Origin: Vulcanimicrobiota bacterium | GTDB lineage: Bacteria; Vulcanimicrobiota; Vulcanimicrobiia; Vulcanimicrobiales; Vulcanimicrobiaceae | Length of the DNA: 64,000 nucleotides | Direction: 5' to 3' | NCBI GenBank assembly: GCA_027307235.1 | Contig: DAHUXH010000012.1 | Coordinates: forward strand, 1-64,000 | Shown here: positions 1 through 64,000 of the stretch, in pieces | How positions within the stretch are numbered: position 1 is the first letter of the stretch | How the letters are laid out: each line of letters opens with the position of its first letter | Position numbers and translations under genes: made by a program | Notes under the pieces: model-generated | The model's database searches: none | What the model was told of the DNA's origin: nothing | Seen by the model: only the letters and a program-made list of their open reading frames with translations

Positions 1-333
1 CGCATCCAGTTCCAGCCCCTTCCCGAGACCGAATCGCTGAAAGCCTTGTGTGTACTGCGCGAGCGTCTGCGGCGTTGCCGACGGTGCGACGGTGAGTTGG
101 TATCCGTTTTCGAGAACGACGTGCCCCTTGTCGACGGCGCAGGTGCTAAAGCCGATCGTCGGCCGGTTCAGCGTCGCGAGCAGGCGCCCCGGGCCGCCGC
201 ACGGATCGGACGATTGGTCGTCGGCAAGAGCGGCCGTCGCCGGAAGCATGGTGACGATAGCAATTGCGGTGCCGAGCGCACGCGCACGGAGAGAACGTGC
301 GGTGAAACGCCGCATGCTCGACGATAACGTCAT
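1..333 (-). CDS. Exported protein, probable outer-membrane barrel (partial)
   Basis: The 111 visible codons run off the left edge, so only the N-terminus is seen. It starts MTLSSSMRRFTARS, followed by a hydrophobic stretch ending in an Ala-rich cleavage-like site (ATAALADD), which is a typical Sec signal peptide. The mature part contains TCAVDKGHVVLENGYQ and later LGKGLELDA. This pattern recalls exported beta-barrel 'transporter' proteins, but the family call is from memory and weak. A strong GAGGGAG ribosome site precedes the ATG. It lies 38 nt behind the NRAMP-like gene on the same strand, so it is probably part of the same Mg2+-riboswitch transcript. Confidence 0.7.
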   Translation of the reverse strand, partial: MTLSSSMRRFTARSLRARALGTAIAIVTMLPATAALADDQSSDPCGGPGRLLATLNRPTIGFSTCAVDKGHVVLENGYQLTVAPSATPQTLAQYTQGFQRFGLGKGLELDA

Positions 334-371
334 GGGAGAACTCCCTCGGTTAGATGATAGTTGAAGAATTT

Positions 372-1997
372 CTAGTGGTGCAGCGCGAGTTGTGTGACGC
401 GGAAGACGACAAGGCCGACGGCGACGATCAAGTATGCGCGCAGCACGATCAGCCAGAACCGGTTGAGCGGTGTCAATCGCGCCTTCGGCAGCGACGACAG
501 CGGCGGCATCTGCCATTCATGCTGTTTGGTTCGATCGACCGACGGGGCGTCTGCGTCGTCGGAGCGCATGAGCGACATCCAAACGCCGACGGCGACGGTC
601 AGGATCGTGCCGATCCCAAGAATCCAAAGAATCTGCGTTGTTCCAAGCGATGGGAACACGGTCGCGGCGGTGAGGATGATCGACAGCATGACCAGCGCCG
701 CGATGACCACGCCGGTGAACACGTTGGTTCGCTGCGAGTTCGCCCACGGACCGAGAACGGGCTTGTCGTTGGAGAGTAACAGCAGGAAGACGGTCGCACT
801 CGGCAGCAGCACGCCGGCCAGCACCTGCACCGCGTTCGTGAGCAGTCCGAGCGGACTTCCGGGCACCAAGACGATGGCGGCAGCGATGCCGATCAACCCC
901 ATGTAGACGAGATAAAATGCGGGCGCGTCGGTCACTTTGCGGTGCAGCGAATGACCGACCGACAGCATGTCGCCGACCGCGTAGGCTGTCGAAAGCGATA
1001 CCGCCGCCGCACCGATGATCGCCGCGTCCAAGAGCGCAAGCGCGAACAGGTTTCCCGGGAGGGCGCCTGCATATTTTGCAATCCCCGCCGCCACGGCTCC
1101 CGCGTCTTGGAAGTTACCGAACTCTTGGTGGCCGGCAAATGTCGCGGCCGTGAACGACATCATGGCAACAGCGCCGAAGATCACGAACAGGATGCCCAAA
1201 ACCAAGTCCCACCGCTCGTAGTTGAGCCAGCGCGTCGTGATCCGCTTGTCGATGACGTAGCTTTGCTGAAAGAATAGCTGCCACGGTGCGACCGTCGTGC
1301 CGACGATACCGATGATCAGCAGCATCACGACGCCGACGTCGGCACCTTTCGGCAGGCCGGGAACAAAGAAATCGTGCAGCGATTGCCCGATCGGCGCGTG
1401 AACCATCATGAGAACCGGCAACAGCAAGAGGCTTCCGAAGCACAAGACCATCGCGAAGCGCTCAAAACGGCGGAAGCTCCCGGTCGCGGCGCCAAGCATC
1501 ACCAGGAGCGCGGCGACGACGACCCCCGCGATCTTCGGCAAGCCGAAATAGTTCAGCGCAAGGCTGATGCCGATGAACTCGGTGACGATCGTCAGCGCGT
1601 TGAGGATGAGCAGGTCGATGACGCTGAACGCTCCCCAGAATTTTCCGAAGCGTTCGAGGATAAGACGCGCATGTCCGACGCCGGTGACGGCGCCCAGACG
1701 CAAGACCATCTCCTGGTTCACGTACAGCACCGGAACCAGCAACAGCAACGTCCAGAGCAGCGCCGTTCCATAGTTCTGCGCTGCCTGCGTGTAGGTCGAA
1801 AAGGCGCCGGCATCGTTGTCGCCGACCATTACGATCAAGCCGGGCCCGACGATGGCGAGAAACGCGACGAGCTTGGCCCATAGGCCTTTGCGCGACGCCG
1901 TGTCTTCCTTGCGGATGGTTCCGAACGCACCCTTGATGTCACCGACGTGAAGCGGGTCGAGGTGCGCACTCGCTACCTGGCGTTCAAGGGTCGTCAT
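372..1997 (-). CDS. NRAMP/SLC11-related divalent metal transporter, probably Mg2+
   Basis: A 541-residue polytopic membrane protein of the NRAMP fold with about 11-12 hydrophobic segments. The ion-site motifs are altered: in TM1 the canonical DPGN is replaced by DNDAG (residues 60-64), and in TM6 the canonical MPH is replaced by APW (residues 237-239, GTTVAPWQLFF). Loss of the TM6 methionine, which helps select soft metals such as Mn2+ and Fe2+, is expected in the NRAMP-related magnesium transporters. The Mg2+-sensing M-box upstream independently points to Mg2+. An ATG 90 nt inside the longest frame was chosen because AAGGGG sits about 10 nt upstream and the preceding small ORF ends 13 nt before it. 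Confidence 0.88.
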   Translation of the reverse strand: MTTLERQVASAHLDPLHVGDIKGAFGTIRKEDTASRKGLWAKLVAFLAIVGPGLIVMVGDNDAGAFSTYTQAAQNYGTALLWTLLLLVPVLYVNQEMVLRLGAVTGVGHARLILERFGKFWGAFSVIDLLILNALTIVTEFIGISLALNYFGLPKIAGVVVAALLVMLGAATGSFRRFERFAMVLCFGSLLLLPVLMMVHAPIGQSLHDFFVPGLPKGADVGVVMLLIIGIVGTTVAPWQLFFQQSYVIDKRITTRWLNYERWDLVLGILFVIFGAVAMMSFTAATFAGHQEFGNFQDAGAVAAGIAKYAGALPGNLFALALLDAAIIGAAAVSLSTAYAVGDMLSVGHSLHRKVTDAPAFYLVYMGLIGIAAAIVLVPGSPLGLLTNAVQVLAGVLLPSATVFLLLLSNDKPVLGPWANSQRTNVFTGVVIAALVMLSIILTAATVFPSLGTTQILWILGIGTILTVAVGVWMSLMRSDDADAPSVDRTKQHEWQMPPLSSLPKARLTPLNRFWLIVLRAYLIVAVGLVVFRVTQLALHH

Positions 1998-2010
1998 TCC
2001 ATCGATCCCC

Positions 2011-2166
2011 TTACTTGGTTCCCAAGTAGCCGGCGTAGGACAGCCACGGCGAGTACACGCGGCACGAATCACTGAATTGGCCCGCACGCAGCGAGTCGTC
2101 GTGCGCGTTCGGTGTACGGCTGAAGAATGAGCGCGCGACGGCGCGCAGCAATGCCAAGATGGTCAT
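2011..2166 (-). CDS. Small ORF between M-box and NRAMP-like gene
   Basis: A 51-residue frame starting MTILALLRAVARSFF and ending SYAGYLGTK. It has an AGGA ribosome site about 10 nt before the ATG and its TAA lies 13 nt before the transporter start, a spacing that suggests translational coupling. The N-terminus is amphipathic or hydrophobic and basic; the C-terminal half is rich in Ser and Tyr. I do not recognise the family. It could be a small accessory membrane peptide of the transporter or a leader peptide whose translation affects downstream expression. Confidence 0.5.
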   Translation of the reverse strand: MTILALLRAVARSFFSRTPNAHDDSLRAGQFSDSCRVYSPWLSYAGYLGTK

Positions 2167-2189
2167 GGCACGGTTCCTTTCATAGTCTC

Positions 2190-2276
2190 CTAGGGTGCTG
2201 CGCCGAACGAATGGCACAGCGAAAATCGGCTCAATGCGAGCCTGCGACTGCTACTGCTACTACTGCCACCGTCCAC
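2190..2276 (-). CDS. Possible 28-residue leader peptide
   Basis: A GTG-initiated 28-codon frame (VDGGSSSSSSRRLALS...) follows a near-perfect GGAGGTGA ribosome site by 9 nt, downstream of the M-box terminator hairpin and upstream of the 51-residue ORF. It contains six consecutive Ser codons (AGT/AGC). The strong ribosome site is the main support; without homologues this could be chance. Confidence 0.25.
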   Translation of the reverse strand: MDGGSSSSSSRRLALSRFSLCHSFGAAP

Positions 2277-2324
2277 GGCGTGAACTCACCTCCTCTCGCG
2301 TGCCGCGAACCCAATCGCGCGCAC

Positions 2325-2362
2325 AAACAAAAAACTGCCGCTTGCATCCTCGCAGGCGACAG
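2325..2362 (-). terminator. Intrinsic terminator of the M-box expression platform
   Basis: On the minus strand an 11-bp stem (CTGTCGCCTGC with GCAAGCGGCAG, one mismatch and one G-T pair) is followed at once by TTTTTTGTTTG. It lies between the Mg2+ aptamer and the first downstream ORF, as expected for a riboswitch that stops transcription when Mg2+ is plentiful. Confidence 0.85.
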
Positions 2363-2407
2363 TCGAGAAACGTGACACCGGGCAGACCCGGCCGCACCTC
2401 CCTCAAT

Positions 2408-2560
2408 GTCGAGTTTTAGCACCGCACGCTATAAAGGTCCCGTGGGCCTTAGCCGCGTTAGATTCCGCCTTGATTCGGCGGGATCTGGTCAACCCGTTGG
2501 AGTCTCTCGACCTTTCCGGGCAGCGGCGTGTCATCGTGCGGACGCCTCACCTAACGAGGA
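2408..2560 (-). promoter_or_regulatory. M-box (ykoK-type) Mg2+ riboswitch aptamer
   Basis: Read on the minus strand, the leader holds the conserved M-box blocks in order: GTTAGGTGAGGC (2544-2555), GCTGCCCGGAAA (2513-2524), a GTCGAGAGACTCCAACGGGT block (about 2487-2508), a CCGCC/GGCGG hairpin (about 2462-2483), GGCTAAGGCCCACGGG (2438-2453) and GTGCTAAAACTC (about 2412-2423). These match the Bacillus ykoK leader closely by eye. It controls the NRAMP-related transporter and probably the exported protein behind it. Exact ends are approximate. Confidence 0.92.
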
Positions 2561-2582
2561 ATCCGTAACCATCATATCCCCT

Positions 2583-2603
2583 CGTGTCAACCTACTTGAC
2601 ACG
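2583..2603. promoter_or_regulatory. Inverted repeat containing two divergent TTGACA boxes
   Basis: CGTGTCAA, 5 nt, TTGACACG: a perfect 8-bp inverted repeat. Each arm contains a consensus -35 hexamer TTGACA pointing outward, one toward the thioesterase operon and one toward the M-box transcript. On the minus side a 17-nt spacing leads to a weak TACGGA -10 box and a start at about 2555, just at the riboswitch 5' end. Confidence 0.6.
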
Positions 2604-2638
2604 GCTGCGCGTCTTGCATACTATACATACGATCGTAT
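2596..2638 (+). promoter_or_regulatory. Promoter and operator-like palindrome of the thioesterase-efflux-TetR operon
   Basis: TTGACA (2596-2601), a 17-nt spacer and TACTAT (2619-2624) form a near-consensus sigma-70 promoter. The perfect palindrome ATACGATCGTAT (2627-2638) covers the predicted transcription start, a position suited to repression by the TetR-family protein encoded at the end of the operon. An AT run follows it. Confidence 0.65.
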
Positions 2639-2696
2639 ATATATATATTTTTCTGCCCGAAACCACGCCGAAGGCGGCCGAAATGCGAGGTGCCCC

Positions 2697-3209
2697 ATGC
2701 TGTCTGAGATTCGAGTCGTCGAAGCCGAGCGCGAGCCTTCGAGCGAATGCTTGATACGCTTTCGCGATTGCGATCCGTACGGGCATCTGCACAACACGCG
2801 CTACGCCGACTATCTGCTGGATGCGCGAGAAGAGCATCTGCGCGAGCATTACGGGATCGACTTCGCGGAGTACGCCCGCGTGAACGGTCTCGGTTGGGTG
2901 ATCACCTCGACCAAGATCAATTTCTTCGCGCCCGCTCGCGCTTCCGAACCGGTGCGTATCCTGACGCGCCTGGTTGATTTCAACGAGAACTACATTCACG
3001 TCGAAGCGCGCATGTACGGGTGCCGCAAAGGCGACCTGAAGGTGCTCTCCTGGAATTCGTGCTGCTGCGTCGACGTTCGCACCGGCGGGCGCCGCGATCA
3101 CCTGCCGGAATTCATGCAGTTGTGCGAAGCGATCGTCCACCCGACGCCGCTGCCGCTGACCTTCGAAGCGCGTCTCGCGACGGTTCCGCGCAACCTTACG
3201 ACGCCTTGA
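2697..3209 (+). CDS. Hotdog-fold acyl-CoA thioesterase (4HBT type)
   Basis: A 170-residue single hotdog domain. The N-terminal FRDCDPYGHLHNTRYADYLLDAREEHL matches the 4-hydroxybenzoyl-CoA thioesterase type: Asp in the D-x-x-G-H-x-x-N motif is the usual catalytic residue. Substrate unknown. The frame is open farther upstream, but that stretch covers the promoter and riboswitch, so the ATG after GCGAGGTGCCCC was taken. Its stop overlaps the probable TTG start of the efflux pump, so the two are likely coupled. Acyl-thioester hydrolysis next to an efflux pump suggests a role in fatty-acid or membrane stress, which is inference. Confidence 0.85.
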   Translation: MLSEIRVVEAEREPSSECLIRFRDCDPYGHLHNTRYADYLLDAREEHLREHYGIDFAEYARVNGLGWVITSTKINFFAPARASEPVRILTRLVDFNENYIHVEARMYGCRKGDLKVLSWNSCCCVDVRTGGRRDHLPEFMQLCEAIVHPTPLPLTFEARLATVPRNLTTP

Positions 3210-4732
3210 CTGCCATTCTCGACCTCGTCGAGTACGGCCCACGCCGTTCGGCAGTCGTCGGCGCCGCCATGCTCGCCGCTCTGCTCCAGCTTGCAGACGC
3301 GACCATCGTCAACGTCGCCCTTCCCACCATCAACGGCGAACTGGGTGCTTCGATCGACGAAGGCACGTGGATCATCACGGCCTACCTCATTGCCAACGTC
3401 ATCGTCATTCCGCTCTCGCCGTGGCTGCAAGCGATGCTCGGACGCACTCGCCTCTTTGCGATCGCCGTCGGCGGCTTCACCGTTCTCTCGCTTGCGTGTG
3501 GTTTTGCGCATGACGTGCAAACCGAGATCGTGTTGCGCTTCGCGCAAGGCGCATTCGGCGGCGGCATCATGGTTCCGGCGCAGCAGATCATTCGCGACAC
3601 CTTCCCACCGCGCCAACTTGGCACGAGTCAATCGCTCTTCGCGCTCGCCGTCATTATGGGCCCCACGATCGGTCCGACGCTCGGCGGATTCTTGACCGAC
3701 GCGCTATCGTGGCGCTGGGTCTTCTTCATCAACGTGATTCCCGGTGTCATCGCCGTGCTGCTTGCGCTCTTCTTCATACGCGAACCCAAGGGCGCTCCGC
3801 GCCGCGCATTCGACACGCTCGGCATCGTCTTGCTCGCGATTGGCCTGGGCGCGTTGCAGTGGATATTGGGCGAAGGCGAACGCCGGAACTGGTTCGACGA
3901 TCAAACGGTCGTCATGATTTCCATTCTGAGCGCGGTGGCGCTCGCCGCGTTCGTCGCGTGGGAGCTGTTCGGCGCCGAGCACCCCGCCGTTGCGCTGCGG
4001 GTCTTGCGCAATCGCGCCGTCTGGGCGATCGCGCTTGCCAACTTCGGTCTCGGCGCTATCGTTTTCGGTACGATCTTGCTGTTTCCGCAATACTGGCAAG
4101 GTGTGCTCGGCATGACCACGACGCTCTCCGGGCTGCTCTTGATGACGCGCGCCGGCGCCATGCTCGTGCTCTATCCGGTGACGAACTGGGTGTCGTCGCA
4201 TGCCAGACTCGACCTTCGTATCGTCGCCGCCGTCGGCATCGCGTGTCTCGCCGTCGCGAGTTGGGCACAAGCGGCGATCTTCACGACGCACACGGAGTTC
4301 GGCACATTCCTGCCGACGCTGATCTGGGGCGGCATCGGCTCTGCCTTCATCTTCGTGCCGCTCAACGTGCTGCTCTTTCGACTGACGCCGCCCGCCGACA
4401 CCGTGCCGGCGCTGGCGCTCGCACGTCTCTCGCAACAACTTGGCGGATCGCTGGGCGCCGCGTTGACGGCGACGTTCTTCGATCGTTTCATCGCGCAGCA
4501 CCGTTCAGATCTGGCGAGCACGGTGCAGGCGTCGAACCCGGCCATTCACGCGTTCGTCGAACAGCACACCGCGGGTGCGGTGTCGATGCTCACCGCGCTC
4601 ATCGGCAACGAAGCGACGAATCTCGCCGCCGCCGACGTCGTGCGCTGGTCGGCGATCGTCGCCGCCGCGCTCGCGCTGTTGCCGCTGCTGATCGGGCGCG
4701 GGGTGCGCTCGGCATTGAGGAGTGATCGATAG
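3206..4732 (+). CDS. DHA2-family (EmrB/QacA) MFS efflux pump
   Basis: About 508 residues with 14 predicted membrane segments. The first helix contains DATIVNVALPTI, the diagnostic DHA2 motif; GRTRLF follows the second helix and PTIGPTLGGFL is the antiporter motif C of helix 5. The family exports drugs or amphiphiles using the proton gradient in the inner membrane. No good ATG is found before the first helix. TTG at 3206 overlaps the thioesterase TGA (TTGA), giving an N-terminus of normal length; an ATG at 3270 would start just at helix 1. It is followed by an overlapping TetR regulator, its likely repressor. Confidence 0.88.
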   Translation: MTAILDLVEYGPRRSAVVGAAMLAALLQLADATIVNVALPTINGELGASIDEGTWIITAYLIANVIVIPLSPWLQAMLGRTRLFAIAVGGFTVLSLACGFAHDVQTEIVLRFAQGAFGGGIMVPAQQIIRDTFPPRQLGTSQSLFALAVIMGPTIGPTLGGFLTDALSWRWVFFINVIPGVIAVLLALFFIREPKGAPRRAFDTLGIVLLAIGLGALQWILGEGERRNWFDDQTVVMISILSAVALAAFVAWELFGAEHPAVALRVLRNRAVWAIALANFGLGAIVFGTILLFPQYWQGVLGMTTTLSGLLLMTRAGAMLVLYPVTNWVSSHARLDLRIVAAVGIACLAVASWAQAAIFTTHTEFGTFLPTLIWGGIGSAFIFVPLNVLLFRLTPPADTVPALALARLSQQLGGSLGAALTATFFDRFIAQHRSDLASTVQASNPAIHAFVEQHTAGAVSMLTALIGNEATNLAAADVVRWSAIVAAALALLPLLIGRGVRSALRSDR

Positions 4733-4733
4733 G

Positions 4734-5414
4734 ATGCTCGAAGCGAACCACGTGGCGCAGAACGTGCCGATCCAAAAACTTGACGGTCGTCGCGCGCGCG
4801 GCGACCGGTCACGGCTCGCCGTGCTCGACCGTGCTCTCGGCATCGCCTCCGTGGAGGGTCTCGAGGGGCTCACGCTCGGAAGGCTCGCTGCGGAAGCGGG
4901 CATCAGCAAAGGGAACTTGACGGTGCTCTTCGGCGACAAGGAGGCACTGCAACTTGCAACGATCGACGCTTCCATCGCACGCATGGTTTCAATCGTCGTC
5001 GAGCCGGCGCTGCGCAAGACATCGCCCTTCGCGCGCGTCCAGGCATTGTGCGACGGCTGGTTCAAGCGCATCGCAGGCGGTGATTTTCCGGGCGGGTGTT
5101 TCATGTACGCGACCGCGCACGAGTATCGGGCGCGATCCGGCGCGCTGCACGACCGGGCGGTTCACAATCTTCTTCTCTGGCGCAAGACGCTCGGCAAGCA
5201 GTTGCGTGAAGCTCAAGCGGCCGGAGAACTTCGTCCCGACATCGACGTCGTCGACGCCGTCATCACGCTCGTGGCCTATCAGAACACGGCGCACCTCGCA
5301 CAGACGACCGGAGACACGGCGATGTTCGAGCACGCCTGGCGGCTCTCACGCCGTTTTCTCGACTCGCTCCTCATTCACCATGCGCCAAAGCCGAAGCGAG
5401 TTCGCCAAAAGTAA
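4734..5414 (+). CDS. TetR/AcrR-family transcriptional regulator
   Basis: 226 residues. The N-terminal helix-turn-helix spans roughly residues 20-70 (LGRLAAEAGISKGNLTVLFGDKEALQLA), followed by an all-helical ligand domain with a TetR_C-like GCFMYATAHEY segment. A GTG at 4722 is possible, but the ATG at 4734 has GAGGAG at good distance. It probably represses its own operon with the thioesterase and MFS pump through the palindromes near 2583-2638. Confidence 0.87.
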   Translation: MLEANHVAQNVPIQKLDGRRARGDRSRLAVLDRALGIASVEGLEGLTLGRLAAEAGISKGNLTVLFGDKEALQLATIDASIARMVSIVVEPALRKTSPFARVQALCDGWFKRIAGGDFPGGCFMYATAHEYRARSGALHDRAVHNLLLWRKTLGKQLREAQAAGELRPDIDVVDAVITLVAYQNTAHLAQTTGDTAMFEHAWRLSRRFLDSLLIHHAPKPKRVRQK

Positions 5415-5441
5415 CCATCCCAACCACCTCCATAGGAATGT

Positions 5442-6296
5442 ATGAGCACCACTATCGTCACCGACACTTCCGCCGACATCGCGGACGGCCTGACCGCGGG
5501 ATTGCCGATCGAAGCTGTCCCGCTGTCCATCACTTTTGAGTCGGAAACGTTTCTCGATCGCATCCAGCTTTCGCGCAGCGCATTCTACGCCAAACTTGCA
5601 CTGGCGGCGGAATATCCGAGCACGTCGCCGCCGACGGTCGAGCAATTCACCGCCGCATTCAAACGCCAGTTGGATCGGGGCAACGATATCGTCTGCCCGG
5701 TGATCTCCAGCGGCTTTTCGCAAACCTACGAAAACGCACTTGCAGCCGCGCGGCAGCTTGATACGAAGAACATCCACGTCGTCGACACGAAGACGAGTTC
5801 GGGCGGCCTTGGTTTGCACGTGCTGCTCGGCGCGGAGGCGGCCAAACGCGGCGAGCCGGCGAACGAGATCGCACGACGTTTGGAGAGCTATCGAGCGAAG
5901 CAGCGCGGGTTCTTCACCGTTCCCGATCTAGGATTGTTGGGACGCGCCGGCCGGGTCGCGCAAGCACAAGTGACCCTGGGCGCGATGATGAACGTGAGCC
6001 CGATCCTCAAGATGGACAACGCGACCGGGAAGATCCAAAGCGAGGCGCAGGCGCGCTCGTATGAGAAGGCGCAAGAGTTACTCGTCGATATCTTCGTCCG
6101 GCACGTCAAATCGCCGGCGAGATCGCGCATCGCATTAGGGCATTCGAATGCACCCGAGCTCGGCAAGGCCGCGCTGGAGCAGCTTCAAGCAAAGTTGTCG
6201 GGAGTCCCGAAGTCGTTGACCATGTACGAAATCGGCCCGGTGGTAGCCTCGAGTTCCGGGGCCGGCGCGCTCAACATCTTCTTGCTCGAAGAGTAG
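5442..6296 (+). CDS. DegV-family fatty-acid-binding protein
   Basis: 284 residues, the normal length of the family. It opens with TTIVTDTSADI, the DegV signature, and contains the typical TSPPTVEQF, PVISSGFSQTYENA and PDLGLLGRAGRVAQAQ segments. DegV/FakB proteins bind a fatty acid and, in Firmicutes, present it to FakA kinase; no fakA is in this window. It sits 27 nt behind the tetR gene on the same strand and could share its transcript, which fits the lipid theme of this region (thioesterase, acyltransferase fusion). Confidence 0.88.
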   Translation: MSTTIVTDTSADIADGLTAGLPIEAVPLSITFESETFLDRIQLSRSAFYAKLALAAEYPSTSPPTVEQFTAAFKRQLDRGNDIVCPVISSGFSQTYENALAAARQLDTKNIHVVDTKTSSGGLGLHVLLGAEAAKRGEPANEIARRLESYRAKQRGFFTVPDLGLLGRAGRVAQAQVTLGAMMNVSPILKMDNATGKIQSEAQARSYEKAQELLVDIFVRHVKSPARSRIALGHSNAPELGKAALEQLQAKLSGVPKSLTMYEIGPVVASSSGAGALNIFLLEE

Positions 6297-6377
6297 CAGC
6301 AACCTATCGCCTGAACGGCGATGCGACGATGACGGCTTCTGCGGGCATTCCGGGTGCGCCCGCGGAAGTGCCTCGAC

Positions 6378-6995
6378 ATGCTTGTCCGGACGTTGGCACT
6401 GTGCGCCGCCGTCCTGTTGCTCGGCAGCGCCGCTCCCACAGAATCGGCCGGCGCCGACGGCGTCATCGCGGCGATGACCGCGCGCAATGCCGGAATGCGC
6501 GGCTACACCTTCGACATCTCGCTGCGCGTCGCGCTCCTCACTTTTCCATGGATTCACTTCCGCATGAACGGACACGGTGAATACCAGCGCAACGGCACGC
6601 ACACGCTTCATTTCGATCGCGTCCCTTGGTTCGGCCACGGCTTTGAAACCATCAACCTCGAGGCGCTCGACCCGGCGAGTTGGCCGGCAACCTACACGAT
6701 CACGCTCGCCGAACAGCACGAAGGCACTAGTGTGCTGTCGATGCATGATCGCGTGAAGAGCAGCCTGATCGAAGCACGAGCGACCATCGACGAAACGGGC
6801 GTACGCGATTTGCTGTGCACCTACGACTATGGCGGACGCGTCGACGTCGCGATCGTTCCCGTGAGCATCTCCGGCTACTTTCTGCCCGGCACGGAAGACG
6901 CCGACATCGTGATGCCGCACTATCACGCCAGGGCACACGCTGAGTTCAGCAACTATCATGTGACGACCGACCCCACTCCCACCGCTGCCCAATGA
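6378..6995 (+). CDS. Exported LolA/RseB-like protein of unknown role
   Basis: 205 residues starting MLVRTLALCAAVLLLGSAAP, a clear signal peptide. The mature protein has alternating beta segments (GYTFDISLRVALLTFPW, HGEYQRNGTHTLHFDR) reminiscent of the LolA/LppX lipid-carrier fold; this is a visual impression only. It ends with an ATGA overlap with the MFS-acyltransferase fusion gene, so the two are made together and probably act on the same envelope lipid. The ATG with GGAAG about 10 nt upstream was preferred over an upstream GTG. Confidence 0.65.
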   Translation: MLVRTLALCAAVLLLGSAAPTESAGADGVIAAMTARNAGMRGYTFDISLRVALLTFPWIHFRMNGHGEYQRNGTHTLHFDRVPWFGHGFETINLEALDPASWPATYTITLAEQHEGTSVLSMHDRVKSSLIEARATIDETGVRDLLCTYDYGGRVDVAIVPVSISGYFLPGTEDADIVMPHYHARAHAEFSNYHVTTDPTPTAAQ

Positions 6996-9349
6996 AAGAC
7001 CAAGCGATTGCGCTGCGAGCGTATCTCGATTGGATACTGCTCAATCTGCTCTGGCTTCCGCTGACCTTTCAAGACGCTGCACTGATGGCGATTGCCGTGC
7101 CGGCTGCGCTCTTGCAGATCGCGCCGCACTCGTATCGGCCGACGCTCGCGATTTTGGCGAGCGTCTCGTCCCTGGGTGCGATGGCGGTTCCCCCGGTCGC
7201 GGGATGGCTCTCCGATCGCGCGCACCGCGACGGCCGCCCGCGACACCTCTTCGTTCTCGCCGGCATCGCGATCGACGCCGCGGCGCTCATCGGTCTTTCC
7301 TTGACGCACGACATCGTCGCGTTCGGCCTACTGCTCGTGATTGCCATCATCGGCGCGAATATCGCGATTGCGGCGTATCAAGCGATGCTTCCCGAATCGG
7401 TGCCGCGCGAAAGCTGGGGGACGGTATCCGGTGTGCGCGGCGCAGCCACGCTGGTCGGGACGGTCTTCGGGCTCATCACCGCGAGCGCCGCACCGAATCC
7501 GTCGGTGACGTTCGTCGCGACCGCGATGGTGATTCTGCTCGCGACGCTCTCGCTCGCAGCGATTCCGAACGCACCATACGATCGCGAAGAGACAGCTCGC
7601 ATCAACAACTGGCATGACTTCGGCATCGTCTTTCTCGCACGTATGCTGCTGTACTTCGGTCTGACGATGCTGATGACGTTCGTACTCTATTTCTTCAGCG
7701 ACGTGCTCAACGTCCGCAATCCGGCGGCAGGCACCGGCTTCGTCGCGCTCGCGTCGCTGGGCGGAGCGATCGTTTCGTCTATCTGGCTCGGCATCGTTTC
7801 CGATCGCGTGCCGCGTCGCCTGGTCACGGCGCTTGCCGGTGTGCCGATGGCAATAGCGGCGGGCGGATTTGCGCTGGCTCCCGATCCTCGCTGGATGCTT
7901 CTGTTTGCGGCGTTCTTCGGTATTGGACTGGGCGGTGTGCTCTCGACCGGCTGGGCGCTGGCGATGGATACCGTTCCGGCATTTCGTGACGTTGCGCGCG
8001 ATTTGGGTCTCTGGGGCATCGCGACGAATCTGCCCAACGTGGTAGCACCGCTCGTCGGCGGCACGATCCTGACGTATTTTCGCGGAACGCGGATCGGATA
8101 CCAATGTATCTTCGGCCTGTCGGCCGGGAGTTTCGCGCTCGCGTCGCTCGTGGTGCTGCGTGTCGGCGCACGTCCGCTCTCGCCGCCGTGGTCGGTGCTG
8201 CTGCGCATGGCGGCGGTACTCGCCAACGTGTCTTATCTTCACATCGTCTATCGTATCCGCGGCTGGGGATCGCTGCCGCGCCGGCGCGGTGCGACGCTGA
8301 TCGTCGCCAACCACCAGCACGATCTGGAATCGATGGCACTCATCGCGCGTCTGTCGCTGACGAGCGCGTGGCGCGATCCGATCTTTTCGATCACGTCGCG
8401 TCGCATGCACGAACCGGGGTTCTTTGCCATACGCCTTCCCTGGCTGCGCGCAATTGCGCGCAGCTACAACGCCGGCGGACTCTTTCGTGCGCTCGGCCTG
8501 CTTCCGCTTGAGAATGAACTCTCATCGCGTTCGATTGCGGGTCTCGCTTGGTCCGTGCAGCAGCGGCACGGCCCGCGCGCGCTTGCCGAGGTCTTCGACG
8601 AACGCGTCGCCGCGCAGTTCGCGGCCGGCACGATGACGTCGGATCTTTGGAATCCGGCGCACTTCGATCGAGCCCAACAGCCGGTGCGCCTGACGATGCT
8701 GCGCGAACCGTTCCGTACCGAAATCCTGGACGAGACGCGTGCATTCGTCGCACACGACTTGCAGCGGCTGGAAGATATCCTACGCGCCGGCGGCTCGGTC
8801 TATCTCACCCCCGAAGGCCGCTACTCAACCGACGGATCGATCGGACCGATGCGCCGCTCGCTCGACGTGCTTGCCCCGCTCGCACAGGTCTACCTCGCCG
8901 GCGTCAGCTACGACGTTTTTGCGCCTGGTCGTCTCTCCATGCTCTATCGTCTTGCACCGCTGCATGACCGTGCGCGCTTACGAGAGACGCTCGCCGCACT
9001 TCGCCCGGTCACCGTGAGCCAATTGATCGCCGCATCGCTGGTCGCCCGCGGCGGCGACGCCTCGCGCGATCAACTCATCGCAGACGTAACATCCCGCTTG
9101 CACCCTCTGCCGGCACACGTGCTCATCGACCCCGAACTCCTCGCAAACCCCGAGCGAGCGGTGAAACGCGCGCTCGCGCAGATGCTGCGGTTACATATCG
9201 TCGACCACGTCGACGACCGTTACCGTGTGAGCCGAACGCCCCGCCATGCGCAGTTTCCGCTCGTCGACGACATGGTCGCCTATCAAGCGGCGTTCTTCGC
9301 GCAGACGCTCGAATCCGCGGCTACTCTTGCGCCGGAGACGGAAAGCTGA
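6992..9349 (+). CDS. MFS transporter fused to PlsC-like acyltransferase
   Basis: 785 residues in two parts. Residues 1 to about 405 form a 12-helix major-facilitator domain (GWLSDRAHRDGRPR after helix 2). Residues about 420-690 resemble glycerolipid acyltransferases: NHQHDLES at the catalytic block I and TPEGRYSTDG at block III (canonical FPEGTRS). In block I the canonical HX4D reads HX4E. A roughly 80-residue C-terminal tail looks winged-helix-like or helical. The design recalls LplT-Aas, where a lysophospholipid flippase feeds an acyltransferase on the cytoplasmic face. It is translationally coupled to the exported protein before it and overlaps the convergent lipoprotein gene by 29 nt. Confidence 0.8.
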   Translation: MKDQAIALRAYLDWILLNLLWLPLTFQDAALMAIAVPAALLQIAPHSYRPTLAILASVSSLGAMAVPPVAGWLSDRAHRDGRPRHLFVLAGIAIDAAALIGLSLTHDIVAFGLLLVIAIIGANIAIAAYQAMLPESVPRESWGTVSGVRGAATLVGTVFGLITASAAPNPSVTFVATAMVILLATLSLAAIPNAPYDREETARINNWHDFGIVFLARMLLYFGLTMLMTFVLYFFSDVLNVRNPAAGTGFVALASLGGAIVSSIWLGIVSDRVPRRLVTALAGVPMAIAAGGFALAPDPRWMLLFAAFFGIGLGGVLSTGWALAMDTVPAFRDVARDLGLWGIATNLPNVVAPLVGGTILTYFRGTRIGYQCIFGLSAGSFALASLVVLRVGARPLSPPWSVLLRMAAVLANVSYLHIVYRIRGWGSLPRRRGATLIVANHQHDLESMALIARLSLTSAWRDPIFSITSRRMHEPGFFAIRLPWLRAIARSYNAGGLFRALGLLPLENELSSRSIAGLAWSVQQRHGPRALAEVFDERVAAQFAAGTMTSDLWNPAHFDRAQQPVRLTMLREPFRTEILDETRAFVAHDLQRLEDILRAGGSVYLTPEGRYSTDGSIGPMRRSLDVLAPLAQVYLAGVSYDVFAPGRLSMLYRLAPLHDRARLRETLAALRPVTVSQLIAASLVARGGDASRDQLIADVTSRLHPLPAHVLIDPELLANPERAVKRALAQMLRLHIVDHVDDRYRVSRTPRHAQFPLVDDMVAYQAAFFAQTLESAATLAPETES

Positions 9350-10412
9350 CGGTGACGTCGGCTTGTGCGGGAAGAGTTGGAGCCGGCGATACGTTTGCGG
9401 GCGGCCCGAGCCCAACGTCGTCATAGTCGAATCCGAACGCCTGCGCGAGCAGCGTGTCGCCGCTGCAAAACGTCGGCGCTCCGGCAGTTCCGAGATTCGA
9501 GGGAATCGTTTGCGTCGGCGCGGCGCCCGCTCTGAAGACGAGCGTCGTGTTCGCTACGGCGGTCGCGCACGTCGTGAGGACGTTGGTGTCAAGCACGTTG
9601 ACGATCGCTTCGGTCACGCCGGGCGGGAGTGCGACCGTGACGCTGGCGCCGCCGTTCCCCGTGGACGTGAGTTGCGGCGGGTTGAAGAGCGGAAGCGTTT
9701 GATTCGCGAGATGGGCGCTCGCCTGAGTGACGACCGTCGCACTGTTGGCCGTGTACTGCACCGTCAGTGTGTAATCGCCGGACGCGGGCGCCGCGCTGAG
9801 CGCGACGAGATAGAAACCTTCGGCCCAGCCGGACGGAATGAGATGTTGCGCGCTCAATGCGCTTGGCACCATGATCGCAGGCGGATATGCGGGCGGGCCT
9901 GCGTAGATCGGCATGGCCCCGCCGGGAAAGAGGCCTGCGGCTTGCAAACCGGCGGCATCGGCGAACTGGGGTTGAAACGGATAGATATTCTGTCCGGCGA
10001 TCGACGATGACGGCGGGCCGATTCCAAAGCCGTCCGCCGACGCAAGGATGGTTCCACTGCCGGCGTTTCCGATGATGAACGCATTGTGCGACGATCCGAG
10101 CGGAATCTGCACGGCGCCGCTGCCCGGGTCGCTCGATCCCGCAGGCGCGGTGAAGCCCGGCGGTCCCGAGAGCGTCGCGGTGTTGATCGGCACCGCACTG
10201 AAGCCGTTCGCGCCGCGAAAGGTTTCGAGCACGTTGATTCCGCTCGCGATGCCGGAGAAATTCACGGTGCCGACGGCGAGTTGCAGCTTCGCAGATGCCT
10301 GCGACGGCGCTTGCGACACGATCGGCGGCGTCGTGTTCGATTGCCCGGTGGAACACGCGCCGATCGTTGCGAGCGCGGAGAGAGCGAACGCGCGCCCAAG
10401 CGCGTGCTTCAC
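9321..10412 (-). CDS. Lipoprotein of unknown function, coupled to TonB receptor
   Basis: 363 residues. The N-terminus MKHALGRAFALSALATIGAC ends in a lipobox (IGAC), so it should be lipidated at Cys20. The rest is low-complexity beta-type sequence rich in Gly, Pro, Ser and Thr, without a motif I recognise. GTG is used as start and overlaps the stop of the upstream receptor gene (GTGA), a strong sign of translational coupling. It may be a surface partner of the receptor, like the substrate-binding lipoproteins of SusD or other TonB systems, but without sequence evidence for SusD. Confidence 0.7.
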   Translation of the reverse strand: MKHALGRAFALSALATIGACSTGQSNTTPPIVSQAPSQASAKLQLAVGTVNFSGIASGINVLETFRGANGFSAVPINTATLSGPPGFTAPAGSSDPGSGAVQIPLGSSHNAFIIGNAGSGTILASADGFGIGPPSSSIAGQNIYPFQPQFADAAGLQAAGLFPGGAMPIYAGPPAYPPAIMVPSALSAQHLIPSGWAEGFYLVALSAAPASGDYTLTVQYTANSATVVTQASAHLANQTLPLFNPPQLTSTGNGGASVTVALPPGVTEAIVNVLDTNVLTTCATAVANTTLVFRAGAAPTQTIPSNLGTAGAPTFCSGDTLLAQAFGFDYDDVGLGPPANVSPAPTLPAQADVTVSFPSPAQE

Positions 10413-13400
10413 AACGAGAACCTCGTGAAGATGCTGAACTGCCGGCCATGACCGCTCGGATAGGCGATGAACGGTCCGCCCGCATAGGCGGGAATCGTAC
10501 CTGGGAATCCGGCCACCGGATTGGTTCCCGAGCCGGGACCCGATACGCCGAAGCCGTTGTTGATGTAACCCGGATTGTAGTACGGATAGTTCGCATAGTT
10601 GTTGAACAGATTTTGAATTTCGAGTCCAAGCGTGATACGCCGGGAGAGATCGCGCGAGATCGCGAGGTTGGCATAGAGCACCGGATGCGTGAGCGAGACG
10701 TTGAGGGCCGCGTTGCAGCCGCCTCCGGTCGAGCCGACGACATTGGGACTCTGCGGCGTTCCCGGCGTCTGCGGATCGACGTAGGAACACGGCTGACCGT
10801 TAAAGTTCCCAAACAGATTCGTGTTTGGAATCAGCGATGCCGTCCCGTTGATAAACGCGGCATCGTTGGCCCAGGCGCCGACCGGAAAGCCGCGGATGTA
10901 CTGCAAGATCGGATCGATTCGCCAACCGTCACGCGTCCGGTAATCGAAACTCGCCGTCGCGGTGAACGGGGAGAGGTACTGCGGGTGAAAGAGCGTGCCC
11001 GACGCAAGCAACGCGGGCTGAACGGCCGGACGGAACGCCGGCGTCATCGGCGTCAGATAGTTCACGAACTGATTGACGTACGTGGCGTTGAGCTGCACGG
11101 AGAGGCCCTGCGTGATTTGGCGCGAGATTTGCAGTTCCGCACCCAGGGTTTGCGCTCGCCCGTCGTTGGTGACGTTGACGGTACCGGGAATCACCGCGCC
11201 TTGCGAGACCGTCACTTGCTGGCTGTTGACGATGACGTCGTAATCGCGCCGGTCAAAGACCGTCAGCTTCATGCCGATTCCGCCGGAAAATGCGCGTTCG
11301 ATCGAGAGGTCGTAGCTGTCCGACTGCTGCGCGCGCGAAAACGCATAGGGATTCACGCCGTAGCCCTTCCACCACGCATTGTAGAGTTGGTCGAAATAGT
11401 CGGCGCACGGTGCGCTGAAATTGGCGGCGGTGCCGCCGCAGATCGGAAGCGTGGCAGGCACGTTGTGATAGCTTGCCGGCGGGTTATAGATACTCTCGAT
11501 CTGAAAGAGCGGCGCGAACGTGGTCGCGTGTCCGTATCCGCCGCGCACGACCGTTTCGTGACGTGTCCCCAGCGTCAACGTTCCGAACAGACGAGGCTGA
11601 AACTGGTTCGCTTCGTACCGTCCGGCTGCGGTCGGCACGGTCTGCAGATCGTAACGTAGGCCCGGCTGCACCAGAAGACGACCGTTCGGACTCCAGTCAT
11701 CCGAGAGGTAGAACGACGTGCGGTGCATCGGATCGCGAATCGTTTCGTTGAACGTGGGATAACGGCTGCCGGCGAAGATGCCGGGGGCTCCCGTCAGCGG
11801 ATTGACCGGAAGAAAATCGGCGATGGTCGGTCCGGCGAAAAATAGCGAGGACGACGGCAAGAACCCATCGAGCGACGCGCGCGAGAAACGATATTCGAAG
11901 CCGTAACTGCTTGCATGATGCTCGCCGATCTGTTGCTGAAGATCGGCGGCGATGCCCGTATTTTGCGACGAGCGTACCACGTACGTGTCGGAAAACCCGA
12001 ACGACGGCAGCCCGTACCCGAAGACGGGGTCGTTGGGGTCGGCGAAGGAATCGACCACGCGGTTTTGCGTGCGGTACAGTCGCGCATTGACAAAGGCGCG
12101 TGCGCCGATCGCCCGTGAATACGCGATTTTGAAGAGGTCGTACTCCGTGTTCTCCGCCGGAAGCGCGCCGATCGCGGCCTGCGCCGACGACTGCGTCGGA
12201 AAGAACGGGATGAGCGCTTGCGCCTGCCCGGGCGTGAGCGGCGTGGCCGCCGGATTCAGAAAGAGCGGCGCCTGAGCGTAGACATTCAGATACGCCGGAT
12301 TGGCCGATGCAAACGGATAGGTCGCGGGATTGATGCCGTAGCCGCCGGTCTGCTGGTTGGCGCCGAGTTCGCCCCAGATCTGCAGCGTGTTCGCCTGATC
12401 GCGTCCGAAATGCCACAAGAAATTCGCGAGTGTGTCGTTGGTCGATTCGAATTGCGTCTGACCGAGCGTGTCGGGAAAGCTCGTGTTTGAACCGCCGTAG
12501 GTGTTGCCGTACGGCGGCGCGCAGCAGCCGCCGAAATCGCGACTGTAGCGGCCACTCAAGAAGAGCGAGTAGCGACGATCTTGCGTCGCGGTTCCGAATT
12601 CAAATTTCGCGTTGTGCTCGAAGGCGGGTCCGCCATCGTCCAGCTGTAGGAACCCGGTTGAGGGATAGGTCCCGATTTTCGACACGATGTTGACGTATCC
12701 GGAGCCCGAACCGCCTTTGCTCGCATCGCCCGGCCCCGCAGTCATCAGTACGTTCTGCGCACCGTTGAGCACAAGATTGTTGATGAAGAAATTGGTGATC
12801 GGATCGGTTGCGTTGATGCCGTCGAGCTGATAGCCGGTATCGTTGGCAAGGCCACCGCGCACGGACGTGCCCGACCCCGTGTAGCCGCCGCCCGCACCGC
12901 CGACGGCGCTGACGCCGGGAAGAGCATTGAGCAGCAATCCCTCATTTTCATATCCGGGGATTCCCCCGAGTTGCGCTTGCTCGATCACGCCGGTCACATA
13001 GACGTCGTCAGGCTGATTCGGCTGCACCGGAAAGGTTGCGCTTCTTGCCGTAACGGTCGCGATCGTCTTGAGCGCCTGCGGCGTGAGCGTGAGATCGAGC
13101 GCGATAGCGGAATCCTGAACGATCGACACCGTGATTCCTGAAAGCGCCTGATAGCCGCTCTTCATCACATCGACCGTGTAGGTATCGGGTCGAATGCCGA
13201 CGATCGAATAGAATCCGTGCGCGTCGCTTGTCGTTTCGTAGCGCGACGATCGCGAGTGCACGGCGATCTGCGCATCCGCGAGCGGCTTCCCGTCGGCAGC
13301 GTCGCGAACGACCCCATGAATCGAGCCGACGGTCGCGGCGAGCAACGGCTGATGGGCGGGGGACAGGAGCATCGCGAGTGCGAGAAGTGGTGGGATAAGG

Positions 13401-13414
13401 CGCTGGCGTTGCAT
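10409..13414 (-). CDS. TonB-dependent receptor with carboxypeptidase-regulatory-like N-domain
   Basis: 1001 residues. A signal peptide (RLIPPLLALAMLLSPAHQPLLA) is followed by a CarboxypepD_reg-like beta-sandwich (GSIHGVVRDAADGKPLADAQIAVHS, about residues 30-110), a plug domain (about 130-260, including TSVRGGLANDTGYQLDGINATDP) and a long beta-barrel ending in an aromatic-rich strand (RQFSIFTRFSL, C-terminal Leu rather than Phe). It imports an unknown ligand across the outer membrane using TonB/ExbBD, not present here. Start chosen at the ATG after GGAGGGAG; the frame extends another 29 codons. Confidence 0.88.
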   Translation of the reverse strand: MQRQRLIPPLLALAMLLSPAHQPLLAATVGSIHGVVRDAADGKPLADAQIAVHSRSSRYETTSDAHGFYSIVGIRPDTYTVDVMKSGYQALSGITVSIVQDSAIALDLTLTPQALKTIATVTARSATFPVQPNQPDDVYVTGVIEQAQLGGIPGYENEGLLLNALPGVSAVGGAGGGYTGSGTSVRGGLANDTGYQLDGINATDPITNFFINNLVLNGAQNVLMTAGPGDASKGGSGSGYVNIVSKIGTYPSTGFLQLDDGGPAFEHNAKFEFGTATQDRRYSLFLSGRYSRDFGGCCAPPYGNTYGGSNTSFPDTLGQTQFESTNDTLANFLWHFGRDQANTLQIWGELGANQQTGGYGINPATYPFASANPAYLNVYAQAPLFLNPAATPLTPGQAQALIPFFPTQSSAQAAIGALPAENTEYDLFKIAYSRAIGARAFVNARLYRTQNRVVDSFADPNDPVFGYGLPSFGFSDTYVVRSSQNTGIAADLQQQIGEHHASSYGFEYRFSRASLDGFLPSSSLFFAGPTIADFLPVNPLTGAPGIFAGSRYPTFNETIRDPMHRTSFYLSDDWSPNGRLLVQPGLRYDLQTVPTAAGRYEANQFQPRLFGTLTLGTRHETVVRGGYGHATTFAPLFQIESIYNPPASYHNVPATLPICGGTAANFSAPCADYFDQLYNAWWKGYGVNPYAFSRAQQSDSYDLSIERAFSGGIGMKLTVFDRRDYDVIVNSQQVTVSQGAVIPGTVNVTNDGRAQTLGAELQISRQITQGLSVQLNATYVNQFVNYLTPMTPAFRPAVQPALLASGTLFHPQYLSPFTATASFDYRTRDGWRIDPILQYIRGFPVGAWANDAAFINGTASLIPNTNLFGNFNGQPCSYVDPQTPGTPQSPNVVGSTGGGCNAALNVSLTHPVLYANLAISRDLSRRITLGLEIQNLFNNYANYPYYNPGYINNGFGVSGPGSGTNPVAGFPGTIPAYAGGPFIAYPSGHGRQFSIFTRFSL

Positions 13415-13464
13415 AGAGGGGCTCCCTCCGAACTCCGTCTTGCGCGCCGCCTCGCGCGCATCCC

Positions 13465-13482
13465 TTGGTCTCAAGAGACCAA
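13465..13482. promoter_or_regulatory. Inverted repeat upstream of the TonB receptor gene
   Basis: TTGGTCTC, AA, GAGACCAA: a perfect 8-bp inverted repeat 51 bp upstream of the receptor start. A second GC-rich hairpin (GCGCGC arms) lies between it and the gene on the minus strand. It could be an operator or a 5' UTR hairpin; no T-run follows, so it is not an intrinsic terminator. Confidence 0.35.
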
Positions 13483-13550
13483 CACGGCATGCCATCAACA
13501 CACAGCAAACGCTCGTTCGGCGTACGTCGATCGTTCACAGGAATTTCGCA

Positions 13551-14840
13551 ATGTACGCCTATGCTCACGCAATGAAACGCATCACGATCGTCGACGGCCA
13601 TCCCGATCCATCGGAAGCCCGCCTCAACCACGCGCTCGCAAGCCGCTACGCAGAAGAAGCCCTCGCCGCCGGACACGAGGTTCGGCGCATCGATGTCGCA
13701 CGCTTGGATTTTCCGCTTCTCCGCATCGCAGACGATTTTTACAACGGTGAAGCGCCGCACGCAATTCGCGACGGCCAGCGCGACATCGCCTGGGCCGATC
13801 ACCTCGTCTTCTTCTATCCGCTTTGGGTGGGCGACATGCCGGCGCTGCTCAAAGCATTCATCGAGCAGACGTTTCGGCCCGGATTCGCACTCGCGTACGG
13901 CGGCCCGAGGCAGTTCCCGAAGAAACTCTTGGTCGGAAAATCCGCACGCATCGTCGTCACCATGGGTATGCCAGCGTTCATCTACCGCGCGTATTTCGGC
14001 GCCCATGCGCTCAAGAGCATCGAATTGAATCTTGGCATGTGCGGCATTGCGCCCGTGCGCGAGACGTTGATCGGCAGCGTCATGGACGCGAACGAAAAAA
14101 GAGGGGCGAAGTGGCTCGACCGTATGGCGTCACTCGTCGAGGAAGACAGCGTTCCCGCACGCCATGAGCACTTCAATCCGATACGACCGCTGGTTGCGAC
14201 CGGCTTGTTCGCCGTCGCAACCTACGCCGCATACGCGGCCGCAACGTGGGCAGGCTACGGCCGCGCCAAACGCCGTGATTCGCTGCTGGACGGCGTAATG
14301 CCGGAGTACGAACTGCGCCTCCATCACAGCGTTCACATCAATGCGCCCGCCGGCGTGACGTTTGACGCGATGCAAAACATGGACTTTGAGCGCTCGCCGA
14401 TCGTACAAGCCCTATTTCGCGCGCGCGAGATCGTCTTGCACGCCCGCCACGTCGATCGCCCGATGCCGACCGGATTGCTCGCACAATTGGCGGACCTCGG
14501 ATGGACGATCGTCGCTCGGGAGGCGGGGCGAGAGCTTGTTTTTGCCACGATTACGCAACCGTGGCAGGCGAACCCCGTCTTTCGCGGGCTGCCGAGCGAC
14601 GAGTTCGTCCGCTTCAACGAACCGGGATATGCGAAGATCGCATTTACCCTTCGCGTGGATCCCGTCGATGCAACGAAATCGATCGCGCGCACCGAAACAC
14701 GCGTACAAACAACCGATCCCGTCAGCCACGACCGCTTTCGCCGATACTGGGCGCTGCTCTCACCGGGAATCGAACTGATTCGCCGCGTCTTGCTCCAACA
14801 ACTCAAAGCCGAAGCCGAATCGCACCGCGCAGCCGCCTAG
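13551..14840 (+). CDS. Flavodoxin-fold NAD(P)H oxidoreductase fused to SRPBCC-like domain
   Basis: 429 residues. Residues about 8-200 form a KefF/NQO-type flavodoxin-like quinone reductase (MKRITIVDGHPDPS, FFYPLWVGDMPALLKAFIEQTF, GPRQFPKKLLVGKSA). A single hydrophobic segment (ATGLFAVATYAAYAAATWAG, about 223-243) then leads to a C-terminal domain beginning HHSVHINAPAGVTFDAMQNMDF, typical of START/SRPBCC ligand-binding folds. ATG at 13551 has AGGA at 8 nt; ATG at 13572 is the alternative. The combination suggests a membrane-tethered FMN or FAD quinone reductase with a lipid-binding domain, which is inference. Confidence 0.75.
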   Translation: MYAYAHAMKRITIVDGHPDPSEARLNHALASRYAEEALAAGHEVRRIDVARLDFPLLRIADDFYNGEAPHAIRDGQRDIAWADHLVFFYPLWVGDMPALLKAFIEQTFRPGFALAYGGPRQFPKKLLVGKSARIVVTMGMPAFIYRAYFGAHALKSIELNLGMCGIAPVRETLIGSVMDANEKRGAKWLDRMASLVEEDSVPARHEHFNPIRPLVATGLFAVATYAAYAAATWAGYGRAKRRDSLLDGVMPEYELRLHHSVHINAPAGVTFDAMQNMDFERSPIVQALFRAREIVLHARHVDRPMPTGLLAQLADLGWTIVAREAGRELVFATITQPWQANPVFRGLPSDEFVRFNEPGYAKIAFTLRVDPVDATKSIARTETRVQTTDPVSHDRFRRYWALLSPGIELIRRVLLQQLKAEAESHRAAA

Positions 14841-14953
14841 GAGGTTGCCACAAGGCGTACCAAGCCTTTGAGCGTTGGGCGATTTGCTTCAGTGTGTGCG
14901 CCAAATCGGCGGCTGCGAGAAGATCGTCTTCGGACGATGGTGCCCGAGTGAAT

Positions 14954-14999
14954 CTGGAGCCGACGAGCGGACTTGAACCGCTGACCTGCTGATTACGAA
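14954..14999. repeat. attL: displaced 3' end of tRNA-Thr
   Basis: Identical over 46 bp to 23601-23646. It contains the CCA end, acceptor 3' strand, T-arm, variable region and 3' half of the anticodon arm of tRNA-Thr, and then diverges. It marks the left boundary of the integrated element and is not a functional tRNA. Confidence 0.93.
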
Positions 15000-15119
15000 A
15001 CGTTAAGGGCGGAATACCGGATTATCCGAAAACGCTCATAAAAGGCCGTAGAATTCGCATCTTTCTCGCGTTTGGCGGTTTCCCTTCATCCCATGCTGTA
15101 GCAACCAGTTGCGGCCTGT

Positions 15120-15140
15120 GTGCAACATTTCGTGCAACAT
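15120..15140. repeat. Left putative integrase arm-type sites
   Basis: Two direct copies of GTGCAACAT (15120-15128 and 15132-15140) lie about 120 bp inside the left attachment site. The same nonamer occurs twice, in the same orientation, just inside the right end (23512-23533). Paired repeats at both ends are what tyrosine integrases with an N-terminal arm-binding domain use. Confidence 0.55.
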
Positions 15141-15202
15141 TTTCTGCCAGGCAGGCGGTCGCTGTGCCGTAAGGAAACGCGGCTACGAGGAGGATGCCAA
15201 GA

Positions 15203-15532
15203 ATGGGGATGTTCGACAAGCGATCGCCTGAGGAAAAAGTGGCCGACATTCAAGTTAAGGAAAAGGCGTTGCTCGACAAGCACGGCCTCGACTTAGACGC
15301 CTACGATGAAGACGCGATCCGAGCAAAGAACGTGGACAACATACGCACCATCGCGCGCGACGTTCTAGGAAATAATTGGTTCAAAGCCGGAATGGCGCTT
15401 TCGTTCGCAAATGCCGCCGACCAAGCCACGGTCGGGTACCTCAGCGCGATTGTTCAGCAAAACTGGATCATCATTCGGCAGCAAGAACGAATGATACGGT
15501 TACTCTCTGCTGACGCTGAGAAACAACCCTGA
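15203..15532 (+). CDS. Hypothetical 109-residue protein of the element
   Basis: Starts MGMFDKRSPEEKVADIQVKEKALLD. It is mainly helical, with an acidic N-terminal half and a mildly hydrophobic centre (AGMALSFANAADQATVGYLSAIVQQNWI). AGGAGG lies 9 nt before the chosen ATG; an earlier ATG at 15194 is too close to it. Not recognised. It is the first plus-strand gene after the left end and is coupled to the small exported ORF that follows (CTGA overlap). Confidence 0.6.
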   Translation: MGMFDKRSPEEKVADIQVKEKALLDKHGLDLDAYDEDAIRAKNVDNIRTIARDVLGNNWFKAGMALSFANAADQATVGYLSAIVQQNWIIIRQQERMIRLLSADAEKQP

Positions 15533-15717
15533 AACGTATCGGCGCTATCGCCGTATTGGGGCTCGTGACGTTCGTCGCCGGAGTCGCCGCCGCTAAGGCG
15601 CAGTACGGATGGACGCGCATCAGCGCACCATGCGTGCCCACGGCCCTAGCGATGACCGGCGACCAAATTGCCGTCGCTTGTCCCGGCGACCGAACGGTTT
15701 ACCTCAAGCAGCGCTGA
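15529..15717 (+). CDS. Small exported or membrane protein, non-ATG start
   Basis: A 62-codon frame that begins by overlapping the previous stop: CTG at 15529 shares bases with TGA at 15530. The N-terminus is basic then hydrophobic (KRIGAIAVLGLVTFVAGVAAA), like a signal peptide or anchor, followed by a short domain with two Cys (APC and VAC) ending YLKQR. In-frame TTG (codon 10) and GTG (codon 13) are alternative starts. Not recognised; coding is suggested by the overlap and the signal-like N-terminus. Confidence 0.45.
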   Translation: MKRIGAIAVLGLVTFVAGVAAAKAQYGWTRISAPCVPTALAMTGDQIAVACPGDRTVYLKQR

Positions 15718-15748
15718 TCGCTCCAAATGCGGTGTCTGTCGCCTCGAC

Positions 15749-16594
15749 CTAATCGAGGCCGTAGCCGCGAATCTCGCCGCTCTTGATTATTCCAGACGCG
15801 CTAAGGTGCTCCGTGCCGATCGACCTCACGCTGTTTCCATCGAACACCCCCGCAGGCATACCGACGATATACGCGCTCCCATCGCGCGGGTCGACGTGAA
15901 CGCTCGTGAGCGCTGTTCCCACGGCCATCGTTGCACCGATCGTTTTGGCACGGCGACAGAACGCGAAATCTTCGCCCTCTGTGTATTCTGCAAGCGGCGT
16001 AAACGGATCAGGACCGATGCGCTGCAACAGACGCGGGCGCATCAGCACGCAGTGAAAGCCGGCGGCTTCAATCGCCACCACGTCGCCGTTCTTGCAGTCG
16101 ATGCCGACTTTTGGGAAACTCTCGGAGTCGTCGAGGCGTCGATACGCAACCGGCTTGGCATAAGGTAATCGCGTGCAAAACCATCCAAAGAGCGCGTCGA
16201 GGTTCGGTAGATCGCGCATCGCGTTTACCATCGTCGGTACAAGGCCAGGCGGCAGCCAGCAGTCATCATCGAGCCACAAGATGAACGTCTCGCGGGGCGT
16301 GAACGGGAACGGCTTTTCTTTGATCACTTCGAGAGCGCGCCGAGCCAACATATTTCGTGCTTCCGCAACGGGCTTTCGCGCGACACGAAGAACCGCGTGC
16401 TTTATGTCGCCCATATTGTGCTCGATGCTCAGGAGCGTTTCAACGGAAACCGATCCGCGTGTCGGCATGAGGATTAGCAGGGCATCCTCGCCGGTATGCG
16501 GTTGGCGCTGCGCTTCATCTTTTGCAAGGCAACACTGCTTATACTTGTGCCCGCTCCCGCAAGGGCACAGCGCGTTGCGTCCGATCTGCGTCAT
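15749..16594 (-). CDS. SEC-C zinc motif fused to glycosyltransferase-like domain
   Basis: 281 residues. The N-terminus carries a SEC-C metal-binding motif (GRNALCPCGSGHKYKQCC, residues 5-22). The remainder resembles GT-A family-2 enzymes: LLILMPTRGS opens the Rossmann-like half, EARNMLARRAL follows, and FILWLDDDCWLPP contains a DDD/DxD metal-nucleotide site; GEDFAFCRRAKTIGA is a later acceptor-side motif. It is a paralogue of the gene at 20620-21468. Start chosen at the ATG after AAAGGA; it overlaps the HTH gene upstream by ATGA. Confidence 0.75.
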   Translation of the reverse strand: MTQIGRNALCPCGSGHKYKQCCLAKDEAQRQPHTGEDALLILMPTRGSVSVETLLSIEHNMGDIKHAVLRVARKPVAEARNMLARRALEVIKEKPFPFTPRETFILWLDDDCWLPPGLVPTMVNAMRDLPNLDALFGWFCTRLPYAKPVAYRRLDDSESFPKVGIDCKNGDVVAIEAAGFHCVLMRPRLLQRIGPDPFTPLAEYTEGEDFAFCRRAKTIGATMAVGTALTSVHVDPRDGSAYIVGMPAGVFDGNSVRSIGTEHLSASGIIKSGEIRGYGLD

Positions 16595-16791
16595 GGCGTT
16601 TTCCTTTCGCCGCGAACGTCCGCGAGCGTAATGCCGGATGTTGTCAACAGCGCACCTATGCCAGGCGTGCGTGCATTTATTTTGCCGCATTCGAGTGTTT
16701 CGTACTGCTCCACATTCAGGTCGAGCAGCGTAGCAGCGTCCTTGGTGGATAGGCGTTGCCGTTCTCGCCAGCGCCGTACAATGCTGCTCAT
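16591..16791 (-). CDS. Small HTH (XRE-like) protein
   Basis: 66 residues, almost entirely one Cro/CI-type helix-turn-helix: IVRRWRERQRLSTKDAATLLDLNVEQYETLECGK. Coupled by 4-nt overlaps to the genes on both sides (ATGA upstream and downstream). Likely a DNA-binding regulator of the element. Confidence 0.7.
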   Translation of the reverse strand: MSSIVRRWRERQRLSTKDAATLLDLNVEQYETLECGKINARTPGIGALLTTSGITLADVRGERKTP

Positions 16792-17069
16792 TTACCGAAC
16801 CACGCGGACAGGGTGCGCTTATACGCAAAATCGATCTCGTCTATGATCAAATCTTCGTTAGCCGCAATGTCGCGCGCAAGTAGTACGCCCCTACCGAACC
16901 GATCGCCAAACAACAATTTCAGCGCCATCTCGTCCGCAACGTCAAGGTAGCCGCCGTGCTCGATGTGATCGAGGGTCTTCGGTGCTATCCCGCATAACGC
17001 AGCCACGGAGTCCAAAGCGATGCATTCGCGCTCACGCCAGCGCGTCAGACGACAGCCATCGCTTATCAC
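16788..17069 (-). CDS. HTH-domain protein of the element
   Basis: 93 residues with GTG start overlapping the stop of the zinc-ribbon gene (GTGA). The N-terminal half LTRWRERECIALDSVAALCGIAPKTLDHIEHG aligns by eye with the HTH of the next gene, so the two may be diverged duplicates. The C-terminal half is acidic (ANEDLIIDEIDFAYKR) and unknown. Confidence 0.6.
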   Translation of the reverse strand: MISDGCRLTRWRERECIALDSVAALCGIAPKTLDHIEHGGYLDVADEMALKLLFGDRFGRGVLLARDIAANEDLIIDEIDFAYKRTLSAWFGK

Positions 17070-17287
17070 AGTATCCCTCGAAGTCGCGCACGTTGTCGAC
17101 GTTTGCGCTCGCGGGTGAGCAGCCTCCGAACGAACGTGGAACACTCATCGCACCGTTGATTATGCGCGTGCTGGGCTTCAACAGCGATCACACGACGGCA
17201 ACCGTCGCCCGGACACACGACGAGCACTGGCGGGGCATTACGCGAGTACCGCCGCTTAACGCGCGACGGCTGCTTTTGCGTCGGCAT
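17066..17287 (-). CDS. Small zinc-ribbon-like protein
   Basis: 73 residues with Cys pairs CPGDGC and CDEC about 23 residues apart, forming a possible zinc ribbon, and a very basic C-terminus (RLLTRERKRRQRARLRG). Overlaps the upstream gene by 32 nt. Nucleic-acid binding is plausible; function unknown. Confidence 0.6.
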   Translation of the reverse strand: MPTQKQPSRVKRRYSRNAPPVLVVCPGDGCRRVIAVEAQHAHNQRCDECSTFVRRLLTRERKRRQRARLRGIL

Positions 17288-17795
17288 TAGTTTCTCGATT
17301 CGCTTCTTGTGCCGCTTTCAAATGCGCATCGCGAGCGGCGTCGTACAAATCGGATAGCGATTCACTTTTTGCGGCATCGCGGACATTTGAGCGCGGCTCG
17401 AAACACCATTTGCGACGCTTCTCCCAAAGATGCGGATACGTGGTTCGCATCACTTCGTCGTCAACGATCTCCAGGATTCCGACATCGAGCGCCATACGAA
17501 TAGCGTCTTGGGCGTTGACGGTATCGCCCTCGAAAAAGTCGATCTCGCGGTATTCGTACAGGTCTTTTTCGTTTGGCGATTGCTTCGTTGTAGGCAATTG
17601 AATCGGATCGGGAAAGTCGTGCAGCGCAACCACTTCGCGCGTCACCGGATCAACCGTCGCCTTCGGCCCTGGAAAGTGTAGACCCGTCACGCAGTCCGTG
17701 AACCCACCCGGTGCTCTTGAAACGATGAACGCGCCGGCCTGGACGGCAACCCGAATGATCGGCACGTCGCCAGTTGCATAAATTCCGCGCGCCAT
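17256..17795 (-). CDS. Hypothetical protein of the element
   Basis: 179 residues starting MARGIYATGDVPIIRVAVQAGAFIVS. It begins one base after the stop of the zinc-motif gene upstream and overlaps the zinc-ribbon gene downstream. The middle is acidic and aromatic (EYREIDFFEGDTVNAQDAIRMAL); the C-terminus is helical and Ala-rich. Not recognised. Confidence 0.6.
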   Translation of the reverse strand: MARGIYATGDVPIIRVAVQAGAFIVSRAPGGFTDCVTGLHFPGPKATVDPVTREVVALHDFPDPIQLPTTKQSPNEKDLYEYREIDFFEGDTVNAQDAIRMALDVGILEIVDDEVMRTTYPHLWEKRRKWCFEPRSNVRDAAKSESLSDLYDAARDAHLKAAQEANRETNADAKAAVAR

Positions 17796-17796
17796 G

Positions 17797-18009
17797 TTAC
17801 GCCAACTTCCGAATCTGGCCGCCGCATCTTGGACAATGCGGACTCAAGTACAGTTGACCGCGCGAGTTCCGGTGATCGCACGATTCGTCGGCGGGCGGGT
17901 CTTCTTCTCGTAGGCGCCGCAACTCTTCCGCGCGCCCGGTTTGGCGCAGTGTCAATTCACCACGCTTGTTGAACGCATTTTGAAAGGTTGGCCGGTTGGG
18001 TTTGCTCAT
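17797..18009 (-). CDS. Small Cys-motif protein
   Basis: 70 residues, MSKPNRPTFQNAFNKRGELTLR at the start and CPRCGG near the end, with an earlier C-x-H (SCDHRNS), together a possible zinc site. GAGGAAAGC before the ATG is a good ribosome site and excludes the longer upstream frame. First gene of a tightly packed six-gene run continuing to 15749. Confidence 0.6.
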   Translation of the reverse strand: MSKPNRPTFQNAFNKRGELTLRQTGRAEELRRLREEDPPADESCDHRNSRGQLYLSPHCPRCGGQIRKLA

Positions 18010-18193
18010 GCTTTCCTCAAATCTCTTTGCGAGGGTGGGGAAAGCGCGCGCGGTCGCAACTGTCAAACGACACGGGGCCAACTCGGAGAAACAAGTTAGA
18101 TCCGCTGCGTTCGCTTTCCCCGGGGAATAACGTAGGGTGAAAAAGCAGACATCGAGCGCATGTGTGTATGCGTGCATGCGGGCCACGGCCACG

Positions 18194-18997
18194 TCACCAC
18201 GCCTTCTGCAGCCGCTCTTGTCTTTGGCGATCTTTCCTCGCTTCGATTCGGCACGCAGGGCAGACGTATGACTCTGCGAGCGCCGGCAAGACGAGTTCGC
18301 ACCAGCGATTGGTCCCGCACTTTGTGCAGATCGGCTTTACCTTCGAGGCTTCGAGCCGCGCCTTGTCTTCCACGCTTGGCGCCATTTGTGCGCGTGACGG
18401 CGCTAGATCGTCGCTGCCGGCAACGCCGGGGTTCGCCGCTGATTCGTCCGACGAAGGTCGAAGATTCTCGTCGTGGTTTTCTTCCGCGCGCTCGCGCGGT
18501 GGCTGCATTATCACTGGCTTCATTACTGGCTGCATTCCCTTGGCTCCATTAGGGGTCTCGCGGCGCCCTAGGGGTAGGTCGTGCGACGCCCCAGGTAGGT
18601 CGTGCGGCGACCTAGGGGGTAGGGCGCGTGGCGACCTAGGTGCGTTCGCGTTTTGAGATGCGCTCGCGAATGCGGCTGGCTGGATCGCGTATGTGTTGCT
18701 GTCCCAACGACGCCCGTCTTTCGGTCGTTGCGTTACGGTAATGATGCCGGCGACGGCGAGTTCGGCTAAGGACTTCTTCACCGTCGACAATGAGCAGCGC
18801 GCTTCCGTCGCCAGCGCACCTTTACCGGGGAAGCAATCTTCCCACGAAGAGTTTGCGTGATCGAGCAGCACGCGCAAGAGATGACACGCGTTGCCCGATA
18901 TTCCGAGCAGGTGAACAAGTCGGCGCGTGTGAACGCTCAACGGTCCATTCGCGCGCACTTGCTCTTCGGAAAGAGCCGTGGTAGTCTTGGTACTCAT
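18194..18997 (-). CDS. Replication-initiator-like protein with HTH and zinc finger
   Basis: 267 residues. The N-terminal half is a winged HTH of the kind found in phage and plasmid initiators (GNACHLLRVLLDHANSS, FPGKGALATEARCSLSTVKKSLAELAVAGIITVTQR). A Pro/Ser-rich linker follows (about 112-150), and the C-terminus has a four-Cys finger (CTKCGTNRWC, CPAC) and a basic end. The DNA encoding the linker contains four imperfect tandem repeats, as in lambda O where the origin lies inside the initiator gene. Initiator function is inferred. Confidence 0.6.
   Translation of the reverse strand: MSTKTTTALSEEQVRANGPLSVHTRRLVHLLGISGNACHLLRVLLDHANSSWEDCFPGKGALATEARCSLSTVKKSLAELAVAGIITVTQRPKDGRRWDSNTYAIQPAAFASASQNANAPRSPRALPPRSPHDLPGASHDLPLGRRETPNGAKGMQPVMKPVIMQPPRERAEENHDENLRPSSDESAANPGVAGSDDLAPSRAQMAPSVEDKARLEASKVKPICTKCGTNRWCELVLPALAESYVCPACRIEARKDRQRQERLQKAW
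18556..18644. repeat. Four iteron-like tandem repeats inside the initiator-like gene
   Basis: Four imperfect units of 21-24 bp begin at 18556, 18579, 18600 and 18624, with core TCGTGCGGCG followed by ACCTAGG or CCTAGGGGTAGG. Unit lengths are not multiples of three, so the pattern is not simply a repeated peptide codon block. Candidate iterons of a replication origin; alternatively a low-complexity linker. Confidence 0.5.
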
Positions 18998-19023
18998 CTA
19001 GGTTTCCAATCGCGTTCGGTGCG

Positions 19024-19058
19024 CCCTCGATCTGATCCATCGAGGGTTTTGTTTTTTT
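19024..19058 (+). terminator. Intrinsic terminator on the plus strand
   Basis: CCCTCGAT, 7-nt loop, ATCGAGGG, then TTTTGTTTTTTT: a perfect 8-bp stem with T-run, directed rightward. Both flanking genes are on the opposite strand, so it would end a plus-strand transcript antisense to the start of the initiator-like gene. Confidence 0.75.
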
Positions 19059-19320
19059 ATGCGGTTTGCGGCGCGTCTTTGATGCGCAAAATCTGCGGAC
19101 GAGACTTCTCGCCACGACGCTCGAAACAAAGCGCCCCAGCGCGTTCCAGGGCCGCAAGCGCACGGTGTACCGTCGCCGAATCCCCTCGCACGTGCGCTGC
19201 GATGTCGGCGGTACGCATTTGCACGAGGCCGGCGTCGTCAGCGCAGTCGCGCAACGCTAGCAGAATGAGGCGCTGCATGGGCGAGATGCGGGTATCGCTG
19301 ATGATGGCGTGGGTGGTCAT
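19057..19320 (-). CDS. Small winged-helix regulator of the element
   Basis: 87 residues: MTTHAIISDTRISPMQRLILLALRDCADDAG, then TADIAAHVRGDSATVHRALAALERAGALCFERRG, a MarR/HTH_36-like winged helix. It shares the layout of the initiator-like protein's N-domain. Start set by AGGAG before the ATG at 19320. It lies just upstream of the initiator-like gene on the same strand and faces the serine recombinase across a 358-bp intergenic stretch with several TGTCC motifs. Confidence 0.65.
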   Translation of the reverse strand: MTTHAIISDTRISPMQRLILLALRDCADDAGLVQMRTADIAAHVRGDSATVHRALAALERAGALCFERRGEKSRPQILRIKDAPQTA

Positions 19321-19333
19321 CGAATATCTCCTG

Positions 19334-19352
19334 TGTCCCGTTGTGGGGGACA
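19334..19352. promoter_or_regulatory. TGTCCC/GGGACA inverted repeat
   Basis: TGTCCC, 7 nt, GGGACA, 14 bp upstream of the winged-helix gene start. The same half-site recurs at 19591-19596. It could be an operator for the adjacent regulator or an accessory binding site of the serine recombinase, whose consensus half-site also begins TGTC. Confidence 0.4.
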
Positions 19353-19621
19353 AAATAGCGGGAAACCTTGACGCACTCACGATGCCATGATAAATGCCAA
19401 CGACTCGCCGGACGGCACGCAATCGCTAGCGTGACACCCTTGGCCGGAGCGCTACCCAAAAAACTTTGAACGGGAATCGCTGATCACGAAAAACGCGCCG
19501 GCTATGGGGCGTGAATTGCGCGCGTTACGCGATATTTTTCGATTTCTACCCCGCCGGCGCAGGTGCCGCCCACGCAGATCGCGCGATAGGGGGACATTTT
19601 TTTGGGGCAGAATCTCCACTC

Positions 19622-19649
19622 TGTCCATATTTTTCTAAATTAGTGGACA
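19622..19649. promoter_or_regulatory. Putative res site (serine recombinase crossover site)
   Basis: Exactly 28 bp bounded by TGTCCA and TGGACA with an AT-rich centre, 29 bp upstream of the serine recombinase start. Half-sites read TGTCCATAT and, on the other strand, TGTCCACTA, close to the resolvase consensus TGTCYRNTA. Site I of Tn3/gamma-delta res is also 28 bp. Confidence 0.6.
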
Positions 19650-19678
19650 ACGGCAACGCGAAGGCGCATACTGAGCGC

Positions 19679-20371
19679 ATGAGAGTCGCCGTGTATTACC
19701 GGGTTTCCACGTCGAGCCAGGCCGGGGAAGACCGCTTCGGTCTGCAGGCGCAGCGCGAGGCCGTCGAGCGATACTGCGCGGAGCACGATCACGAAATCGT
19801 CGCCGTGTACGAAGACGCCGGATACTCCGGCGCGTCGGCAGATCGCCCGGAATTGGCGCGTATGCTGCACGAAGCCGCGCACGAGGGCGAGGATGGCCGG
19901 AAGCCGCCTTTCGATGCTGTCGTGGTCGCCAAGGGCGATAGAATCGCGCGTGACGTAATGCTCGACGGGTACTTGCGCTTCACGCTCAAGAAGGCCGGCG
20001 TCGAGATCATCTCGGCGAGCGAAGAGACGACGGGCAGCGATCCAACGGCGCAACTCATGCAAGCGATGCTCGCCGCGTTCGCGCAGTTCGAGCGTTCGCT
20101 GATTACCGCTCGGCTTGTTGGCGGTCGTCGCGTAAAGCGCGCCGCAGGCGGCTACGCCGAAGGTCGCCCACGTTTCGGTACGCGCGCCGTAGGCAAGGCG
20201 CTCGTGGCCGACGAGGACGAAGCGCGCGCAGTGGCGCTCATTCGCAAACTGCGCAAGCGCGGCATGACCATTCGCGCGATAGCCGCTCGCCTCAACGAAA
20301 CGCAGTTCCGTCCGCGCCATGCGAAGACGTGGAATCCGAGCACCGTGGGCAACATCGTCCAACGCCTGTAA
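19679..20371 (+). CDS. Small serine recombinase (resolvase/invertase family)
   Basis: 230 residues. Catalytic Ser10 lies in VAVYYRVSTSSQ; later motifs are GLQAQREAVERYC, YEDAGYSGASADRPELARML, VVVAKGDRIARD and FERSLITARLVGGR. The C-terminal part (LIRKLRKRGMTIRAIAARLNETQF...WNPSTVGNIV) is the DNA-binding HTH. The longer upstream frame would cover the res-like site and is rejected. Together with the tyrosine integrase it gives the element two recombination systems; a likely job is resolving multimers of the excised circle, or DNA inversion. Confidence 0.88.
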   Translation: MRVAVYYRVSTSSQAGEDRFGLQAQREAVERYCAEHDHEIVAVYEDAGYSGASADRPELARMLHEAAHEGEDGRKPPFDAVVVAKGDRIARDVMLDGYLRFTLKKAGVEIISASEETTGSDPTAQLMQAMLAAFAQFERSLITARLVGGRRVKRAAGGYAEGRPRFGTRAVGKALVADEDEARAVALIRKLRKRGMTIRAIAARLNETQFRPRHAKTWNPSTVGNIVQRL

Positions 20372-20619
20372 CGCTCAAAATTGCAGTCTCACGAGCGTGA
20401 CGTTTTCGGCGCATGACTCTGCGCGTGGAAGCATAACGGGGGCACGGATCGCGCACAGGGACGTTTGCAAGGCGTTAGGTGGACAGTCACGCTCGAAAGT
20501 GTGCTTCGTTGTCCTATCCCTTTCTCATGTTCCAGTAGCCAACTTGCCGCGCAAATTTTTCGGCGCTCTTACGGAAGAAACTTTGCAACACAGAGTCACG
20601 GCTGCGCGATTTGTGAGCG
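20372..20619. other. Intergenic stretch between convergent genes
   Basis: 248 bp without a convincing gene. It contains a short palindrome TCACGAGCGTGA just after the recombinase stop and another TGGACA half-site at 20480-20485. Short plus-strand frames here have no ribosome site or family features. Confidence 0.4.
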
Positions 20620-21468
20620 TTACCGGATCAATTCACGGTATCTCTTAGCAAGACGCTGAACGGTTATGGCCTGCATTTCTTTTGCAGTCGCATCGACCCG
20701 AGCGCCGTAGCTGTGCGCCTTGGCCTGAAGCGCATAGCGAGTCAAAATTTCAAGTCTTGGGCGACTGTCCGACGGAAAGAAACGATTGCCGACAATTCGC
20801 CCCGGAGGCTCGTTTGGCATGAAGGCAACTCCCGTGGTAGATTCCACGTGCCCAAAACGCGCGGCCATACAGACGGCCACAGTCTTGCCGGCCTCCTGAA
20901 GACGCCGCGCGAACGAGGTCTCTTCGGTTTCGCGAAATCCCACCGTGAACGGTGCATCGGGCAGTTCGGAGAGAAGAGATGCCCGGTGCAGAATGGCATG
21001 CAGCGCAAGGCCGGCCGCCGGTATGATCTCATCGGGCGCATAGTTTTGACTTACTTTTCCGTTTTCATAACCGAGCGGCTTGAACGGGAAGTCGATCCCG
21101 GAAAATCCCAAAATGGGAGCGTAAGGAGCACGCCAGCAGCATGCGCCGCTAAGCGCTGCATGAGTGCCGCCTTCGAGTGCTGATACCAGGGTCGCGATCG
21201 TCCCACAGGGCCACCAGCAGTCATCATCGACCCACAGAACGTACGAAAAGCGGCTGTCCCGATACATTTCCTTCGCGCGTTGCCACAGCACGTTACGCGC
21301 CTCATCTACTTGGAGATGAAGACCGGAAACTGTCTCATGTCCCCAATCGAAACCATCCATGCCTCGCGAAAGCGCAAGGTCTGTTTCAAATGACAGTCTA
21401 TCGCGCATCGGCGTCAATACCAGGACTCTCGGTGGGTTGTCATCCTCCATGCCCTTTGTATCGGGCAT
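20620..21468 (-). CDS. Glycosyltransferase-like protein, paralogue of 15749-16594
   Basis: 282 residues. VLVLTPMRDRLSFETDLAL begins a GT-A-like Rossmann half; VDEARNVLWQRAKEM, FSYVLWVDDDCWWPCGTI (DxD site) and RETEETSFARRLQEAGKTVA align by eye with the SEC-C-fused paralogue, as does the following GHVES. No SEC-C motif here. It starts immediately after the stop of the upstream gene and belongs to the integrase transcript. The acceptor is unknown: DNA, capsid or cell-surface sugar are all possible. Confidence 0.72.
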   Translation of the reverse strand: MPDTKGMEDDNPPRVLVLTPMRDRLSFETDLALSRGMDGFDWGHETVSGLHLQVDEARNVLWQRAKEMYRDSRFSYVLWVDDDCWWPCGTIATLVSALEGGTHAALSGACCWRAPYAPILGFSGIDFPFKPLGYENGKVSQNYAPDEIIPAAGLALHAILHRASLLSELPDAPFTVGFRETEETSFARRLQEAGKTVAVCMAARFGHVESTTGVAFMPNEPPGRIVGNRFFPSDSRPRLEILTRYALQAKAHSYGARVDATAKEMQAITVQRLAKRYRELIR

Positions 21469-22068
21469 TCATGCTAATTCGAACTCGCGCTTCCCCGCGT
21501 CACGCAGACGGCGGATGCCCCTGAAAATCCTGTGCTCGCTGCAGTTCAGTGCGCAGGCAAGGTCATGGATGTAAGAATGCACGGCGCCCGTGCAGGTGCA
21601 GGTCAGCATTATGGTTTTAGTCTCTCCGTACACCAGGAGCGACGCGAGATCACGATCGAATCCGCGAAGGCCGCTAAGGAATGCCGGCAATCCGATATTA
21701 ACGCACGCCTCGCCCGCATAATCGTTCGGATCGGCGTAAAATAGACTGCCGGCTTCGTTGCCTTCGAAAGTATTAGCCAGGGCGCCGGTATGTATCACCC
21801 GCGCCTCCGCGTGCTGTTTGATGCAAGGGCGCCCTTGTCTCCCGCGAACGTTGCGCATGGACTCGCGCACCGCGAGCATACCGCGCCATGCACAGTACGC
21901 TTCGGGATCGTTATGGCCGCGCCCGTCGTCTTGCGTGCGCGCTGCATCGAGCGCGCGATTCGCGCCAATCAGAAATGCCTGCATCGCATCATCGAGATCG
22001 AAGATTGCGCACCGAATATCACGCACGACGGCGCTGATCTTGCGACGGTTTTTCGTTGCAAGCGTCAT
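21469..22068 (-). CDS. Hypothetical protein of the integrase operon
   Basis: 199 residues. Helical N-terminus (VVRDIRCAIFDLDDAMQAFLIGANRALDAA), a central part with GSLFYADPNDYAGEACVNIGLPAF, and a C-terminal CTCTGAVHSYIHDLACALNCSEHRIFRGIRRLRDAG that looks like a helix-turn-helix. Overlaps the small gene before it by ATGA and abuts the glycosyltransferase-like gene. Family not recognised. Confidence 0.6.
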   Translation of the reverse strand: MTLATKNRRKISAVVRDIRCAIFDLDDAMQAFLIGANRALDAARTQDDGRGHNDPEAYCAWRGMLAVRESMRNVRGRQGRPCIKQHAEARVIHTGALANTFEGNEAGSLFYADPNDYAGEACVNIGLPAFLSGLRGFDRDLASLLVYGETKTIMLTCTCTGAVHSYIHDLACALNCSEHRIFRGIRRLRDAGKREFELA

Positions 22069-22262
22069 AAGGAAAGCGTTACGCTCTGTGCGTTATAGCG
22101 GACTCGTTCGAGGTTCATCGGCTTCTCCGAATTTCCGCCGAAGCGTTGATCCGCCGCGTCGGCAAGTATTGAGAAAATATTGTGACAAACGGTAGCCGCT
22201 GTCTGCTTGCGTGCGAGCGTCCCCTTCGTCGCTATTTCTGCGATCCTTTTTCGGTCACGCAT
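22065..22262 (-). CDS. Small basic protein behind the integrase
   Basis: 65 residues, MRDRKRIAEIATKGTLARKQTAATVCHNIFSILADAADQRF, helical and basic at the N-terminus. AGGAG lies 11 nt before the ATG. It sits 17 nt behind the integrase stop, the usual place for an excisionase-like or regulatory protein, but no HTH is obvious. Confidence 0.5.
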   Translation of the reverse strand: MRDRKRIAEIATKGTLARKQTAATVCHNIFSILADAADQRFGGNSEKPMNLERVRYNAQSVTLSL

Positions 22263-22279
22263 GTAAAACCGTTCTCCTG

Positions 22280-23533
22280 TCACGCGAACAGGTTATCCAT
22301 TGTACGAGCGCAAGCGCGATGAATTGTCGGACACCATGCACCGTACACATCAAGCGTTACCTTGATCGACGAATGACCCATGATTTCTTGAACGGCTTTG
22401 GCCTGTTCGCCACCCTGCAAAAGCAGCACCGCGCACGTATGGCGCAGATCGTGGAAACGAAACGGCGAAGGCGTATCAGGTTCTTTTAGTTTGGCACGCT
22501 CCAAGATCGGCCAGAATGAGCGGCGCAGAACGTTAGACTTACGCAACGGTCCACCGAGCGAATCGGTGAAGATCAGCGCGTTCGGTTCGCGACGTCTTGG
22601 AACCAACGATTCTCGATGCTGCGCAATTTCGTCCAGTGCCATTTGCGGGAGTTCGACCTTGCGATTCGTGCGAGTCTTCGTGTAGTTCGTAATCGTGATC
22701 CGGCCTTTATGCTCTTTCGCCTGTCCACGTATCGCTAGTGTGCCGTTCTCGAAGTCGAGATCGCACCAGCGCAAGCCGAGCAGTTCTCCTTGGCGCATTC
22801 CGGTCATTACGGCGAGGTAATAGAGCGCTCTTAACGGCGAACCCTCGGCGGCCTTGAGAAATGCGCTCGCTTGATCGCGCGTCATCGGGTTCGCTTTTTG
22901 TCCCTCATGCTTCGGCACTTTCAAGCCCGTCGACGGATTGCTCGGCAGCAGTCCTTCAACTACGGCCCAATTCAACGCGCAACGCAAAACGACGAACGCC
23001 CCGCGAATGGTGCGCGTCGATTTCCTCGCGTTTCGCATCTCGGCTTGCATGTTGCGTATCTGCATCTTGGTCAGTTTCGCAAGCGATATTCGACCGATTG
23101 CCGGCACGAGGTGTTTGCGAACCAGGATTTCGTAGCAGCGATACGTCGAGACGTCGACCTCATGTTCGCGTTCTTCCAGCCATCTGGCGAAGAATTGCGT
23201 GAGGGTTGTATCATTCGTCCTGGGCGGTTGCGCATTTTGCAGAGGAGCCTTCGCAGAAGCCAGGCCCTGCTGTACCTGGTCGCGGAAAGCATCGCGCTTT
23301 GCTTGCGCCTCGCGCCTGGTCGGCGCCGAGAAGGAAATGCGCCGTCTCTTACCGTCCGGTTCGGTCAGGACGCACTGCCAAACCCAGCGAGCCTTATAGG
23401 CCCCACTTTTGAGTAAGTACGGCGCCGCGCGGCCGTAGCCGTCGCTCACCGTCGCCTGGCACGTGTTCACCCCTTGCCTATTGGGCTCGGGCCGCGACCG
23501 ATTTCGGCTGCGTGCAACATTGTCGTGCAACAT
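22280..23533 (-). CDS. int: Tyrosine-family integrase
   Basis: Up to 417 residues. An N-terminal arm-binding domain (YLLKSGAYKARWVWQCVLTEPDGKRRRISFS) is followed by a SAM-like core-binding domain (TQFFARWLEEREHEVDVSTYRCYEILVRKHL) and a catalytic domain with Arg in TGMRQGELLGLRW, HDLRHTCAV, GHSSIKVTLDVY with Tyr nucleophile. Start uncertain: ATG 23533 lies on an arm-type repeat; GTG 23470 has a better ribosome site (AGGCAAGGG). The frame is open through the tRNA, but translation from there is spurious. It adjoins attR, as usual for tRNA-integrating elements. Confidence 0.9.
   Translation of the reverse strand: MLHDNVARSRNRSRPEPNRQGVNTCQATVSDGYGRAAPYLLKSGAYKARWVWQCVLTEPDGKRRRISFSAPTRREAQAKRDAFRDQVQQGLASAKAPLQNAQPPRTNDTTLTQFFARWLEEREHEVDVSTYRCYEILVRKHLVPAIGRISLAKLTKMQIRNMQAEMRNARKSTRTIRGAFVVLRCALNWAVVEGLLPSNPSTGLKVPKHEGQKANPMTRDQASAFLKAAEGSPLRALYYLAVMTGMRQGELLGLRWCDLDFENGTLAIRGQAKEHKGRITITNYTKTRTNRKVELPQMALDEIAQHRESLVPRRREPNALIFTDSLGGPLRKSNVLRRSFWPILERAKLKEPDTPSPFRFHDLRHTCAVLLLQGGEQAKAVQEIMGHSSIKVTLDVYGAWCPTIHRACARTMDNLFA
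23512..23533. repeat. Right putative integrase arm-type sites
   Basis: Two direct copies of GTGCAACAT (23512-23520 and 23525-23533) lie about 70 bp inside the right attachment site and overlap the possible integrase start. They match the left pair at 15120-15140 in sequence, orientation and near-equal spacing (13 versus 12 bp). Confidence 0.55.
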
Positions 23534-23600
23534 TTTTCGGGGTTTACCCCATCCAGAAAAACGAAAAGCCCGGAATCGCTTGATTCTACGGGCTTTGAAC

Positions 23601-23646
23601 CTGGAGCCGACGAGCGGACTTGAACCGCTGACCTGCTGATTACGAA
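23601..23646. repeat. attR: 3' part of the intact tRNA-Thr gene
   Basis: Exact copy of 14954-14999. Integration here replaced the tRNA 3' part by the identical element-borne sequence, leaving a functional gene. Confidence 0.93.
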
Positions 23647-23677
23647 TCAGCTGCTCTACCAACTGAGCTACGTCGGC
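23602..23677 (-). tRNA. tRNA-Thr (anticodon CGT)
   Basis: 76 nt including an encoded CCA. Acceptor GCCGACG pairs with CGTCGGC; D-arm AGCTCAGTTGGTAGAGC, anticodon stem GCTGA/TCAGC with loop TTCGTAA giving anticodon CGT (reads ACG, Thr), and T-arm GCGGTTCAAGTCCGC. It is the integration target of the mobile element on its left. Confidence 0.95.
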
Positions 23678-23847
23678 GTGACGCGATTTCGGATTTTGGG
23701 CCAAACCGCGCCGACCCTGGTTCGCCGGTTCGCCTGCGTGACCTCCAAGCGGGCGGGAACGCGGGACGAGGTGCCTGAGGCCAAGCGTCCGGCGGCCGCC
23801 CAGCCTGGATGATCGTGCACTCGCCGGCGACTACCCGGAAACAAAGG

Positions 23848-23876
23848 AAGGCCACCGCATCCCGTGCGGTGGCCTT
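23848..23876 (-). terminator. Terminator behind the YVTN propeller gene
   Basis: A perfect 12-bp stem (AAGGCCACCGCA/TGCGGTGGCCTT) with 5-nt loop, followed on the minus strand by a T-rich tail (TCCTTTGTTT). It lies 20 nt past the stop of the propeller gene. The plus strand also has CTTCTTTCTT after it, so it may work both ways. Confidence 0.75.
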
Positions 23877-23895
23877 CTTTCTTACGTTCTCGCGC

Positions 23896-24810
23896 TTACG
23901 GTTTGTACGTGAAGCGTTGGACGTATGATTTTCCGCTCGGGGTCGAATCGGAGAACACGGTAAAGATCGTGCCCGTCTTCTTGTCGATCGCGAGCGTATG
24001 CAGCGTGTCCGAAACGTTCACGCGTGCCAGCACTTTGGGCGCCGACGAACCGTCGAACGAGATCAAGGTGATCGTCTTGCCCGCGCATGCGAGCCAACCG
24101 CGCGATGCGTCGAAATCGCATTGGTCGACGCGGCCTTGGAATGGAACCGAGAACATCTTCTTGCCCGCCGTGCTGTAGACCGAGAGGACGTTGTTCTCAC
24201 CGCCGACGAGCAGTGCGCCGTGAGCGGCGTCGAGCTGCAGCGGATGGTTGTTCTTGATCTCCGGCGTTGCGAACGTGCGCGACACGGTGAGCGTCTGCTG
24301 ATCGATGACTGCGATCTCACTCATGTTCGCGATGTTCTGATAGACGTTGTGCGTCTGGGGATCGACTTGCAGGTACTCCGGCTTGTGCCCGGGGAGCGGG
24401 ATCGCCTTGATTTCCTTGAACGTCTTGGCGTCGATCACGAACATCCGCGTGCCGTCATCTTCGTCGGCATAGATGCGTCCGAGCACGGTATCGTACTGAA
24501 TCGCATCGACGTGGCCCTGGACATGCACCGTCCGCAAAACCTTCTGCGCGACCGGATCGACTTCCGAGACCGAATTGCCTTCGCCATTGCCCGTGAACAC
24601 GTGTCCGTTGGCGGGGTTGACGGCGACGCCGGCCATCGGGCCGACCTTCACTTGACCGAGGAGCTTTCCGGTGTCGGCATCGACGATCACGAGCGAGTTT
24701 GCATCGCCGTGCGCTGCGTACATCCGGCGATGGGCGGCGTCGACGGTGACGTAGTCAAAGCCACCGGCCGGACCGATCTGAACCGGCGGTGCAACGGGAA
24801 TGAGCGGCAT
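23896..24810 (-). CDS. YncE-like YVTN beta-propeller protein
   Basis: 304 residues built of about seven propeller blades with YVTN-type repeats (GGFDYVTVDAAHRRMYAAHGDANSLVIVDADTG, HVFTGNGEGNSVSEVDP, GRIYADEDDGTRMFVIDAKTF). No signal peptide is visible at the chosen start, unlike most relatives, which are periplasmic; the start MPLIPVAPP follows GAAAGGA. Such proteins often bind metal redox or surface partners; no specific role can be assigned. Transcription ends at the hairpin 20 nt downstream. Confidence 0.75.
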   Translation of the reverse strand: MPLIPVAPPVQIGPAGGFDYVTVDAAHRRMYAAHGDANSLVIVDADTGKLLGQVKVGPMAGVAVNPANGHVFTGNGEGNSVSEVDPVAQKVLRTVHVQGHVDAIQYDTVLGRIYADEDDGTRMFVIDAKTFKEIKAIPLPGHKPEYLQVDPQTHNVYQNIANMSEIAVIDQQTLTVSRTFATPEIKNNHPLQLDAAHGALLVGGENNVLSVYSTAGKKMFSVPFQGRVDQCDFDASRGWLACAGKTITLISFDGSSAPKVLARVNVSDTLHTLAIDKKTGTIFTVFSDSTPSGKSYVQRFTYKP

Positions 24811-24892
24811 GAAGAGATTCCTTTCGTTCTACAGTCGCAGAAAAAGTGCGGTAGGGCCCCACCCCGCAGTATGCGTGGCGAGCATGACCGCT

Positions 24893-25144
24893 TTATGAAT
24901 CGCGGTCGTGAAACGTGCCGCGCTGCGCGGCCTGGTCCAGTTCCAGGTCTTCCAGCAGGTAATAGACGATCTTGCGGTCGTCGAACCCGACCTTCGCCAA
25001 CTGCTTGCCGCCGATCTCAACCACCTCGTGGATGTGCCCGACGCGTCCCGCGTAGTCGTAGTTCGTCGCGCTGTAGTTGGCGTCGCCCGGTTTGGGGTGC
25101 GGGATCGCTTTGACGCCGCGGAGCGGGGTGTTGTGGCGGTGCAT
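24893..25144 (-). CDS. Small hypothetical protein
   Basis: 83 residues, MHRHNTPLRGVKAIPHPKPGDANYSATNYDYAGRVGHIHEVVEIGGKQLAKVGFDDRKIVYYLLEDLEL. A compact beta-rich domain; not recognised. A start at 25180 would overlap the gamma-carbonic anhydrase start, so the internal ATG at 25144 is preferred. Divergent from the carbonic-anhydrase-like gene with only 28 bp between starts. Confidence 0.6.
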   Translation of the reverse strand: MHRHNTPLRGVKAIPHPKPGDANYSATNYDYAGRVGHIHEVVEIGGKQLAKVGFDDRKIVYYLLEDLELDQAAQRGTFHDRDS

Positions 25145-25172
25145 GCGAAAGGATTTTCCACGGAGGGCCCAC

Positions 25173-25712
25173 GTGATCATCGAGTACCGCGGGAAGTTCC
25201 CAAAAATTCACCCGAGCGCGTTCATCGCACCGACCGCCGTCTTGATCGGCGACGTCGAGGTGGGCGCCGAGTCGAGCATCTGGTTCGGCACGGTGCTGCG
25301 CGGCGATAACGGCCCGATTCGTGTCGGCGCCCGGACATCGATTCAGGACAATGCCGTCGTCCATGTCAGCAAGGCCGGGCAGACCATCCTCGGCGACGAC
25401 GTCACCGTCGGACACGCGGCCGTCATGGAAGATTGCACGATCGGCGATCACGCCCTGATCGGCAGCAACGCCACCATCCTCAATGGGGCGACCATCGGCG
25501 AGGGTACGCTGATCGCCGCGGGCAGCGTCGTGGGTCAAGGCGCGCAGATCCCGCCGCGGGTGGTCGCTGCCGGTGCGCCGGCCACGGTGAAGAAAGCGCT
25601 CGAAGGCGAAGCCGCGCTGTGGATCGAGCTATCGGCTGCCGAGTACGTCGAACTCTCGCGATCGTACATGGAGCAGCAGATCGGCGTCGTGCCCGCGCCG
25701 GCGGCGCCCTAA
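25173..25712 (+). CDS. Gamma-carbonic-anhydrase-like hexapeptide-repeat protein
   Basis: 179 residues of left-handed beta-helix hexapeptide repeats (PTAVLIGDVEVGAESSIWFG, CTIGDHALIGSNATILNGATIG). Compared with gamma-CA/PaaY/YrdA proteins, the first zinc His is kept in AVVHVSKAG and the second in TVGHAAVMEDC, but the third, expected five residues after the second, is Glu. Activity as carbonic anhydrase is therefore uncertain. GTG start with GGAGGGCCCAC upstream. Ends one base before the convergent dnaB stop. Confidence 0.83.
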   Translation: MIIEYRGKFPKIHPSAFIAPTAVLIGDVEVGAESSIWFGTVLRGDNGPIRVGARTSIQDNAVVHVSKAGQTILGDDVTVGHAAVMEDCTIGDHALIGSNATILNGATIGEGTLIAAGSVVGQGAQIPPRVVAAGAPATVKKALEGEAALWIELSAAEYVELSRSYMEQQIGVVPAPAAP

Positions 25713-27089
25713 TTACGCTGGGGGGAAGTGCGCGTCGTCGCCGTAGGGGACGAAGAGCGTGTATTGATCCTGGAAACGCAAGCGCACCATGCCGGTCGGC
25801 CCGTTACGATGCTTGGCGATGATAAATTCGGTAAGGTCGGGCTCGGGCGACTCACGGTTGTAGTAGCCGTCGCGATAGAGAAACGCGACCACGTCGGATT
25901 CTTGTTCGAGTGATCCCGAGTCGCGCAAGTCGGCGAGCATCGGGCGCTTGTCGTTGCGCGTCTCGACGCCGCGATTGAGTTGCGCCAGCGCGATGATCGG
26001 CACTTCGAGGTCCTTGGCCGTCACTTTGAGCGTACGGCAGATTTGCGACAGCTCTTCGTTGCGGTTGATGCCGCGCGATTGCTGCATGGCGGCTTGCACG
26101 AGCTGCAAATAATCGATGAAGACCGCAGAGAGACCTTGCGCGCTCTTGAGCCGGCGGCACCGGCTGCGAATCTCGGAGACGCTCAACCCGCCGGTGTCGT
26201 CGAGATAGATCGGCAGTTCGTTGAGCGCGGCCATCGCATCGGAGATTTTGCCCCACTGATGGTCCCTGATGTTTCCGCGGCGCATGTCGTGCATCGAGAT
26301 GCGGGCTTCCGCTGAGATGAGGCGCTGCACGAGTTCAGGGTTGGACATTTCGAGCGAGAAGAACGCGACCGGCGCCTCGGCTTCTCGTGCGGCGGCGACC
26401 GCCATGTTGAGCGCAAAGGAGGTCTTGCCCATGCCCGGTCGCGCCGCGATGATGACGAAATTGCCGGGCTGAAACCCGGTCGTCACCTGGTCGATGTCGG
26501 AGAACCCCGACGTGACGCCGCTGCGCTGGCCGCCCGCCTGCTGCAATCGATCGAGATGATCGAACGCATCTTTCATCAAGCGTCCGACCTGCACGAAGTC
26601 ACCGCTGAGTTGGCGTTCGCCGATCGAGTACACGAGTTGCTCGGAACGATCGAGCGCCGCGTCGACGTCGTCTTCGCCGATGAACCCGAGCTGCGCGATC
26701 TCGCCGCCCGCGTGAATCAGTTGACGCAGCACCGATTTCTCGCTCACGATCGTCGCGTAGTAGCGCGCCGATGCCGCGGTTTGCACGGTGTCCATCAACT
26801 GCGTGAGGTAGTCGACGCCGCCGACGCGTTCGAGCAGATTACGCCGGCGCAAGTCTTCGGCCACCGTGATCTTGTCGAGCGGCTCGCCGCGATCGAAGAG
26901 TTCGGTGAGCACGCTGAAGATCGTCTCGTGAATCAACGCGTAGAAATCCGTTGGGCGCACCATCTCGCTGACGACGCCCATGATCTCGCGATCGACCAGC
27001 ACCGAGCCGATCAACGCCATCTCGGCTTCGAGATTGTGCGGCGGGATGCGGTCGATCGACGTTGGAAGCGAATGTTGCGCGACGCTCAT
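25713..27089 (-). CDS. dnaB: Replicative DNA helicase DnaB
   Basis: 458 residues, normal length. N-terminal domain begins at PPHNLEAEMALIGSVLVD; the RecA-like C-domain has Walker A AARPGMGKTS, the SLEMSNPELVQRLISAEA motif and Walker B AVFIDYLQL. It unwinds DNA at the replication fork. The start codon overlaps the stop of the Lon-type protease gene (ATGA). Located behind rpsR and rplI, the classic rpsR-rplI-dnaB neighbourhood. Confidence 0.97.
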   Translation of the reverse strand: MSVAQHSLPTSIDRIPPHNLEAEMALIGSVLVDREIMGVVSEMVRPTDFYALIHETIFSVLTELFDRGEPLDKITVAEDLRRRNLLERVGGVDYLTQLMDTVQTAASARYYATIVSEKSVLRQLIHAGGEIAQLGFIGEDDVDAALDRSEQLVYSIGERQLSGDFVQVGRLMKDAFDHLDRLQQAGGQRSGVTSGFSDIDQVTTGFQPGNFVIIAARPGMGKTSFALNMAVAAAREAEAPVAFFSLEMSNPELVQRLISAEARISMHDMRRGNIRDHQWGKISDAMAALNELPIYLDDTGGLSVSEIRSRCRRLKSAQGLSAVFIDYLQLVQAAMQQSRGINRNEELSQICRTLKVTAKDLEVPIIALAQLNRGVETRNDKRPMLADLRDSGSLEQESDVVAFLYRDGYYNRESPEPDLTEFIIAKHRNGPTGMVRLRFQDQYTLFVPYGDDAHFPPA

Positions 27090-29041
27090 GAGCGCGCGTT
27101 CTTCTTGCGCCGCGCTGTGGAGCGCCTTGTGGACTGCCTGCGAATACCGAGAGCGCGAACGGCATCGGAGACGTTGGCAATCGGAACGATCTCGATACCG
27201 GCCAGGCGCGAGTCGATCTCGCGCGCGTTCTCCTTGGGCACGAGCATCGATCGCATGCCGGCTTGCCGAGCGGCATAGAGCTTTTCGACCACGCCGCCGA
27301 CGGCGCGCACCTTGCCCTGAATCGACAGCTCGCCGGTGATCGCCACGTCTTGCGGGAGCGGCACTTTGGCGATCGCCGAGTAGAGCGCGAAGAAGATTGC
27401 GAGTCCAGCCGACGGGCCGTCGATATTGCCGCCGCCGACGACGTTGACGTGCAGATCAAAATTCACAGGATCCACGTCGAGCAATCCGCGCAGCACGCTG
27501 GTTGCATTGAACACGGAATCCTTAGCCATGCTGCCGGCGGTGTCGTTGAAGCGCACCACACCTTTTCCGGGCTGCGCGGCCGCGAACGCCACCGCTTCGA
27601 TCTCAATGATGCTTCCGAGATAGTGCATCACGCCCAAGCCGAACGTCTTGCCGATCTCGCGCGCCTTGCGCGCTTTGACGAGCGTGTGCTGCACCAAACG
27701 GCTGGTCTGGACGACGGCGCGCACGTCGCCTTCCGCGATCGTGACCGGCCCGGTCCCTTTCTGCCGAAAGAGCGCCTGACCGAACGCGTCGGCGACGATC
27801 TGCACCGCCTTGCGCCCTTCGATGGTGTACGAGGCGATCAGTTGCGCGACGCCGCGCTCCGCTTTGGCGCCCAACCGTTTGGTGGCCGCTGAAACGATCG
27901 TCACGATTTGACTTTGGGTAAGCGGTTCGAAATACACTTCGGCACAGCGCGAACGAACCGCGGGATCGATATCCTCGGGATCGCGTGTGGTCGCGCCGAT
28001 GAGGATGAAATCCGCCGGCGCGCCCTCGCGAAACAACCGCTTGACGTACTCCGGCACGTTGGGAGCGTTTTCGTCGAAATACGACGATTCGAATGTCACG
28101 CGCTTGTCTTCCAACACCTTGAGCAGTCGCGTTTGGAGCAGCGGGTCCATCTCGCCGATCTCGTCGATGAACAGCACGCCGCCGTGCGCGCGCGTCACGA
28201 GACCCAGCTTCGGTTCGGGGATGCCGCTATCGGCAAATTCGCGCCGCGTGCCTTGGTAGATCGGATCGTGAACGCTGCCGAGCAGCGGGTTGACGGTCTC
28301 ACGCGGATCGAAGCGCAGCGTCGTGCCGCTAGCCTCGACAAACGGCGCATTTTTCGCAAATGGTGTCCCCGCTCGCGCCTTCGCGACTTCGAGCGCGAGG
28401 CGCGCCGCCGTCGTTTTTCCGACGCCGGGCGGCCCGTAGAGAATCACGTGCTGCGGGTAGGGCGAGGAGATCTTCGCGAGCAGCGCGCGGATCGCGGCTT
28501 CCTGTCCGACGATCTCACGCAGCGCTTGCGGACGCAGTTGCTGCAGCGCCGACGCCGCAAGCTTGCGATGGGAGAGCGCATCGAGTTCTTCGAGTTTGGC
28601 TTTGGACGATGGCGTTTCGGGACCGGAGTCCTCGCGCAGCGCCTCGAGCTTGAGGTCCTGCAGATACTCTTGATGGCGCACCGCCATCTTCTCGTTGACC
28701 CGGCGTTCGATTGCGTCTTCGACGCTCTTCTGCGCGACGAGATCGGCCATCTCGTCTTCGATCTCGCCCAACACTTTGCGCTGCTGGGCGCGCGTCGTCG
28801 CGCGTTCAAGCGTCGGGTCTTCGAAGACCAGACGCGCCAGCGCGCACAAGCGATCGGCAAGCGATGCTGAGCGCATCATCTTGAGTGCGTTGACTTTGCC
28901 CGCGCGCAAGACGACCTTCTCGGAGCCGAGCACGTCGGCCAGCATGTCGTAGAGCGCCGAGACATGGCGATTCAGTTCGTCTTCGACACCGAACCGGCGT
29001 CGCAGGCGTTGCGGATATCGTGCTTCGGCGCTCACAGCCAT
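27086..29041 (-). CDS. Lon-type ATP-dependent protease (LonB/LonC-like)
   Basis: 651 residues. The N-terminus lacks the classic Lon substrate domain and is instead helical or coiled-coil (about 1-165). The AAA+ module has Walker A GPPGVGKTT and Walker B VLFIDEIGEMD; the C-terminal S16 domain has the catalytic Ser in GNIDGPSAGLAIF and the Lys in QGKVRAVGGVVEK. Length and layout match the LonB/LonC group rather than 800-residue LonA. It lies between rplI and dnaB, so it may be co-expressed with ribosome and replication genes. No strong ribosome site at the start. Confidence 0.88.
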   Translation of the reverse strand: MAVSAEARYPQRLRRRFGVEDELNRHVSALYDMLADVLGSEKVVLRAGKVNALKMMRSASLADRLCALARLVFEDPTLERATTRAQQRKVLGEIEDEMADLVAQKSVEDAIERRVNEKMAVRHQEYLQDLKLEALREDSGPETPSSKAKLEELDALSHRKLAASALQQLRPQALREIVGQEAAIRALLAKISSPYPQHVILYGPPGVGKTTAARLALEVAKARAGTPFAKNAPFVEASGTTLRFDPRETVNPLLGSVHDPIYQGTRREFADSGIPEPKLGLVTRAHGGVLFIDEIGEMDPLLQTRLLKVLEDKRVTFESSYFDENAPNVPEYVKRLFREGAPADFILIGATTRDPEDIDPAVRSRCAEVYFEPLTQSQIVTIVSAATKRLGAKAERGVAQLIASYTIEGRKAVQIVADAFGQALFRQKGTGPVTIAEGDVRAVVQTSRLVQHTLVKARKAREIGKTFGLGVMHYLGSIIEIEAVAFAAAQPGKGVVRFNDTAGSMAKDSVFNATSVLRGLLDVDPVNFDLHVNVVGGGNIDGPSAGLAIFFALYSAIAKVPLPQDVAITGELSIQGKVRAVGGVVEKLYAARQAGMRSMLVPKENAREIDSRLAGIEIVPIANVSDAVRALGIRRQSTRRSTARRKKNARS

Positions 29042-29055
29042 GTCGATGGGGCGGC

Positions 29056-29502
29056 TTACGCCGCCACGACGTTCACCGTCGTTTTCGCGAGAACGCTCTT
29101 GTGCAGACGCACTTCAACCGGATAGGCGCCGAGCGCTTTGATCGCCGCCTTGATCTCGATCTTGTGCTTGTCGACGTTGATCTGCAGCGTATGCGAGATC
29201 GCGTCGGCGACATCGGCGTTGGTGACGGCTCCGAACAGCTTGCCGTTGCCGCCCGCTTTGGCTTTGACCGAAAGCTGCGCGGCCTCCAAGCGTTGCGCCA
29301 GTTCCTTGGCGTCGGTCAGCGCTTGAGCGTCACGCCGGTCTTTGGCGCGCTTCTGCGACTCGAGCACGGCAAGCGCGCCCTTGTCGGCCTCGGTTGCGAG
29401 CTTGCGCGGCAATAGGAAATTGCGAGCGTACCCCTCGGCGACGTCGACGACCTCGCCTTGCTTGCCCAGTTCCTTGACGTCGCTGAGTAGAATCAGTTTC
29501 AT
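29056..29502 (-). CDS. rplI: 50S ribosomal protein L9
   Basis: 148 residues, normal length. MKLILLSDVKELGKQGEVVDVAEGYARNFLLPRKLA is the L9 signature; the C-terminal domain binds 23S rRNA. 12 nt behind rpsR, same transcript. Confidence 0.97.
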   Translation of the reverse strand: MKLILLSDVKELGKQGEVVDVAEGYARNFLLPRKLATEADKGALAVLESQKRAKDRRDAQALTDAKELAQRLEAAQLSVKAKAGGNGKLFGAVTNADVADAISHTLQINVDKHKIEIKAAIKALGAYPVEVRLHKSVLAKTTVNVVAA

Positions 29503-29514
29503 GCGGTTTCCCCG

Positions 29515-29763
29515 CTATTCGGAGGCGAACGGCAAGAACGCGATCACGCGCGCTCGCTTCACGGCGACCGTCAGCATGCGTTGATGCTTCGCGCAATTTC
29601 CCGAGATGCGGCGCGGAACGATCTTCCCGCGCTCGGAGACGTACTTCTTGAGACGGTTGACGTCGCGGTAGCTGACGTCGATGGCTCGCTCCGTGCAGAA
29701 CGTGCACGGTTTGCGTTTGACGCGGCGCTCTTTGCTCGCGCGCTTGCCCTTGGGCGCTGGCAT
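29515..29763 (-). CDS. rpsR: 30S ribosomal protein S18
   Basis: 82 residues. CTFCTE plus a later C-x2-H (NCAKHQR) indicates the zinc-binding (C+) form; [21 protein letters not shown] is the conserved core. The usual upstream rpsF and ssb are absent; this gene starts the unit, with 258 bp of noncoding DNA before it. Confidence 0.96.
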
Positions 29764-30021
29764 GTCGGTTTTCCCTTTCGATGACTAGGTGGTTGGCGGC
29801 CGCGTGATGCCCAGACGGCATCCGAAGCCCTAGCCAAGTGACGCGGCTCTTACCCCTCGCCACTACCGGCCGGCGGCCGGATTTCATGAAAATCCCCCGA
29901 GGAGACCCCGGGAGACCGGCGACGATCTTATCACGCCTGCGACCCGAGATACACCCCCTTAAGCACACGAACAAACGTTCGATTCACGGAGTCGCGCCCC
30001 TGCTTCACGAACGCACGCGGC
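29764..30021. other. Intergenic region before rpsR
   Basis: Divergent spacer between rpsR (minus) and an MFS gene (plus). It has a GTGATAAGATCG stretch on the minus strand that could hold a -10 box (TAAGAT), with no good -35. GGCCGCCGGCCGG forms a short palindrome. No gene seen. Confidence 0.4.
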
Positions 30022-31182
30022 TTGGAAAAACCGTTGAGCCGCAATATCGTGGTCCTCTCGTGGGTCAGTCTGCTCCAAGACACCGCGACGGAAATGCTCT
30101 TTCCGGTGCTGCCCCTGTTCATTACCGGCGTGCTCGGGGCGCCGGCTGGGATAGTGAGCCTGGTCGAGGGGATCGCCCAAGGCGTGAATTCGCTCATGAA
30201 AGGCGTCTCGGGCCGCCTTGCGGATCGCTACCCACGTAAACCGATGGTCGGGGCCGGCTATGGCGTGGCGGCCGCCGCCAAGCTGCTGCTGGCCTTTGCC
30301 TACGCCTGGCCGATCGTGCTGATCAGCCGCGCGCTCGATCGCTTCGGCAAAGGCCTGCGCACCTCGCCGCGCGACGTGCTGATCGACGCCGACGTCGACG
30401 ACGGCAATCGCGGTCGCGCCTTCGGCTTTCATCGCGGCATGGACACCACCGGAGCGGTAATCGGACCGCTCATCGGGCTGCTGCTCTACGACGCGCTCCA
30501 TCATGCAATACGCCCGCTGTTCGTCATCGCATTCATCCCGGCTGCGCTCAGCGCCGCCTTCACGCTCCTCGTCCGCGAACCCGCGCGAACAGCCATCGCG
30601 CCGAGCAACGGCGTGGCGCGCGCGCCGATGACGCGCAGCTATCGCGCCGCGCTCGTGCTGCTGACGATATTCAACCTCGTCAACTTTTCGAGCGGGATGA
30701 TCATCTTACGCATCCGTCAACTCGGATTCTCGTTCGAACACGTCTTTCTCGCCTATGCGATGTTCAACGTCGCGTATGCGGCGCTCAGCTACCCGGCCGG
30801 CCGGCTGGCCGATCGTCTGCCGCGCCAATGGGTCTTCGCCATCGGTCTGCTCGCATTCGCGATTTCATTCTTCGGCTTTGCGATGACGTCGAATGTAGCC
30901 GCAGCATGGCTGCTGTTCGCGCTCTACGGCGTGTACATGGCGTTCACTGACGGCGTCGGAACAGCATGGATCACGGGACTCGTGCAGCGTGAATACGTCG
31001 GCGCGGCGCTGGGACGCTACTACGAATATTCCGGCTTCGCGTCGATCGGCGCGGGCATGTGGGCGGGCGCGTTCTGGGGAAGCGACGGTCACATTCCGTT
31101 CTTGTGCGCGGCGATCGTCGGTGCGTCGATCGCGCTCGCGCTAGCCGCTTGGCGGCCGCGTCCGTTGAGCGCGCCCGCATAG
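30022..31182 (+). CDS. MFS transporter
   Basis: Up to 386 residues with 12 predicted helices. LSWVSLLQDTATEMLFPVLPLFI opens helix 1 and GRLADRYPRKPMVGAGYG is the MFS motif A after helix 2, with SRALDRFGKGLRTSPRDVLI after helix 4. Substrate unknown; the type is often annotated as drug or phosphate-ester transport. No ATG is near the N-terminus: TTG at 30022, or TTG at 30034 with GGA before it. Its last 94 bp overlap the convergent methyltransferase gene. Confidence 0.82.
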   Translation: MEKPLSRNIVVLSWVSLLQDTATEMLFPVLPLFITGVLGAPAGIVSLVEGIAQGVNSLMKGVSGRLADRYPRKPMVGAGYGVAAAAKLLLAFAYAWPIVLISRALDRFGKGLRTSPRDVLIDADVDDGNRGRAFGFHRGMDTTGAVIGPLIGLLLYDALHHAIRPLFVIAFIPAALSAAFTLLVREPARTAIAPSNGVARAPMTRSYRAALVLLTIFNLVNFSSGMIILRIRQLGFSFEHVFLAYAMFNVAYAALSYPAGRLADRLPRQWVFAIGLLAFAISFFGFAMTSNVAAAWLLFALYGVYMAFTDGVGTAWITGLVQREYVGAALGRYYEYSGFASIGAGMWAGAFWGSDGHIPFLCAAIVGASIALALAAWRPRPLSAPA

Positions 31183-32438
31183 AGGTCGTCGCGCGTGAGC
31201 GGCACGTCGACCCGGCCGCCGTCGGGTTTACCGAGCAGCGACTGAAACACCGCGATCGTGCCGCTGTCGAACCCGACCGCGCTGCCCGCCATGTAGAGGC
31301 GCCACGTGCGATACGCCGCGATCCCCGCCGCCGCTTGCGCGCGGTCGCGATTGCGTTCGAGGTTGCGGATCCACGCGCGCAGCGTTAAGACGTAGTGTTC
31401 GCGCAAATTCTCCACATCACGCACCTCGAAACCGTTACGTTCGGCGATCGCGAGCAGATCGCCGATCGCGACCAGCTCGCCGTCGGGAAAGACGAAGCGA
31501 TCGATGAACCCGCGCGTGCGCCCGCCGCGCCTACCCGGACTCTGCTCGGCGATGCCGTGATTGAGAAACAAGCCGCCCGGCCGCAGCGCGCGCAGCGCGC
31601 GGGCGAAATACTCGCGCAGACGGCTGCGCCCGACATGTTCCACCATGCCGATACTGGCGATGGCATCGAATTGCCGATCCCCGAGGTCACGATAATCACG
31701 AAGTTCGACGCGCACGCGATCTGAAAGACCGGCTGCGGCGATCCGGCGGTTGGCATACGCATGCTGCGCGGCGCTCAGCGTGATGCCGAGCGCGTTCGCA
31801 CCGAACTTCTGCGCGGCGCGGATCGCGAGCGCACCCCAGCCGCAGCCGATGTCGAGAAATCGATCCCCCGGCCGCACGCGCAGCTTGCGCAGTACGTAGT
31901 CGAGCTTGGCTTCCTGCGCCTCGTCCAGCGACGCACGCGGATCGCCGAAGTACCCGCAGGAGTACACGAGATTGCGATCGAGAAACGTTTCGTAGAATTC
32001 GACAGCGCGATCGTAGTGGTGCGCGATTGCCGCACGGTCACGCATCGGCGAGTGCCGACGGCCGCGTAACTTCGCCTCCCCGTCATGCCCTCGGCCCGCG
32101 CCGCGGGGAAGACGCGACAGCGCCGCGAGAATCCGCATTGTATCGAACGAAGAGCGCGTAGCATCGGCACCCGACAGCAACGCGAGCGCGCGCTCGATGT
32201 CCCCCTCCACGTCCAGACTTCCGTCAACGAAGGCCCGTCCCGCATTGAGATCGGCGGGCGGCGAGAAGGCGGCGCGCAGCGCCTCGGGGCTGTTGACGAC
32301 CAGCGTGAACGCCGGCGGGCCGTGAGCGGCAAGCAGATCGCCGTTCCAGAACCGCACGGCGAAACCGGCGAGAAACCGCTCGCGAAAAACTGCCACTAGG
32401 AGTTCCGTGCTTCGAGTGATCACGGTGCGCTCGTCCAT
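31089..32438 (-). CDS. cfa: Cyclopropane-fatty-acid-synthase family methyltransferase
   Basis: 449 residues. N-terminal domain with FVDGSLDVEGDIERAL, then HHYDRAVEFYETFLDRNLVYSCGYF and the SAM site FLDIGCGWGALAI, followed by GITLSAAQHAYA and SIGMVEHVGRSRLREYF, all typical of CFA synthases that methylenate or methylate unsaturated acyl chains in phospholipids at the membrane. ATG at 32438 follows GGGAGGG and is preferred over a start ten codons earlier. The C-terminal 31 codons overlap the convergent MFS gene. Confidence 0.88.
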   Translation of the reverse strand: MDERTVITRSTELLVAVFRERFLAGFAVRFWNGDLLAAHGPPAFTLVVNSPEALRAAFSPPADLNAGRAFVDGSLDVEGDIERALALLSGADATRSSFDTMRILAALSRLPRGAGRGHDGEAKLRGRRHSPMRDRAAIAHHYDRAVEFYETFLDRNLVYSCGYFGDPRASLDEAQEAKLDYVLRKLRVRPGDRFLDIGCGWGALAIRAAQKFGANALGITLSAAQHAYANRRIAAAGLSDRVRVELRDYRDLGDRQFDAIASIGMVEHVGRSRLREYFARALRALRPGGLFLNHGIAEQSPGRRGGRTRGFIDRFVFPDGELVAIGDLLAIAERNGFEVRDVENLREHYVLTLRAWIRNLERNRDRAQAAAGIAAYRTWRLYMAGSAVGFDSGTIAVFQSLLGKPDGGRVDVPLTRDDLYAGALNGRGRQAASASAIDAPTIAAHKNGM

Positions 32439-32522
32439 GACAACGCCCTCCCTTGTACCCATGGACACCCCAATGCCGGGGGAAGGATTCGAACGCCCCC
32501 GAAGGATTGCCCCATCGAACAG

Positions 32523-33647
32523 ATGACCGGCGACCTACTTCTCGCGAGGGGTGCGGACGAGACGTTCCGAGCCCTGCTGGAGTCTGCACCGGACGCGATC
32601 GTGATCGTGGACCCTTCCGGCGCCATCGTGCTGGTCAACGCACAGACCGAAAATCTCTTCGGCTACTCGCGCGAGGAACTGATCGGCCAAACCGTCGAGA
32701 TCCTCGTCCCGGCACGCTATCACGCAACGCATGCCGGTCATCGCGCCGGCTACTCTCACGATCCGCGTGTGCGCCCGATGGGCGTGGGACTCGACCTCTA
32801 CGCATCACGCAAAGACGGCACCGAATTTCCGGTCGAGATCAGCCTAAGCCCGATTCAGACACGAGACGGCACGCTGATCGCAAGCTCGATTCGAGACATC
32901 ACCGACCGCAAACGATTCGAGCGAGCGCTCCAAGAAAAAAATCTCGAACTCGAGAGCGCGAATCTCGCCAAAGATCGTTTCCTCGCCTCCATGAGCCACG
33001 AGCTGCGCACACCGCTCAATGCCATCATCGGATTCACAGGCACGTTGCTGATGAAGCTGCCGGGGCCGCTCACGGGCGAGCAAGAGCAGCAGCTGCACAT
33101 CATTCAATCCAGCGCTCGGCACTTGCTCTCGCTGATTAACGACATTCTCGACCTCGCCAAAGTCGAATCAGGGAAAGTCGAGTTGCACTTCGAGCCCATC
33201 GTCGTGCAGCACGTGGTGGAGGAAATTTCGACGGCACTGCAATCGCTCGCGCAGAGCAAGGGTCTCTCACTTGAGGTCACGCTGCCGAAAGACGACGCGA
33301 TTGCGATGACGGACCGGCGTGCGCTGCACCAAATCCTCATCAACCTGACCAACAATGCGATCAAGTACACCGAGCGCGGCAGCGTCCAGATCGCATTGCG
33401 CCGGGACGGCGGCCGCACGACGATCGAAGTCATCGACACCGGTATCGGCATCAAACAGCAAGATCAAGACCGCTTGTTCTTGGCCTTCGAACAAGTGGAC
33501 CCATCCAGCACGCGTCGTTTCGAAGGCGCGGGCTTGGGACTCTATCTCAGTCGCAAGCTCGCGACCTTAATCGAGGCGGAGTTGAGCGTTAGCAGTGAGT
33601 TCGGCACGGGGAGCCGGTTCACGTTGACGCTGCCGGAACGACGATAA
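32523..33647 (+). CDS. PAS-domain sensor histidine kinase
   Basis: 374 residues without membrane segments, so cytoplasmic. One PAS domain (residues about 10-135: LLESAPDAIVIVDPSGAIVLVNAQTENLFGY), a short coiled coil, then HisKA with phospho-acceptor His in FLASMSHELRTPLNAI and HATPase_c with N-box NLTNNAIKYT, DTGIGI and GAGLGLYLS. Two receiver proteins follow with spacings of 2 nt and an overlap, forming one signalling operon. The signal is unknown. Confidence 0.92.
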   Translation: MTGDLLLARGADETFRALLESAPDAIVIVDPSGAIVLVNAQTENLFGYSREELIGQTVEILVPARYHATHAGHRAGYSHDPRVRPMGVGLDLYASRKDGTEFPVEISLSPIQTRDGTLIASSIRDITDRKRFERALQEKNLELESANLAKDRFLASMSHELRTPLNAIIGFTGTLLMKLPGPLTGEQEQQLHIIQSSARHLLSLINDILDLAKVESGKVELHFEPIVVQHVVEEISTALQSLAQSKGLSLEVTLPKDDAIAMTDRRALHQILINLTNNAIKYTERGSVQIALRRDGGRTTIEVIDTGIGIKQQDQDRLFLAFEQVDPSSTRRFEGAGLGLYLSRKLATLIEAELSVSSEFGTGSRFTLTLPERR

Positions 33648-33649
33648 CG

Positions 33650-34480
33650 ATGCCGGCGAGCATTCTCGTCATCGACGACAATCGCACCAACCTCGATCTC
33701 ATGGTGTATCTGCTGCGGGCATTCGGGCACACGCCGAGCGGAGCCAACGACGGGATCGCAGGACTCGAAGCTGCGCGCGCCGATCACTACGATCTCGTCC
33801 TCGCCGACATCCTCATGCCCGGGATCGACGGGTACGAACTGGCTCGGCGCTTCAAAGCCGATCCCAAGCTCGCCGATCGCAAGATCGTCGCGGTGACGGC
33901 ACTCGCGATGGTCGGCGACCGTGAACGCGCGCTCGCGGCGGGCTTCGACGGGTACATCGCAAAGCCAATCGACCCGCAAACGTTCGTTACGCAAGTCGAC
34001 GAGTACTTGCCGGCCAGGTTGCGCTCCACGGGACCGGTGTACCATCCCTCGCCCCCGCAGCCGGTACGCCGCGAAACACCGAGCGGACCGATCGTTCTTG
34101 CCGTCGACGATGTTCGCGTCAACGTTCACGTGATCGGCGGTGCGCTGCGGCCGTTCGGCTACCGCGTGATCGAAGCGCACAGCGCGCGCGAAGCCTACGA
34201 AAAGGCCCAGGAAACTCGTCCGGACCTGATCCTTTGCGACGTTCACATGCCCGAGGGGAACGGGTTTGATCTCATCGCGCAGGTGAAGGCGGACCCGCAA
34301 CTATGTTCGGTTCCGTTCGTCTTCATGTCGTCGACGGCATGGCGGACCAGCGAGAAGCTGCGCGGGATGGAACTCGGGGCCGCATCATTTCTGCTACGCC
34401 CGATCGACCCGGTCCGGCTCGTCGAAGAGATTGAGCGCTGGATCGACGGTGATACACGTGCCCAAGATTCTGGTCGTTGA
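33650..34480 (+). CDS. Tandem double-receiver response regulator
   Basis: 276 residues: two CheY-like REC domains, residues about 4-122 (ILVIDDNRTN, phospho-Asp in LVLADILMPG, switch Lys in YIAKPID) and about 147-268 (VLAVDDVRVN, Asp in LILCDVHMPEG). In the second domain the usual KP is replaced by RP (LLRPID). No output domain. It probably relays phosphate between the kinase before it and other regulators. Confidence 0.9.
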   Translation: MPASILVIDDNRTNLDLMVYLLRAFGHTPSGANDGIAGLEAARADHYDLVLADILMPGIDGYELARRFKADPKLADRKIVAVTALAMVGDRERALAAGFDGYIAKPIDPQTFVTQVDEYLPARLRSTGPVYHPSPPQPVRRETPSGPIVLAVDDVRVNVHVIGGALRPFGYRVIEAHSAREAYEKAQETRPDLILCDVHMPEGNGFDLIAQVKADPQLCSVPFVFMSSTAWRTSEKLRGMELGAASFLLRPIDPVRLVEEIERWIDGDTRAQDSGR

Positions 34481-34832
34481 CGACGAGCCGAACAACCGGC
34501 ATCTGATCGTCACCATTCTCACGTATCAAGGCCACCAGCTCTTCGAGGCCGCCGACGGACACGAAGGGCTGTCTGTCGCCAAAGAGCAGCGCCCCGATCT
34601 CATCATCATGGACCTGTTCATGCCGGGAATGAGCGGCACAGCATTCATCAAGGCGCTCCGTTCCGACACCGAACTGGCACGGACCACCGTGGCTCTCTAC
34701 ACGGGCACGGCGACGAACGCAGCGATGCAGACATTTCTTGAAATTACCGGCATCCGCCACGTGATACCCAAGCCCTCCGAGCCGGAGGACGTGATGCGGG
34801 TGGTCGAAACGGCGTTACACGATCGGCAGTGA
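34449..34832 (+). CDS. Single-domain response regulator
   Basis: 127 residues, one REC domain: KILVVDDEPNNRHL, phospho-Asp in LIIMDLFMPGMSG, ALYTGTAT in place of the usual T-loop, and VIPKPSEPEDV with the conserved Lys. No DNA-binding output. GTG start at 34449 overlaps the end of the double receiver gene by 32 nt; GTG at 34458 is possible. Confidence 0.88.
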   Translation: MIHVPKILVVDDEPNNRHLIVTILTYQGHQLFEAADGHEGLSVAKEQRPDLIIMDLFMPGMSGTAFIKALRSDTELARTTVALYTGTATNAAMQTFLEITGIRHVIPKPSEPEDVMRVVETALHDRQ

Positions 34833-34876
34833 CGACTGCGGGATGAGACGGCGCCGACCGCCAACTTGGCGGCCCT

Positions 34877-35917
34877 ATGACGATCTCGCGCAGTTTTGCC
34901 AGTGACAACAACGCCGGCGCCCACGCCGAAGTCCTCGCCGCCATCACACGCAGTAACGACGGTCATGCACGCGGATACGGCGGCGACGCCTACACGCATC
35001 ATGTCATCGAGCGCTTCCGGCGGATCTTCGGTGACGACGCCGACGTGCATTTCGTCTTCAACGGCACCGGCGCGAATGTCGTCGCGCTCGGAACGCTGCT
35101 GCGTTCGCACCAAGCGATCATCTGCACGCGCAACGCGCATCTCTTCATGGACGAGTGCGGCGCCGTCGAAAACTTCACCGGATCACAGTTGATCACCGTC
35201 GATACGCCCGACGGCAAACTCACCCCCGCCCTCGTCGAACGCGAAGTGTGGCGTATGGGTGACCAGCATCACACGCAGCCGCGCGTGGTTTCGATTTCGC
35301 AAGCCACCGAACTGGGAACGCTCTATAGCCTCGACGAACTGCGCGCACTACGCGCGTGCACGACTCGCCACGGCTTGCTCCTGCACGTCGACGGCGCCCG
35401 CTTTGCGAACGCCGCCGCTGCGCTCGGTGTCAGCCTGCGCGAGTTGAGCGCCGGCTGCGGCATCGACGCGCTGTCGTTCGGAGGAACCAAGAATGGGATG
35501 CTCTTCGGCGAGGCGGTGATCTTTTTCGGCAATCTCGCCGAAGCGCAGGCCGCTCCGTTCGTACGCAAGCAGGCGATGCAATTATCTTCGAAAATGCGTT
35601 TTGTCGCCGCTCAGTTCGATGCGATGCTCACCGACGATCTTTGGCTTCGCAGCGCGCGCCATGCCAACGCGATGGCCGAACTGCTTGCGAAGAAGCTGGC
35701 CCACATTCCGCAGATTCAGATTGCGCACAAGGTGCAGAGCAATGCGGTGTTCGCGAAGGTTCCGCCACATGCGATCGAGGCCATCCGCGAGCGCTTCTTC
35801 TTCTACACCTGGGATGCCGCGCAGTCGGTGGTGCGCTGGATGGCCGCCTTCGACACCACCGAACACGACATCGACGAGTTCGTGCAGACAATCCGCGAGG
35901 CCGTGAGCGCGGGTTAG
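34877..35917 (+). CDS. Threonine-aldolase-like PLP enzyme (beta-eliminating lyase family)
   Basis: 346 residues, usual length for low-specificity threonine aldolases. FASDNNAGAHAEVLAAI at the N-terminus, GYGGDAYTHHVIERF, HLFMDECGAVE, HVDGARFANAAAALG, and SFGGTKNG with the likely PLP-binding Lys. It should cleave threonine or related beta-hydroxy amino acids to glycine and an aldehyde. A GCCGCCAAGTTGGCGGC-type hairpin lies just before its start. Its stop overlaps the convergent nitrile-hydratase-like gene. Confidence 0.87.
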   Translation: MTISRSFASDNNAGAHAEVLAAITRSNDGHARGYGGDAYTHHVIERFRRIFGDDADVHFVFNGTGANVVALGTLLRSHQAIICTRNAHLFMDECGAVENFTGSQLITVDTPDGKLTPALVEREVWRMGDQHHTQPRVVSISQATELGTLYSLDELRALRACTTRHGLLLHVDGARFANAAAALGVSLRELSAGCGIDALSFGGTKNGMLFGEAVIFFGNLAEAQAAPFVRKQAMQLSSKMRFVAAQFDAMLTDDLWLRSARHANAMAELLAKKLAHIPQIQIAHKVQSNAVFAKVPPHAIEAIRERFFFYTWDAAQSVVRWMAAFDTTEHDIDEFVQTIREAVSAG

Positions 35918-36513
35918 AGGAGCGCCGTGCCGACGAGGCCGTCACGCGTGACCAGCGCCGCCAGTTCGGCTTCGCTCAAGCCCTCCGAAGCCTGCGGCCG
36001 GCGCGGCACCACGATGTAGCGCAGTTCCGACGTGCTGTCCCACACGTTTATGCGCACGTCGGGCGGTAGCGCCACGCCGAACTCGGCCAGCACGGCGCGC
36101 GGTTCGCGCACCGTGCGCGAGCGATACTCCGCGCTCTTGTACCATGCGGGCGAGGGTCCGAGCAATGCGATCGGATAACATGAACAGAGCGTGCAGACGA
36201 TGACGTTGTGTTCGCGATCGGTGTTTTCGACGGCGCGCAGCTTGACCGGCGCCCAATGGCTCATGTCGATGCCGATTTCGGCGACCGCGGCACTCGCATC
36301 GTCGAGCAAGCGTTGTTTGAACGCGGCATCGACCCACGCGCGCGCCACAACTCGACCGCCATTGGCCGGTGTAGCCTTGAGCAAGAAGGTCTCCACGGTG
36401 GCGTCCAGCTTCGCTTCCGTAAGCAGATCGCGCTGTTCGAGTTGCGCGACCAGCGTTTTGACGCGATTGGAGAGCGCTGCGCTCGACTCGTGATCGTGAT
36501 CGTGATCGCTCAT
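35914..36513 (-). CDS. Nitrile hydratase alpha / thiocyanate hydrolase gamma-like subunit
   Basis: 199 residues. The metal-binding claw VCTLCSC (residues about 110-116) with Thr identifies the cobalt-type family, in which two Cys are oxidised to sulfinic and sulfenic acid. NVWDSTSELRYIVVPRRP near the C-terminus is the typical end. A His/Asp-rich N-terminus (MSDHDHDHE) could help metal loading. It is the last gene of a coupled set with separate beta-N and beta-C genes. No activator (P14K/P47K) is seen. Confidence 0.9.
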   Translation of the reverse strand: MSDHDHDHESSAALSNRVKTLVAQLEQRDLLTEAKLDATVETFLLKATPANGGRVVARAWVDAAFKQRLLDDASAAVAEIGIDMSHWAPVKLRAVENTDREHNVIVCTLCSCYPIALLGPSPAWYKSAEYRSRTVREPRAVLAEFGVALPPDVRINVWDSTSELRYIVVPRRPQASEGLSEAELAALVTRDGLVGTALL

Positions 36514-36800
36514 GCGTGCTCCGGCTCCAGATACGATTCCCAAAGATCGGCTGCAATGGTGACATTCGCGTCGCACTCGGGACCCCAGACCTCGACGGCA
36601 TCGAACCGCACCGAGTACACCGCGGTGCATTGCGCATCGCGAACGCCGCGCGCGCGGTCGTCGGCAAGCGGAAACGATCCGGCCAGCGCCACGATGCGCC
36701 CGCGACGCCCGCGCAGATAACGTGGGATGCGGGTGTGACCACCGTTACCGTGCGCGCGCGTGCGCACAGTGTCGCCGATGTGAAAACGCCGCGCCGTCAC
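36510..36800 (-). CDS. Nitrile hydratase beta C-terminal-half subunit
   Basis: 96 residues, starting with GTG that overlaps the previous stop (GTGA). RFHIGDTVRTRAHGNGGHTRIPRYLRGRRGRIVALAG is the SH3-like barrel of the NHase beta C-domain; VYSVRFDAVEVWGP and DLWESYLEP complete it. In classic NHases this is fused to the N-half; here it is a separate gene, as in thiocyanate hydrolase and toyocamycin nitrile hydratase. Confidence 0.87.
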   Translation of the reverse strand: MTARRFHIGDTVRTRAHGNGGHTRIPRYLRGRRGRIVALAGSFPLADDRARGVRDAQCTAVYSVRFDAVEVWGPECDANVTIAADLWESYLEPEHA

Positions 36801-37060
36801 GACAGAATGCCTTTCTCGGCCAATAGCACTTCGATCGCGTGCAGCCAGCGCTCGTAGTATGACGCTGCCAGATAGCGCTCCGGTTCCATCCGCTCGATAG
36901 CGTACCGAAACTCGTCGAGCGTGTAGAGTCCGCGTTCGAGCAGAAGGCGGTTGATTGCGAAGACGCGTGCCTCCCACTCATGGTGAAATCCGACGCCGTC
37001 ATCGCGCACATCGACCGCGCCAAGACCCAGGTTTCCGCCCATATCGTGGATGCCGCTCAT
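36797..37060 (-). CDS. Nitrile hydratase beta N-terminal-half subunit
   Basis: 87 residues beginning MSGIHDMGGNLGLGAV, the hallmark of NHase beta N-termini, then HHEWEARVFAINRLLLERGLYTLDEFRYAIERMEPERYLAASYYERWLHAIEVLLAEKG. The frame is open further upstream, but the family start and the preceding P-type ATPase stop at 37090 support ATG 37060. It leads the three-gene set. Confidence 0.87.
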   Translation of the reverse strand: MSGIHDMGGNLGLGAVDVRDDGVGFHHEWEARVFAINRLLLERGLYTLDEFRYAIERMEPERYLAASYYERWLHAIEVLLAEKGILS

Positions 37061-37089
37061 ACGCCGCGCGTCATTCTGCCGCAGCGCCT

Positions 37090-39507
37090 TTAGAGCCTTC
37101 GCAGCGCATAGAACGGTTGTGTCCACAACACCGCCGCGCAGCCGATGACCACGCAGAACGCGGCAACGTTTGCGGGGACGGTCGCGAGATGGAGCGCAAG
37201 CGCCAGCGGTTGCCAGAGAACCGCCACGACAAGCGTTGCCGCCGTCCCGAGCACGATCGGCGCGATCGCCGGATTCTTACGCAGACTCACCGACCACACT
37301 GGGTGATGCCCTGCGCGTTCGACGAACACCAGCATGATCTGTCCCGCCAGCATGGTCGCCATGCCCGCCGTGCGCGCAGAATTTTCCGGAAGGCCTTCGT
37401 GCAGCAGCATCGCGTACACGGCAATCACGACCACGGCGAGCGTGAGGCCGTGCGCAAATGCCCAGATCCAGTCGCCGGGTCGCAACAGCCCGGCGCGCGG
37501 ACTGCGCGGCGGGCGTGCCATCACGTCAGCACGCGGCGGATCGTTTTCAAATATCAGCGCAGAGGTCGGATGAACGATCACTTCCAGCCAAATGAGGTGA
37601 ACCGGCATCAGAAAAATCGGCACGCCTGCTAGGGGCAACACGAATGCGCTGAGCAGCAGCGGGATGTGAAACGCATTGAGATACGAGAAGGCATGGCGCA
37701 AATTGTCAAAGATACGGCGGCCGTCGCCAATCGCACGCACGATCGTGGTGACGTCATCGTCCAGCAGCACCAGGTCGGCGGCGGCGCGCGCAACCTCCGT
37801 CCCGCTCTTCCCCATCGCGATGCCGATGTCGGCTTCGCGTAGCGCCAACGCGTCGTTGGTGCCGTCGCCGGTCATGGCCACGATGTCGCCGCGAGCATGC
37901 AGCGCACGAACAATGCGGAGTTTTTCCTCCGGGCGAACCCGCGCGAACACGTCAACGTCGGCGATGCGACCGCGCAGTTGATCATCGCTCCATCGTTCGA
38001 GTTGTTCTTCGCCCGACGCGACGATGTCCGTCCTCATGCCGGCAGCCCATGCGACAGCGCGGGCGGTTGCGGGATGGTCGCCGGTCACCATCATCACGCG
38101 AATGCCGGCATCACGGCAGTGCGTGACTGCCTCACGGGCTGCTTCGCGCACGCGATCGGCAAACGCGATCATTCCCACCAGACGGACCGTAGCACTCTGT
38201 GCCGTCTGTTCGTCGAAACGATCGACGTCAGCGACCGCGATCGCGAGTACCCGTGCGCCGCGCACCGCCGCCGCTTCGAGAAAATCTTTGGCAAGCGCTG
38301 ACTCTTGCGCCGCGCCGCGTGCCGCTACGGCTTCGTACGCGCCCTTGACGGCAAGGATGCTGCGCGCACCGTTGCTCCACACGGCGGCCGCGAAGCGCCG
38401 CGCGGGGTCGAAAGGGAGTTCCAACTTGCGCTCAAACGCAGCATCCGGCGGCGTGGCGCTCGCAAGAATGGCGCGGTCGAGCGGATCGCCGGAGCGCGGC
38501 TCCGAGGCCATCGCGGCAAAGGCAAGCACCTCTTGCCTTGACACGCCCGGAACGGAGAACACCGCGTCGACGGCGAGTTGTCCGTAGGTCAGCGTTCCGG
38601 TCTTATCGACACAGATAACGGTCGTCGAACCGAGCGTTTCGACGCTGGCAAGCCGTCGTACCAACGCCTGATCTTTGGCGAGCCGCCAGGCGCCCAACGC
38701 CAGATATAATGTGTAGACCATCGGCAGTTCTTCCGGAATCGCAGCCATCGCGAGACTTACACCCGCGATGATCGCACCTGCCATCGGGACTCCATGACCG
38801 CGTTCGATGATAATGACGAATGCGCACGCGACGACGACGCCGATGCCGACCTGAAAGACGATGCGATGAATCGAACGTTCGATCGGCGTTCGCTGCACCC
38901 GCATTTGTGTGAGTTTGCGTCCGATGCGACCGTATTCGGTGTGCGCTCCGGTCCGTTCCACGCGCGCGGTGCCGCGACCCGAGCGGACGATGGTCCCCGC
39001 GAGGACCGCAGTCGGCGTGCCGGCAGTCACGCGCTTCTCGACCGGGAGCGACTCACCCGTGAGCACGGATTCATCGATGAGCAAACGGCTCGTTTCGAGG
39101 AGTTGCGCGTCGGCGGCAACGACGTCACCTTCGCGCAGGATCAAGAGATCGCCGGGAACGACCTCGCGCGCGGCAATGAGCGTTTCAACAAAGTCGCGCA
39201 GCACGAGTGCACGAGCCGGAGCCACCTCGCGCAACCGTTCGAGAGCGCGGTCCGAGCGAAACTCCAAGACAGCCGTGACGAAAAAGATCGGAAGTAACGC
39301 CAGGCTGACGACGACGGCATCAAACCGATCGCCGAGCACGACATAGGTGATGCCTGCGATCGCCAAGAGTATCACCATCGGATCGACGATCAAGCGTAGA
39401 ATCCACGCAAACACCGATCCGGCTTTGCGACGCGGAACCAGTTCATTTGCTCCTGCGGTTGCCAGACGGGCTGCGGCTTCGCTGTGCGTCAAGCCCTGGT
39501 CGCGCAT
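37090..39507 (-). CDS. Cation-translocating P-type ATPase
   Basis: 805 residues. Cation_ATPase_N (GLTHSEAAARLATAGANEL), actuator with TGESLPVEK, TM4 AAIPEELPMV, phosphorylation motif ICVDKTGTLT, hinge MTGDGTNDALALREADIGIAMG, and C-terminal helices with PVHLIWLEVIVHPTSALIFE. The type resembles P2 Ca2+ or monovalent-cation pumps; the PEEL in TM4 makes the ion uncertain. It ends 29 nt before the NHase beta-N start and begins 26 nt after the Cys-rich protein gene, so all are probably one transcript. Confidence 0.88.
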   Translation of the reverse strand: MRDQGLTHSEAAARLATAGANELVPRRKAGSVFAWILRLIVDPMVILLAIAGITYVVLGDRFDAVVVSLALLPIFFVTAVLEFRSDRALERLREVAPARALVLRDFVETLIAAREVVPGDLLILREGDVVAADAQLLETSRLLIDESVLTGESLPVEKRVTAGTPTAVLAGTIVRSGRGTARVERTGAHTEYGRIGRKLTQMRVQRTPIERSIHRIVFQVGIGVVVACAFVIIIERGHGVPMAGAIIAGVSLAMAAIPEELPMVYTLYLALGAWRLAKDQALVRRLASVETLGSTTVICVDKTGTLTYGQLAVDAVFSVPGVSRQEVLAFAAMASEPRSGDPLDRAILASATPPDAAFERKLELPFDPARRFAAAVWSNGARSILAVKGAYEAVAARGAAQESALAKDFLEAAAVRGARVLAIAVADVDRFDEQTAQSATVRLVGMIAFADRVREAAREAVTHCRDAGIRVMMVTGDHPATARAVAWAAGMRTDIVASGEEQLERWSDDQLRGRIADVDVFARVRPEEKLRIVRALHARGDIVAMTGDGTNDALALREADIGIAMGKSGTEVARAAADLVLLDDDVTTIVRAIGDGRRIFDNLRHAFSYLNAFHIPLLLSAFVLPLAGVPIFLMPVHLIWLEVIVHPTSALIFENDPPRADVMARPPRSPRAGLLRPGDWIWAFAHGLTLAVVVIAVYAMLLHEGLPENSARTAGMATMLAGQIMLVFVERAGHHPVWSVSLRKNPAIAPIVLGTAATLVVAVLWQPLALALHLATVPANVAAFCVVIGCAAVLWTQPFYALRRL

Positions 39508-39533
39508 CTAGGGAAGCGACTCTGCCGAATCGA

Positions 39534-40286
39534 TCACATCTCGAAATCCAGCCAGCGCTCGTGCCAGAGCAGAGCACAGCCACGATGACAGGGGCCGTCG
39601 TCCTGCAGCGCGCTGCCCGTGCAGCGCAACCCATCGATGACGTACACGGGAGCCCTCACCGGCCAATCGTGTCCCAATTCATGAATGCTCAAGAAGCGAT
39701 GCGAGAGCACGAATCGACCGCCCGCATATTGGCGCATCTCGGGCATGAACGTCAGTCCGTCGCACATTCCGCGCGCGTCGAGGGTCTGCTCGATCTCACG
39801 CTCACCGCGCACGCGAACGTAGCGCAGCGCGGTCGTGTCGATCGCGGGCGACGGCGGATCATCCGCCGGCGACGCCGGTTCGAGCCAGTCGTCGCGAAAA
39901 TACATCTCGCAAAGGCGTCCGCAACCCGGATGCTTTTGGCTCGCGCAGGTGACGCCGGTGAGGACGACGGTGCGCGACATGGGAATGAGTGTGCGCCGAT
40001 CGTCACCGAGGATGCTGCGGACCTGGCGTTCAACGCGATACACGCCTCCGCAACATTCCCACTGCCGCGGCAGCCACGTAAGCCCGCTCGCCGCGCCGTC
40101 TCGTAGTGTGGACTTGACATCGGCTTCGCAGCGCACGCGAACATAATCTCCGGCGGCGAAGCGTGACGGCGCGCCGAGGCGCATCACCCGCTGCGGCTGC
40201 GGGGCCACGAGTTCTCGGAGGCTCGGGCGGCGGCGCCACAGTGCGACCAGCCGCGTTCGCCACGGGTGACGCCCGAGCGTATCCAT
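39534..40286 (-). CDS. Protein with tandemly duplicated Cys-containing domain
   Basis: 250 residues with two related halves. Each starts YVRVR(C/G)E, continues with LTWLPRQW or LTFMPEMR, then a G(V/R)(Y/F)-starting strand, and ends with a Cys cluster and (F/H)-x2-WL(E/D): CASQKHPGCGRLCEMYFRDDWLE in the first, CTGSALQDDGPCHRGCALLWHERWLD in the second. The Cys pattern suggests metal or cluster binding. Not recognised as a named family. The ATG MDTLGRHPWR was chosen as start. Confidence 0.65.
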   Translation of the reverse strand: MDTLGRHPWRTRLVALWRRRPSLRELVAPQPQRVMRLGAPSRFAAGDYVRVRCEADVKSTLRDGAASGLTWLPRQWECCGGVYRVERQVRSILGDDRRTLIPMSRTVVLTGVTCASQKHPGCGRLCEMYFRDDWLEPASPADDPPSPAIDTTALRYVRVRGEREIEQTLDARGMCDGLTFMPEMRQYAGGRFVLSHRFLSIHELGHDWPVRAPVYVIDGLRCTGSALQDDGPCHRGCALLWHERWLDFEM

Positions 40287-40450
40287 GTACTGACAGCGTT
40301 GGCGCACGCGAATGGCGATGGGCCCCCTCCATCCCTCAACGAGAAGCGATAAACCGCCTGGCCTAATTGAAGCACGAAGCACTGCCCGCTGTAGAGGCCC
40401 CGGACGGCCCGCGGCGGGGACAACAGGCCCATGATCACGGGGATTTCCGC

Positions 40451-42271
40451 TCAGCCGAGTTCTTCGAGTTGCACCTGCAGCGATTCCCACGCCGCGAGCG
40501 AGGATACGCTGCGCTGCGCAAGCTCCGCCATCTCCGCTTCCAGCGTCTTGACGCGGGTGCGATCTTCGTACAATTCCGGCTGAGCGAAGAGCCCGTCGAT
40601 CTCGGCTTTTCTCGCATCGAGCTTCGCGATCTCACGCTCCATGCGGGCGATCTGCGTTTCCAGTTGCGATCGCATCTTGAGCGGCGTCAGCCGTGACGAT
40701 TTCGGGCGCAGTTGCGCATCGTCTTGACTGCGCTCACGCACCGTGCGCTCGCGTTCACGCTGCGAGGCTTCGTAGGCGTCGTATCCGCCTTCCAACACGC
40801 CCCATGCTCCGCCGTCGATCCACAGCACGCGGTCGGAGAGACGGGAAAGCAGATAACGATCGTGCGACACGATCACCTGCGCACCTTCGTAGTCGGAGAG
40901 CACCGATTCCAGCGCTTCTTGACTGTCGATGTCCAAATCATTGGTCGGCTCATCGAGCAGCAACACGTCCGCCTTGCGCGCCATCAAACACGCCAGCATG
41001 ATGCGCCGGCGCTCGCCGCCGGAAAATGCCCGCACCGGTTTGTCGGCAGCCTCGCCGCTGATGCGCATGCGCCCGAGCAACGAACGCGCCTGTTCGGGAG
41101 TAACGGCAGCGGCGGCGAGCAACGCTTCGACCGCGGTGCGTTCAACGTCGAGCTGGTCATGCGAATTTTGCGCGAAGTAGGCGACCTGCGCGGCAGGATT
41201 GAAGCGAACTGCTCCGCGATCGGGCTGCAAACCGCCGGCAAGAATTTTGAGTAGCGTCGATTTCCCCGCGCCGTTGGGACCGACGACTGCAAGGCGCTCA
41301 CCTTGCTGCACCCCGATGGTGAGATCAGTGAAGAGCGGCTGCGCGTACGATTTTGCGAGAGAGGTCACCTCAAACGCAAACGCATTGCCCGCGCGGCGCT
41401 CGGACTGCAGGCGCACGTTGATCGCGCGCACGGGCGCAGCCGGAGGAGGTGCTTCGAGCGCCGCTTCAGCGCGCGCCAACTGTTTTTCGCGACTGCGCAC
41501 CTGGCTGTAATCCGATGAGGTGTGCGTGGCCCGCAATCCGGCGATGGTCGCACGCCGTTTGTCACGTTCGGCGATGAATTGTTCGTAGGCACGGCGTTCG
41601 GCTTCCATGCGGGTCTCGCGCTGCGTGAGGTACGAGGTATAGGCCGGCGTCGCCGGCGCGTACGCGTGCAGCCGGCCGCGTTCGATCTCCCACACGCGCG
41701 TGGCGACCCGATCGAGAAAATAGCGGTCGTGCGAGACGACGATGTACCCGCGCTTGTCGCCCGCAATGAACGATTCCAGCCAGCGCACGGTCGCGATGTC
41801 CAAATGATTGGTCGGCTCGTCGAGAATCAAGTAGTCGGGGTCGTCGATCAGAACGTGCGCGAGCGCGGCTTTCGCTCGCTGTCCGCCCGAAAACTCGCGC
41901 AATGGGCGCGCGTAGTCCTCGCCGGAGAACCCGAACGCCGCCAGCATGGTCCGCAGCGTCTTGTTGCGCAGCCCCCACTCTTCGTGATTGGCGCGTTCGA
42001 GCGCCGCGTCCGCCAATTGCTGCAGCGTGGCCTGCGTTTCGTCGGCGACGCTCTGCGCGAGATAGCCGAGCCGCGCATCCTTGGCGCGAACGATCGTGCC
42101 GCCGAACGGCGCCTCGACGCCGGCAAGCAGCCGCAAGAGCGACGACTTCCCGGCGCCATTGGGACCGACTAACCCGACGCGCTCACCATCGCGCAAAACA
42201 CCAGCGACGCCCGCGAAGACCTCGCGAGCGCCGTAGTGACATTCCAATTCGGAAAAGCGAAGCAGCTCCAC
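40451..42271 (-). CDS. ABC-F family ATPase
   Basis: 606 residues with two ABC domains and no membrane part: Walker A GPNGAGKSS and GPNGAGKST, signatures FSGGQRAKAALA and FSGGERRRIMLA, Walker B LILDEPTNHLD and LLLDEPTNDLD. A linker of charged helices joins them and a coiled-coil tail (about 545-606) ends the protein, as in Uup. Such proteins act on ribosomes or DNA. Its start overlaps the cyclase stop by one base. Confidence 0.93.
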   Translation of the reverse strand: MELLRFSELECHYGAREVFAGVAGVLRDGERVGLVGPNGAGKSSLLRLLAGVEAPFGGTIVRAKDARLGYLAQSVADETQATLQQLADAALERANHEEWGLRNKTLRTMLAAFGFSGEDYARPLREFSGGQRAKAALAHVLIDDPDYLILDEPTNHLDIATVRWLESFIAGDKRGYIVVSHDRYFLDRVATRVWEIERGRLHAYAPATPAYTSYLTQRETRMEAERRAYEQFIAERDKRRATIAGLRATHTSSDYSQVRSREKQLARAEAALEAPPPAAPVRAINVRLQSERRAGNAFAFEVTSLAKSYAQPLFTDLTIGVQQGERLAVVGPNGAGKSTLLKILAGGLQPDRGAVRFNPAAQVAYFAQNSHDQLDVERTAVEALLAAAAVTPEQARSLLGRMRISGEAADKPVRAFSGGERRRIMLACLMARKADVLLLDEPTNDLDIDSQEALESVLSDYEGAQVIVSHDRYLLSRLSDRVLWIDGGAWGVLEGGYDAYEASQRERERTVRERSQDDAQLRPKSSRLTPLKMRSQLETQIARMEREIAKLDARKAEIDGLFAQPELYEDRTRVKTLEAEMAELAQRSVSSLAAWESLQVQLEELG

Positions 42272-43113
42272 TATGGGAGAATGGCGATGATCCGCGCGGG
42301 GAAACCCGATCCGCCGGCCGGCTTGGGAAACGTGACGATGGCAAGCGCGCCGCTCTCCGGAACCTTGTCGAGGTTCGCCAGCATCTCAATCTGATAGTGG
42401 TTGTGATGAAGCAGCCAGCTTTCGAGTGAGAAGTCGCCCTTGGCCGCGCGTACGCCGGGATCGGTGTCGGTCGTCTCATGACCCGATGCCGTGATGTGAC
42501 GCACGTCGTAGAGGTACTTCAGAACCGGCAGACTCCACCCCGGATAATGCGTGATGCCGTGCGCATCCTTGTTCGCCATGGCGGCTGCGCTCGGCCAGCG
42601 CTTCGACCAGTCGGTGCGCATCACCACGAACGCATGCGCCGGAATCGCCCCGTGACGAGCTTCCCACGCCTTCACGTCATCCAGTGAGATGACGTAATCG
42701 GGATTTTTTGCGACTTGCTCGTGTACGTCGAGCACCACCATCGGCATGAACATCTCCTTGGGTGAGATTTCATCGACGGTGCGACCGCCTTTGGCGAAGT
42801 GCGCCGGGGCATCGACATGCGTCCCCCACTGTCCGACGTGACAGAACATCTGCGCGAAGAATCCCGAGCCCAGCGTTCCGGGTTTCGGGTCATACCAATA
42901 CAGCGTCTGAACGGTCTCTTTCTTGAAGCCTTCCCAATGCGGGATGTCAGGCGAGAACGAGTGCGTCAGATCGACGAATTGCTTTCCGGCGATGATGCGG
43001 TAGGCGTCGTCAAGCGAGGCCGATTGCGAGTGCGCAGCGTGCGCGGAGAGCAGCACCGCAAGCGTGCTCGAAACGACGGCGACCAACAGGGTAGGAACGA
43101 ACTTGCCAGCCAT
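42271..43113 (-). CDS. Exported cyclase-family hydrolase
   Basis: 280 residues with a signal peptide (KFVPTLLVAVVSSTLAVLLSAHAAHSQ). The kynurenine-formamidase/cyclase fold is shown by FVDLTHSFSPDIPHWEGF and the metal-binding GTHVDAPAHF; GHETTDTDPG is a later conserved block. Family members hydrolyse amides or esters; the substrate is unknown. Periplasmic location is unusual but not unique. It begins 9 nt after the glutamine synthetase stop. Confidence 0.87.
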   Translation of the reverse strand: MAGKFVPTLLVAVVSSTLAVLLSAHAAHSQSASLDDAYRIIAGKQFVDLTHSFSPDIPHWEGFKKETVQTLYWYDPKPGTLGSGFFAQMFCHVGQWGTHVDAPAHFAKGGRTVDEISPKEMFMPMVVLDVHEQVAKNPDYVISLDDVKAWEARHGAIPAHAFVVMRTDWSKRWPSAAAMANKDAHGITHYPGWSLPVLKYLYDVRHITASGHETTDTDPGVRAAKGDFSLESWLLHHNHYQIEMLANLDKVPESGALAIVTFPKPAGGSGFPARIIAILP

Positions 43114-43122
43114 ACCCTCTCC

Positions 43123-44553
43123 TTAAAAGAGATTCCAAAGAAACTGATTGTAGACTTCGTGATGGTATTGCACTTCTTGCGTCTTCACGAAGGTGCCGAG
43201 AAGGCGCGGGCAACGATCGGCGCTGGCCTGTTTGAGGTCGGCATAGCGGGTTTTCACGTCGTCACCGAGCAGTTCTCCGGTCCACGGCGCGTTGCGGAAG
43301 TTGGCAAGCGCATCGTAGATGTTATCCGGCAGGTAATGCTCGGCTTGGCGCAGGTTGCTCTCGTCGCTGATGCGTCCTTCCAATCCTGTTTTGAATACCG
43401 ACAGCATCACCATGTACGGGTTTGCATCCGGTGACACCGAGCGCACCTCGACGCGCGCGCTGCGTTCGTTCCCAATCGGAATGCGCACCATCGATCCGCG
43501 ATCAACCGCCGAAGCCTTGATCTGATTGGGTGCCTCGAAGTGCGGGTCGAGGCGGCGATAGGAATTGACGCTCGCATTGAGCATCAAACAGATGTCATTG
43601 CCATGCGTGAGAATCCGATCGACGAACTGCCACGCGAACTGGCTCATTTTTTCATTGCCGTTCGGATCCCAGAAGATGTTCTTGCCGTCTTTGGTCACCG
43701 ACACGTTGGTGTGCATGCCGCTGCCGTTGACGCCTACCACGGGCTTGGGCAAGAAACTCGCGGTCATCCCGAGTCTGGTCGCAACCTGACGGCAGATCAG
43801 CTTGTAGAGCTGAATCTGGTCGGCGGCCGCGACTACGTCGCCGTAGGCATAGTTGATCTCAAACTGCGAGGGGGCGACTTCCGGGTGGTCTTTCTCATTT
43901 TGGAACCCCATCGCGCGCTGCACTTCGGCGACAGCATCGATGAACGTCCGCAGCGGATCGCCCGGCAGGGTGTGATAGTACCCGCCGGTGCTGACGTACT
44001 CGAAGCGTCCCGTCTCGTGATAGCGCCGCTCAGCGTTGAGGCCTTGAAACAGGAAGCCTTCAATCTCGTTGGCGGCATTGAGCGTGTAGCCGTACTTGGC
44101 ATGCATGCTGTCGGCGAACGTCTTGAGTCTGCCGCGCACGTCGCCTGCAAACGGCGAGCCGTCGCGGTCGAGCACGTCGCCGAACACCAGCACCTTGCCG
44201 GGGCCGAACACGTCGGAGGGAGCCCAGTAGAACGAGTTCCAGTCGAGCGTCAGACGCAAATCGCTCTCGCGCTGCGGGGTGAAGCCGCGAATCGACGATC
44301 CGTCGAAGGTAAGATTGTCGGCCGACTTCAGCAAGAACTTCTTGTCGTAGTCGAGCATGTGCAGACGGCCTTCGAGGTCGCTGAACAAGACGGTGACGGC
44401 CTTGATGCGCGGCTCGTCGGTGAGATACTTGAGGCGTTCTTCCTCGATCTCTTGGACCGGCCGGCGCTCCTTGCGCTGCCACTTCGCCTGCAAGTTCAAC
44501 TCTTCGAGTTCACTATACGAGAGCGTGAGAAATTCACGCAGTTCGGTAGACAT
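43123..44553 (-). CDS. glnA: Glutamine synthetase
   Basis: 476 residues, type I. FSDLEGRLHMLDYDKKFL, FDGSSIRGF, NEIEGFLF (metal site), APSQFEINYAYGD, PVVGVNGSGMH and the NERSARVEVR substrate loop are all present. It makes glutamine from glutamate, ammonia and ATP. A helical N-terminal extension of about 40 residues precedes the beta-grasp domain. The ATG 5 codons inside the frame is preferred because AAGGAG directly abuts the upstream GTG. It is divergent from a carbonic anhydrase across 184 bp. Confidence 0.95.
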   Translation of the reverse strand: MSTELREFLTLSYSELEELNLQAKWQRKERRPVQEIEEERLKYLTDEPRIKAVTVLFSDLEGRLHMLDYDKKFLLKSADNLTFDGSSIRGFTPQRESDLRLTLDWNSFYWAPSDVFGPGKVLVFGDVLDRDGSPFAGDVRGRLKTFADSMHAKYGYTLNAANEIEGFLFQGLNAERRYHETGRFEYVSTGGYYHTLPGDPLRTFIDAVAEVQRAMGFQNEKDHPEVAPSQFEINYAYGDVVAAADQIQLYKLICRQVATRLGMTASFLPKPVVGVNGSGMHTNVSVTKDGKNIFWDPNGNEKMSQFAWQFVDRILTHGNDICLMLNASVNSYRRLDPHFEAPNQIKASAVDRGSMVRIPIGNERSARVEVRSVSPDANPYMVMLSVFKTGLEGRISDESNLRQAEHYLPDNIYDALANFRNAPWTGELLGDDVKTRYADLKQASADRCPRLLGTFVKTQEVQYHHEVYNQFLWNLF

Positions 44554-44737
44554 CGCTTCTGTTCGCACTCCTTGACGCCGCGGTATGGCTCAACGCTTAC
44601 ACAAGCCTGGAGGCAGGCCTTTGTCCATGTGGTACATCTTTTCAGACAAAAAGTCGGCGCGCCCCCTCCCTGCGCGGCCGCCGCGTAGGGGCAGCGACGC
44701 GCTGTGCGGAAGCGGCACGGCAAGAGGAGGGTGTGGG

Positions 44738-45472
44738 ATGCGTCATCAGACTCGCGGCGGGTTTCTGGCCGCTGCATCGGCGTTCTTGGCGGTGGGCCGG
44801 GCCGCCGCGGCCGAGATCGCGCCGCTCACCGACAACGGCGCGTGCGCGCTGCACGATCCGCTCGCCGTCAAACGCGCTCTCGAAGCCGGTAACGCACGGT
44901 GGAGCTTGCGGCTTGCGGCCATGCAGCATCCGCACCAGACGGTCGCGTGGCGCCAAGAGATCGGCGAAAAAGGCCAGTGCCCGTTCGCAACGGTGTTGAC
45001 GTGCGCAGATTCGCGTGTTCCGCCCGAGGTCGTCTTCGATCGCGGCGCCGGCGATGTGTTCGTGTGCCGAACGGCCGGAAATGTCGCGGACCCGCCGGTG
45101 ACCGGCTCGATACAGTTCGCAGCCCACGACTATCATCCGGGACTTTTGCTCGTTCTCGGTCATCAGAAATGCGGAGCGGTCGAGGCGACGTTTCAATACC
45201 TTCGGTACGGCGAGCTCCCCGGTTACGACATCGACTCGATCGTGCACTTGATCGTTCCCGCGGTGCGGCACATTCCGTTGCCGCCGCTTCCGGTGAGTCC
45301 CCAAGCCAAGGCCGCGTGGATCGACCTCGCGGTTCGCGCGAACGCGCAACGCCAAGCGATAATCTTGCGTCAGAGTCCGATCGTGCGCGATCAAGTGGGA
45401 GCCCATCTTCAGGTGTATTGGGGATACTACAACGTCATCTCCGGAAACGTCGAATTCCACCACGTACCGTAG
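44738..45472 (+). CDS. Exported beta-carbonic anhydrase
   Basis: 244 residues. The N-terminus MRHQTRGGFLAAASAFLAVGRAAAA is a signal peptide, possibly Tat-like but with only one Arg before the hydrophobic core. Zinc ligands are in TCADSRVPPE and GHQKCGAV, with the Asp-Arg dyad. It interconverts CO2 and bicarbonate in the periplasm. GAGGAGGG precedes the ATG. The last 38 bp overlap the convergent propeller gene. Confidence 0.87.
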   Translation: MRHQTRGGFLAAASAFLAVGRAAAAEIAPLTDNGACALHDPLAVKRALEAGNARWSLRLAAMQHPHQTVAWRQEIGEKGQCPFATVLTCADSRVPPEVVFDRGAGDVFVCRTAGNVADPPVTGSIQFAAHDYHPGLLLVLGHQKCGAVEATFQYLRYGELPGYDIDSIVHLIVPAVRHIPLPPLPVSPQAKAAWIDLAVRANAQRQAIILRQSPIVRDQVGAHLQVYWGYYNVISGNVEFHHVP

Positions 45473-46880
45473 GCGACAGCGCGTACGCGGTCAGAAATCC
45501 GTCTTCGTCGGAGCAATACACCACGCCGTTGGCGACGACCGGGCTCTGCCAGTGAATCTTTCCGATGGAATGACCGGCGCCAGCACGCAGACTGCTCCAA
45601 AGCCTCCGGCCGGTGGTCGCTGCGAGCGCGACCAGTTCGCCATTCGACGCGATGAAGACGATGCCGTTGCTCACCACGGGTGAGTCGCCTTCGAGCGTTG
45701 ATTGCAGTGAATTGACGGGGGTGCGCCATGCGCTCACCAAGCGGCTCATGCCGTTGATCGTTACGAGGCGAACAGCCTGAACCGCTCCCGGCAGGCCGAG
45801 GTAGATCCACGTTCCGCCGCGTGCATCGCTCCAGATCGCCGGCGCGCAGTAGATGCCGCCGCTGAGTAAGAGGCTGTGGATGGTGCGGCCCACGCCGGCG
45901 AGATGCGCGCGATCGAGCAAGCGCAGCACGCCGTCTTTTCCGCCTTGAACGGCCATGAGCGGTGTCGCGCTCCCGGCTTGGCGCGGCAAGAGCGCAGGCG
46001 AGGTGCTCCCCAAGTCCATATCGGTGGACTCCAAACTCGCGTAATTATCCGGCGCGAAAAACCCAAGGATGCGCTGTAGATCGGCGGAGAGTGCAATGAC
46101 AGCGTCGCCGTAATTCGACCCGCCTTGCTGCGCGTCGAGACGCCCGTTTCCGGTTGCGACGTACACGCGTCCGCCCATCGACGGATCGGGATCGACGACG
46201 ACGCCGCTGCGTCCCCAGATGCCGGCTCCTTGATACGAGCACGACTGCGGCTCCATGAGCGCGCGGCGGCCGCTGCACAACGCGTTGAACACCGCTGGAG
46301 CGCCGTCACGCAGGCGAACGGCGACCACGTGACCGACGTAGGGCGGAATGTCACCCAGGTATGCGGATACCGTGGCGTAGAGATACCCGTTGGAAAGGTT
46401 GAACGCCGACGATACTTTTTCGGTTGCTGGTGACGTGGTAACGCGCGCGGGAAAACCATTGCCGGCGCGTTCCGCCCCGGTTCGCGGATTGAGTTTGTGA
46501 ATGTAGCCGTCGATGCCAGGAACGTAGAGCGCATCGCCGGCTGCGTCGAAGGCGGGACTGGCCGTGGTAAACCTCGGGCCGTGCGTGACAAAGCGCCACA
46601 CGATGCGCCCGGTCGGCGCGTCGATGCCGTAGGTGGTTCCGTTTGTCGCGGTGAGGAACAACATCGCTCCGGCTACGAGCGGCGCCGAATCGGATACCTC
46701 ACCGAGTTTCACTCTCCAGCGTTCGTGCAGACTCCCCACATTTGCCGTGGTGAGTACCCGCTCGTCCGTGCTGCCGGTGCGCTGCGGATCACGATCGAAG
46801 AGCGGCCAATCTGCGCCTTGCAGAGCGAGCGTGAGCACCAGGAACCAGATGAACGGAACGAGCCGGCGCATGAATACCAT
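45435..46880 (-). CDS. PQQ-type beta-propeller protein
   Basis: 481 residues. Signal peptide MVFMRRLVPFIWFLVLTLALQGADWPLF, then eight propeller-like repeats (TATNGTTYGIDAPTGRIVWRF, VPGIDGYIHKLNPRTGAE, NGELVALAATTGRRLWSS) as in PQQ dehydrogenases and BamB. Metal and PQQ residues cannot be checked by eye, so enzyme activity is open. Start at 46880 or 46871. It follows the hpf gene by 10 nt. Confidence 0.8.
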   Translation of the reverse strand: MVFMRRLVPFIWFLVLTLALQGADWPLFDRDPQRTGSTDERVLTTANVGSLHERWRVKLGEVSDSAPLVAGAMLFLTATNGTTYGIDAPTGRIVWRFVTHGPRFTTASPAFDAAGDALYVPGIDGYIHKLNPRTGAERAGNGFPARVTTSPATEKVSSAFNLSNGYLYATVSAYLGDIPPYVGHVVAVRLRDGAPAVFNALCSGRRALMEPQSCSYQGAGIWGRSGVVVDPDPSMGGRVYVATGNGRLDAQQGGSNYGDAVIALSADLQRILGFFAPDNYASLESTDMDLGSTSPALLPRQAGSATPLMAVQGGKDGVLRLLDRAHLAGVGRTIHSLLLSGGIYCAPAIWSDARGGTWIYLGLPGAVQAVRLVTINGMSRLVSAWRTPVNSLQSTLEGDSPVVSNGIVFIASNGELVALAATTGRRLWSSLRAGAGHSIGKIHWQSPVVANGVVYCSDEDGFLTAYALSPTVRGGIRRFRR

Positions 46881-46890
46881 GCATGCCAAG

Positions 46891-47277
46891 CTATTGTTCG
46901 CGGCGCAAGAGGCGGGCGTAGTCTTGGATGCGGCGCTTCGCACGACGAAATGCATCGCGCACGGCAAGCGCCGCATCCTTATGCTCGCCGCCGAGTTCGT
47001 CACGCTTGCGGGTGCGCCGTTCCTCGCTGCCGATAAGCGTCGAACGGATGTGCGGCTCGCTGCTGATCGTGAGCCGGTCGCCGGGGACACCCACTTCGAT
47101 GCGCACGTGAAACGGTGACCCGACGCGCGGGTGGCGATAGACGCGGTCGACGAGAACGTGACAACTGATGATGTGCGGGAAAAACCGCCCCAGCTTTTCG
47201 GTTTCTTCGCGAATCAGCGCGTCGAGCGCCTCGGATGGCGCGAGTTCATGATAGGTGATCTGCAGCGGCAGTTCCAT
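46891..47277 (-). CDS. hpf: Ribosome hibernation factor HPF/RaiA family (short form)
   Basis: 128 residues: LQITYHELAPSEALDALIREETEKLGRFFPHIISCHVLVDR and FHVRIEVGVPGDRLTISSEP match the S30AE domain. The long C-terminal dimerisation domain is absent; instead a basic tail (ALAVRDAFRRAKRRIQDYARLLRRE) is present. It inactivates 70S ribosomes in stationary phase. Confidence 0.87.
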   Translation of the reverse strand: MELPLQITYHELAPSEALDALIREETEKLGRFFPHIISCHVLVDRVYRHPRVGSPFHVRIEVGVPGDRLTISSEPHIRSTLIGSEERRTRKRDELGGEHKDAALAVRDAFRRAKRRIQDYARLLRREQ

Positions 47278-47306
47278 GGATGATCGCTTTGCGTTCTGCG
47301 CCAGCG

Positions 47307-47513
47307 TTACGACTTATCGAGCACGAAGGTCACGAGCATGTTGACCCGATAGCTTTTGATCTTATTGTCGTCGATATCAACGGTCTGTTCCTTGACCCAT
47401 GCGCTCTTGATGCCATGCAGCGTCTCGGCTGCGCGCGCGATTCCCTGGCGAATCGCGTCCTCGAAATCTTTGTCTGAAGTTGAACTGATTTCCGTGATAC
47501 GAGCAACCGACAT
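47307..47513 (-). CDS. Dodecin
   Basis: 68 residues: VARITEISSTSDKDFEDAIRQGIARAAETLHGIKSAWVKEQTVDIDDNKIKSYRVNMLVTFVLD, the full dodecin fold. Dodecins form 12-mers that store FMN, riboflavin or CoA. AGGAG lies 6 nt before the chosen ATG; another ATG at 47519 is two codons earlier. Confidence 0.92.
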   Translation of the reverse strand: MSVARITEISSTSDKDFEDAIRQGIARAAETLHGIKSAWVKEQTVDIDDNKIKSYRVNMLVTFVLDKS

Positions 47514-47608
47514 AGACATCTCCTCCCGTTGCGCCTGCGCGCCTTTCGTGGAGGCATGGTACCATTTCACTGCCGCACAACATGGGAACGACCGGTGAAG
47601 ATTCGCCG

Positions 47609-48979
47609 TTAGTCTTTTCCCTTGAGCGAAGCGAGCGGCTTGAGTTCGTATTCGACCTGCGCCAAACCGGCTCTGACGACGCAGTCGATGACCTCGCTTG
47701 CGGGCTTGTAGCACGGGCCCGACTCATCGATCGGGACACGGTCGTCCACGTTGACGCGCACCCCGGCCGTGCGATAGTCCTTTTCGATCTGCCGGACGTT
47801 GAGGTGTTTGCTGGCCCACGTGCGCGAGAGGCGACGGCCCGAGCCGTGATTGACGGAAAAGGCGCTGTTCACGGCACCCGGGAGCGCACGTAGAATGTAG
47901 CTGCGGTCAAAATTGCTGCCGGGGATGAGGATGGGGTGGCCGGTCGATTCCCACGGCGTTGCCGCAAGCGCCGGATGCCCGGCGGGAAACGCGCGGGTCG
48001 CGCCTTTGCGATGCACCCAAACGTCGCCGAATTCAGGGTGGGTCTCGCGCTGAACCAGGTTGTGGCTGATTTCGTAGACGATCTCCAATTTCTCCGAGAA
48101 CACCTCGGCGAACGCTTCACTGACCGCTTCAAACAGCACGAGACGGTTGATGATCGCGTAATTCGCCCCCGCCGACACGGCGTTCACATAGCCGCGGTAG
48201 TGCGGTGAGTCGGGAGTAAAGAACCCGAGGTCGCCAGCACCGGCAAGACGCAAGTAATTGGTCGCTAGGCCGTGGCCGAAGCCCCGGCTTCCCGTGTGCA
48301 CTTGGGCGAATAGCGTGCCGGTCTGCAAGCAGTGCTGCAATTCCATGAAGTGGTTGCCCGCACCGAGGCTTCCGATCTGGTTGATGCCGCGCTCCGGCGT
48401 GCCCGGTTCGCCCCAGGGAATCTGCCACTCGGAATCGACCGGCAACAGGTTTCGTTCGCAGCGGCTTCGGTCGAAGACCGATCCGAACAGCGCCGTAAAG
48501 GCGGGCGCACCGCCGCGCACGAGTTGTTCGAACTCGATCTTCGTCAGATTTTGCAGCCGGCGGCTGCGGCTTCCCGTCCCCATCTCCACGCGATGCATCA
48601 CCGCCTGATTGAAGACGCGGCGTTTTTCCGGCGTCGCCTCTTGCGCCGGAACGTTCGAACGCGCCGAGATCATGCCGCAGCCGATGTCATAGCCGACCGG
48701 ACCCATCGCGATTGCACCGGTTGCGGCATCCGTCAAGATGACGCTGCCGACGGGTACGCCGTATCCGGCATGCACATCAGGCGTGATGACGACGAGCTTC
48801 GTGCCGGGAAATCGTGTGGCGTTGATGATCTGCCGGTACACCTCGTCGTCCACGTCACCGAGCAGTGATGGGGTTAGAAACAATCGCACGGGGACGTTGC
48901 CGGTGTCGCGATTGCTCAACGCATAGAAACCGCGTGCGTCCCACGACGCACCCTCCAACGCGTGCGCCGGTTTTTCCAT
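47609..48979 (-). CDS. rtcB: RNA-splicing ligase RtcB
   Basis: 456 residues. Metal and GTP-binding motifs: PDVHAGYGVPVG, GYDIGCGM, GAGNHFMELQ, VHTGSRGFGH and the guanylylated His in SVNHGSGR. It joins 2',3'-cyclic phosphate and 5'-OH RNA ends using Mn2+ and GTP. No archease or rtcA nearby. Begins one base after the MgtA-type ATPase stop, so they are co-transcribed. Confidence 0.94.
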   Translation of the reverse strand: MEKPAHALEGASWDARGFYALSNRDTGNVPVRLFLTPSLLGDVDDEVYRQIINATRFPGTKLVVITPDVHAGYGVPVGSVILTDAATGAIAMGPVGYDIGCGMISARSNVPAQEATPEKRRVFNQAVMHRVEMGTGSRSRRLQNLTKIEFEQLVRGGAPAFTALFGSVFDRSRCERNLLPVDSEWQIPWGEPGTPERGINQIGSLGAGNHFMELQHCLQTGTLFAQVHTGSRGFGHGLATNYLRLAGAGDLGFFTPDSPHYRGYVNAVSAGANYAIINRLVLFEAVSEAFAEVFSEKLEIVYEISHNLVQRETHPEFGDVWVHRKGATRAFPAGHPALAATPWESTGHPILIPGSNFDRSYILRALPGAVNSAFSVNHGSGRRLSRTWASKHLNVRQIEKDYRTAGVRVNVDDRVPIDESGPCYKPASEVIDCVVRAGLAQVEYELKPLASLKGKD

Positions 48980-48980
48980 G

Positions 48981-51569
48981 CTATGGCGCCTCTTTCCCCA
49001 CGAAGCGGGATGCTAGCCGTCCCAGACGCCGCGTGCGCCGAAGATCAGCGCTCGACGGAAGGGTCCGGCGTGGCCGGAAGAACAACCCCTTCGCCGCTTC
49101 AACCAGAAGCAGATAGGCCGCGATCATTGCAAGCAGTATGCCGAAAAAAAGCAGCGGCAGCGGCACGAAACCGAAGAAGCCTGCGATTGGCGAAAATGGC
49201 AGAACGGCGCCCACGATAACGCAGCATAGCGTCGTGACCAGCAGCGCAGGGCTCGGCATGCTGCGAAAAAATGGCACGCGCTGCGTACGGATAACGAAGA
49301 TGATGAGCGATTGCGTCAAGAGTGATTCGACGAACCATCCGGATCGAAAGAGCGCCGCACCCGCATGGAAGACAAACAGCATGATGCCGTAGGTCATGAA
49401 ATCGAAGATCGAACTGATCGGGCCGAAGACAAGCATGAACCGGCGAATGAACCCGATATCCCAGTGTGACGGCCGCCGCAGCAGCTCTTCATCGACGCGG
49501 TCGGTGGGAATCGTCATCTCGCTGACGTCGTAGAGCAGATTATTGAGCAAAATTTGCGACGCAGTCATCGGAAGAAACGGCAAGAACAGCGATGCGCCCG
49601 CGGCACTGAACATGTTGCCGAAGTTCGATGACGTTCCCATCAGCACGTACTTGATCGTATTGGAGAAGATCCGCCGGCCTTCTACCACGCCATCCGCGAG
49701 CACACCTAGGTCCTTGTGCAGAAGCACAACGTCGGCCGCGTCTTTGGCGACGTCGGTTCCCGAGTCAACCGAGATGCCCACGTCCGCGTAGTGCAGCGCG
49801 ACCGCGTCGTTCACACCGTCGCCGAGGAATCCCACGTCGCTGCCGAGTTCGCGCTGCAGCCGTATGATTCGCGACTTTTGGTCGGGCGTGACGCGCGCAA
49901 AGATCGTCGTCCGCGGCAAAGCTTCCTTGAGTTCGGCATCGCTCATCGATTCGAGCGCCGAACCGCTTCGCGTCTCTTCGACTGGGATACCCAACTCGGA
50001 GCAGACTTTGACGGCGACTTTTTCGTTGTCGCCGGTGATGATGCGGACGTCGACGTCGAGCCGGCGCAGACGCTCGATGCTTTGCGCCGCGTCCGCCTTC
50101 ACCGGATCGGCAAAGCAAATGAATCCGCGAAACCGAAGATCGCGCTCGTCGCTCGGTTGCAGGGTATCTCCCAGTACATCGTCGCGGGTCGCGATGGCGA
50201 TGACGCGCTGCCCGGTCGAAAAGAGGTCGTCAACGATGGCCTGCGCGTGCGGATCGACGTGGACGCACCGTGCCAATACTGCTTCCGGCGCACCCTTGGT
50301 GATCATAGAACGCTTGCCGGATGCGTCCTGCACGGCGACCGACATGCGTTTGCGTTCGTAGTCGAACGGTGCTTCGGCGATCCGCACCGTACCATTGGGA
50401 TGGACTCCCGCAGCAAGCGCATGTTCCCACAACGCTCGATCGAGCGCGGTTCCCCCGATGATATCTCCATTGCTGATCGCGGCATCGGTACAGAGCAAAC
50501 CGAGCCGGAATATCTCACCCGATGCTTGCCCTTGCGCATCGAGCGAAGCGCGAAATGCGATGCTCCCCTCGGTCAACGTGCCGGTCTTATCGGTGAAGAG
50601 TACGTCGATGTTGCCCAGATCTTCTATGCTCACCAAACGCTTGACGATCACAGCACGGCGCGCGAGCCGTTCCGCACCGGTTGCGAGGCTAACGGTGACG
50701 ATCGCGGGCAGAAGCTGCGGCGTCAACCCAACGGCGATCGCAAGCGAGAACAGCAGTGATTCAAGCAGCGCGTGATGGAGAGCCGAATTGACGACGAAGA
50801 TCGAGATCGTGAGGACTGCGGCGACACGCACGAGCAGCCCGGAGAATTGCGCAAGACCGGCTTGAAATGCCGTCTGCGGCGGATGCTCGGCCAGACGCGC
50901 CGCGATGGTTCCGAATGCAGTCGTGGTTCCGGTCGCGATGACGATGCCTTTGGCAGACCCGGATTTCACGGTGGTGCCCATGAGCGCGCAGCACGGTGCG
51001 CTCATGGCCGCCTGCGCGCTCACCGCACCAGGCGTTTTCTCAGCGGGCAGCGACTCGCCGGTGAGCACCGCTTCGTCACAGGTAAGCTCGTCGGTTTCGC
51101 AGAGGCGCATGTCCGCCGGGACGATGTCGCCAACGGCGAGCAGCACGATGTCACCGGGCACGAGCATCGCAACATCCACATCGCAAGTGCGTCCGTCGCG
51201 CAGAACGATCGCGCGATGGCGCACGCGCTTGGTGAGATCGATCATCGCCCGCTCCGACCGGTACTCGTTCACGAAGCCAAGCCCGACGCTCATCACAATG
51301 ATAACCAGGATGATCGCGGCATCAGTGTGTTCACCGAGAAACACCGATGCAAGAGCGGTGACAACCAACAAGATCAGCAACGGGTTTCGGACCTGTCGTC
51401 CGAGGACGACAAACGCTTGAACTTTGCGTTCACCCAGTGAATTCGCGCCGAAGACGGCAAGCCGTTCAGCGACTTGCTCGGATGACAGTCCATGCGGAGA
51501 AGCTTCGAGACGCGCGTACACATCCGGGCACTCGATGGTTGCCGCATCCTGAAGCGTTAGGGGTGTCAC
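48981..51569 (-). CDS. mgtA: MgtA-type Mg2+ P-type ATPase
   Basis: About 862 residues. Phosphorylation motif LFTDKTGTLT, actuator TGESLPAEK, hinge FLGDGVNDAVALHYADVGISVDSG, and the MgtA-specific TM5-6 segment TSSNFGNMFSAAGASLFLPFLPM. It imports Mg2+. GTG at 51569 overlaps the upstream stop (GTGA); a GTG at 51596 would add nine residues. Unlike the NRAMP-like gene, no riboswitch is possible directly upstream because the previous gene abuts it. Confidence 0.9.
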   Translation of the reverse strand: MTPLTLQDAATIECPDVYARLEASPHGLSSEQVAERLAVFGANSLGERKVQAFVVLGRQVRNPLLILLVVTALASVFLGEHTDAAIILVIIVMSVGLGFVNEYRSERAMIDLTKRVRHRAIVLRDGRTCDVDVAMLVPGDIVLLAVGDIVPADMRLCETDELTCDEAVLTGESLPAEKTPGAVSAQAAMSAPCCALMGTTVKSGSAKGIVIATGTTTAFGTIAARLAEHPPQTAFQAGLAQFSGLLVRVAAVLTISIFVVNSALHHALLESLLFSLAIAVGLTPQLLPAIVTVSLATGAERLARRAVIVKRLVSIEDLGNIDVLFTDKTGTLTEGSIAFRASLDAQGQASGEIFRLGLLCTDAAISNGDIIGGTALDRALWEHALAAGVHPNGTVRIAEAPFDYERKRMSVAVQDASGKRSMITKGAPEAVLARCVHVDPHAQAIVDDLFSTGQRVIAIATRDDVLGDTLQPSDERDLRFRGFICFADPVKADAAQSIERLRRLDVDVRIITGDNEKVAVKVCSELGIPVEETRSGSALESMSDAELKEALPRTTIFARVTPDQKSRIIRLQRELGSDVGFLGDGVNDAVALHYADVGISVDSGTDVAKDAADVVLLHKDLGVLADGVVEGRRIFSNTIKYVLMGTSSNFGNMFSAAGASLFLPFLPMTASQILLNNLLYDVSEMTIPTDRVDEELLRRPSHWDIGFIRRFMLVFGPISSIFDFMTYGIMLFVFHAGAALFRSGWFVESLLTQSLIIFVIRTQRVPFFRSMPSPALLVTTLCCVIVGAVLPFSPIAGFFGFVPLPLLFFGILLAMIAAYLLLVEAAKGLFFRPRRTLPSSADLRRTRRLGRLASRFVGKEAP

Positions 51570-52084
51570 ATTCCGGCGTAGGCCCCCAGACGCCACTCTA
51601 AGCGCTCGGCATCGTAGTAGACGATGCGGTTATCTTTGGCAGTCCAACGGTTGGGCAACGTCTTGCCTGGCGAGGGCCCGGTCATCGCGAAACGCTTAGC
51701 CAAGGTCTCACCCATCACTTGATATTCATCGCGGGTGAGCGCGTTGAGCGCGTTGCGAAGGGCAACACTTGCGGTGCATGCTTCTCGCGCATTTTCCGTC
51801 CATCCCATCACCGAGCGATCATCGCGTGTCAACGCATCGATCTCGTTCTCGTCGGCACCGTCCACGCGCAGCGCCCAGGCATCTTGCACCATGTCGATCG
51901 GACATCCATGCGTCGAAGCAAGCTCGTGCGCGACCTCGTTGTCACGCTCGACCGCCACGCCGGTTCGCGTCAAATAGGACTCGATATCGCGGCCGAGCGG
52001 CCCACGTCCCCACAGGTACAAAATCTTTCGCGCCGCCGCGGGCGGACGGGATGTGGGAACGGAGATTTTGTGGCTACGGCTCAT
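51566..52084 (-). CDS. Hypothetical protein
   Basis: 172 residues. KILYLWGRGPLGRDIESYLTRTGVAVERDNEVAHELASTHG opens it, followed by an acidic helical middle (DGADENEIDALTRDDRSVMGW) and NRIVYYDAERLEWRLGAYAG at the end. Not recognised. Its stop overlaps the MgtA-type ATPase start, suggesting a linked function; it has its own promoter candidate at 52118. Confidence 0.6.
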   Translation of the reverse strand: MSRSHKISVPTSRPPAAARKILYLWGRGPLGRDIESYLTRTGVAVERDNEVAHELASTHGCPIDMVQDAWALRVDGADENEIDALTRDDRSVMGWTENAREACTASVALRNALNALTRDEYQVMGETLAKRFAMTGPSPGKTLPNRWTAKDNRIVYYDAERLEWRLGAYAGM

Positions 52085-52117
52085 TCCAAGCGTCCTCCGC
52101 TTCGAATCGTGCTCCGC

Positions 52118-52123
52118 ATTATA
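52118..52123 (-). promoter_or_regulatory. Extended -10 box
   Basis: TATAAT preceded by TGC (TGnTATAAT) on the minus strand, about 34 bp before the start of the 172-residue gene, overlapping the stop of the DUF3175 gene. No clear -35 is seen, acceptable for an extended -10 promoter. It would serve the hypothetical gene, mgtA and rtcB. Confidence 0.5.
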
Positions 52124-52394
52124 GCACGCGACCGAACTCTCTGCGGAGTTCGTCTTTTGCCTGCTCTAGTTTCTGCTTATCGACTGCGGAAAGATTCTTT
52201 CCGGCGCGGTTGATGTAGAAGTTGAGCATCGACATCGCCGATTGGAACGGCGTGCCCTTGCGCCGCGTGCTCTCTTCCGCCGATCGCTTCAGCGATTTCG
52301 CGATCGCGCTCGGCGAGCTCAACCTGAAGACGCCGGGTTCCAAATCCAAGGCGTTGCTGCGCCGCATCACATCCGCCGACCATTTGCGTGCCAT
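52119..52394 (-). CDS. DUF3175-family protein
   Basis: 91 residues: ARKWSADVMRRSNALDLEPGVFRLSSPSAIAKSLKRSAE, then PFQSAMSMLNFYINRAGKNL, the signature of this small conserved family of unknown function found in many proteobacteria and others. Very basic. Confidence 0.85.
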   Translation of the reverse strand: MARKWSADVMRRSNALDLEPGVFRLSSPSAIAKSLKRSAEESTRRKGTPFQSAMSMLNFYINRAGKNLSAVDKQKLEQAKDELRREFGRVL

Positions 52395-52442
52395 ACGACC
52401 ATCGTACTCCCGGCACGAAAACCAAGCGTCCTTTCGGCGGTT

Positions 52443-52952
52443 TTAGGTGAGCTTCACTTCTCGCAGATGACCGGTCTCGACTTCATACACGAATCCGCGG
52501 ACGCGGTCGCGATGCGGAAGAAACGGATGCTCGCGAACGCGCACGATCGCGTTGCGCACGGCCCCGTCGAGGTCGGTGAAGGCGCCGAAGGCGTAGGGCG
52601 GAGCCTCGCCGGTCTCGGCGGTAATCGCACTGCGCAGCGCTTGCTCGTCGGTGCCGTGCAAGCCGCAATTGGTGTGGTGCATGAGGATCACTTCGCGCGT
52701 CTGAAGCAGCCGTTGCGAGAGCACGAGCGAGCGCAGCACGTCGTCGGTCACGAGGCCGCCGGCGTTACGCAGGATGTGCGCTTCGCCCGAGTCGAGACCG
52801 AAGATTCGGAAGTTGTCAAGCCGCGAGTCCATGCAGGTCACAATCGCGACGTGCTTGGCCGGAACGACGGCACGGGGCCCCTCAAAATCGGCTTCGTGCG
52901 CGGCGGCATTGCCGAGAAGCTCATCGATAACGGAACTCACGAGCCCTTTCAT
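52443..52952 (-). CDS. Cytoplasmic beta-carbonic anhydrase
   Basis: 169 residues, no signal peptide. Zinc ligands: VTCMDSRLDNF (Cys and Asp-Arg dyad) and LMHHTNCGLHG (His, Cys). It is the short form often seen in actinobacteria. ATG MKGLVSSVIDELLGN chosen; longer frames run under the divergent VOC gene. Confidence 0.88.
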   Translation of the reverse strand: MKGLVSSVIDELLGNAAAHEADFEGPRAVVPAKHVAIVTCMDSRLDNFRIFGLDSGEAHILRNAGGLVTDDVLRSLVLSQRLLQTREVILMHHTNCGLHGTDEQALRSAITAETGEAPPYAFGAFTDLDGAVRNAIVRVREHPFLPHRDRVRGFVYEVETGHLREVKLT

Positions 52953-53016
52953 TGGCGCCGACCCGAGGCGTTGCCTCTTCGCGCCGCCGATGATCCGTGC
53001 TACGATTGATCGCGTC

Positions 53017-53490
53017 ATGCGGAAGATCACCCCGTTCTTGTGGTTTGACAACCAAGCCGAAGAGGCGATGAACTTCTACGTCTCCACCTTCAAGAACTCG
53101 AAGATCATCAGCGGCGGCCGCTCCGGAAACGACCCATCGGCAGATGAAGGCCCGGTCATGTCCGTGCGATTTGAACTCGACGGACAAGAGTTCATCGCAC
53201 TGAACGGCGGGCCGCACTTCACCTTCTCACCGGCGATATCGTTCTTCGTTGATTGCGAAACGCAAGACGAAGTAGACGAGCTCTGGGAGAAGCTTTCCGA
53301 AGGGGGTGAGAAGGGCCAATGCGGCTGGCTCACCGACAAGTTCGGCGTATCGTGGCAAATCGTTCCAAGCATCTTAGGCAAGCTGCTGAATGACGAGGAC
53401 GAAACGAAGTCGCAGCGTGTCATGACGGCAATGTTAAAAATGAAGAAATTGGATATTCAAGGTCTCAAAGCGGCATACGAACGTCAATGA
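53017..53490 (+). CDS. VOC-fold protein (PhnB / 3-demethylubiquinone methyltransferase-like)
   Basis: 157 residues: RKITPFLWFDNQAEEAMNFYVSTFKNSKI, FELDGQEFIALNGGPHFTFSPAISFFVDCETQDEVDELWEKL and WLTDKFGVSWQIVP are typical of the PhnB-type family, named after a methyltransferase but usually without one's SAM site. Role unknown. Convergent with argD; the stops overlap by 7 bp. Confidence 0.88.
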   Translation: MRKITPFLWFDNQAEEAMNFYVSTFKNSKIISGGRSGNDPSADEGPVMSVRFELDGQEFIALNGGPHFTFSPAISFFVDCETQDEVDELWEKLSEGGEKGQCGWLTDKFGVSWQIVPSILGKLLNDEDETKSQRVMTAMLKMKKLDIQGLKAAYERQ

Positions 53491-54698
53491 TCCGGCGACC
53501 GCGTCAGCATCCCTGAAACGCTGGCCGCAAGCGCAACGGCGAAAGCATCGATCTGCGCATTGGTGACGATCAAGGGCGGTGCAAGACGAAGCGTGTTGCC
53601 GCCGGCACTCCCGACGAGCATGCCTCGGTCACGCATCTCCGCCACGACGTCGGCAACTCTATACGGATCACGCATAGGAATACCGACCAGCAAACCCAGC
53701 CCACGCGGCGCTTCGAGCACTGATGGAAACGTCGCGGCGAGTTCGCGTAAGAGGCCAAACAGATAGTCGCTGCGTTCGGCGGAGCGCTCTTCGAGCCGCT
53801 GCTCATCCCGCACCCGCAGATGTGCGAGCGCTGCAGCGCACGGTACCGGTGATCCGCCGAACGTCGACCCGTGATCTCCCGCCTGGAGACCATCGATCGC
53901 GCCTTCTGCGACCAGCATCGCGCCGATCGGCAATCCGTTGGCTAGCGCCTTCGCAAGCGTGATCACATCCGGCGTTACATCAAATGCCTGGAAGGCGAAG
54001 AGTGGTCCGACCCGGCCAAGCCCGCACTGGACCTCGTCGAAAATCAACAGCGCACCACGCTCGTCGCACAGGCGCCGCGCCGCTTCGAGAAACGCCCGAT
54101 CCGCGACGTGCACGCCGCTTTCGCCTTGAATTGGCTCGACGATGAACGCCGCAACGGTTTCGCTCATGTTCCGCTCCAGCGCCGCGATGTCGTTGAACGG
54201 CGTGAACGCAAAGCCCTCAGGGAGCGGCCCAAAACCTTCCTTATACGCATCGTTTGCCGTAGCGCTCAACGCCCCGAGCGTACGCCCGTGAAACGATCCG
54301 GCGCAGGCGAGAATCGTCGTTCGGTCCTTTTCACCGCGCCGGTAGGCAAGCTTGCGCGCGAGCTTGATTGCAGCTTCGTTTGCCTCCGCTCCGGAGTTGC
54401 AGAAGAACGCCTTCGAAAGACCGCACCGCCGGACCAATTCTTCAGCGAGCAGGCCCGCAGGTTGGTGGTGGTAGAGGTTACTGACATGCACGAGCGTGCG
54501 CACTTGCTCCGATACCGCCTCGGCGATCGCCGGATGGGCGTGACCGAGCGCACATACAGCGATCCCCGCGACGAAATCGAGATACTCGCGCCCTTGATCA
54601 TCGTATACGTAACATCCGCTTCCGCGGACGAACGTCACCGGAGCGCGCGCATAGCTCCCCAGAAGCGCCGGGCCGCCGCGAGCCGGTTCACCGGTCAT
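53484..54698 (-). CDS. argD: Acetylornithine aminotransferase
   Basis: 404 residues. GSYARAPVTFVRGSGCYVYDDQGREYLDFVAGIAVCALGHAHP, CNSGAEANEAAIKLARK, LLIFDEVQCGLGRVG and the PLP Lys in ITLAKALANGLP define the class-III aminotransferase ArgD. Converts N-acetylglutamate semialdehyde to N-acetylornithine. Last gene of the arg cluster; start overlaps argJ stop (ATGA). Confidence 0.95.
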   Translation of the reverse strand: MTGEPARGGPALLGSYARAPVTFVRGSGCYVYDDQGREYLDFVAGIAVCALGHAHPAIAEAVSEQVRTLVHVSNLYHHQPAGLLAEELVRRCGLSKAFFCNSGAEANEAAIKLARKLAYRRGEKDRTTILACAGSFHGRTLGALSATANDAYKEGFGPLPEGFAFTPFNDIAALERNMSETVAAFIVEPIQGESGVHVADRAFLEAARRLCDERGALLIFDEVQCGLGRVGPLFAFQAFDVTPDVITLAKALANGLPIGAMLVAEGAIDGLQAGDHGSTFGGSPVPCAAALAHLRVRDEQRLEERSAERSDYLFGLLRELAATFPSVLEAPRGLGLLVGIPMRDPYRVADVVAEMRDRGMLVGSAGGNTLRLAPPLIVTNAQIDAFAVALAASVSGMLTRSPDH

Positions 54699-55921
54699 GT
54701 CCGGTAGCTCGCATTGATGCGCACGTAGTCTTTCGAAAGATCGCATCCCCACGCGGTCGCGTGCGCATCACCTAGACCCAAACGCAGTTCGACGACGATC
54801 TCCGTCAGTTCCAGTTCGCGATGCGCTTCGGCTTCCGAGAGTGCTTCGATTGCCCCGGTCTCGACCCACGTCTTGCCATTGAGCACCAGCGACCAGGTCG
54901 CCGGATTCATTCCCGCGCGCGACGAGCCGGCCGCGGCAATGATGCGCCCCCAATTGGGGTCTTCACCGTACAGCGCGGTTTTCACGAGACTGCTATTGAT
55001 GACAGCCCGGCCGATCGTGCGCGCCTGCGCGACATCGGCGGCACCGGTGACGCGCACGGTGAGCGTCTTGGTCGCGCCTTCGCCGTCGGCGACCATCGCT
55101 CGCGCCAGATCGAGACAGACCTGCCGCAACGCGAGGGCGAACGCAAACGGCGGTTCCGCGTCGCTCGATCCCGGCGCAAACGCATACACGGCATCGTTGG
55201 TCGACATGTCACCGTCAACCGAGATCATGTTGAAGCTTTCGTCTACGCTCGCAAGGAGGTGGCGCTGCAAGGATGCACCGCTCATCGGCAGATCGGTAGC
55301 CACGAACGCCAGCATCGTCGCCATGTTGGGGGCGATCATCCCCGAGCCTTTGGCAATGCCCCCGACGACGAATTTCTTTTCGTTGTGGTAGAACGAATAC
55401 GCGGCGAGCTTGGGTACGCGATCCGTCGTCATGATCGCTTCGGCCGCGTCGTGCGCGGCTTTCCCGCCGCTCTCCAACTGGCCGTGCGCGCGTTCCAACC
55501 CTCTCTGAAGCCGGTCCATCTGGAGCGGTACGCCGATCACGCCGGTTGACGCGACGACAACCTGCGATGGCGCCACGCCGAGTAAGGCACCGGCCTGGCG
55601 CGCAGTCGCGATCGCATCGCGAGTGCCGCGTTCACCCGTACACGCATTTGCGCAGCCGGAATTGCAGACGATGGCACGCATCGCCCCGCCCGATTGTTCG
55701 ATGTGCTCGGCGCTCACGACGACCGGTGCGGCCTTGATCTCGTTCGTCGTGACAACCGCCGCACAACGCTGTGGTTCGTCGAAGGCGATAAACGCAAGAT
55801 CGCGTTTGCGCGGTTTGATTCCCGCGTGAACTCCAGCCAGACGTACGCCCGGAACTGCGCCCAGCCCACCGCGCAGTGCAACCAGACGAACGTCGTCTTC
55901 AAGCAACAACTGTGCGAGCAT
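54695..55921 (-). CDS. argJ: Glutamate N-acetyltransferase / ornithine acetyltransferase
   Basis: 408 residues. The self-cleavage site lies in GSGMIAPNMATMLAF (nucleophile Thr after Ala); STGVIGVPL and CNSGCANACTG are conserved. It recycles the acetyl group from acetylornithine to glutamate, so the pathway is cyclic. ATG with GAGGAG at 10 nt; overlaps argC by 23 nt. Confidence 0.95.
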   Translation of the reverse strand: MLAQLLLEDDVRLVALRGGLGAVPGVRLAGVHAGIKPRKRDLAFIAFDEPQRCAAVVTTNEIKAAPVVVSAEHIEQSGGAMRAIVCNSGCANACTGERGTRDAIATARQAGALLGVAPSQVVVASTGVIGVPLQMDRLQRGLERAHGQLESGGKAAHDAAEAIMTTDRVPKLAAYSFYHNEKKFVVGGIAKGSGMIAPNMATMLAFVATDLPMSGASLQRHLLASVDESFNMISVDGDMSTNDAVYAFAPGSSDAEPPFAFALALRQVCLDLARAMVADGEGATKTLTVRVTGAADVAQARTIGRAVINSSLVKTALYGEDPNWGRIIAAAGSSRAGMNPATWSLVLNGKTWVETGAIEALSEAEAHRELELTEIVVELRLGLGDAHATAWGCDLSKDYVRINASYRT

Positions 55922-56864
55922 CCAATCCGATCTCCTCGGGATATCCCAGCATGACGTTGAGGTTCTGAATCGCTTGACCGGCCGCACCCTTACCCAAATT
56001 ATCAATCGCGCAGATCATGCGAACGGTCGGACCCGCGACGTCAACCCGAAGCTCCGTCGCATTGGTTCCGACCACGGCGGGGAGGCTCGGAGTCTGCGCG
56101 GCGTCCAGGATCCGTACGAACGGCTCGTCAGCATACGCACGTGCGAAGAGCGATGCGATGTCGTGCGGATCGATCGGTGAAGCGTAGACGGCGTAGGCGT
56201 CCACCAGCATTCCTCGCGAGAGCGGTACGACGTGCGGCGTGAAGACGAACGGCGCGAGCCCATCATGGAATGATAGTACCCGTTCGATCTCCGGTTGGTG
56301 CCGATGTCCTTCGAGACCGTATGCGCGCACGTCGCCCGAAACCTCAGCGAAGAGCGAGCCTACCACAGGCTTGCGTCCCGCGCCCGTAATCCCGCTTTTC
56401 GCATCAACGATAAGCTGCAGCGGACGCATCGCACGGACGAGCGGCAAGAGCGCGAGCAAGGTCGCGGTCGGATAGCATCCGGGGTTCGCCACGATATCCG
56501 CGGAGGAGATCGCCTCGCGATTCCATTCGGTCAATCCGTAGGCGGCCTCATCGTCACATCGGTAATCCGAGGAAAGATCAACGACACGCGCGCCTGCCGA
56601 CACGAAAGCCGGGATGTGCGCTCGTGCTTCGCCGTGCGCGCCCGCCGCAATCACCACGTCACCCGGTACGATCGCCGATAGGACGGTGTTCGGCCCGTCG
56701 AACCGGTATGGCACCGTACGCAGCAAAGGGAAATGATCGGCTAACCGTTCTCCGGTGTGGCTGCGACTCTCGAGCACGCCTACATCGACGAGCGGATGAG
56801 CGTGCAGCAGGCGAATCACCTCCGCCGCGGCGTACCCGCTCGCTCCCCAGACGTGCACGTTCAT
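55899..56864 (-). CDS. argC: N-acetyl-gamma-glutamyl-phosphate reductase
   Basis: 321 residues. VWGASGYAAAEVIRLLHAHP is the NADP-binding start and NPGCYPTATLLAL carries the catalytic Cys; GHRHQPEIE holds the active-site His. Reduces acetylglutamyl phosphate to the semialdehyde. ATGA overlap with argH. Confidence 0.96.
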   Translation of the reverse strand: MNVHVWGASGYAAAEVIRLLHAHPLVDVGVLESRSHTGERLADHFPLLRTVPYRFDGPNTVLSAIVPGDVVIAAGAHGEARAHIPAFVSAGARVVDLSSDYRCDDEAAYGLTEWNREAISSADIVANPGCYPTATLLALLPLVRAMRPLQLIVDAKSGITGAGRKPVVGSLFAEVSGDVRAYGLEGHRHQPEIERVLSFHDGLAPFVFTPHVVPLSRGMLVDAYAVYASPIDPHDIASLFARAYADEPFVRILDAAQTPSLPAVVGTNATELRVDVAGPTVRMICAIDNLGKGAAGQAIQNLNVMLGYPEEIGLDARTVVA

Positions 56865-58255
56865 ACGGAGAGCTCGTTCATCAGCGAGGTGAGCGCTTCG
56901 CGCACTGCAGAAGGCGACGTCGATCCCGCCGTCACTTTTGCGCGGACACTCGCATCGGCCGTGAGCGGCGCCTCAAGCTGCGCAATGCCCGCGCGTACGG
57001 CAAGCGCGCCGAGGTCGGCCGCGCGCAGCGACCGCGCTTGCGCCTCGGCTGCCGCAACGGCGCCGCCAACCAGCGCATGCGCCTCACGCGCCGAGCAACC
57101 GCGCAAAATAAGAGCGTCCGCAACGTCGGTCGCAACGGTATAGCCTTCTTCCGCAGCCGCGCGCATCGTATCGCGCGAAAACACCGTGTCGCGCAGCGCC
57201 CGTTCGAATGCGTCGAGCATAGCCGCTCCGCGCTCGCAGACGAGCACGCACAAACGCTTGGTCTGCTGCAGGTCCCGGTGATACGAGAGCGGCAGGCCGA
57301 CAATGGACGCAAGCGCGCCCGAATACATTCCAGCCAACTCCGACGCTCCGCCGCGAACCAACTCGAACGTATCGGGATTGCGCTTCTGGGGCATTAAGCT
57401 CGAACCCGTCGACGAAGCATCGCCGAGCCGCGCGTACCCGTACGCCGGTGTCGCCCAAACGATCACCTCAGCGGCTATCCGCGAGCAATCGGCAACCGCG
57501 CGGACAAACGCGTGTGCGGCGTCAATGGCGCAATCACGACTGCCGACCGCGTCCATCGCGTTGCGCGACGGCCGATCGAACCCCAGACGCGCGCACGACG
57601 CCTCGCGATCGAGCGGGAGCGTCGAACCCGCAAGCGCTGCCGATCCAAGTGAACACCAGCGCGCTGCACTCGCCGCCGCATCGCGGAAGCGGCGGGTGGC
57701 GCGGACAAGCGGCTCCGCAGCCGCGCAGAGCCAGAACGCGAGCAGCACGGGTTGCGCCGGTTGCCAGTGGGTCGTAGCGGCGAGCACGCTACCTTCGGCG
57801 AGTTCGACGTCAGCTCGCTCGCACAAACCGCGCGCGATCGACTCGCAGAGTTGCGCCCCGCGCTGCGAACGGTTGCGTGCGTAGAGAGCGAGCGTCGTCG
57901 CGACCTGATCGTTTCGACTGCGCCCGGCGTGGAGCCACGCGCCCGCTTCCGGCTCCAGTTCGCGCACGCGAGCGTCAATCGCGCCGTGCACGTCTTCCGC
58001 GCGGGTCGCGCGCGCAAAGCTGGGGAAGCTGCCGTCCTCAATTTCACGTTCGACCTGCGCAAGCGCACGATGCAGCGCGATCGCGCAATCATCGCCGATG
58101 ATTGCGCCCCCCGCAAGCGCATCGACGTGCGCATGGGACGTGAGCACATCAAACGGCGCGAGAACAAGATCGTCGTCCAGTGAAGAGCCGAACGCCAGCA
58201 ATGCCGGATCGGGAGGCACGCTGAATCGCCCACCCCATTGCAACGACGCTGACAC
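56861..58255 (-). CDS. argH: Argininosuccinate lyase
   Basis: 464 residues. LQWGGRFS at the start, WLHAGRSRNDQVATTLALYAR, and the signature GSSLMPQKRNPDTFELVRG. Splits argininosuccinate into arginine and fumarate. GTG start shares one base with the argG stop (TAGTG). Confidence 0.95.
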   Translation of the reverse strand: MSASLQWGGRFSVPPDPALLAFGSSLDDDLVLAPFDVLTSHAHVDALAGGAIIGDDCAIALHRALAQVEREIEDGSFPSFARATRAEDVHGAIDARVRELEPEAGAWLHAGRSRNDQVATTLALYARNRSQRGAQLCESIARGLCERADVELAEGSVLAATTHWQPAQPVLLAFWLCAAAEPLVRATRRFRDAAASAARWCSLGSAALAGSTLPLDREASCARLGFDRPSRNAMDAVGSRDCAIDAAHAFVRAVADCSRIAAEVIVWATPAYGYARLGDASSTGSSLMPQKRNPDTFELVRGGASELAGMYSGALASIVGLPLSYHRDLQQTKRLCVLVCERGAAMLDAFERALRDTVFSRDTMRAAAEEGYTVATDVADALILRGCSAREAHALVGGAVAAAEAQARSLRAADLGALAVRAGIAQLEAPLTADASVRAKVTAGSTSPSAVREALTSLMNELSV

Positions 58256-59469
58256 TAGGCTTTGACCGCGAGGCTCAGACGCGCGACGCGATCGAGCGGC
58301 AAGCCGTAGCAACGGATGAATCCGCCGGCGGCATGATGATCGAAGGCGTCCCCCTCGCCATAGGTCGCGAGCGCTTCGTCGTAGAGCGCATATGGCGATC
58401 GCACACCCGCCGTCGCCGCGCTCCCTTGATACAGGCGCATGCGCACATCTCCGGTGATCCGCCGCGAAAAGGCGCCATTGAAAGCATCGAGCGCACCACG
58501 CAGCGGCGACATCCACAGACCATCGTAGGCCAACTCCGCATATCGTTGATCGGCTACTGCTTTGAATCGTAGCTCATCACGCGTGAGCGTGATGCGCTCA
58601 AGTGCTTTATGCGCGGCGATCAAGACCGTCGCAGCCGGCGCCTCGTAGACTTCACGGGACTTCACGCCGATCACGCGATCTTCTATCAGGTCGATCCGGC
58701 CGACGCCGTGCGCTCCCGCAAGCGCGTTCACTTGGGCCACGAGCACCGCACCCCGCACGCCGGAAAGCGACGGCATCCCCTCCTCGAAATGAATCACGAC
58801 CTCGTCGGGTTCGCGCGGACGCTTCGCCGGCGCCGCCGTCCATGCGAATGCATCCTCGGGCGGTTCCGCCCAGGGGTCTTCCAGGACGCCCGCTTCGATC
58901 GAACGGCCCCACAGATTCGCGTCGACCGAGTACGGCTTTGCCGCAGAGTGCGCGACCGGGACGCCGTGTTCGGCCGCATACGCGATGGCGTCCGGACGCG
59001 AAAGCGGTGTTTCGCGCAGCGGTGCGCGCACCGTCAGCGACGGATTGAGCGCGCGCACCGCGAGCTCGATCCGCACTTGATCGTTCCCTTTTCCCGTGCA
59101 TCCATGGGCAACAGTGTCAGCATGGAAGCGCCGTGCCGTCTCGACCAGCAGCGCCGCGATCAACGGTCGTGAGAGCGCCGCGGAGAGCGGATACACACCC
59201 TCGTAGAGCGCGTTTGCGGCGAGTGCCGGCAACACGTACTCGTTCATGAAACGTTCGCGCGCGTCGATCACGACTGCATCGTAAGCACCGAGCGCCAGCG
59301 CCTTCTGCCGTACCGCTTCCAGCTCGGCTGCGGCACCTTGTCCCGCACGTGCATCGCTTTCACCGAGGTCGGCCGTCATTGCAACGACCTCGTTGCCCGC
59401 GATGATGAGTTTTTTCAACAACACCGAGGTGTCGAGACCGCCGGAGTAGGCGAGAACGATGCGGCTCAT
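58255..59469 (-). CDS. argG: Argininosuccinate synthase
   Basis: 404 residues. RIVLAYSGGLDTSVLLKKL is the ATP pyrophosphatase P-loop; VAHGCTGKGNDQVRIELA is the second signature. Joins citrulline and aspartate with ATP. Start overlaps the argR stop (ATGA). Confidence 0.96.
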   Translation of the reverse strand: MSRIVLAYSGGLDTSVLLKKLIIAGNEVVAMTADLGESDARAGQGAAAELEAVRQKALALGAYDAVVIDARERFMNEYVLPALAANALYEGVYPLSAALSRPLIAALLVETARRFHADTVAHGCTGKGNDQVRIELAVRALNPSLTVRAPLRETPLSRPDAIAYAAEHGVPVAHSAAKPYSVDANLWGRSIEAGVLEDPWAEPPEDAFAWTAAPAKRPREPDEVVIHFEEGMPSLSGVRGAVLVAQVNALAGAHGVGRIDLIEDRVIGVKSREVYEAPAATVLIAAHKALERITLTRDELRFKAVADQRYAELAYDGLWMSPLRGALDAFNGAFSRRITGDVRMRLYQGSAATAGVRSPYALYDEALATYGEGDAFDHHAAGGFIRCYGLPLDRVARLSLAVKA

Positions 59470-59939
59470 GCGGCGCTGGTCCCCTTCAAATCCAGAAAAC
59501 GCTGCTTGATGACCGGCATCTGTTCCGCCGACGAGACGATCACGAGGATCGTGTCGTCGCCGCCGACCGTGCCGATGATCTCCGGCCAGTTGGCCTCGTC
59601 AATTGCCGAGGCGACCATCTGCGCGCTGCCTGGACCAGTCCGCAACACAATCAGATTCACGCTACCGGCGATGCTGAGGACGAGTTCGGCGACGACGCGA
59701 TGCAAACGGCTCACGTAGCTGGCGGTCGCGCTCGGCACGACGTACTTGAAGAGCGCGTCGTCATCGCCGTCGCCCTTGATCGGCACTTTGACGAGGCCCA
59801 GTTCTTTGATGTCTCGGGATACGGTCGCTTGCGTCGTCGCAAATCCTTGGCGCTCGAGCAACGCCGCCAGTTCCTCCTGCGAATGGATCGGGCGGGTGGC
59901 AACGAGCGTCAAAATAGCGCGTTGGCGCCGATCTTTCAT
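59466..59939 (-). CDS. argR: Arginine repressor
   Basis: 157 residues. N-terminal winged helix (HSQEELAALLERQGFATTQATVSRDIKELGLVKV) and C-terminal hexamerisation and arginine-binding domain ending GTVGGDDTILVIVSS. Regulates arg genes via ARG boxes, two of which are proposed at 60918-60950. Embedded in the cluster between argF and argG, overlapping both by 4 nt. Confidence 0.96.
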   Translation of the reverse strand: MKDRRQRAILTLVATRPIHSQEELAALLERQGFATTQATVSRDIKELGLVKVPIKGDGDDDALFKYVVPSATASYVSRLHRVVAELVLSIAGSVNLIVLRTGPGSAQMVASAIDEANWPEIIGTVGGDDTILVIVSSAEQMPVIKQRFLDLKGTSAA

Positions 59940-60913
59940 GGAACGAATCCTTTCGCGTCGCTGAGGAGGGCGACAAGCAGGGCTTTTTGCGCATGCAGAC
60001 GGTTCTCGGCTTGATCGAATACGGCGCTTCGGCCGCTATCGATCACCGCTTCGGAGACCTCCTCACCGCGATGCGCCGGAAGGCAGTGCATGAAGATCGC
60101 GTGCGATTGTGCATACGAGAGCAATTCGTCCGTCACCGCGTATGCCCGCAGCATGGCGTCGTTACGTTCGCGGTAACGCTCCTCGCCCATCGAGGTCCAG
60201 ACGTCGGTATAGACGACGTCGGCGTTGCGAACCGCGCGCACGGCGCTCGAAAACGCCTGCGCAACGCCGCCGCTCGCCTTGCCGAGCGCCTGCAGGTGCG
60301 CGAGCGCGGCCTTGGAAGGGCGATGCGACGACGGAGCGCCGAACTGCACGGTCGCGCCGAGCATCACCGCTGCCTGCGCAAGCGAAAGCGCAACATTGTT
60401 CTTTGCATCGCCGATGTAGGCGATGCGCAATCCGTCGAGTGAGCCAAAACGTTCCTCGATCGTCAGCATATCCGCGAGTGCCTGGCACGGGTGCGAGCGC
60501 GCGGAGAGTCCGTTGATCACCGGCACGCTCGACGAGCGCGCGAACCGCTCCAGCGGCTCGTGCTCGTGCGTGCGCACGACGATCGCATCGACGTAGCGCG
60601 AGAGAACGCGCGCCGCGTCCTCCGGCGTCTCGCGGGAGCCTATCAAGAACTCGGCGCCGGCAGCGAAGAGCGCCTGGCCGCCGAGCTGCGCGATCGCCAC
60701 TTCGAACGAGACGCGCGTGCGCAGACTGGGTTTTTCGAAGAGCAGCGCAAGAGTGAGGCCCCGCGCGATCGCACGCTGCTCCACCCCGGGTGCGGCCTTG
60801 AGAACGCGCGCGAGCCGAAGGAGCGCGGCCAGCTCGGCCGGGCTGAGGTCGGTGACATCGAGAAAGTGCCGGCCGCGAAGCGTGCTCGCGGGGGCTGGCG
60901 CTACCGCATACAT
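59936..60913 (-). CDS. argF: Ornithine carbamoyltransferase
   Basis: 325 residues from ATG 60913. Carbamoyl-phosphate site EKPSLRTRVSFEVA, HPCQALADMLT, and ornithine motif HCLPAHRGEEV, together specific for OTCase. Forms citrulline. If transcribed from a -10 box at about 60923-60928, its mRNA would be nearly leaderless. Confidence 0.95.
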   Translation of the reverse strand: MYAVAPAPASTLRGRHFLDVTDLSPAELAALLRLARVLKAAPGVEQRAIARGLTLALLFEKPSLRTRVSFEVAIAQLGGQALFAAGAEFLIGSRETPEDAARVLSRYVDAIVVRTHEHEPLERFARSSSVPVINGLSARSHPCQALADMLTIEERFGSLDGLRIAYIGDAKNNVALSLAQAAVMLGATVQFGAPSSHRPSKAALAHLQALGKASGGVAQAFSSAVRAVRNADVVYTDVWTSMGEERYRERNDAMLRAYAVTDELLSYAQSHAIFMHCLPAHRGEEVSEAVIDSGRSAVFDQAENRLHAQKALLVALLSDAKGFVP

Positions 60914-60917
60914 GTTT

Positions 60918-60950
60918 TGTATATTTATGCACATGCAGAATAACTATGCA
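60918..60950. promoter_or_regulatory. Pair of ARG-box-like operators between argF and argB
   Basis: Two cores fit the ArgR consensus TGnATWWWWATnCA: TGTATATTTATGCA (60918-60931, full fit) and AGAATAACTATGCA (60937-60950, weaker left arm). Their centres are 19 bp apart. They lie in and around the roughly 20-bp gap between the argF and argB starts, so ArgR bound here would cover both promoters and start codons. Confidence 0.7.
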
Positions 60951-61745
60951 AGCCCCCTCGACCGGCATCCGATCGTGGTCAAGTACGGCGGCAACGCCCT
61001 GCCCGCCGAGGACCAACCGGCCGACCTTGTCTTAGCAGAGATCGCCGGGCTCGCAGCAGACGGAACGCCAGTCGTGCTGGTACATGGCGGCGGACCGGAG
61101 ATCGATCGGTGGCTTCGCGATCGAGGTCGAGACACCGAACGCATCGATGGTCTCCGGGTCACCGATTCCGTGACGCTCGAGGTCACCGAGGCAGTCCTGT
61201 GCGGCACGCTCAACAAGCGGATCGTACGCGGCTTGGCGGCGCTCGGTGTTCACGCCGTCGGAATCAGCGGCGAGGACGGAGCGACTATCACAGCGGAGCC
61301 GTCAGCGAATCGCGCGCTCGGATTCGTCGGCGACGCGTGCACGAGCGACCCCCGTCTGGTACTCGCGCTGCTTCAGGCGGGTTACGTTCCGGTCGTCGCG
61401 CCGCTTGCGATGCAACGTGATGCGGCAACCGCGCTCAACGTCAATGCCGATCTCGCCGCGGCAGCGCTTGCCGCTGCGCTCCATGCCCACGCCTTCGTCA
61501 TGATTACGAATGTGTCGCGCGTCTTGCGAAATCCGCCCGATCCTGCGAGCGCGATCGACCGTCTCACCGTCGGCGAGGCGCGCGCCTTCGCCGCAAGTCC
61601 CTCCTGCTCGGGCGGTATGCGCCCAAAGATCGACGCCGCCGTCGCAGCCGTCACCGGCGGAGCGCGGGCCGCCTATATATGCGGCACTTCGAAACGAACG
61701 ATCGCCACCGCCGTCGCGGGAGCAGCCACCATCATCACCGCATGA
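60933..61745 (+). CDS. argB: Acetylglutamate kinase
   Basis: 270 residues. VVKYGGNALP, VLVHGGGPEIDRWL, and NVNADLAAAALAAAL are the amino-acid-kinase motifs; GGMRPKIDAAVAAVTGGA closes the fold. Phosphorylates N-acetylglutamate. Several in-frame ATGs (60912, 60927, 60933) are possible. No ribosome site is seen and the ATG at 60933 lies about 7-8 nt after a TATATT box, so a leaderless mRNA is plausible. Confidence 0.94.
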   Translation: MQNNYASPLDRHPIVVKYGGNALPAEDQPADLVLAEIAGLAADGTPVVLVHGGGPEIDRWLRDRGRDTERIDGLRVTDSVTLEVTEAVLCGTLNKRIVRGLAALGVHAVGISGEDGATITAEPSANRALGFVGDACTSDPRLVLALLQAGYVPVVAPLAMQRDAATALNVNADLAAAALAAALHAHAFVMITNVSRVLRNPPDPASAIDRLTVGEARAFAASPSCSGGMRPKIDAAVAAVTGGARAAYICGTSKRTIATAVAGAATIITA

Positions 61746-61764
61746 ACCCGCGCTGAACGCGATG

Positions 61765-62589
61765 CTACGCGGCGTCGCGTTTGCCGATCCATGCATGCGC
61801 AACGGTGAGGCTTCCTAGACTCCATGCGAGCAGAATGCAGCTCAGAAGCGGCATCAAGGCAGGTCCGAAGAGGTCAGTCGCGAGCCTGCCACCGGGACCG
61901 AGCACGTCGACCGATCCGGACAACGCGGCCACGGATGCGATCTTGTAGGCTTCTAGCGGGTTTGCCATTGTCACGAAGAGCAGTGTCTGCGTGCTGAGAT
62001 GCACGGTGAGCGCGCCGGCCATGATGCCGAGGTCACCAATCACAATAAGCCCAAGCCAAACGACGATGGCGACGCCGATGGCGACGACCGTGGTTCGCGA
62101 GAACACCGAGATCAGGACGCCCAGCGATGCAGTGCAGAGCATGAGCAGCCACGTTTCAAGAGCGAACTGAAGGACGTCCGTGATGTTTCCCGTTGCTCCC
62201 GCATACGACATGACGAGAAACGAGATCGCAAACCCGATCCCGACCGTGCTGCTGAGCGCGGTGATCAGGGCTCCCAGCTTCGCGAAAAAGACCTCGCTGA
62301 TCGTGACCGGCAGCGATACCAGGTACGATAGGATCTGCGTTTCACGATCCGAGACGATGCCGAGCGCGCCTGCGAGCAGCGCCATCAGAGACACGACGAC
62401 GAGATTGAGATTGATCAGAGTCGCGGCAGTCGGACCGAAACTCACGACGCCCGAGACCTTGCCGACGGCGATGCTGCTGACGCTCACGAGAGCGCATAGC
62501 GCACCAAATGCTGCGATGTAGAGCCAAAGCCAACGTTTGCGCCGGATCTGGCGCAGTTCGTGAAGCCAGAGTACCTGCAGATCGTTCAT
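61765..62589 (-). CDS. ABC-2 type permease, NosY-like
   Basis: 274 residues with six hydrophobic segments. WLHELRQIRRKRWLWLYIAAF at the N-terminus and SDRETQILSYLVSLPVTISEVFFAKLGA are typical of NosY/ABC-2 permeases. Its ATGA overlap with the NosD-NosF-like gene identifies it as the membrane partner of that ATPase. In the nos system this transporter helps copper delivery to nitrous-oxide reductase; no nosZ or nosL is in the window. Confidence 0.82.
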   Translation of the reverse strand: MNDLQVLWLHELRQIRRKRWLWLYIAAFGALCALVSVSSIAVGKVSGVVSFGPTAATLINLNLVVVSLMALLAGALGIVSDRETQILSYLVSLPVTISEVFFAKLGALITALSSTVGIGFAISFLVMSYAGATGNITDVLQFALETWLLMLCTASLGVLISVFSRTTVVAIGVAIVVWLGLIVIGDLGIMAGALTVHLSTQTLLFVTMANPLEAYKIASVAALSGSVDVLGPGGRLATDLFGPALMPLLSCILLAWSLGSLTVAHAWIGKRDAA

Positions 62590-64000
62590 GCCGTCAGCCC
62601 TTCGTTGTCGACAAAGTCCTGCACGGCCACCATCTCAACGAGCCGACCGTCATGGAGATACGCCACCCGATCGGCGAGACGCCGCACGTCGTCGGTGAGA
62701 TGCGATGAAAAGAGAATCGACGTGCCCGCACGCTTTTCTTCATTGAGCAATGCAAGCATGTCGAGCCGGGTTGCGCGATCGAGGCCTGCGGACGGTTCGT
62801 CCAAAACGAGCAGTTGCGGTTCTCCAACCAAGCCGCACGCGAGCGCAAGTCTCTGCTTCATTCCACCGGAAAGATCGGAGATCGCCGTCGGACCCACCGA
62901 TTCCAGGCCGACTTTACGCAGCGCGGCGCGAGCCTGTTCGTGTGATGCACCGCGCAATTTGCGCACCAGCTCCATCAACTCATCTGCGGACATGTCGACG
63001 CGCGGTAACGCCTGCGGCACGTATCCGATGCGCGAACGCGCCGCCTTTGCTTGCAAACTCGGCCTGCGATCGTGTACGCGCAGTTCGCCCGCATAGGCCG
63101 TCAGCCCAAGCACGCAGCGAAGCAACGTCGTCTTGCCTGCGCCGTTGGGGCCCCACAGCGCAACCGCTTCACCGGCCTGCACGTGAAGCGAGACATTGGA
63201 GATGCCGCGCCCGTTTGAGTAGTGCTTCGTGAGGTCTACGACGCTCAGCGGCAGCGTCCCGGTGTCAACGACGACCGGTTTTGGATGCATGACGCGCCTG
63301 CGTCCGCGTCGTGCGCCGAGAATTAATGCCAACGGAGCGAGCGCCGCAAGCGCGAGAACGCTCACCGCAAACGACCGCCGTGGCGATGCGAGCGACGGCG
63401 TGAGCGCAGGAGCCGGCGGCGTCAATAACGGGTAGGGATCGACAACCTTCGGAGGCACGGCGACGGCGGGAACAGCACGAGCCGCAAAGTCCAGCGCAGC
63501 TGCGAGCGGGCTATAGTTGAACAGCGCCAATTCCGGATGCGCATCCATGAACGACTCGAACGGTCGAAGCGGACGGTACGGAATCGCGCCAACGTCGTGC
63601 GCGCCTGCATAGCCGCCATAATCGCTCCAGTAATTGCCCTTGTGCGCATCGTACCACGTGATCCCGCTGAGTGTGGGCCCGCCGCTGGCAGAGACTTGTT
63701 CGATGTTGTCACGAAACGCATTGAGCGCCACCAGCGTCGATGAGGTCACGGCTTCTGCCGCGAGGCCCGTGCCGTTGTAGGTAAAGGTATTCCCCGTGAT
63801 GCGGTTCGGCATTGTCGGCCGGGTCGGACTCTGCACCAGGTTGAGCCCGACGTGATTGTCGATGAAGGCATTGTCGGCGATCGACGACCCGTCGACGTCT
63901 TCCATGCCGACGCCGTAGCCGGCCGGTCCACGATTGTGCAGGAAGAGATTCTGCCGGATCGTGAGGTTCGCGGCATACATGAAGTTCGATCCGATTTCGC
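62586..64000 (-). CDS. NosD-NosF fusion: periplasmic beta-helix plus ABC ATPase (partial)
   Basis: 471 codons visible; the frame is open at the right edge, so the N-terminus is missing. Visible residues 1 to about 160 are right-handed beta-helix repeats (IRQNLFLHNRG, IADNAFIDNHVGLNL, ITGNTFTYNGTGL) of NosD/CASH type. A Pro-rich linker and one membrane helix (SFAVSVLALAALAPLALILGARRG, about 210-234) follow. The C-terminus is an ABC ATPase of NosF type: GPNGAGKTT, LSGGMKQRLALACGL, LLVLDEPSAGLD. The topology is sensible: beta-helix outside, ATPase inside. ATGA overlap with the permease gene. Confidence 0.85.
   Translation of the reverse strand, partial: EIGSNFMYAANLTIRQNLFLHNRGPAGYGVGMEDVDGSSIADNAFIDNHVGLNLVQSPTRPTMPNRITGNTFTYNGTGLAAEAVTSSTLVALNAFRDNIEQVSASGGPTLSGITWYDAHKGNYWSDYGGYAGAHDVGAIPYRPLRPFESFMDAHPELALFNYSPLAAALDFAARAVPAVAVPPKVVDPYPLLTPPAPALTPSLASPRRSFAVSVLALAALAPLALILGARRGRRRVMHPKPVVVDTGTLPLSVVDLTKHYSNGRGISNVSLHVQAGEAVALWGPNGAGKTTLLRCVLGLTAYAGELRVHDRRPSLQAKAARSRIGYVPQALPRVDMSADELMELVRKLRGASHEQARAALRKVGLESVGPTAISDLSGGMKQRLALACGLVGEPQLLVLDEPSAGLDRATRLDMLALLNEEKRAGTSILFSSHLTDDVRRLADRVAYLHDGRLVEMVAVQDFVDNEGLTA

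Follow-up and report, generated by a model that had tools for sequence, protein, structure and literature searches.

An M-box riboswitch serving as an off-switch and a cis-acting leader peptide encoded behind it appear, from sequence, to place an NRMT-type import operon under two-stage Mg2+ control, a reading to which we give a probability of about 0.7. The operon lies in the window, that is, the whole stretch of 64,000 nucleotides, from a bacterium of the phylum Vulcanimicrobiota (Table 1). That an M-box controls the NRMT gene, the headline of the initial annotation, is correct but already known, because a 2014 publication described M-boxes ahead of Nramp-related genes and reported that two of the encoded proteins transport Mg2+ (Shin 2014, PMC4072509). 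The new part is the leader with two reading frames, uORF-A and uORF-B, both small, conserved and unannotated. They lie within the approximately 330 nt between the terminator and the NRMT start, in a leader of about 400 nt, a region which the initial annotation had passed over together with a possible operon gene at 333-1(-).

Table 1. Features of the transporter locus and its leader, in window coordinates
Feature	Position	Strand	Evidence
Secreted, outer-membrane-like protein, start only (contig end)	1..333	-	sequence, homologues in L289, L164
NRMT-type Nramp-fold transporter, 541 aa	372..1997	-	Pfam, structure-homologue search, tree
uORF-B, 51 aa, H-D-D-x-L-R-A-x-Q ... S-P-W motif	2011..2166	-	aligned family, dN/dS
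uORF-A, GTG start, 28 aa, MDGGSSSSSSRRLALSRFSLCHSFGAAP (MDGGSS...)	2190..2276	-	N-terminus kept in relatives and in Actinomycetes; selection on codons 2-8 only
Small hairpin GGCTC-GCATT-GAGCC inside uORF-A	2228..2242	-	hairpin scan; similar ones in relatives by eye
Strong Shine-Dalgarno AGGAGGTGA of uORF-A	2286..2294	-	sequence
Intrinsic terminator CTGTCGCCTGC-GAGGAT-GCAAGCGGCAG-TTTTTT	2329..2362	-	sequence inspection
M-box (ykoK) Mg2+ riboswitch aptamer	2395..2565	-	RF00380 match, 122 bits
TATGAT, putative -10 element	2571..2576	-	sequence
TTGACA element of leader promoter, 8 nt from TATGAT	2585..2590	-	sequence

The leader almost certainly carries an M-box switch. The search with RF00380 covered all 169 model positions at 122 bits (E 8e-27), against a gathering score of 44, and bears out the earlier recognition of the leader as a ykoK/M-box aptamer, while no further Rfam element gave a credible match in the leader at a relaxed threshold. 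The expression platform adjoins the aptamer, ahead of the NRMT gene. Its terminator, a hairpin with a T-run with which the leader had rightly been said to end, was found by inspection and was not among the hairpins listed by a generic scan. GCGAGGA of the terminator can pair with UCCUCGU in the 5' strand of the aptamer, which makes this strand a candidate antiterminator; Mg2+-dependent termination is inferred. A uniform antiterminator rule was dropped, since CGAGGA directly precedes the T-run in only 28 of the 78 M-box leaders of the phylum (CGAGGA background rate 5.5%). The genome of the window holds two M-boxes and two Nramp-fold genes, one M-box ahead of each gene, and an M-box precedes 13 of the 14 close NRMT orthologues in the class; in G092 the orthologue is the second gene of an operon.

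Several variants of the locus were observed in the phylum. At L274 (G062, reverse strand 530-680) the core of the M-box is swapped for an unrelated, repeat-like sequence with the two outer strands kept, and terminator, uORF-A, uORF-B and NRMT gene are all still present; the locus may be a natural test of a leader without aptamer, or an assembly error. At L164 (G010, around 465-780) the M-box lacks its 3' part, terminator and uORF-A are retained, and uORF-A and an outer-membrane gene share one reading frame. M-box loci of a third kind within the phylum (L123, L126, L140, L146 and similar) carry a conserved ORF (MAFQDGFISELVGRRATV...) between M-box and NRMT gene, which is probably the MgtE-N-like fragment described previously (PMC4072509); a Pfam search with its first 84 residues gave no match. 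Ahead of the M-boxes two promoter layouts occur, TTGACA-N16-18-TATNAT in 22 leaders and TTGACA-N7/8-TATNAT in 17 leaders including that of the window, the latter about one helical turn below what a sigma-70 promoter allows. The palindrome GTGTCAA-GTAGG-TTGACAC (2585-2603) overlaps both the leader promoter and a divergent promoter and is perhaps an operator; the divergent cluster (2698-5414) consists of thioesterase-, MFS- and TetR-like genes, named by eye.

The transporter, read from the ATG at 1997, has the NRAMP fold ascribed to it at the outset (Pfam Nramp, E 1e-76), and its closest solved structure is EleNRMT (7QIA, E 9e-49), with all other Nramp structures, those of MntH included, well behind (next 1e-19). 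Its metal site reads D-A-G-A in TM1 and T-T-V-A-P-W in TM6. The change in TM1 had been noticed correctly but in the wrong register, as D-A-G-A stands for D-P-G-N and the DNDAG cited for it begins two residues early; APW for MPH in TM6 agrees with the alignment, where T-T-V-A-P-W faces the canonical M-P-H. D62 and A65 align with D55 and G58 of EleNRMT, and T234, A237 and W239 with T224, A227 and W229 of 7QIA, giving alanine for the TM6 methionine, a threonine, and tryptophan for the first histidine; these EleNRMT positions separate NRMTs from Mn2+/Fe2+ carriers (PMC8806188). The TM1 asparagine is lost, with alanine 65 at the place where EleNRMT has glycine 58. In a tree of 77 proteins, in which long branches were flagged, both Nramp-fold proteins of the genome split from E. 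coli MntH, DraNramp, ScaDMT and BfraNramp (100/100). The phylogeny proposed as a check of the assignment keeps the window protein away from the canonical Mn2+ Nramps and on the NRMT side, where it forms part of a separate, widespread lineage and not of the EleNRMT clade; the protein of the second locus (G000:C10; D-V-G-G / T-I-S-P-W) is a member of the EleNRMT clade. A canonical MntH was not found in the genome, these two being the only Nramp-fold genes detected.

With a strong RF00380 match and a protein apart from the canonical Mn2+ Nramps, the earlier argument that the riboswitch supports Mg2+ specificity gains weight, and we consider it likely that the transporter imports Mg2+. The altered metal site by itself is no proof of Mg2+ transport, because the A. 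capsulatum NrmT, which has no M-box, restored uptake of Mn2+ and not of Mg2+ (PMC4072509). This result, together with Mn2+ being carried in vitro by EleNRMT as well (PMC8806188) and with the position of the window lineage apart from the EleNRMT clade, would suit a transporter with Mn2+, or several divalent ions, as its in vivo substrate, behind a riboswitch that senses the general divalent-ion pool, yet the exchange of the TM6 methionine for alanine, the TM6 threonine and tryptophan common to EleNRMT, and the M-box that accompanies nearly all orthologues in the class make this unlikely. As a separate observation, the transporters behind mycobacterial-type M-boxes at L337, L338, L340 and L344 bear the NRMT motif GDNDAGG, so that Mg2+, and not Mn2+, is their likely substrate; they probably correspond to the loci termed Mn2+-type (PMC12810186).

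uORF-A starts 9 nt downstream of AGGAGGTGA, and in M-box leaders of the phylum, as in those of Actinomycetes, there is a start codon served by a strong ribosome site 60-130 nt behind the aptamer, the peptides opening with MD[DG].., MDCSS.., MNDGHKP.. or MSPGDSP... A motif for these openings, which replaced a first version that was too narrow (13/78), occurs together with the ribosome site in 34 of the 78 M-box leaders of the own phylum and in 30 of the 38 of Actinomycetes, against one of 2385 control windows (p 9e-54 and 1e-60 respectively). The motif was derived from the same leaders that it scored, hence a motif-blind rule served as a check, in which the ORF with the strongest ribosome site is taken and an acidic residue at positions 2-4 and an AGT codon at 3-7 are scored; both features were present in 24/44 leaders of the own phylum and 10/35 of Actinomycetes, and in 0/185 controls. 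More than half of the M-box leaders of the phylum lack uORF-A, and those inspected are short, the terminator being closely followed by the transporter or another gene. The element is also found apart from M-boxes, as a copy between tandem NRMT genes without an M-box of its own (G092, L198:2979) and, in Proteobacteria, as similar ORFs 290-600 nt upstream of M-box-less genes of the same NRMT lineage (14 of about 62 by our count, versus 9 of 686 control windows, p 8e-11). The upstream ORFs of such proteobacterial genes at L041, L065, L076, L079, L080, L084, L092, L096 and L103 are of the MNDSDSCPL or MPDSDSYPL type and conserve an AGT serine codon.

Selection on the peptide is confined to codons 2-8, for which pS/pN is 0.39/0.06 in the mycobacterial group, 0.27/0.10 in Streptomyces and 0.24/0.08 in the own phylum; later codons are neutral in all three. 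Serine is encoded by AGT at 106 of 143 positions (74%) within codons 2-8, compared with 11 of 167 in the remainder of these ORFs and 7.6% in the ORFs of the window, and acidic residues make up 36% at positions 2-4 versus 8%, a difference partly inherent in the motif. As pS exceeds pN in codons 2-8 and serines are written AGT, the seven-residue N-terminus seems to be selected as a peptide with rare codons, a pattern that a leader peptide working in cis should show and a protein working in trans should not, and uORF-A is probably a leader peptide of this kind. The conservation of rare codons could instead represent an RNA motif. Pairing of the start region with the upstream leader, considered as another cause of the conservation, was rejected, with no excess over shuffles.

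Were uORF-A to encode a short functional peptide that works in trans, as has been proposed for Rv1805A, this would agree with the mycobacterial paralogue that exists outside the M-box context (PMC12810186), but the residues after position 8 are neutral in the three groups and differ through a frameshift between the near-identical G079 and G080, so that this reading appears quite improbable. It is likewise unlikely that the locus is an ordinary, published assembly of M-box, terminator and NRMT gene, all of them standard components (PMC4072509), in which uORF-A only keeps ribosomes on a long leader against Rho, with no Mg2+ sensing: strong ribosome sites would indeed protect such a leader, yet shielding needs no conserved peptide, while codons 2-8 are kept as peptide and with rare AGT codons across phyla and the rest of the frame is neutral.

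For the mycobacterial set, recognised by PE/PPE-like neighbours and the Rv1535 family NF040652, the ORFs found here fit the published uORF2/Rv1805A, with a second strong ribosome site, a conserved N-terminus and proline at position 7. uORF-A has the position, ribosome site and AGT codons of these mycobacterial ORFs, which were matched to uORF2 by its published description, and differs from them in the residues (MDDGP/MDGGSS versus MSPGDSP). The uORF2/Rv1805A peptide of the pe20 Mbox has been reported as mycobacteria-specific (PMC12810186), which the present data do not support. The same resemblance (PMC12810186), and the absence of a T-run terminator from all 38 Actinomycete leaders, would be compatible with the model put forward for the M. 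tuberculosis pe20 Mbox, in which the M-box uses an anti-ribosome-site to gate translation, here that of uORF-A as the primary regulated product. However, 61 of the 78 leaders of the phylum, that of the window among them, have a T-run behind the aptamer, so that transcription control suffices; the start region of uORF-A has no excess pairing to the upstream leader, and uORF-A occurs at sites without an M-box, which renders gating of translation rather improbable.

The two-stage control that we favour would proceed as follows. With Mg2+ plentiful, the M-box would fold, the terminator form and transcription stop; with Mg2+ scarce, the freed 5' strand of the aptamer would pair with the terminator and transcription would go on. 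Past the terminator, ribosomes are predicted to load at uORF-A, whose site is very strong and whose first approximately seven residues alone would matter. The course of this translation would set how strongly uORF-B, the transporter and, probably, the outer-membrane protein are expressed. The transporter, with its D-A-G-A / T-T-V-A-P-W site, would bring in Mg2+, and the uORF-B product, a real small protein in this scheme, may assist or regulate the transporter or the membrane. The likeliest trigger of the second stage would be Mg2+-dependent ribosome drop-off at a start with acidic residues, slow codons and proline, as in MgtL and MgtQ; by this analogy, ribosome destabilisation as the mechanism of uORF-A is conceivable, at somewhat less than even odds. 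The acidic content of uORF-A, with one or two D/E, is modest compared with strong ribosome-destabilising sequences, and the mycobacterial forms begin with MS, not MD. More tentatively still, uORF-A might be an old and widespread ribosome-based Mg2+ sensor of the NRMT lineage in several phyla, with or without an M-box, in which case such leaders would measure Mg2+ twice, by aptamer folding and by ribosome stability, and Rv1805A would be one local form.

uORF-B ends 13 nt upstream of the NRMT ATG and belongs to a family of 40-51 residues with the pattern H-[DN]-D-x-L-R-A-N-Q ... W-R-[AS]-L, of which 25 members were aligned. Its dN/dS of 0.10-0.45, without synonymous excess in other frames, indicates that it is coding, and it very probably represents a functional small protein; no family was found in Pfam and nothing above cut-off in NCBIfam. 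Among 149 genomes of the phylum, all strong matches fall within the window's own family. Of these 27 matches, 23 follow an intact M-box and precede an NRMT gene, which may be from either of the two lineages; another follows the replaced M-box of G062, and the other three stand alone. One stand-alone paralogue (MRILTQILRFFSRLGSRAPAAHNDNLRANEFDDQ...; L270:1319-1465 = G000:C9:121818-121964) lies in the genome of the window, has a TATAAT to itself and is flanked by MCP-like and GreA-like genes. In G002 the gene behind uORF-B looks like a mere remnant. The position of uORF-B and its occurrence away from the leader speak for a small protein that would act with the transporter or the membrane. A homology with the small protein that mycobacteria have at this position (LTPQERANLYVSRMP) was convincing by eye and was rejected, as a profile comparison gave no match.

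The gene at the contig end starts 38 nt behind the NRMT stop, and its product is barrel-like as judged by eye; no fitting family was found in Pfam. Homologues lie behind an M-box, uORF-A and a diverged copy of uORF-B in L289, where this copy stands between uORF-A and the outer-membrane gene, and behind the truncated M-box and uORF-A in L164. Membership of the gene in the NRMT operon is probable; that it gives Mg2+ a way through the outer membrane is guesswork.

A conserved peptide that was called mycobacteria-specific and whose role was unexplained thus becomes an element in M-box leaders of two phyla, with a similar element in a third, ahead of NRMT genes that lack an M-box, and the reading offered for it is that of a cis-acting leader peptide of which seven residues count. 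If true, ribosome-based Mg2+ sensing extends beyond enterobacteria, and a single leader unites it with an aptamer. The data also suggest that mycobacterial 'Mn2+-type' M-boxes precede transporters of the NRMT type, which are hence likely Mg2+ carriers, and uORF-B adds an undescribed small-protein family.

Among known systems, the M. tuberculosis pe20 Mbox (PMC12810186) has in common with the window the M-box, a strong ribosome site and a short ORF with a conserved N-terminus, followed by an operon, whereas the window has an intrinsic terminator, an NRMT gene instead of PE/PPE genes downstream and other N-terminal residues. MgtL of the E. coli/Salmonella mgtA leader, with an acidic-proline start and drop-off at low Mg2+ (PMC11282234), and Salmonella MgtQ, with Asp2, Glu5 and a strong ribosome site between two genes (PMC8092293), are likewise short ORFs with early acidic residues and proline ahead of a Mg2+ transporter, and MgtQ shares with uORF-A also the strong ribosome site and the place between two genes; the sequence of uORF-A is different, it is paired with an M-box and not with the mgtA riboswitch, and the likeness is one of composition and selection pattern. 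The nrmT loci of C. acetobutylicum (Ca_c0685, Ca_c3329; PMC4072509) equally have an M-box and intrinsic terminator before an Nramp-related gene, at two loci per genome, but the extra gene there is an MgtE-N fragment, while the window has uORF-A and uORF-B and a transporter that does not belong to the EleNRMT clade. EleNRMT of Eggerthella lenta (PDB 7QIA; PMC8806188) shares the TM1 aspartate, T-T-x-A-P-W in TM6 with tryptophan for the first histidine, and the TM3 glutamate; the window protein differs from it in A65 for glycine 58, the fourth residue of the TM1 site, in its greater length and in its separate clade.
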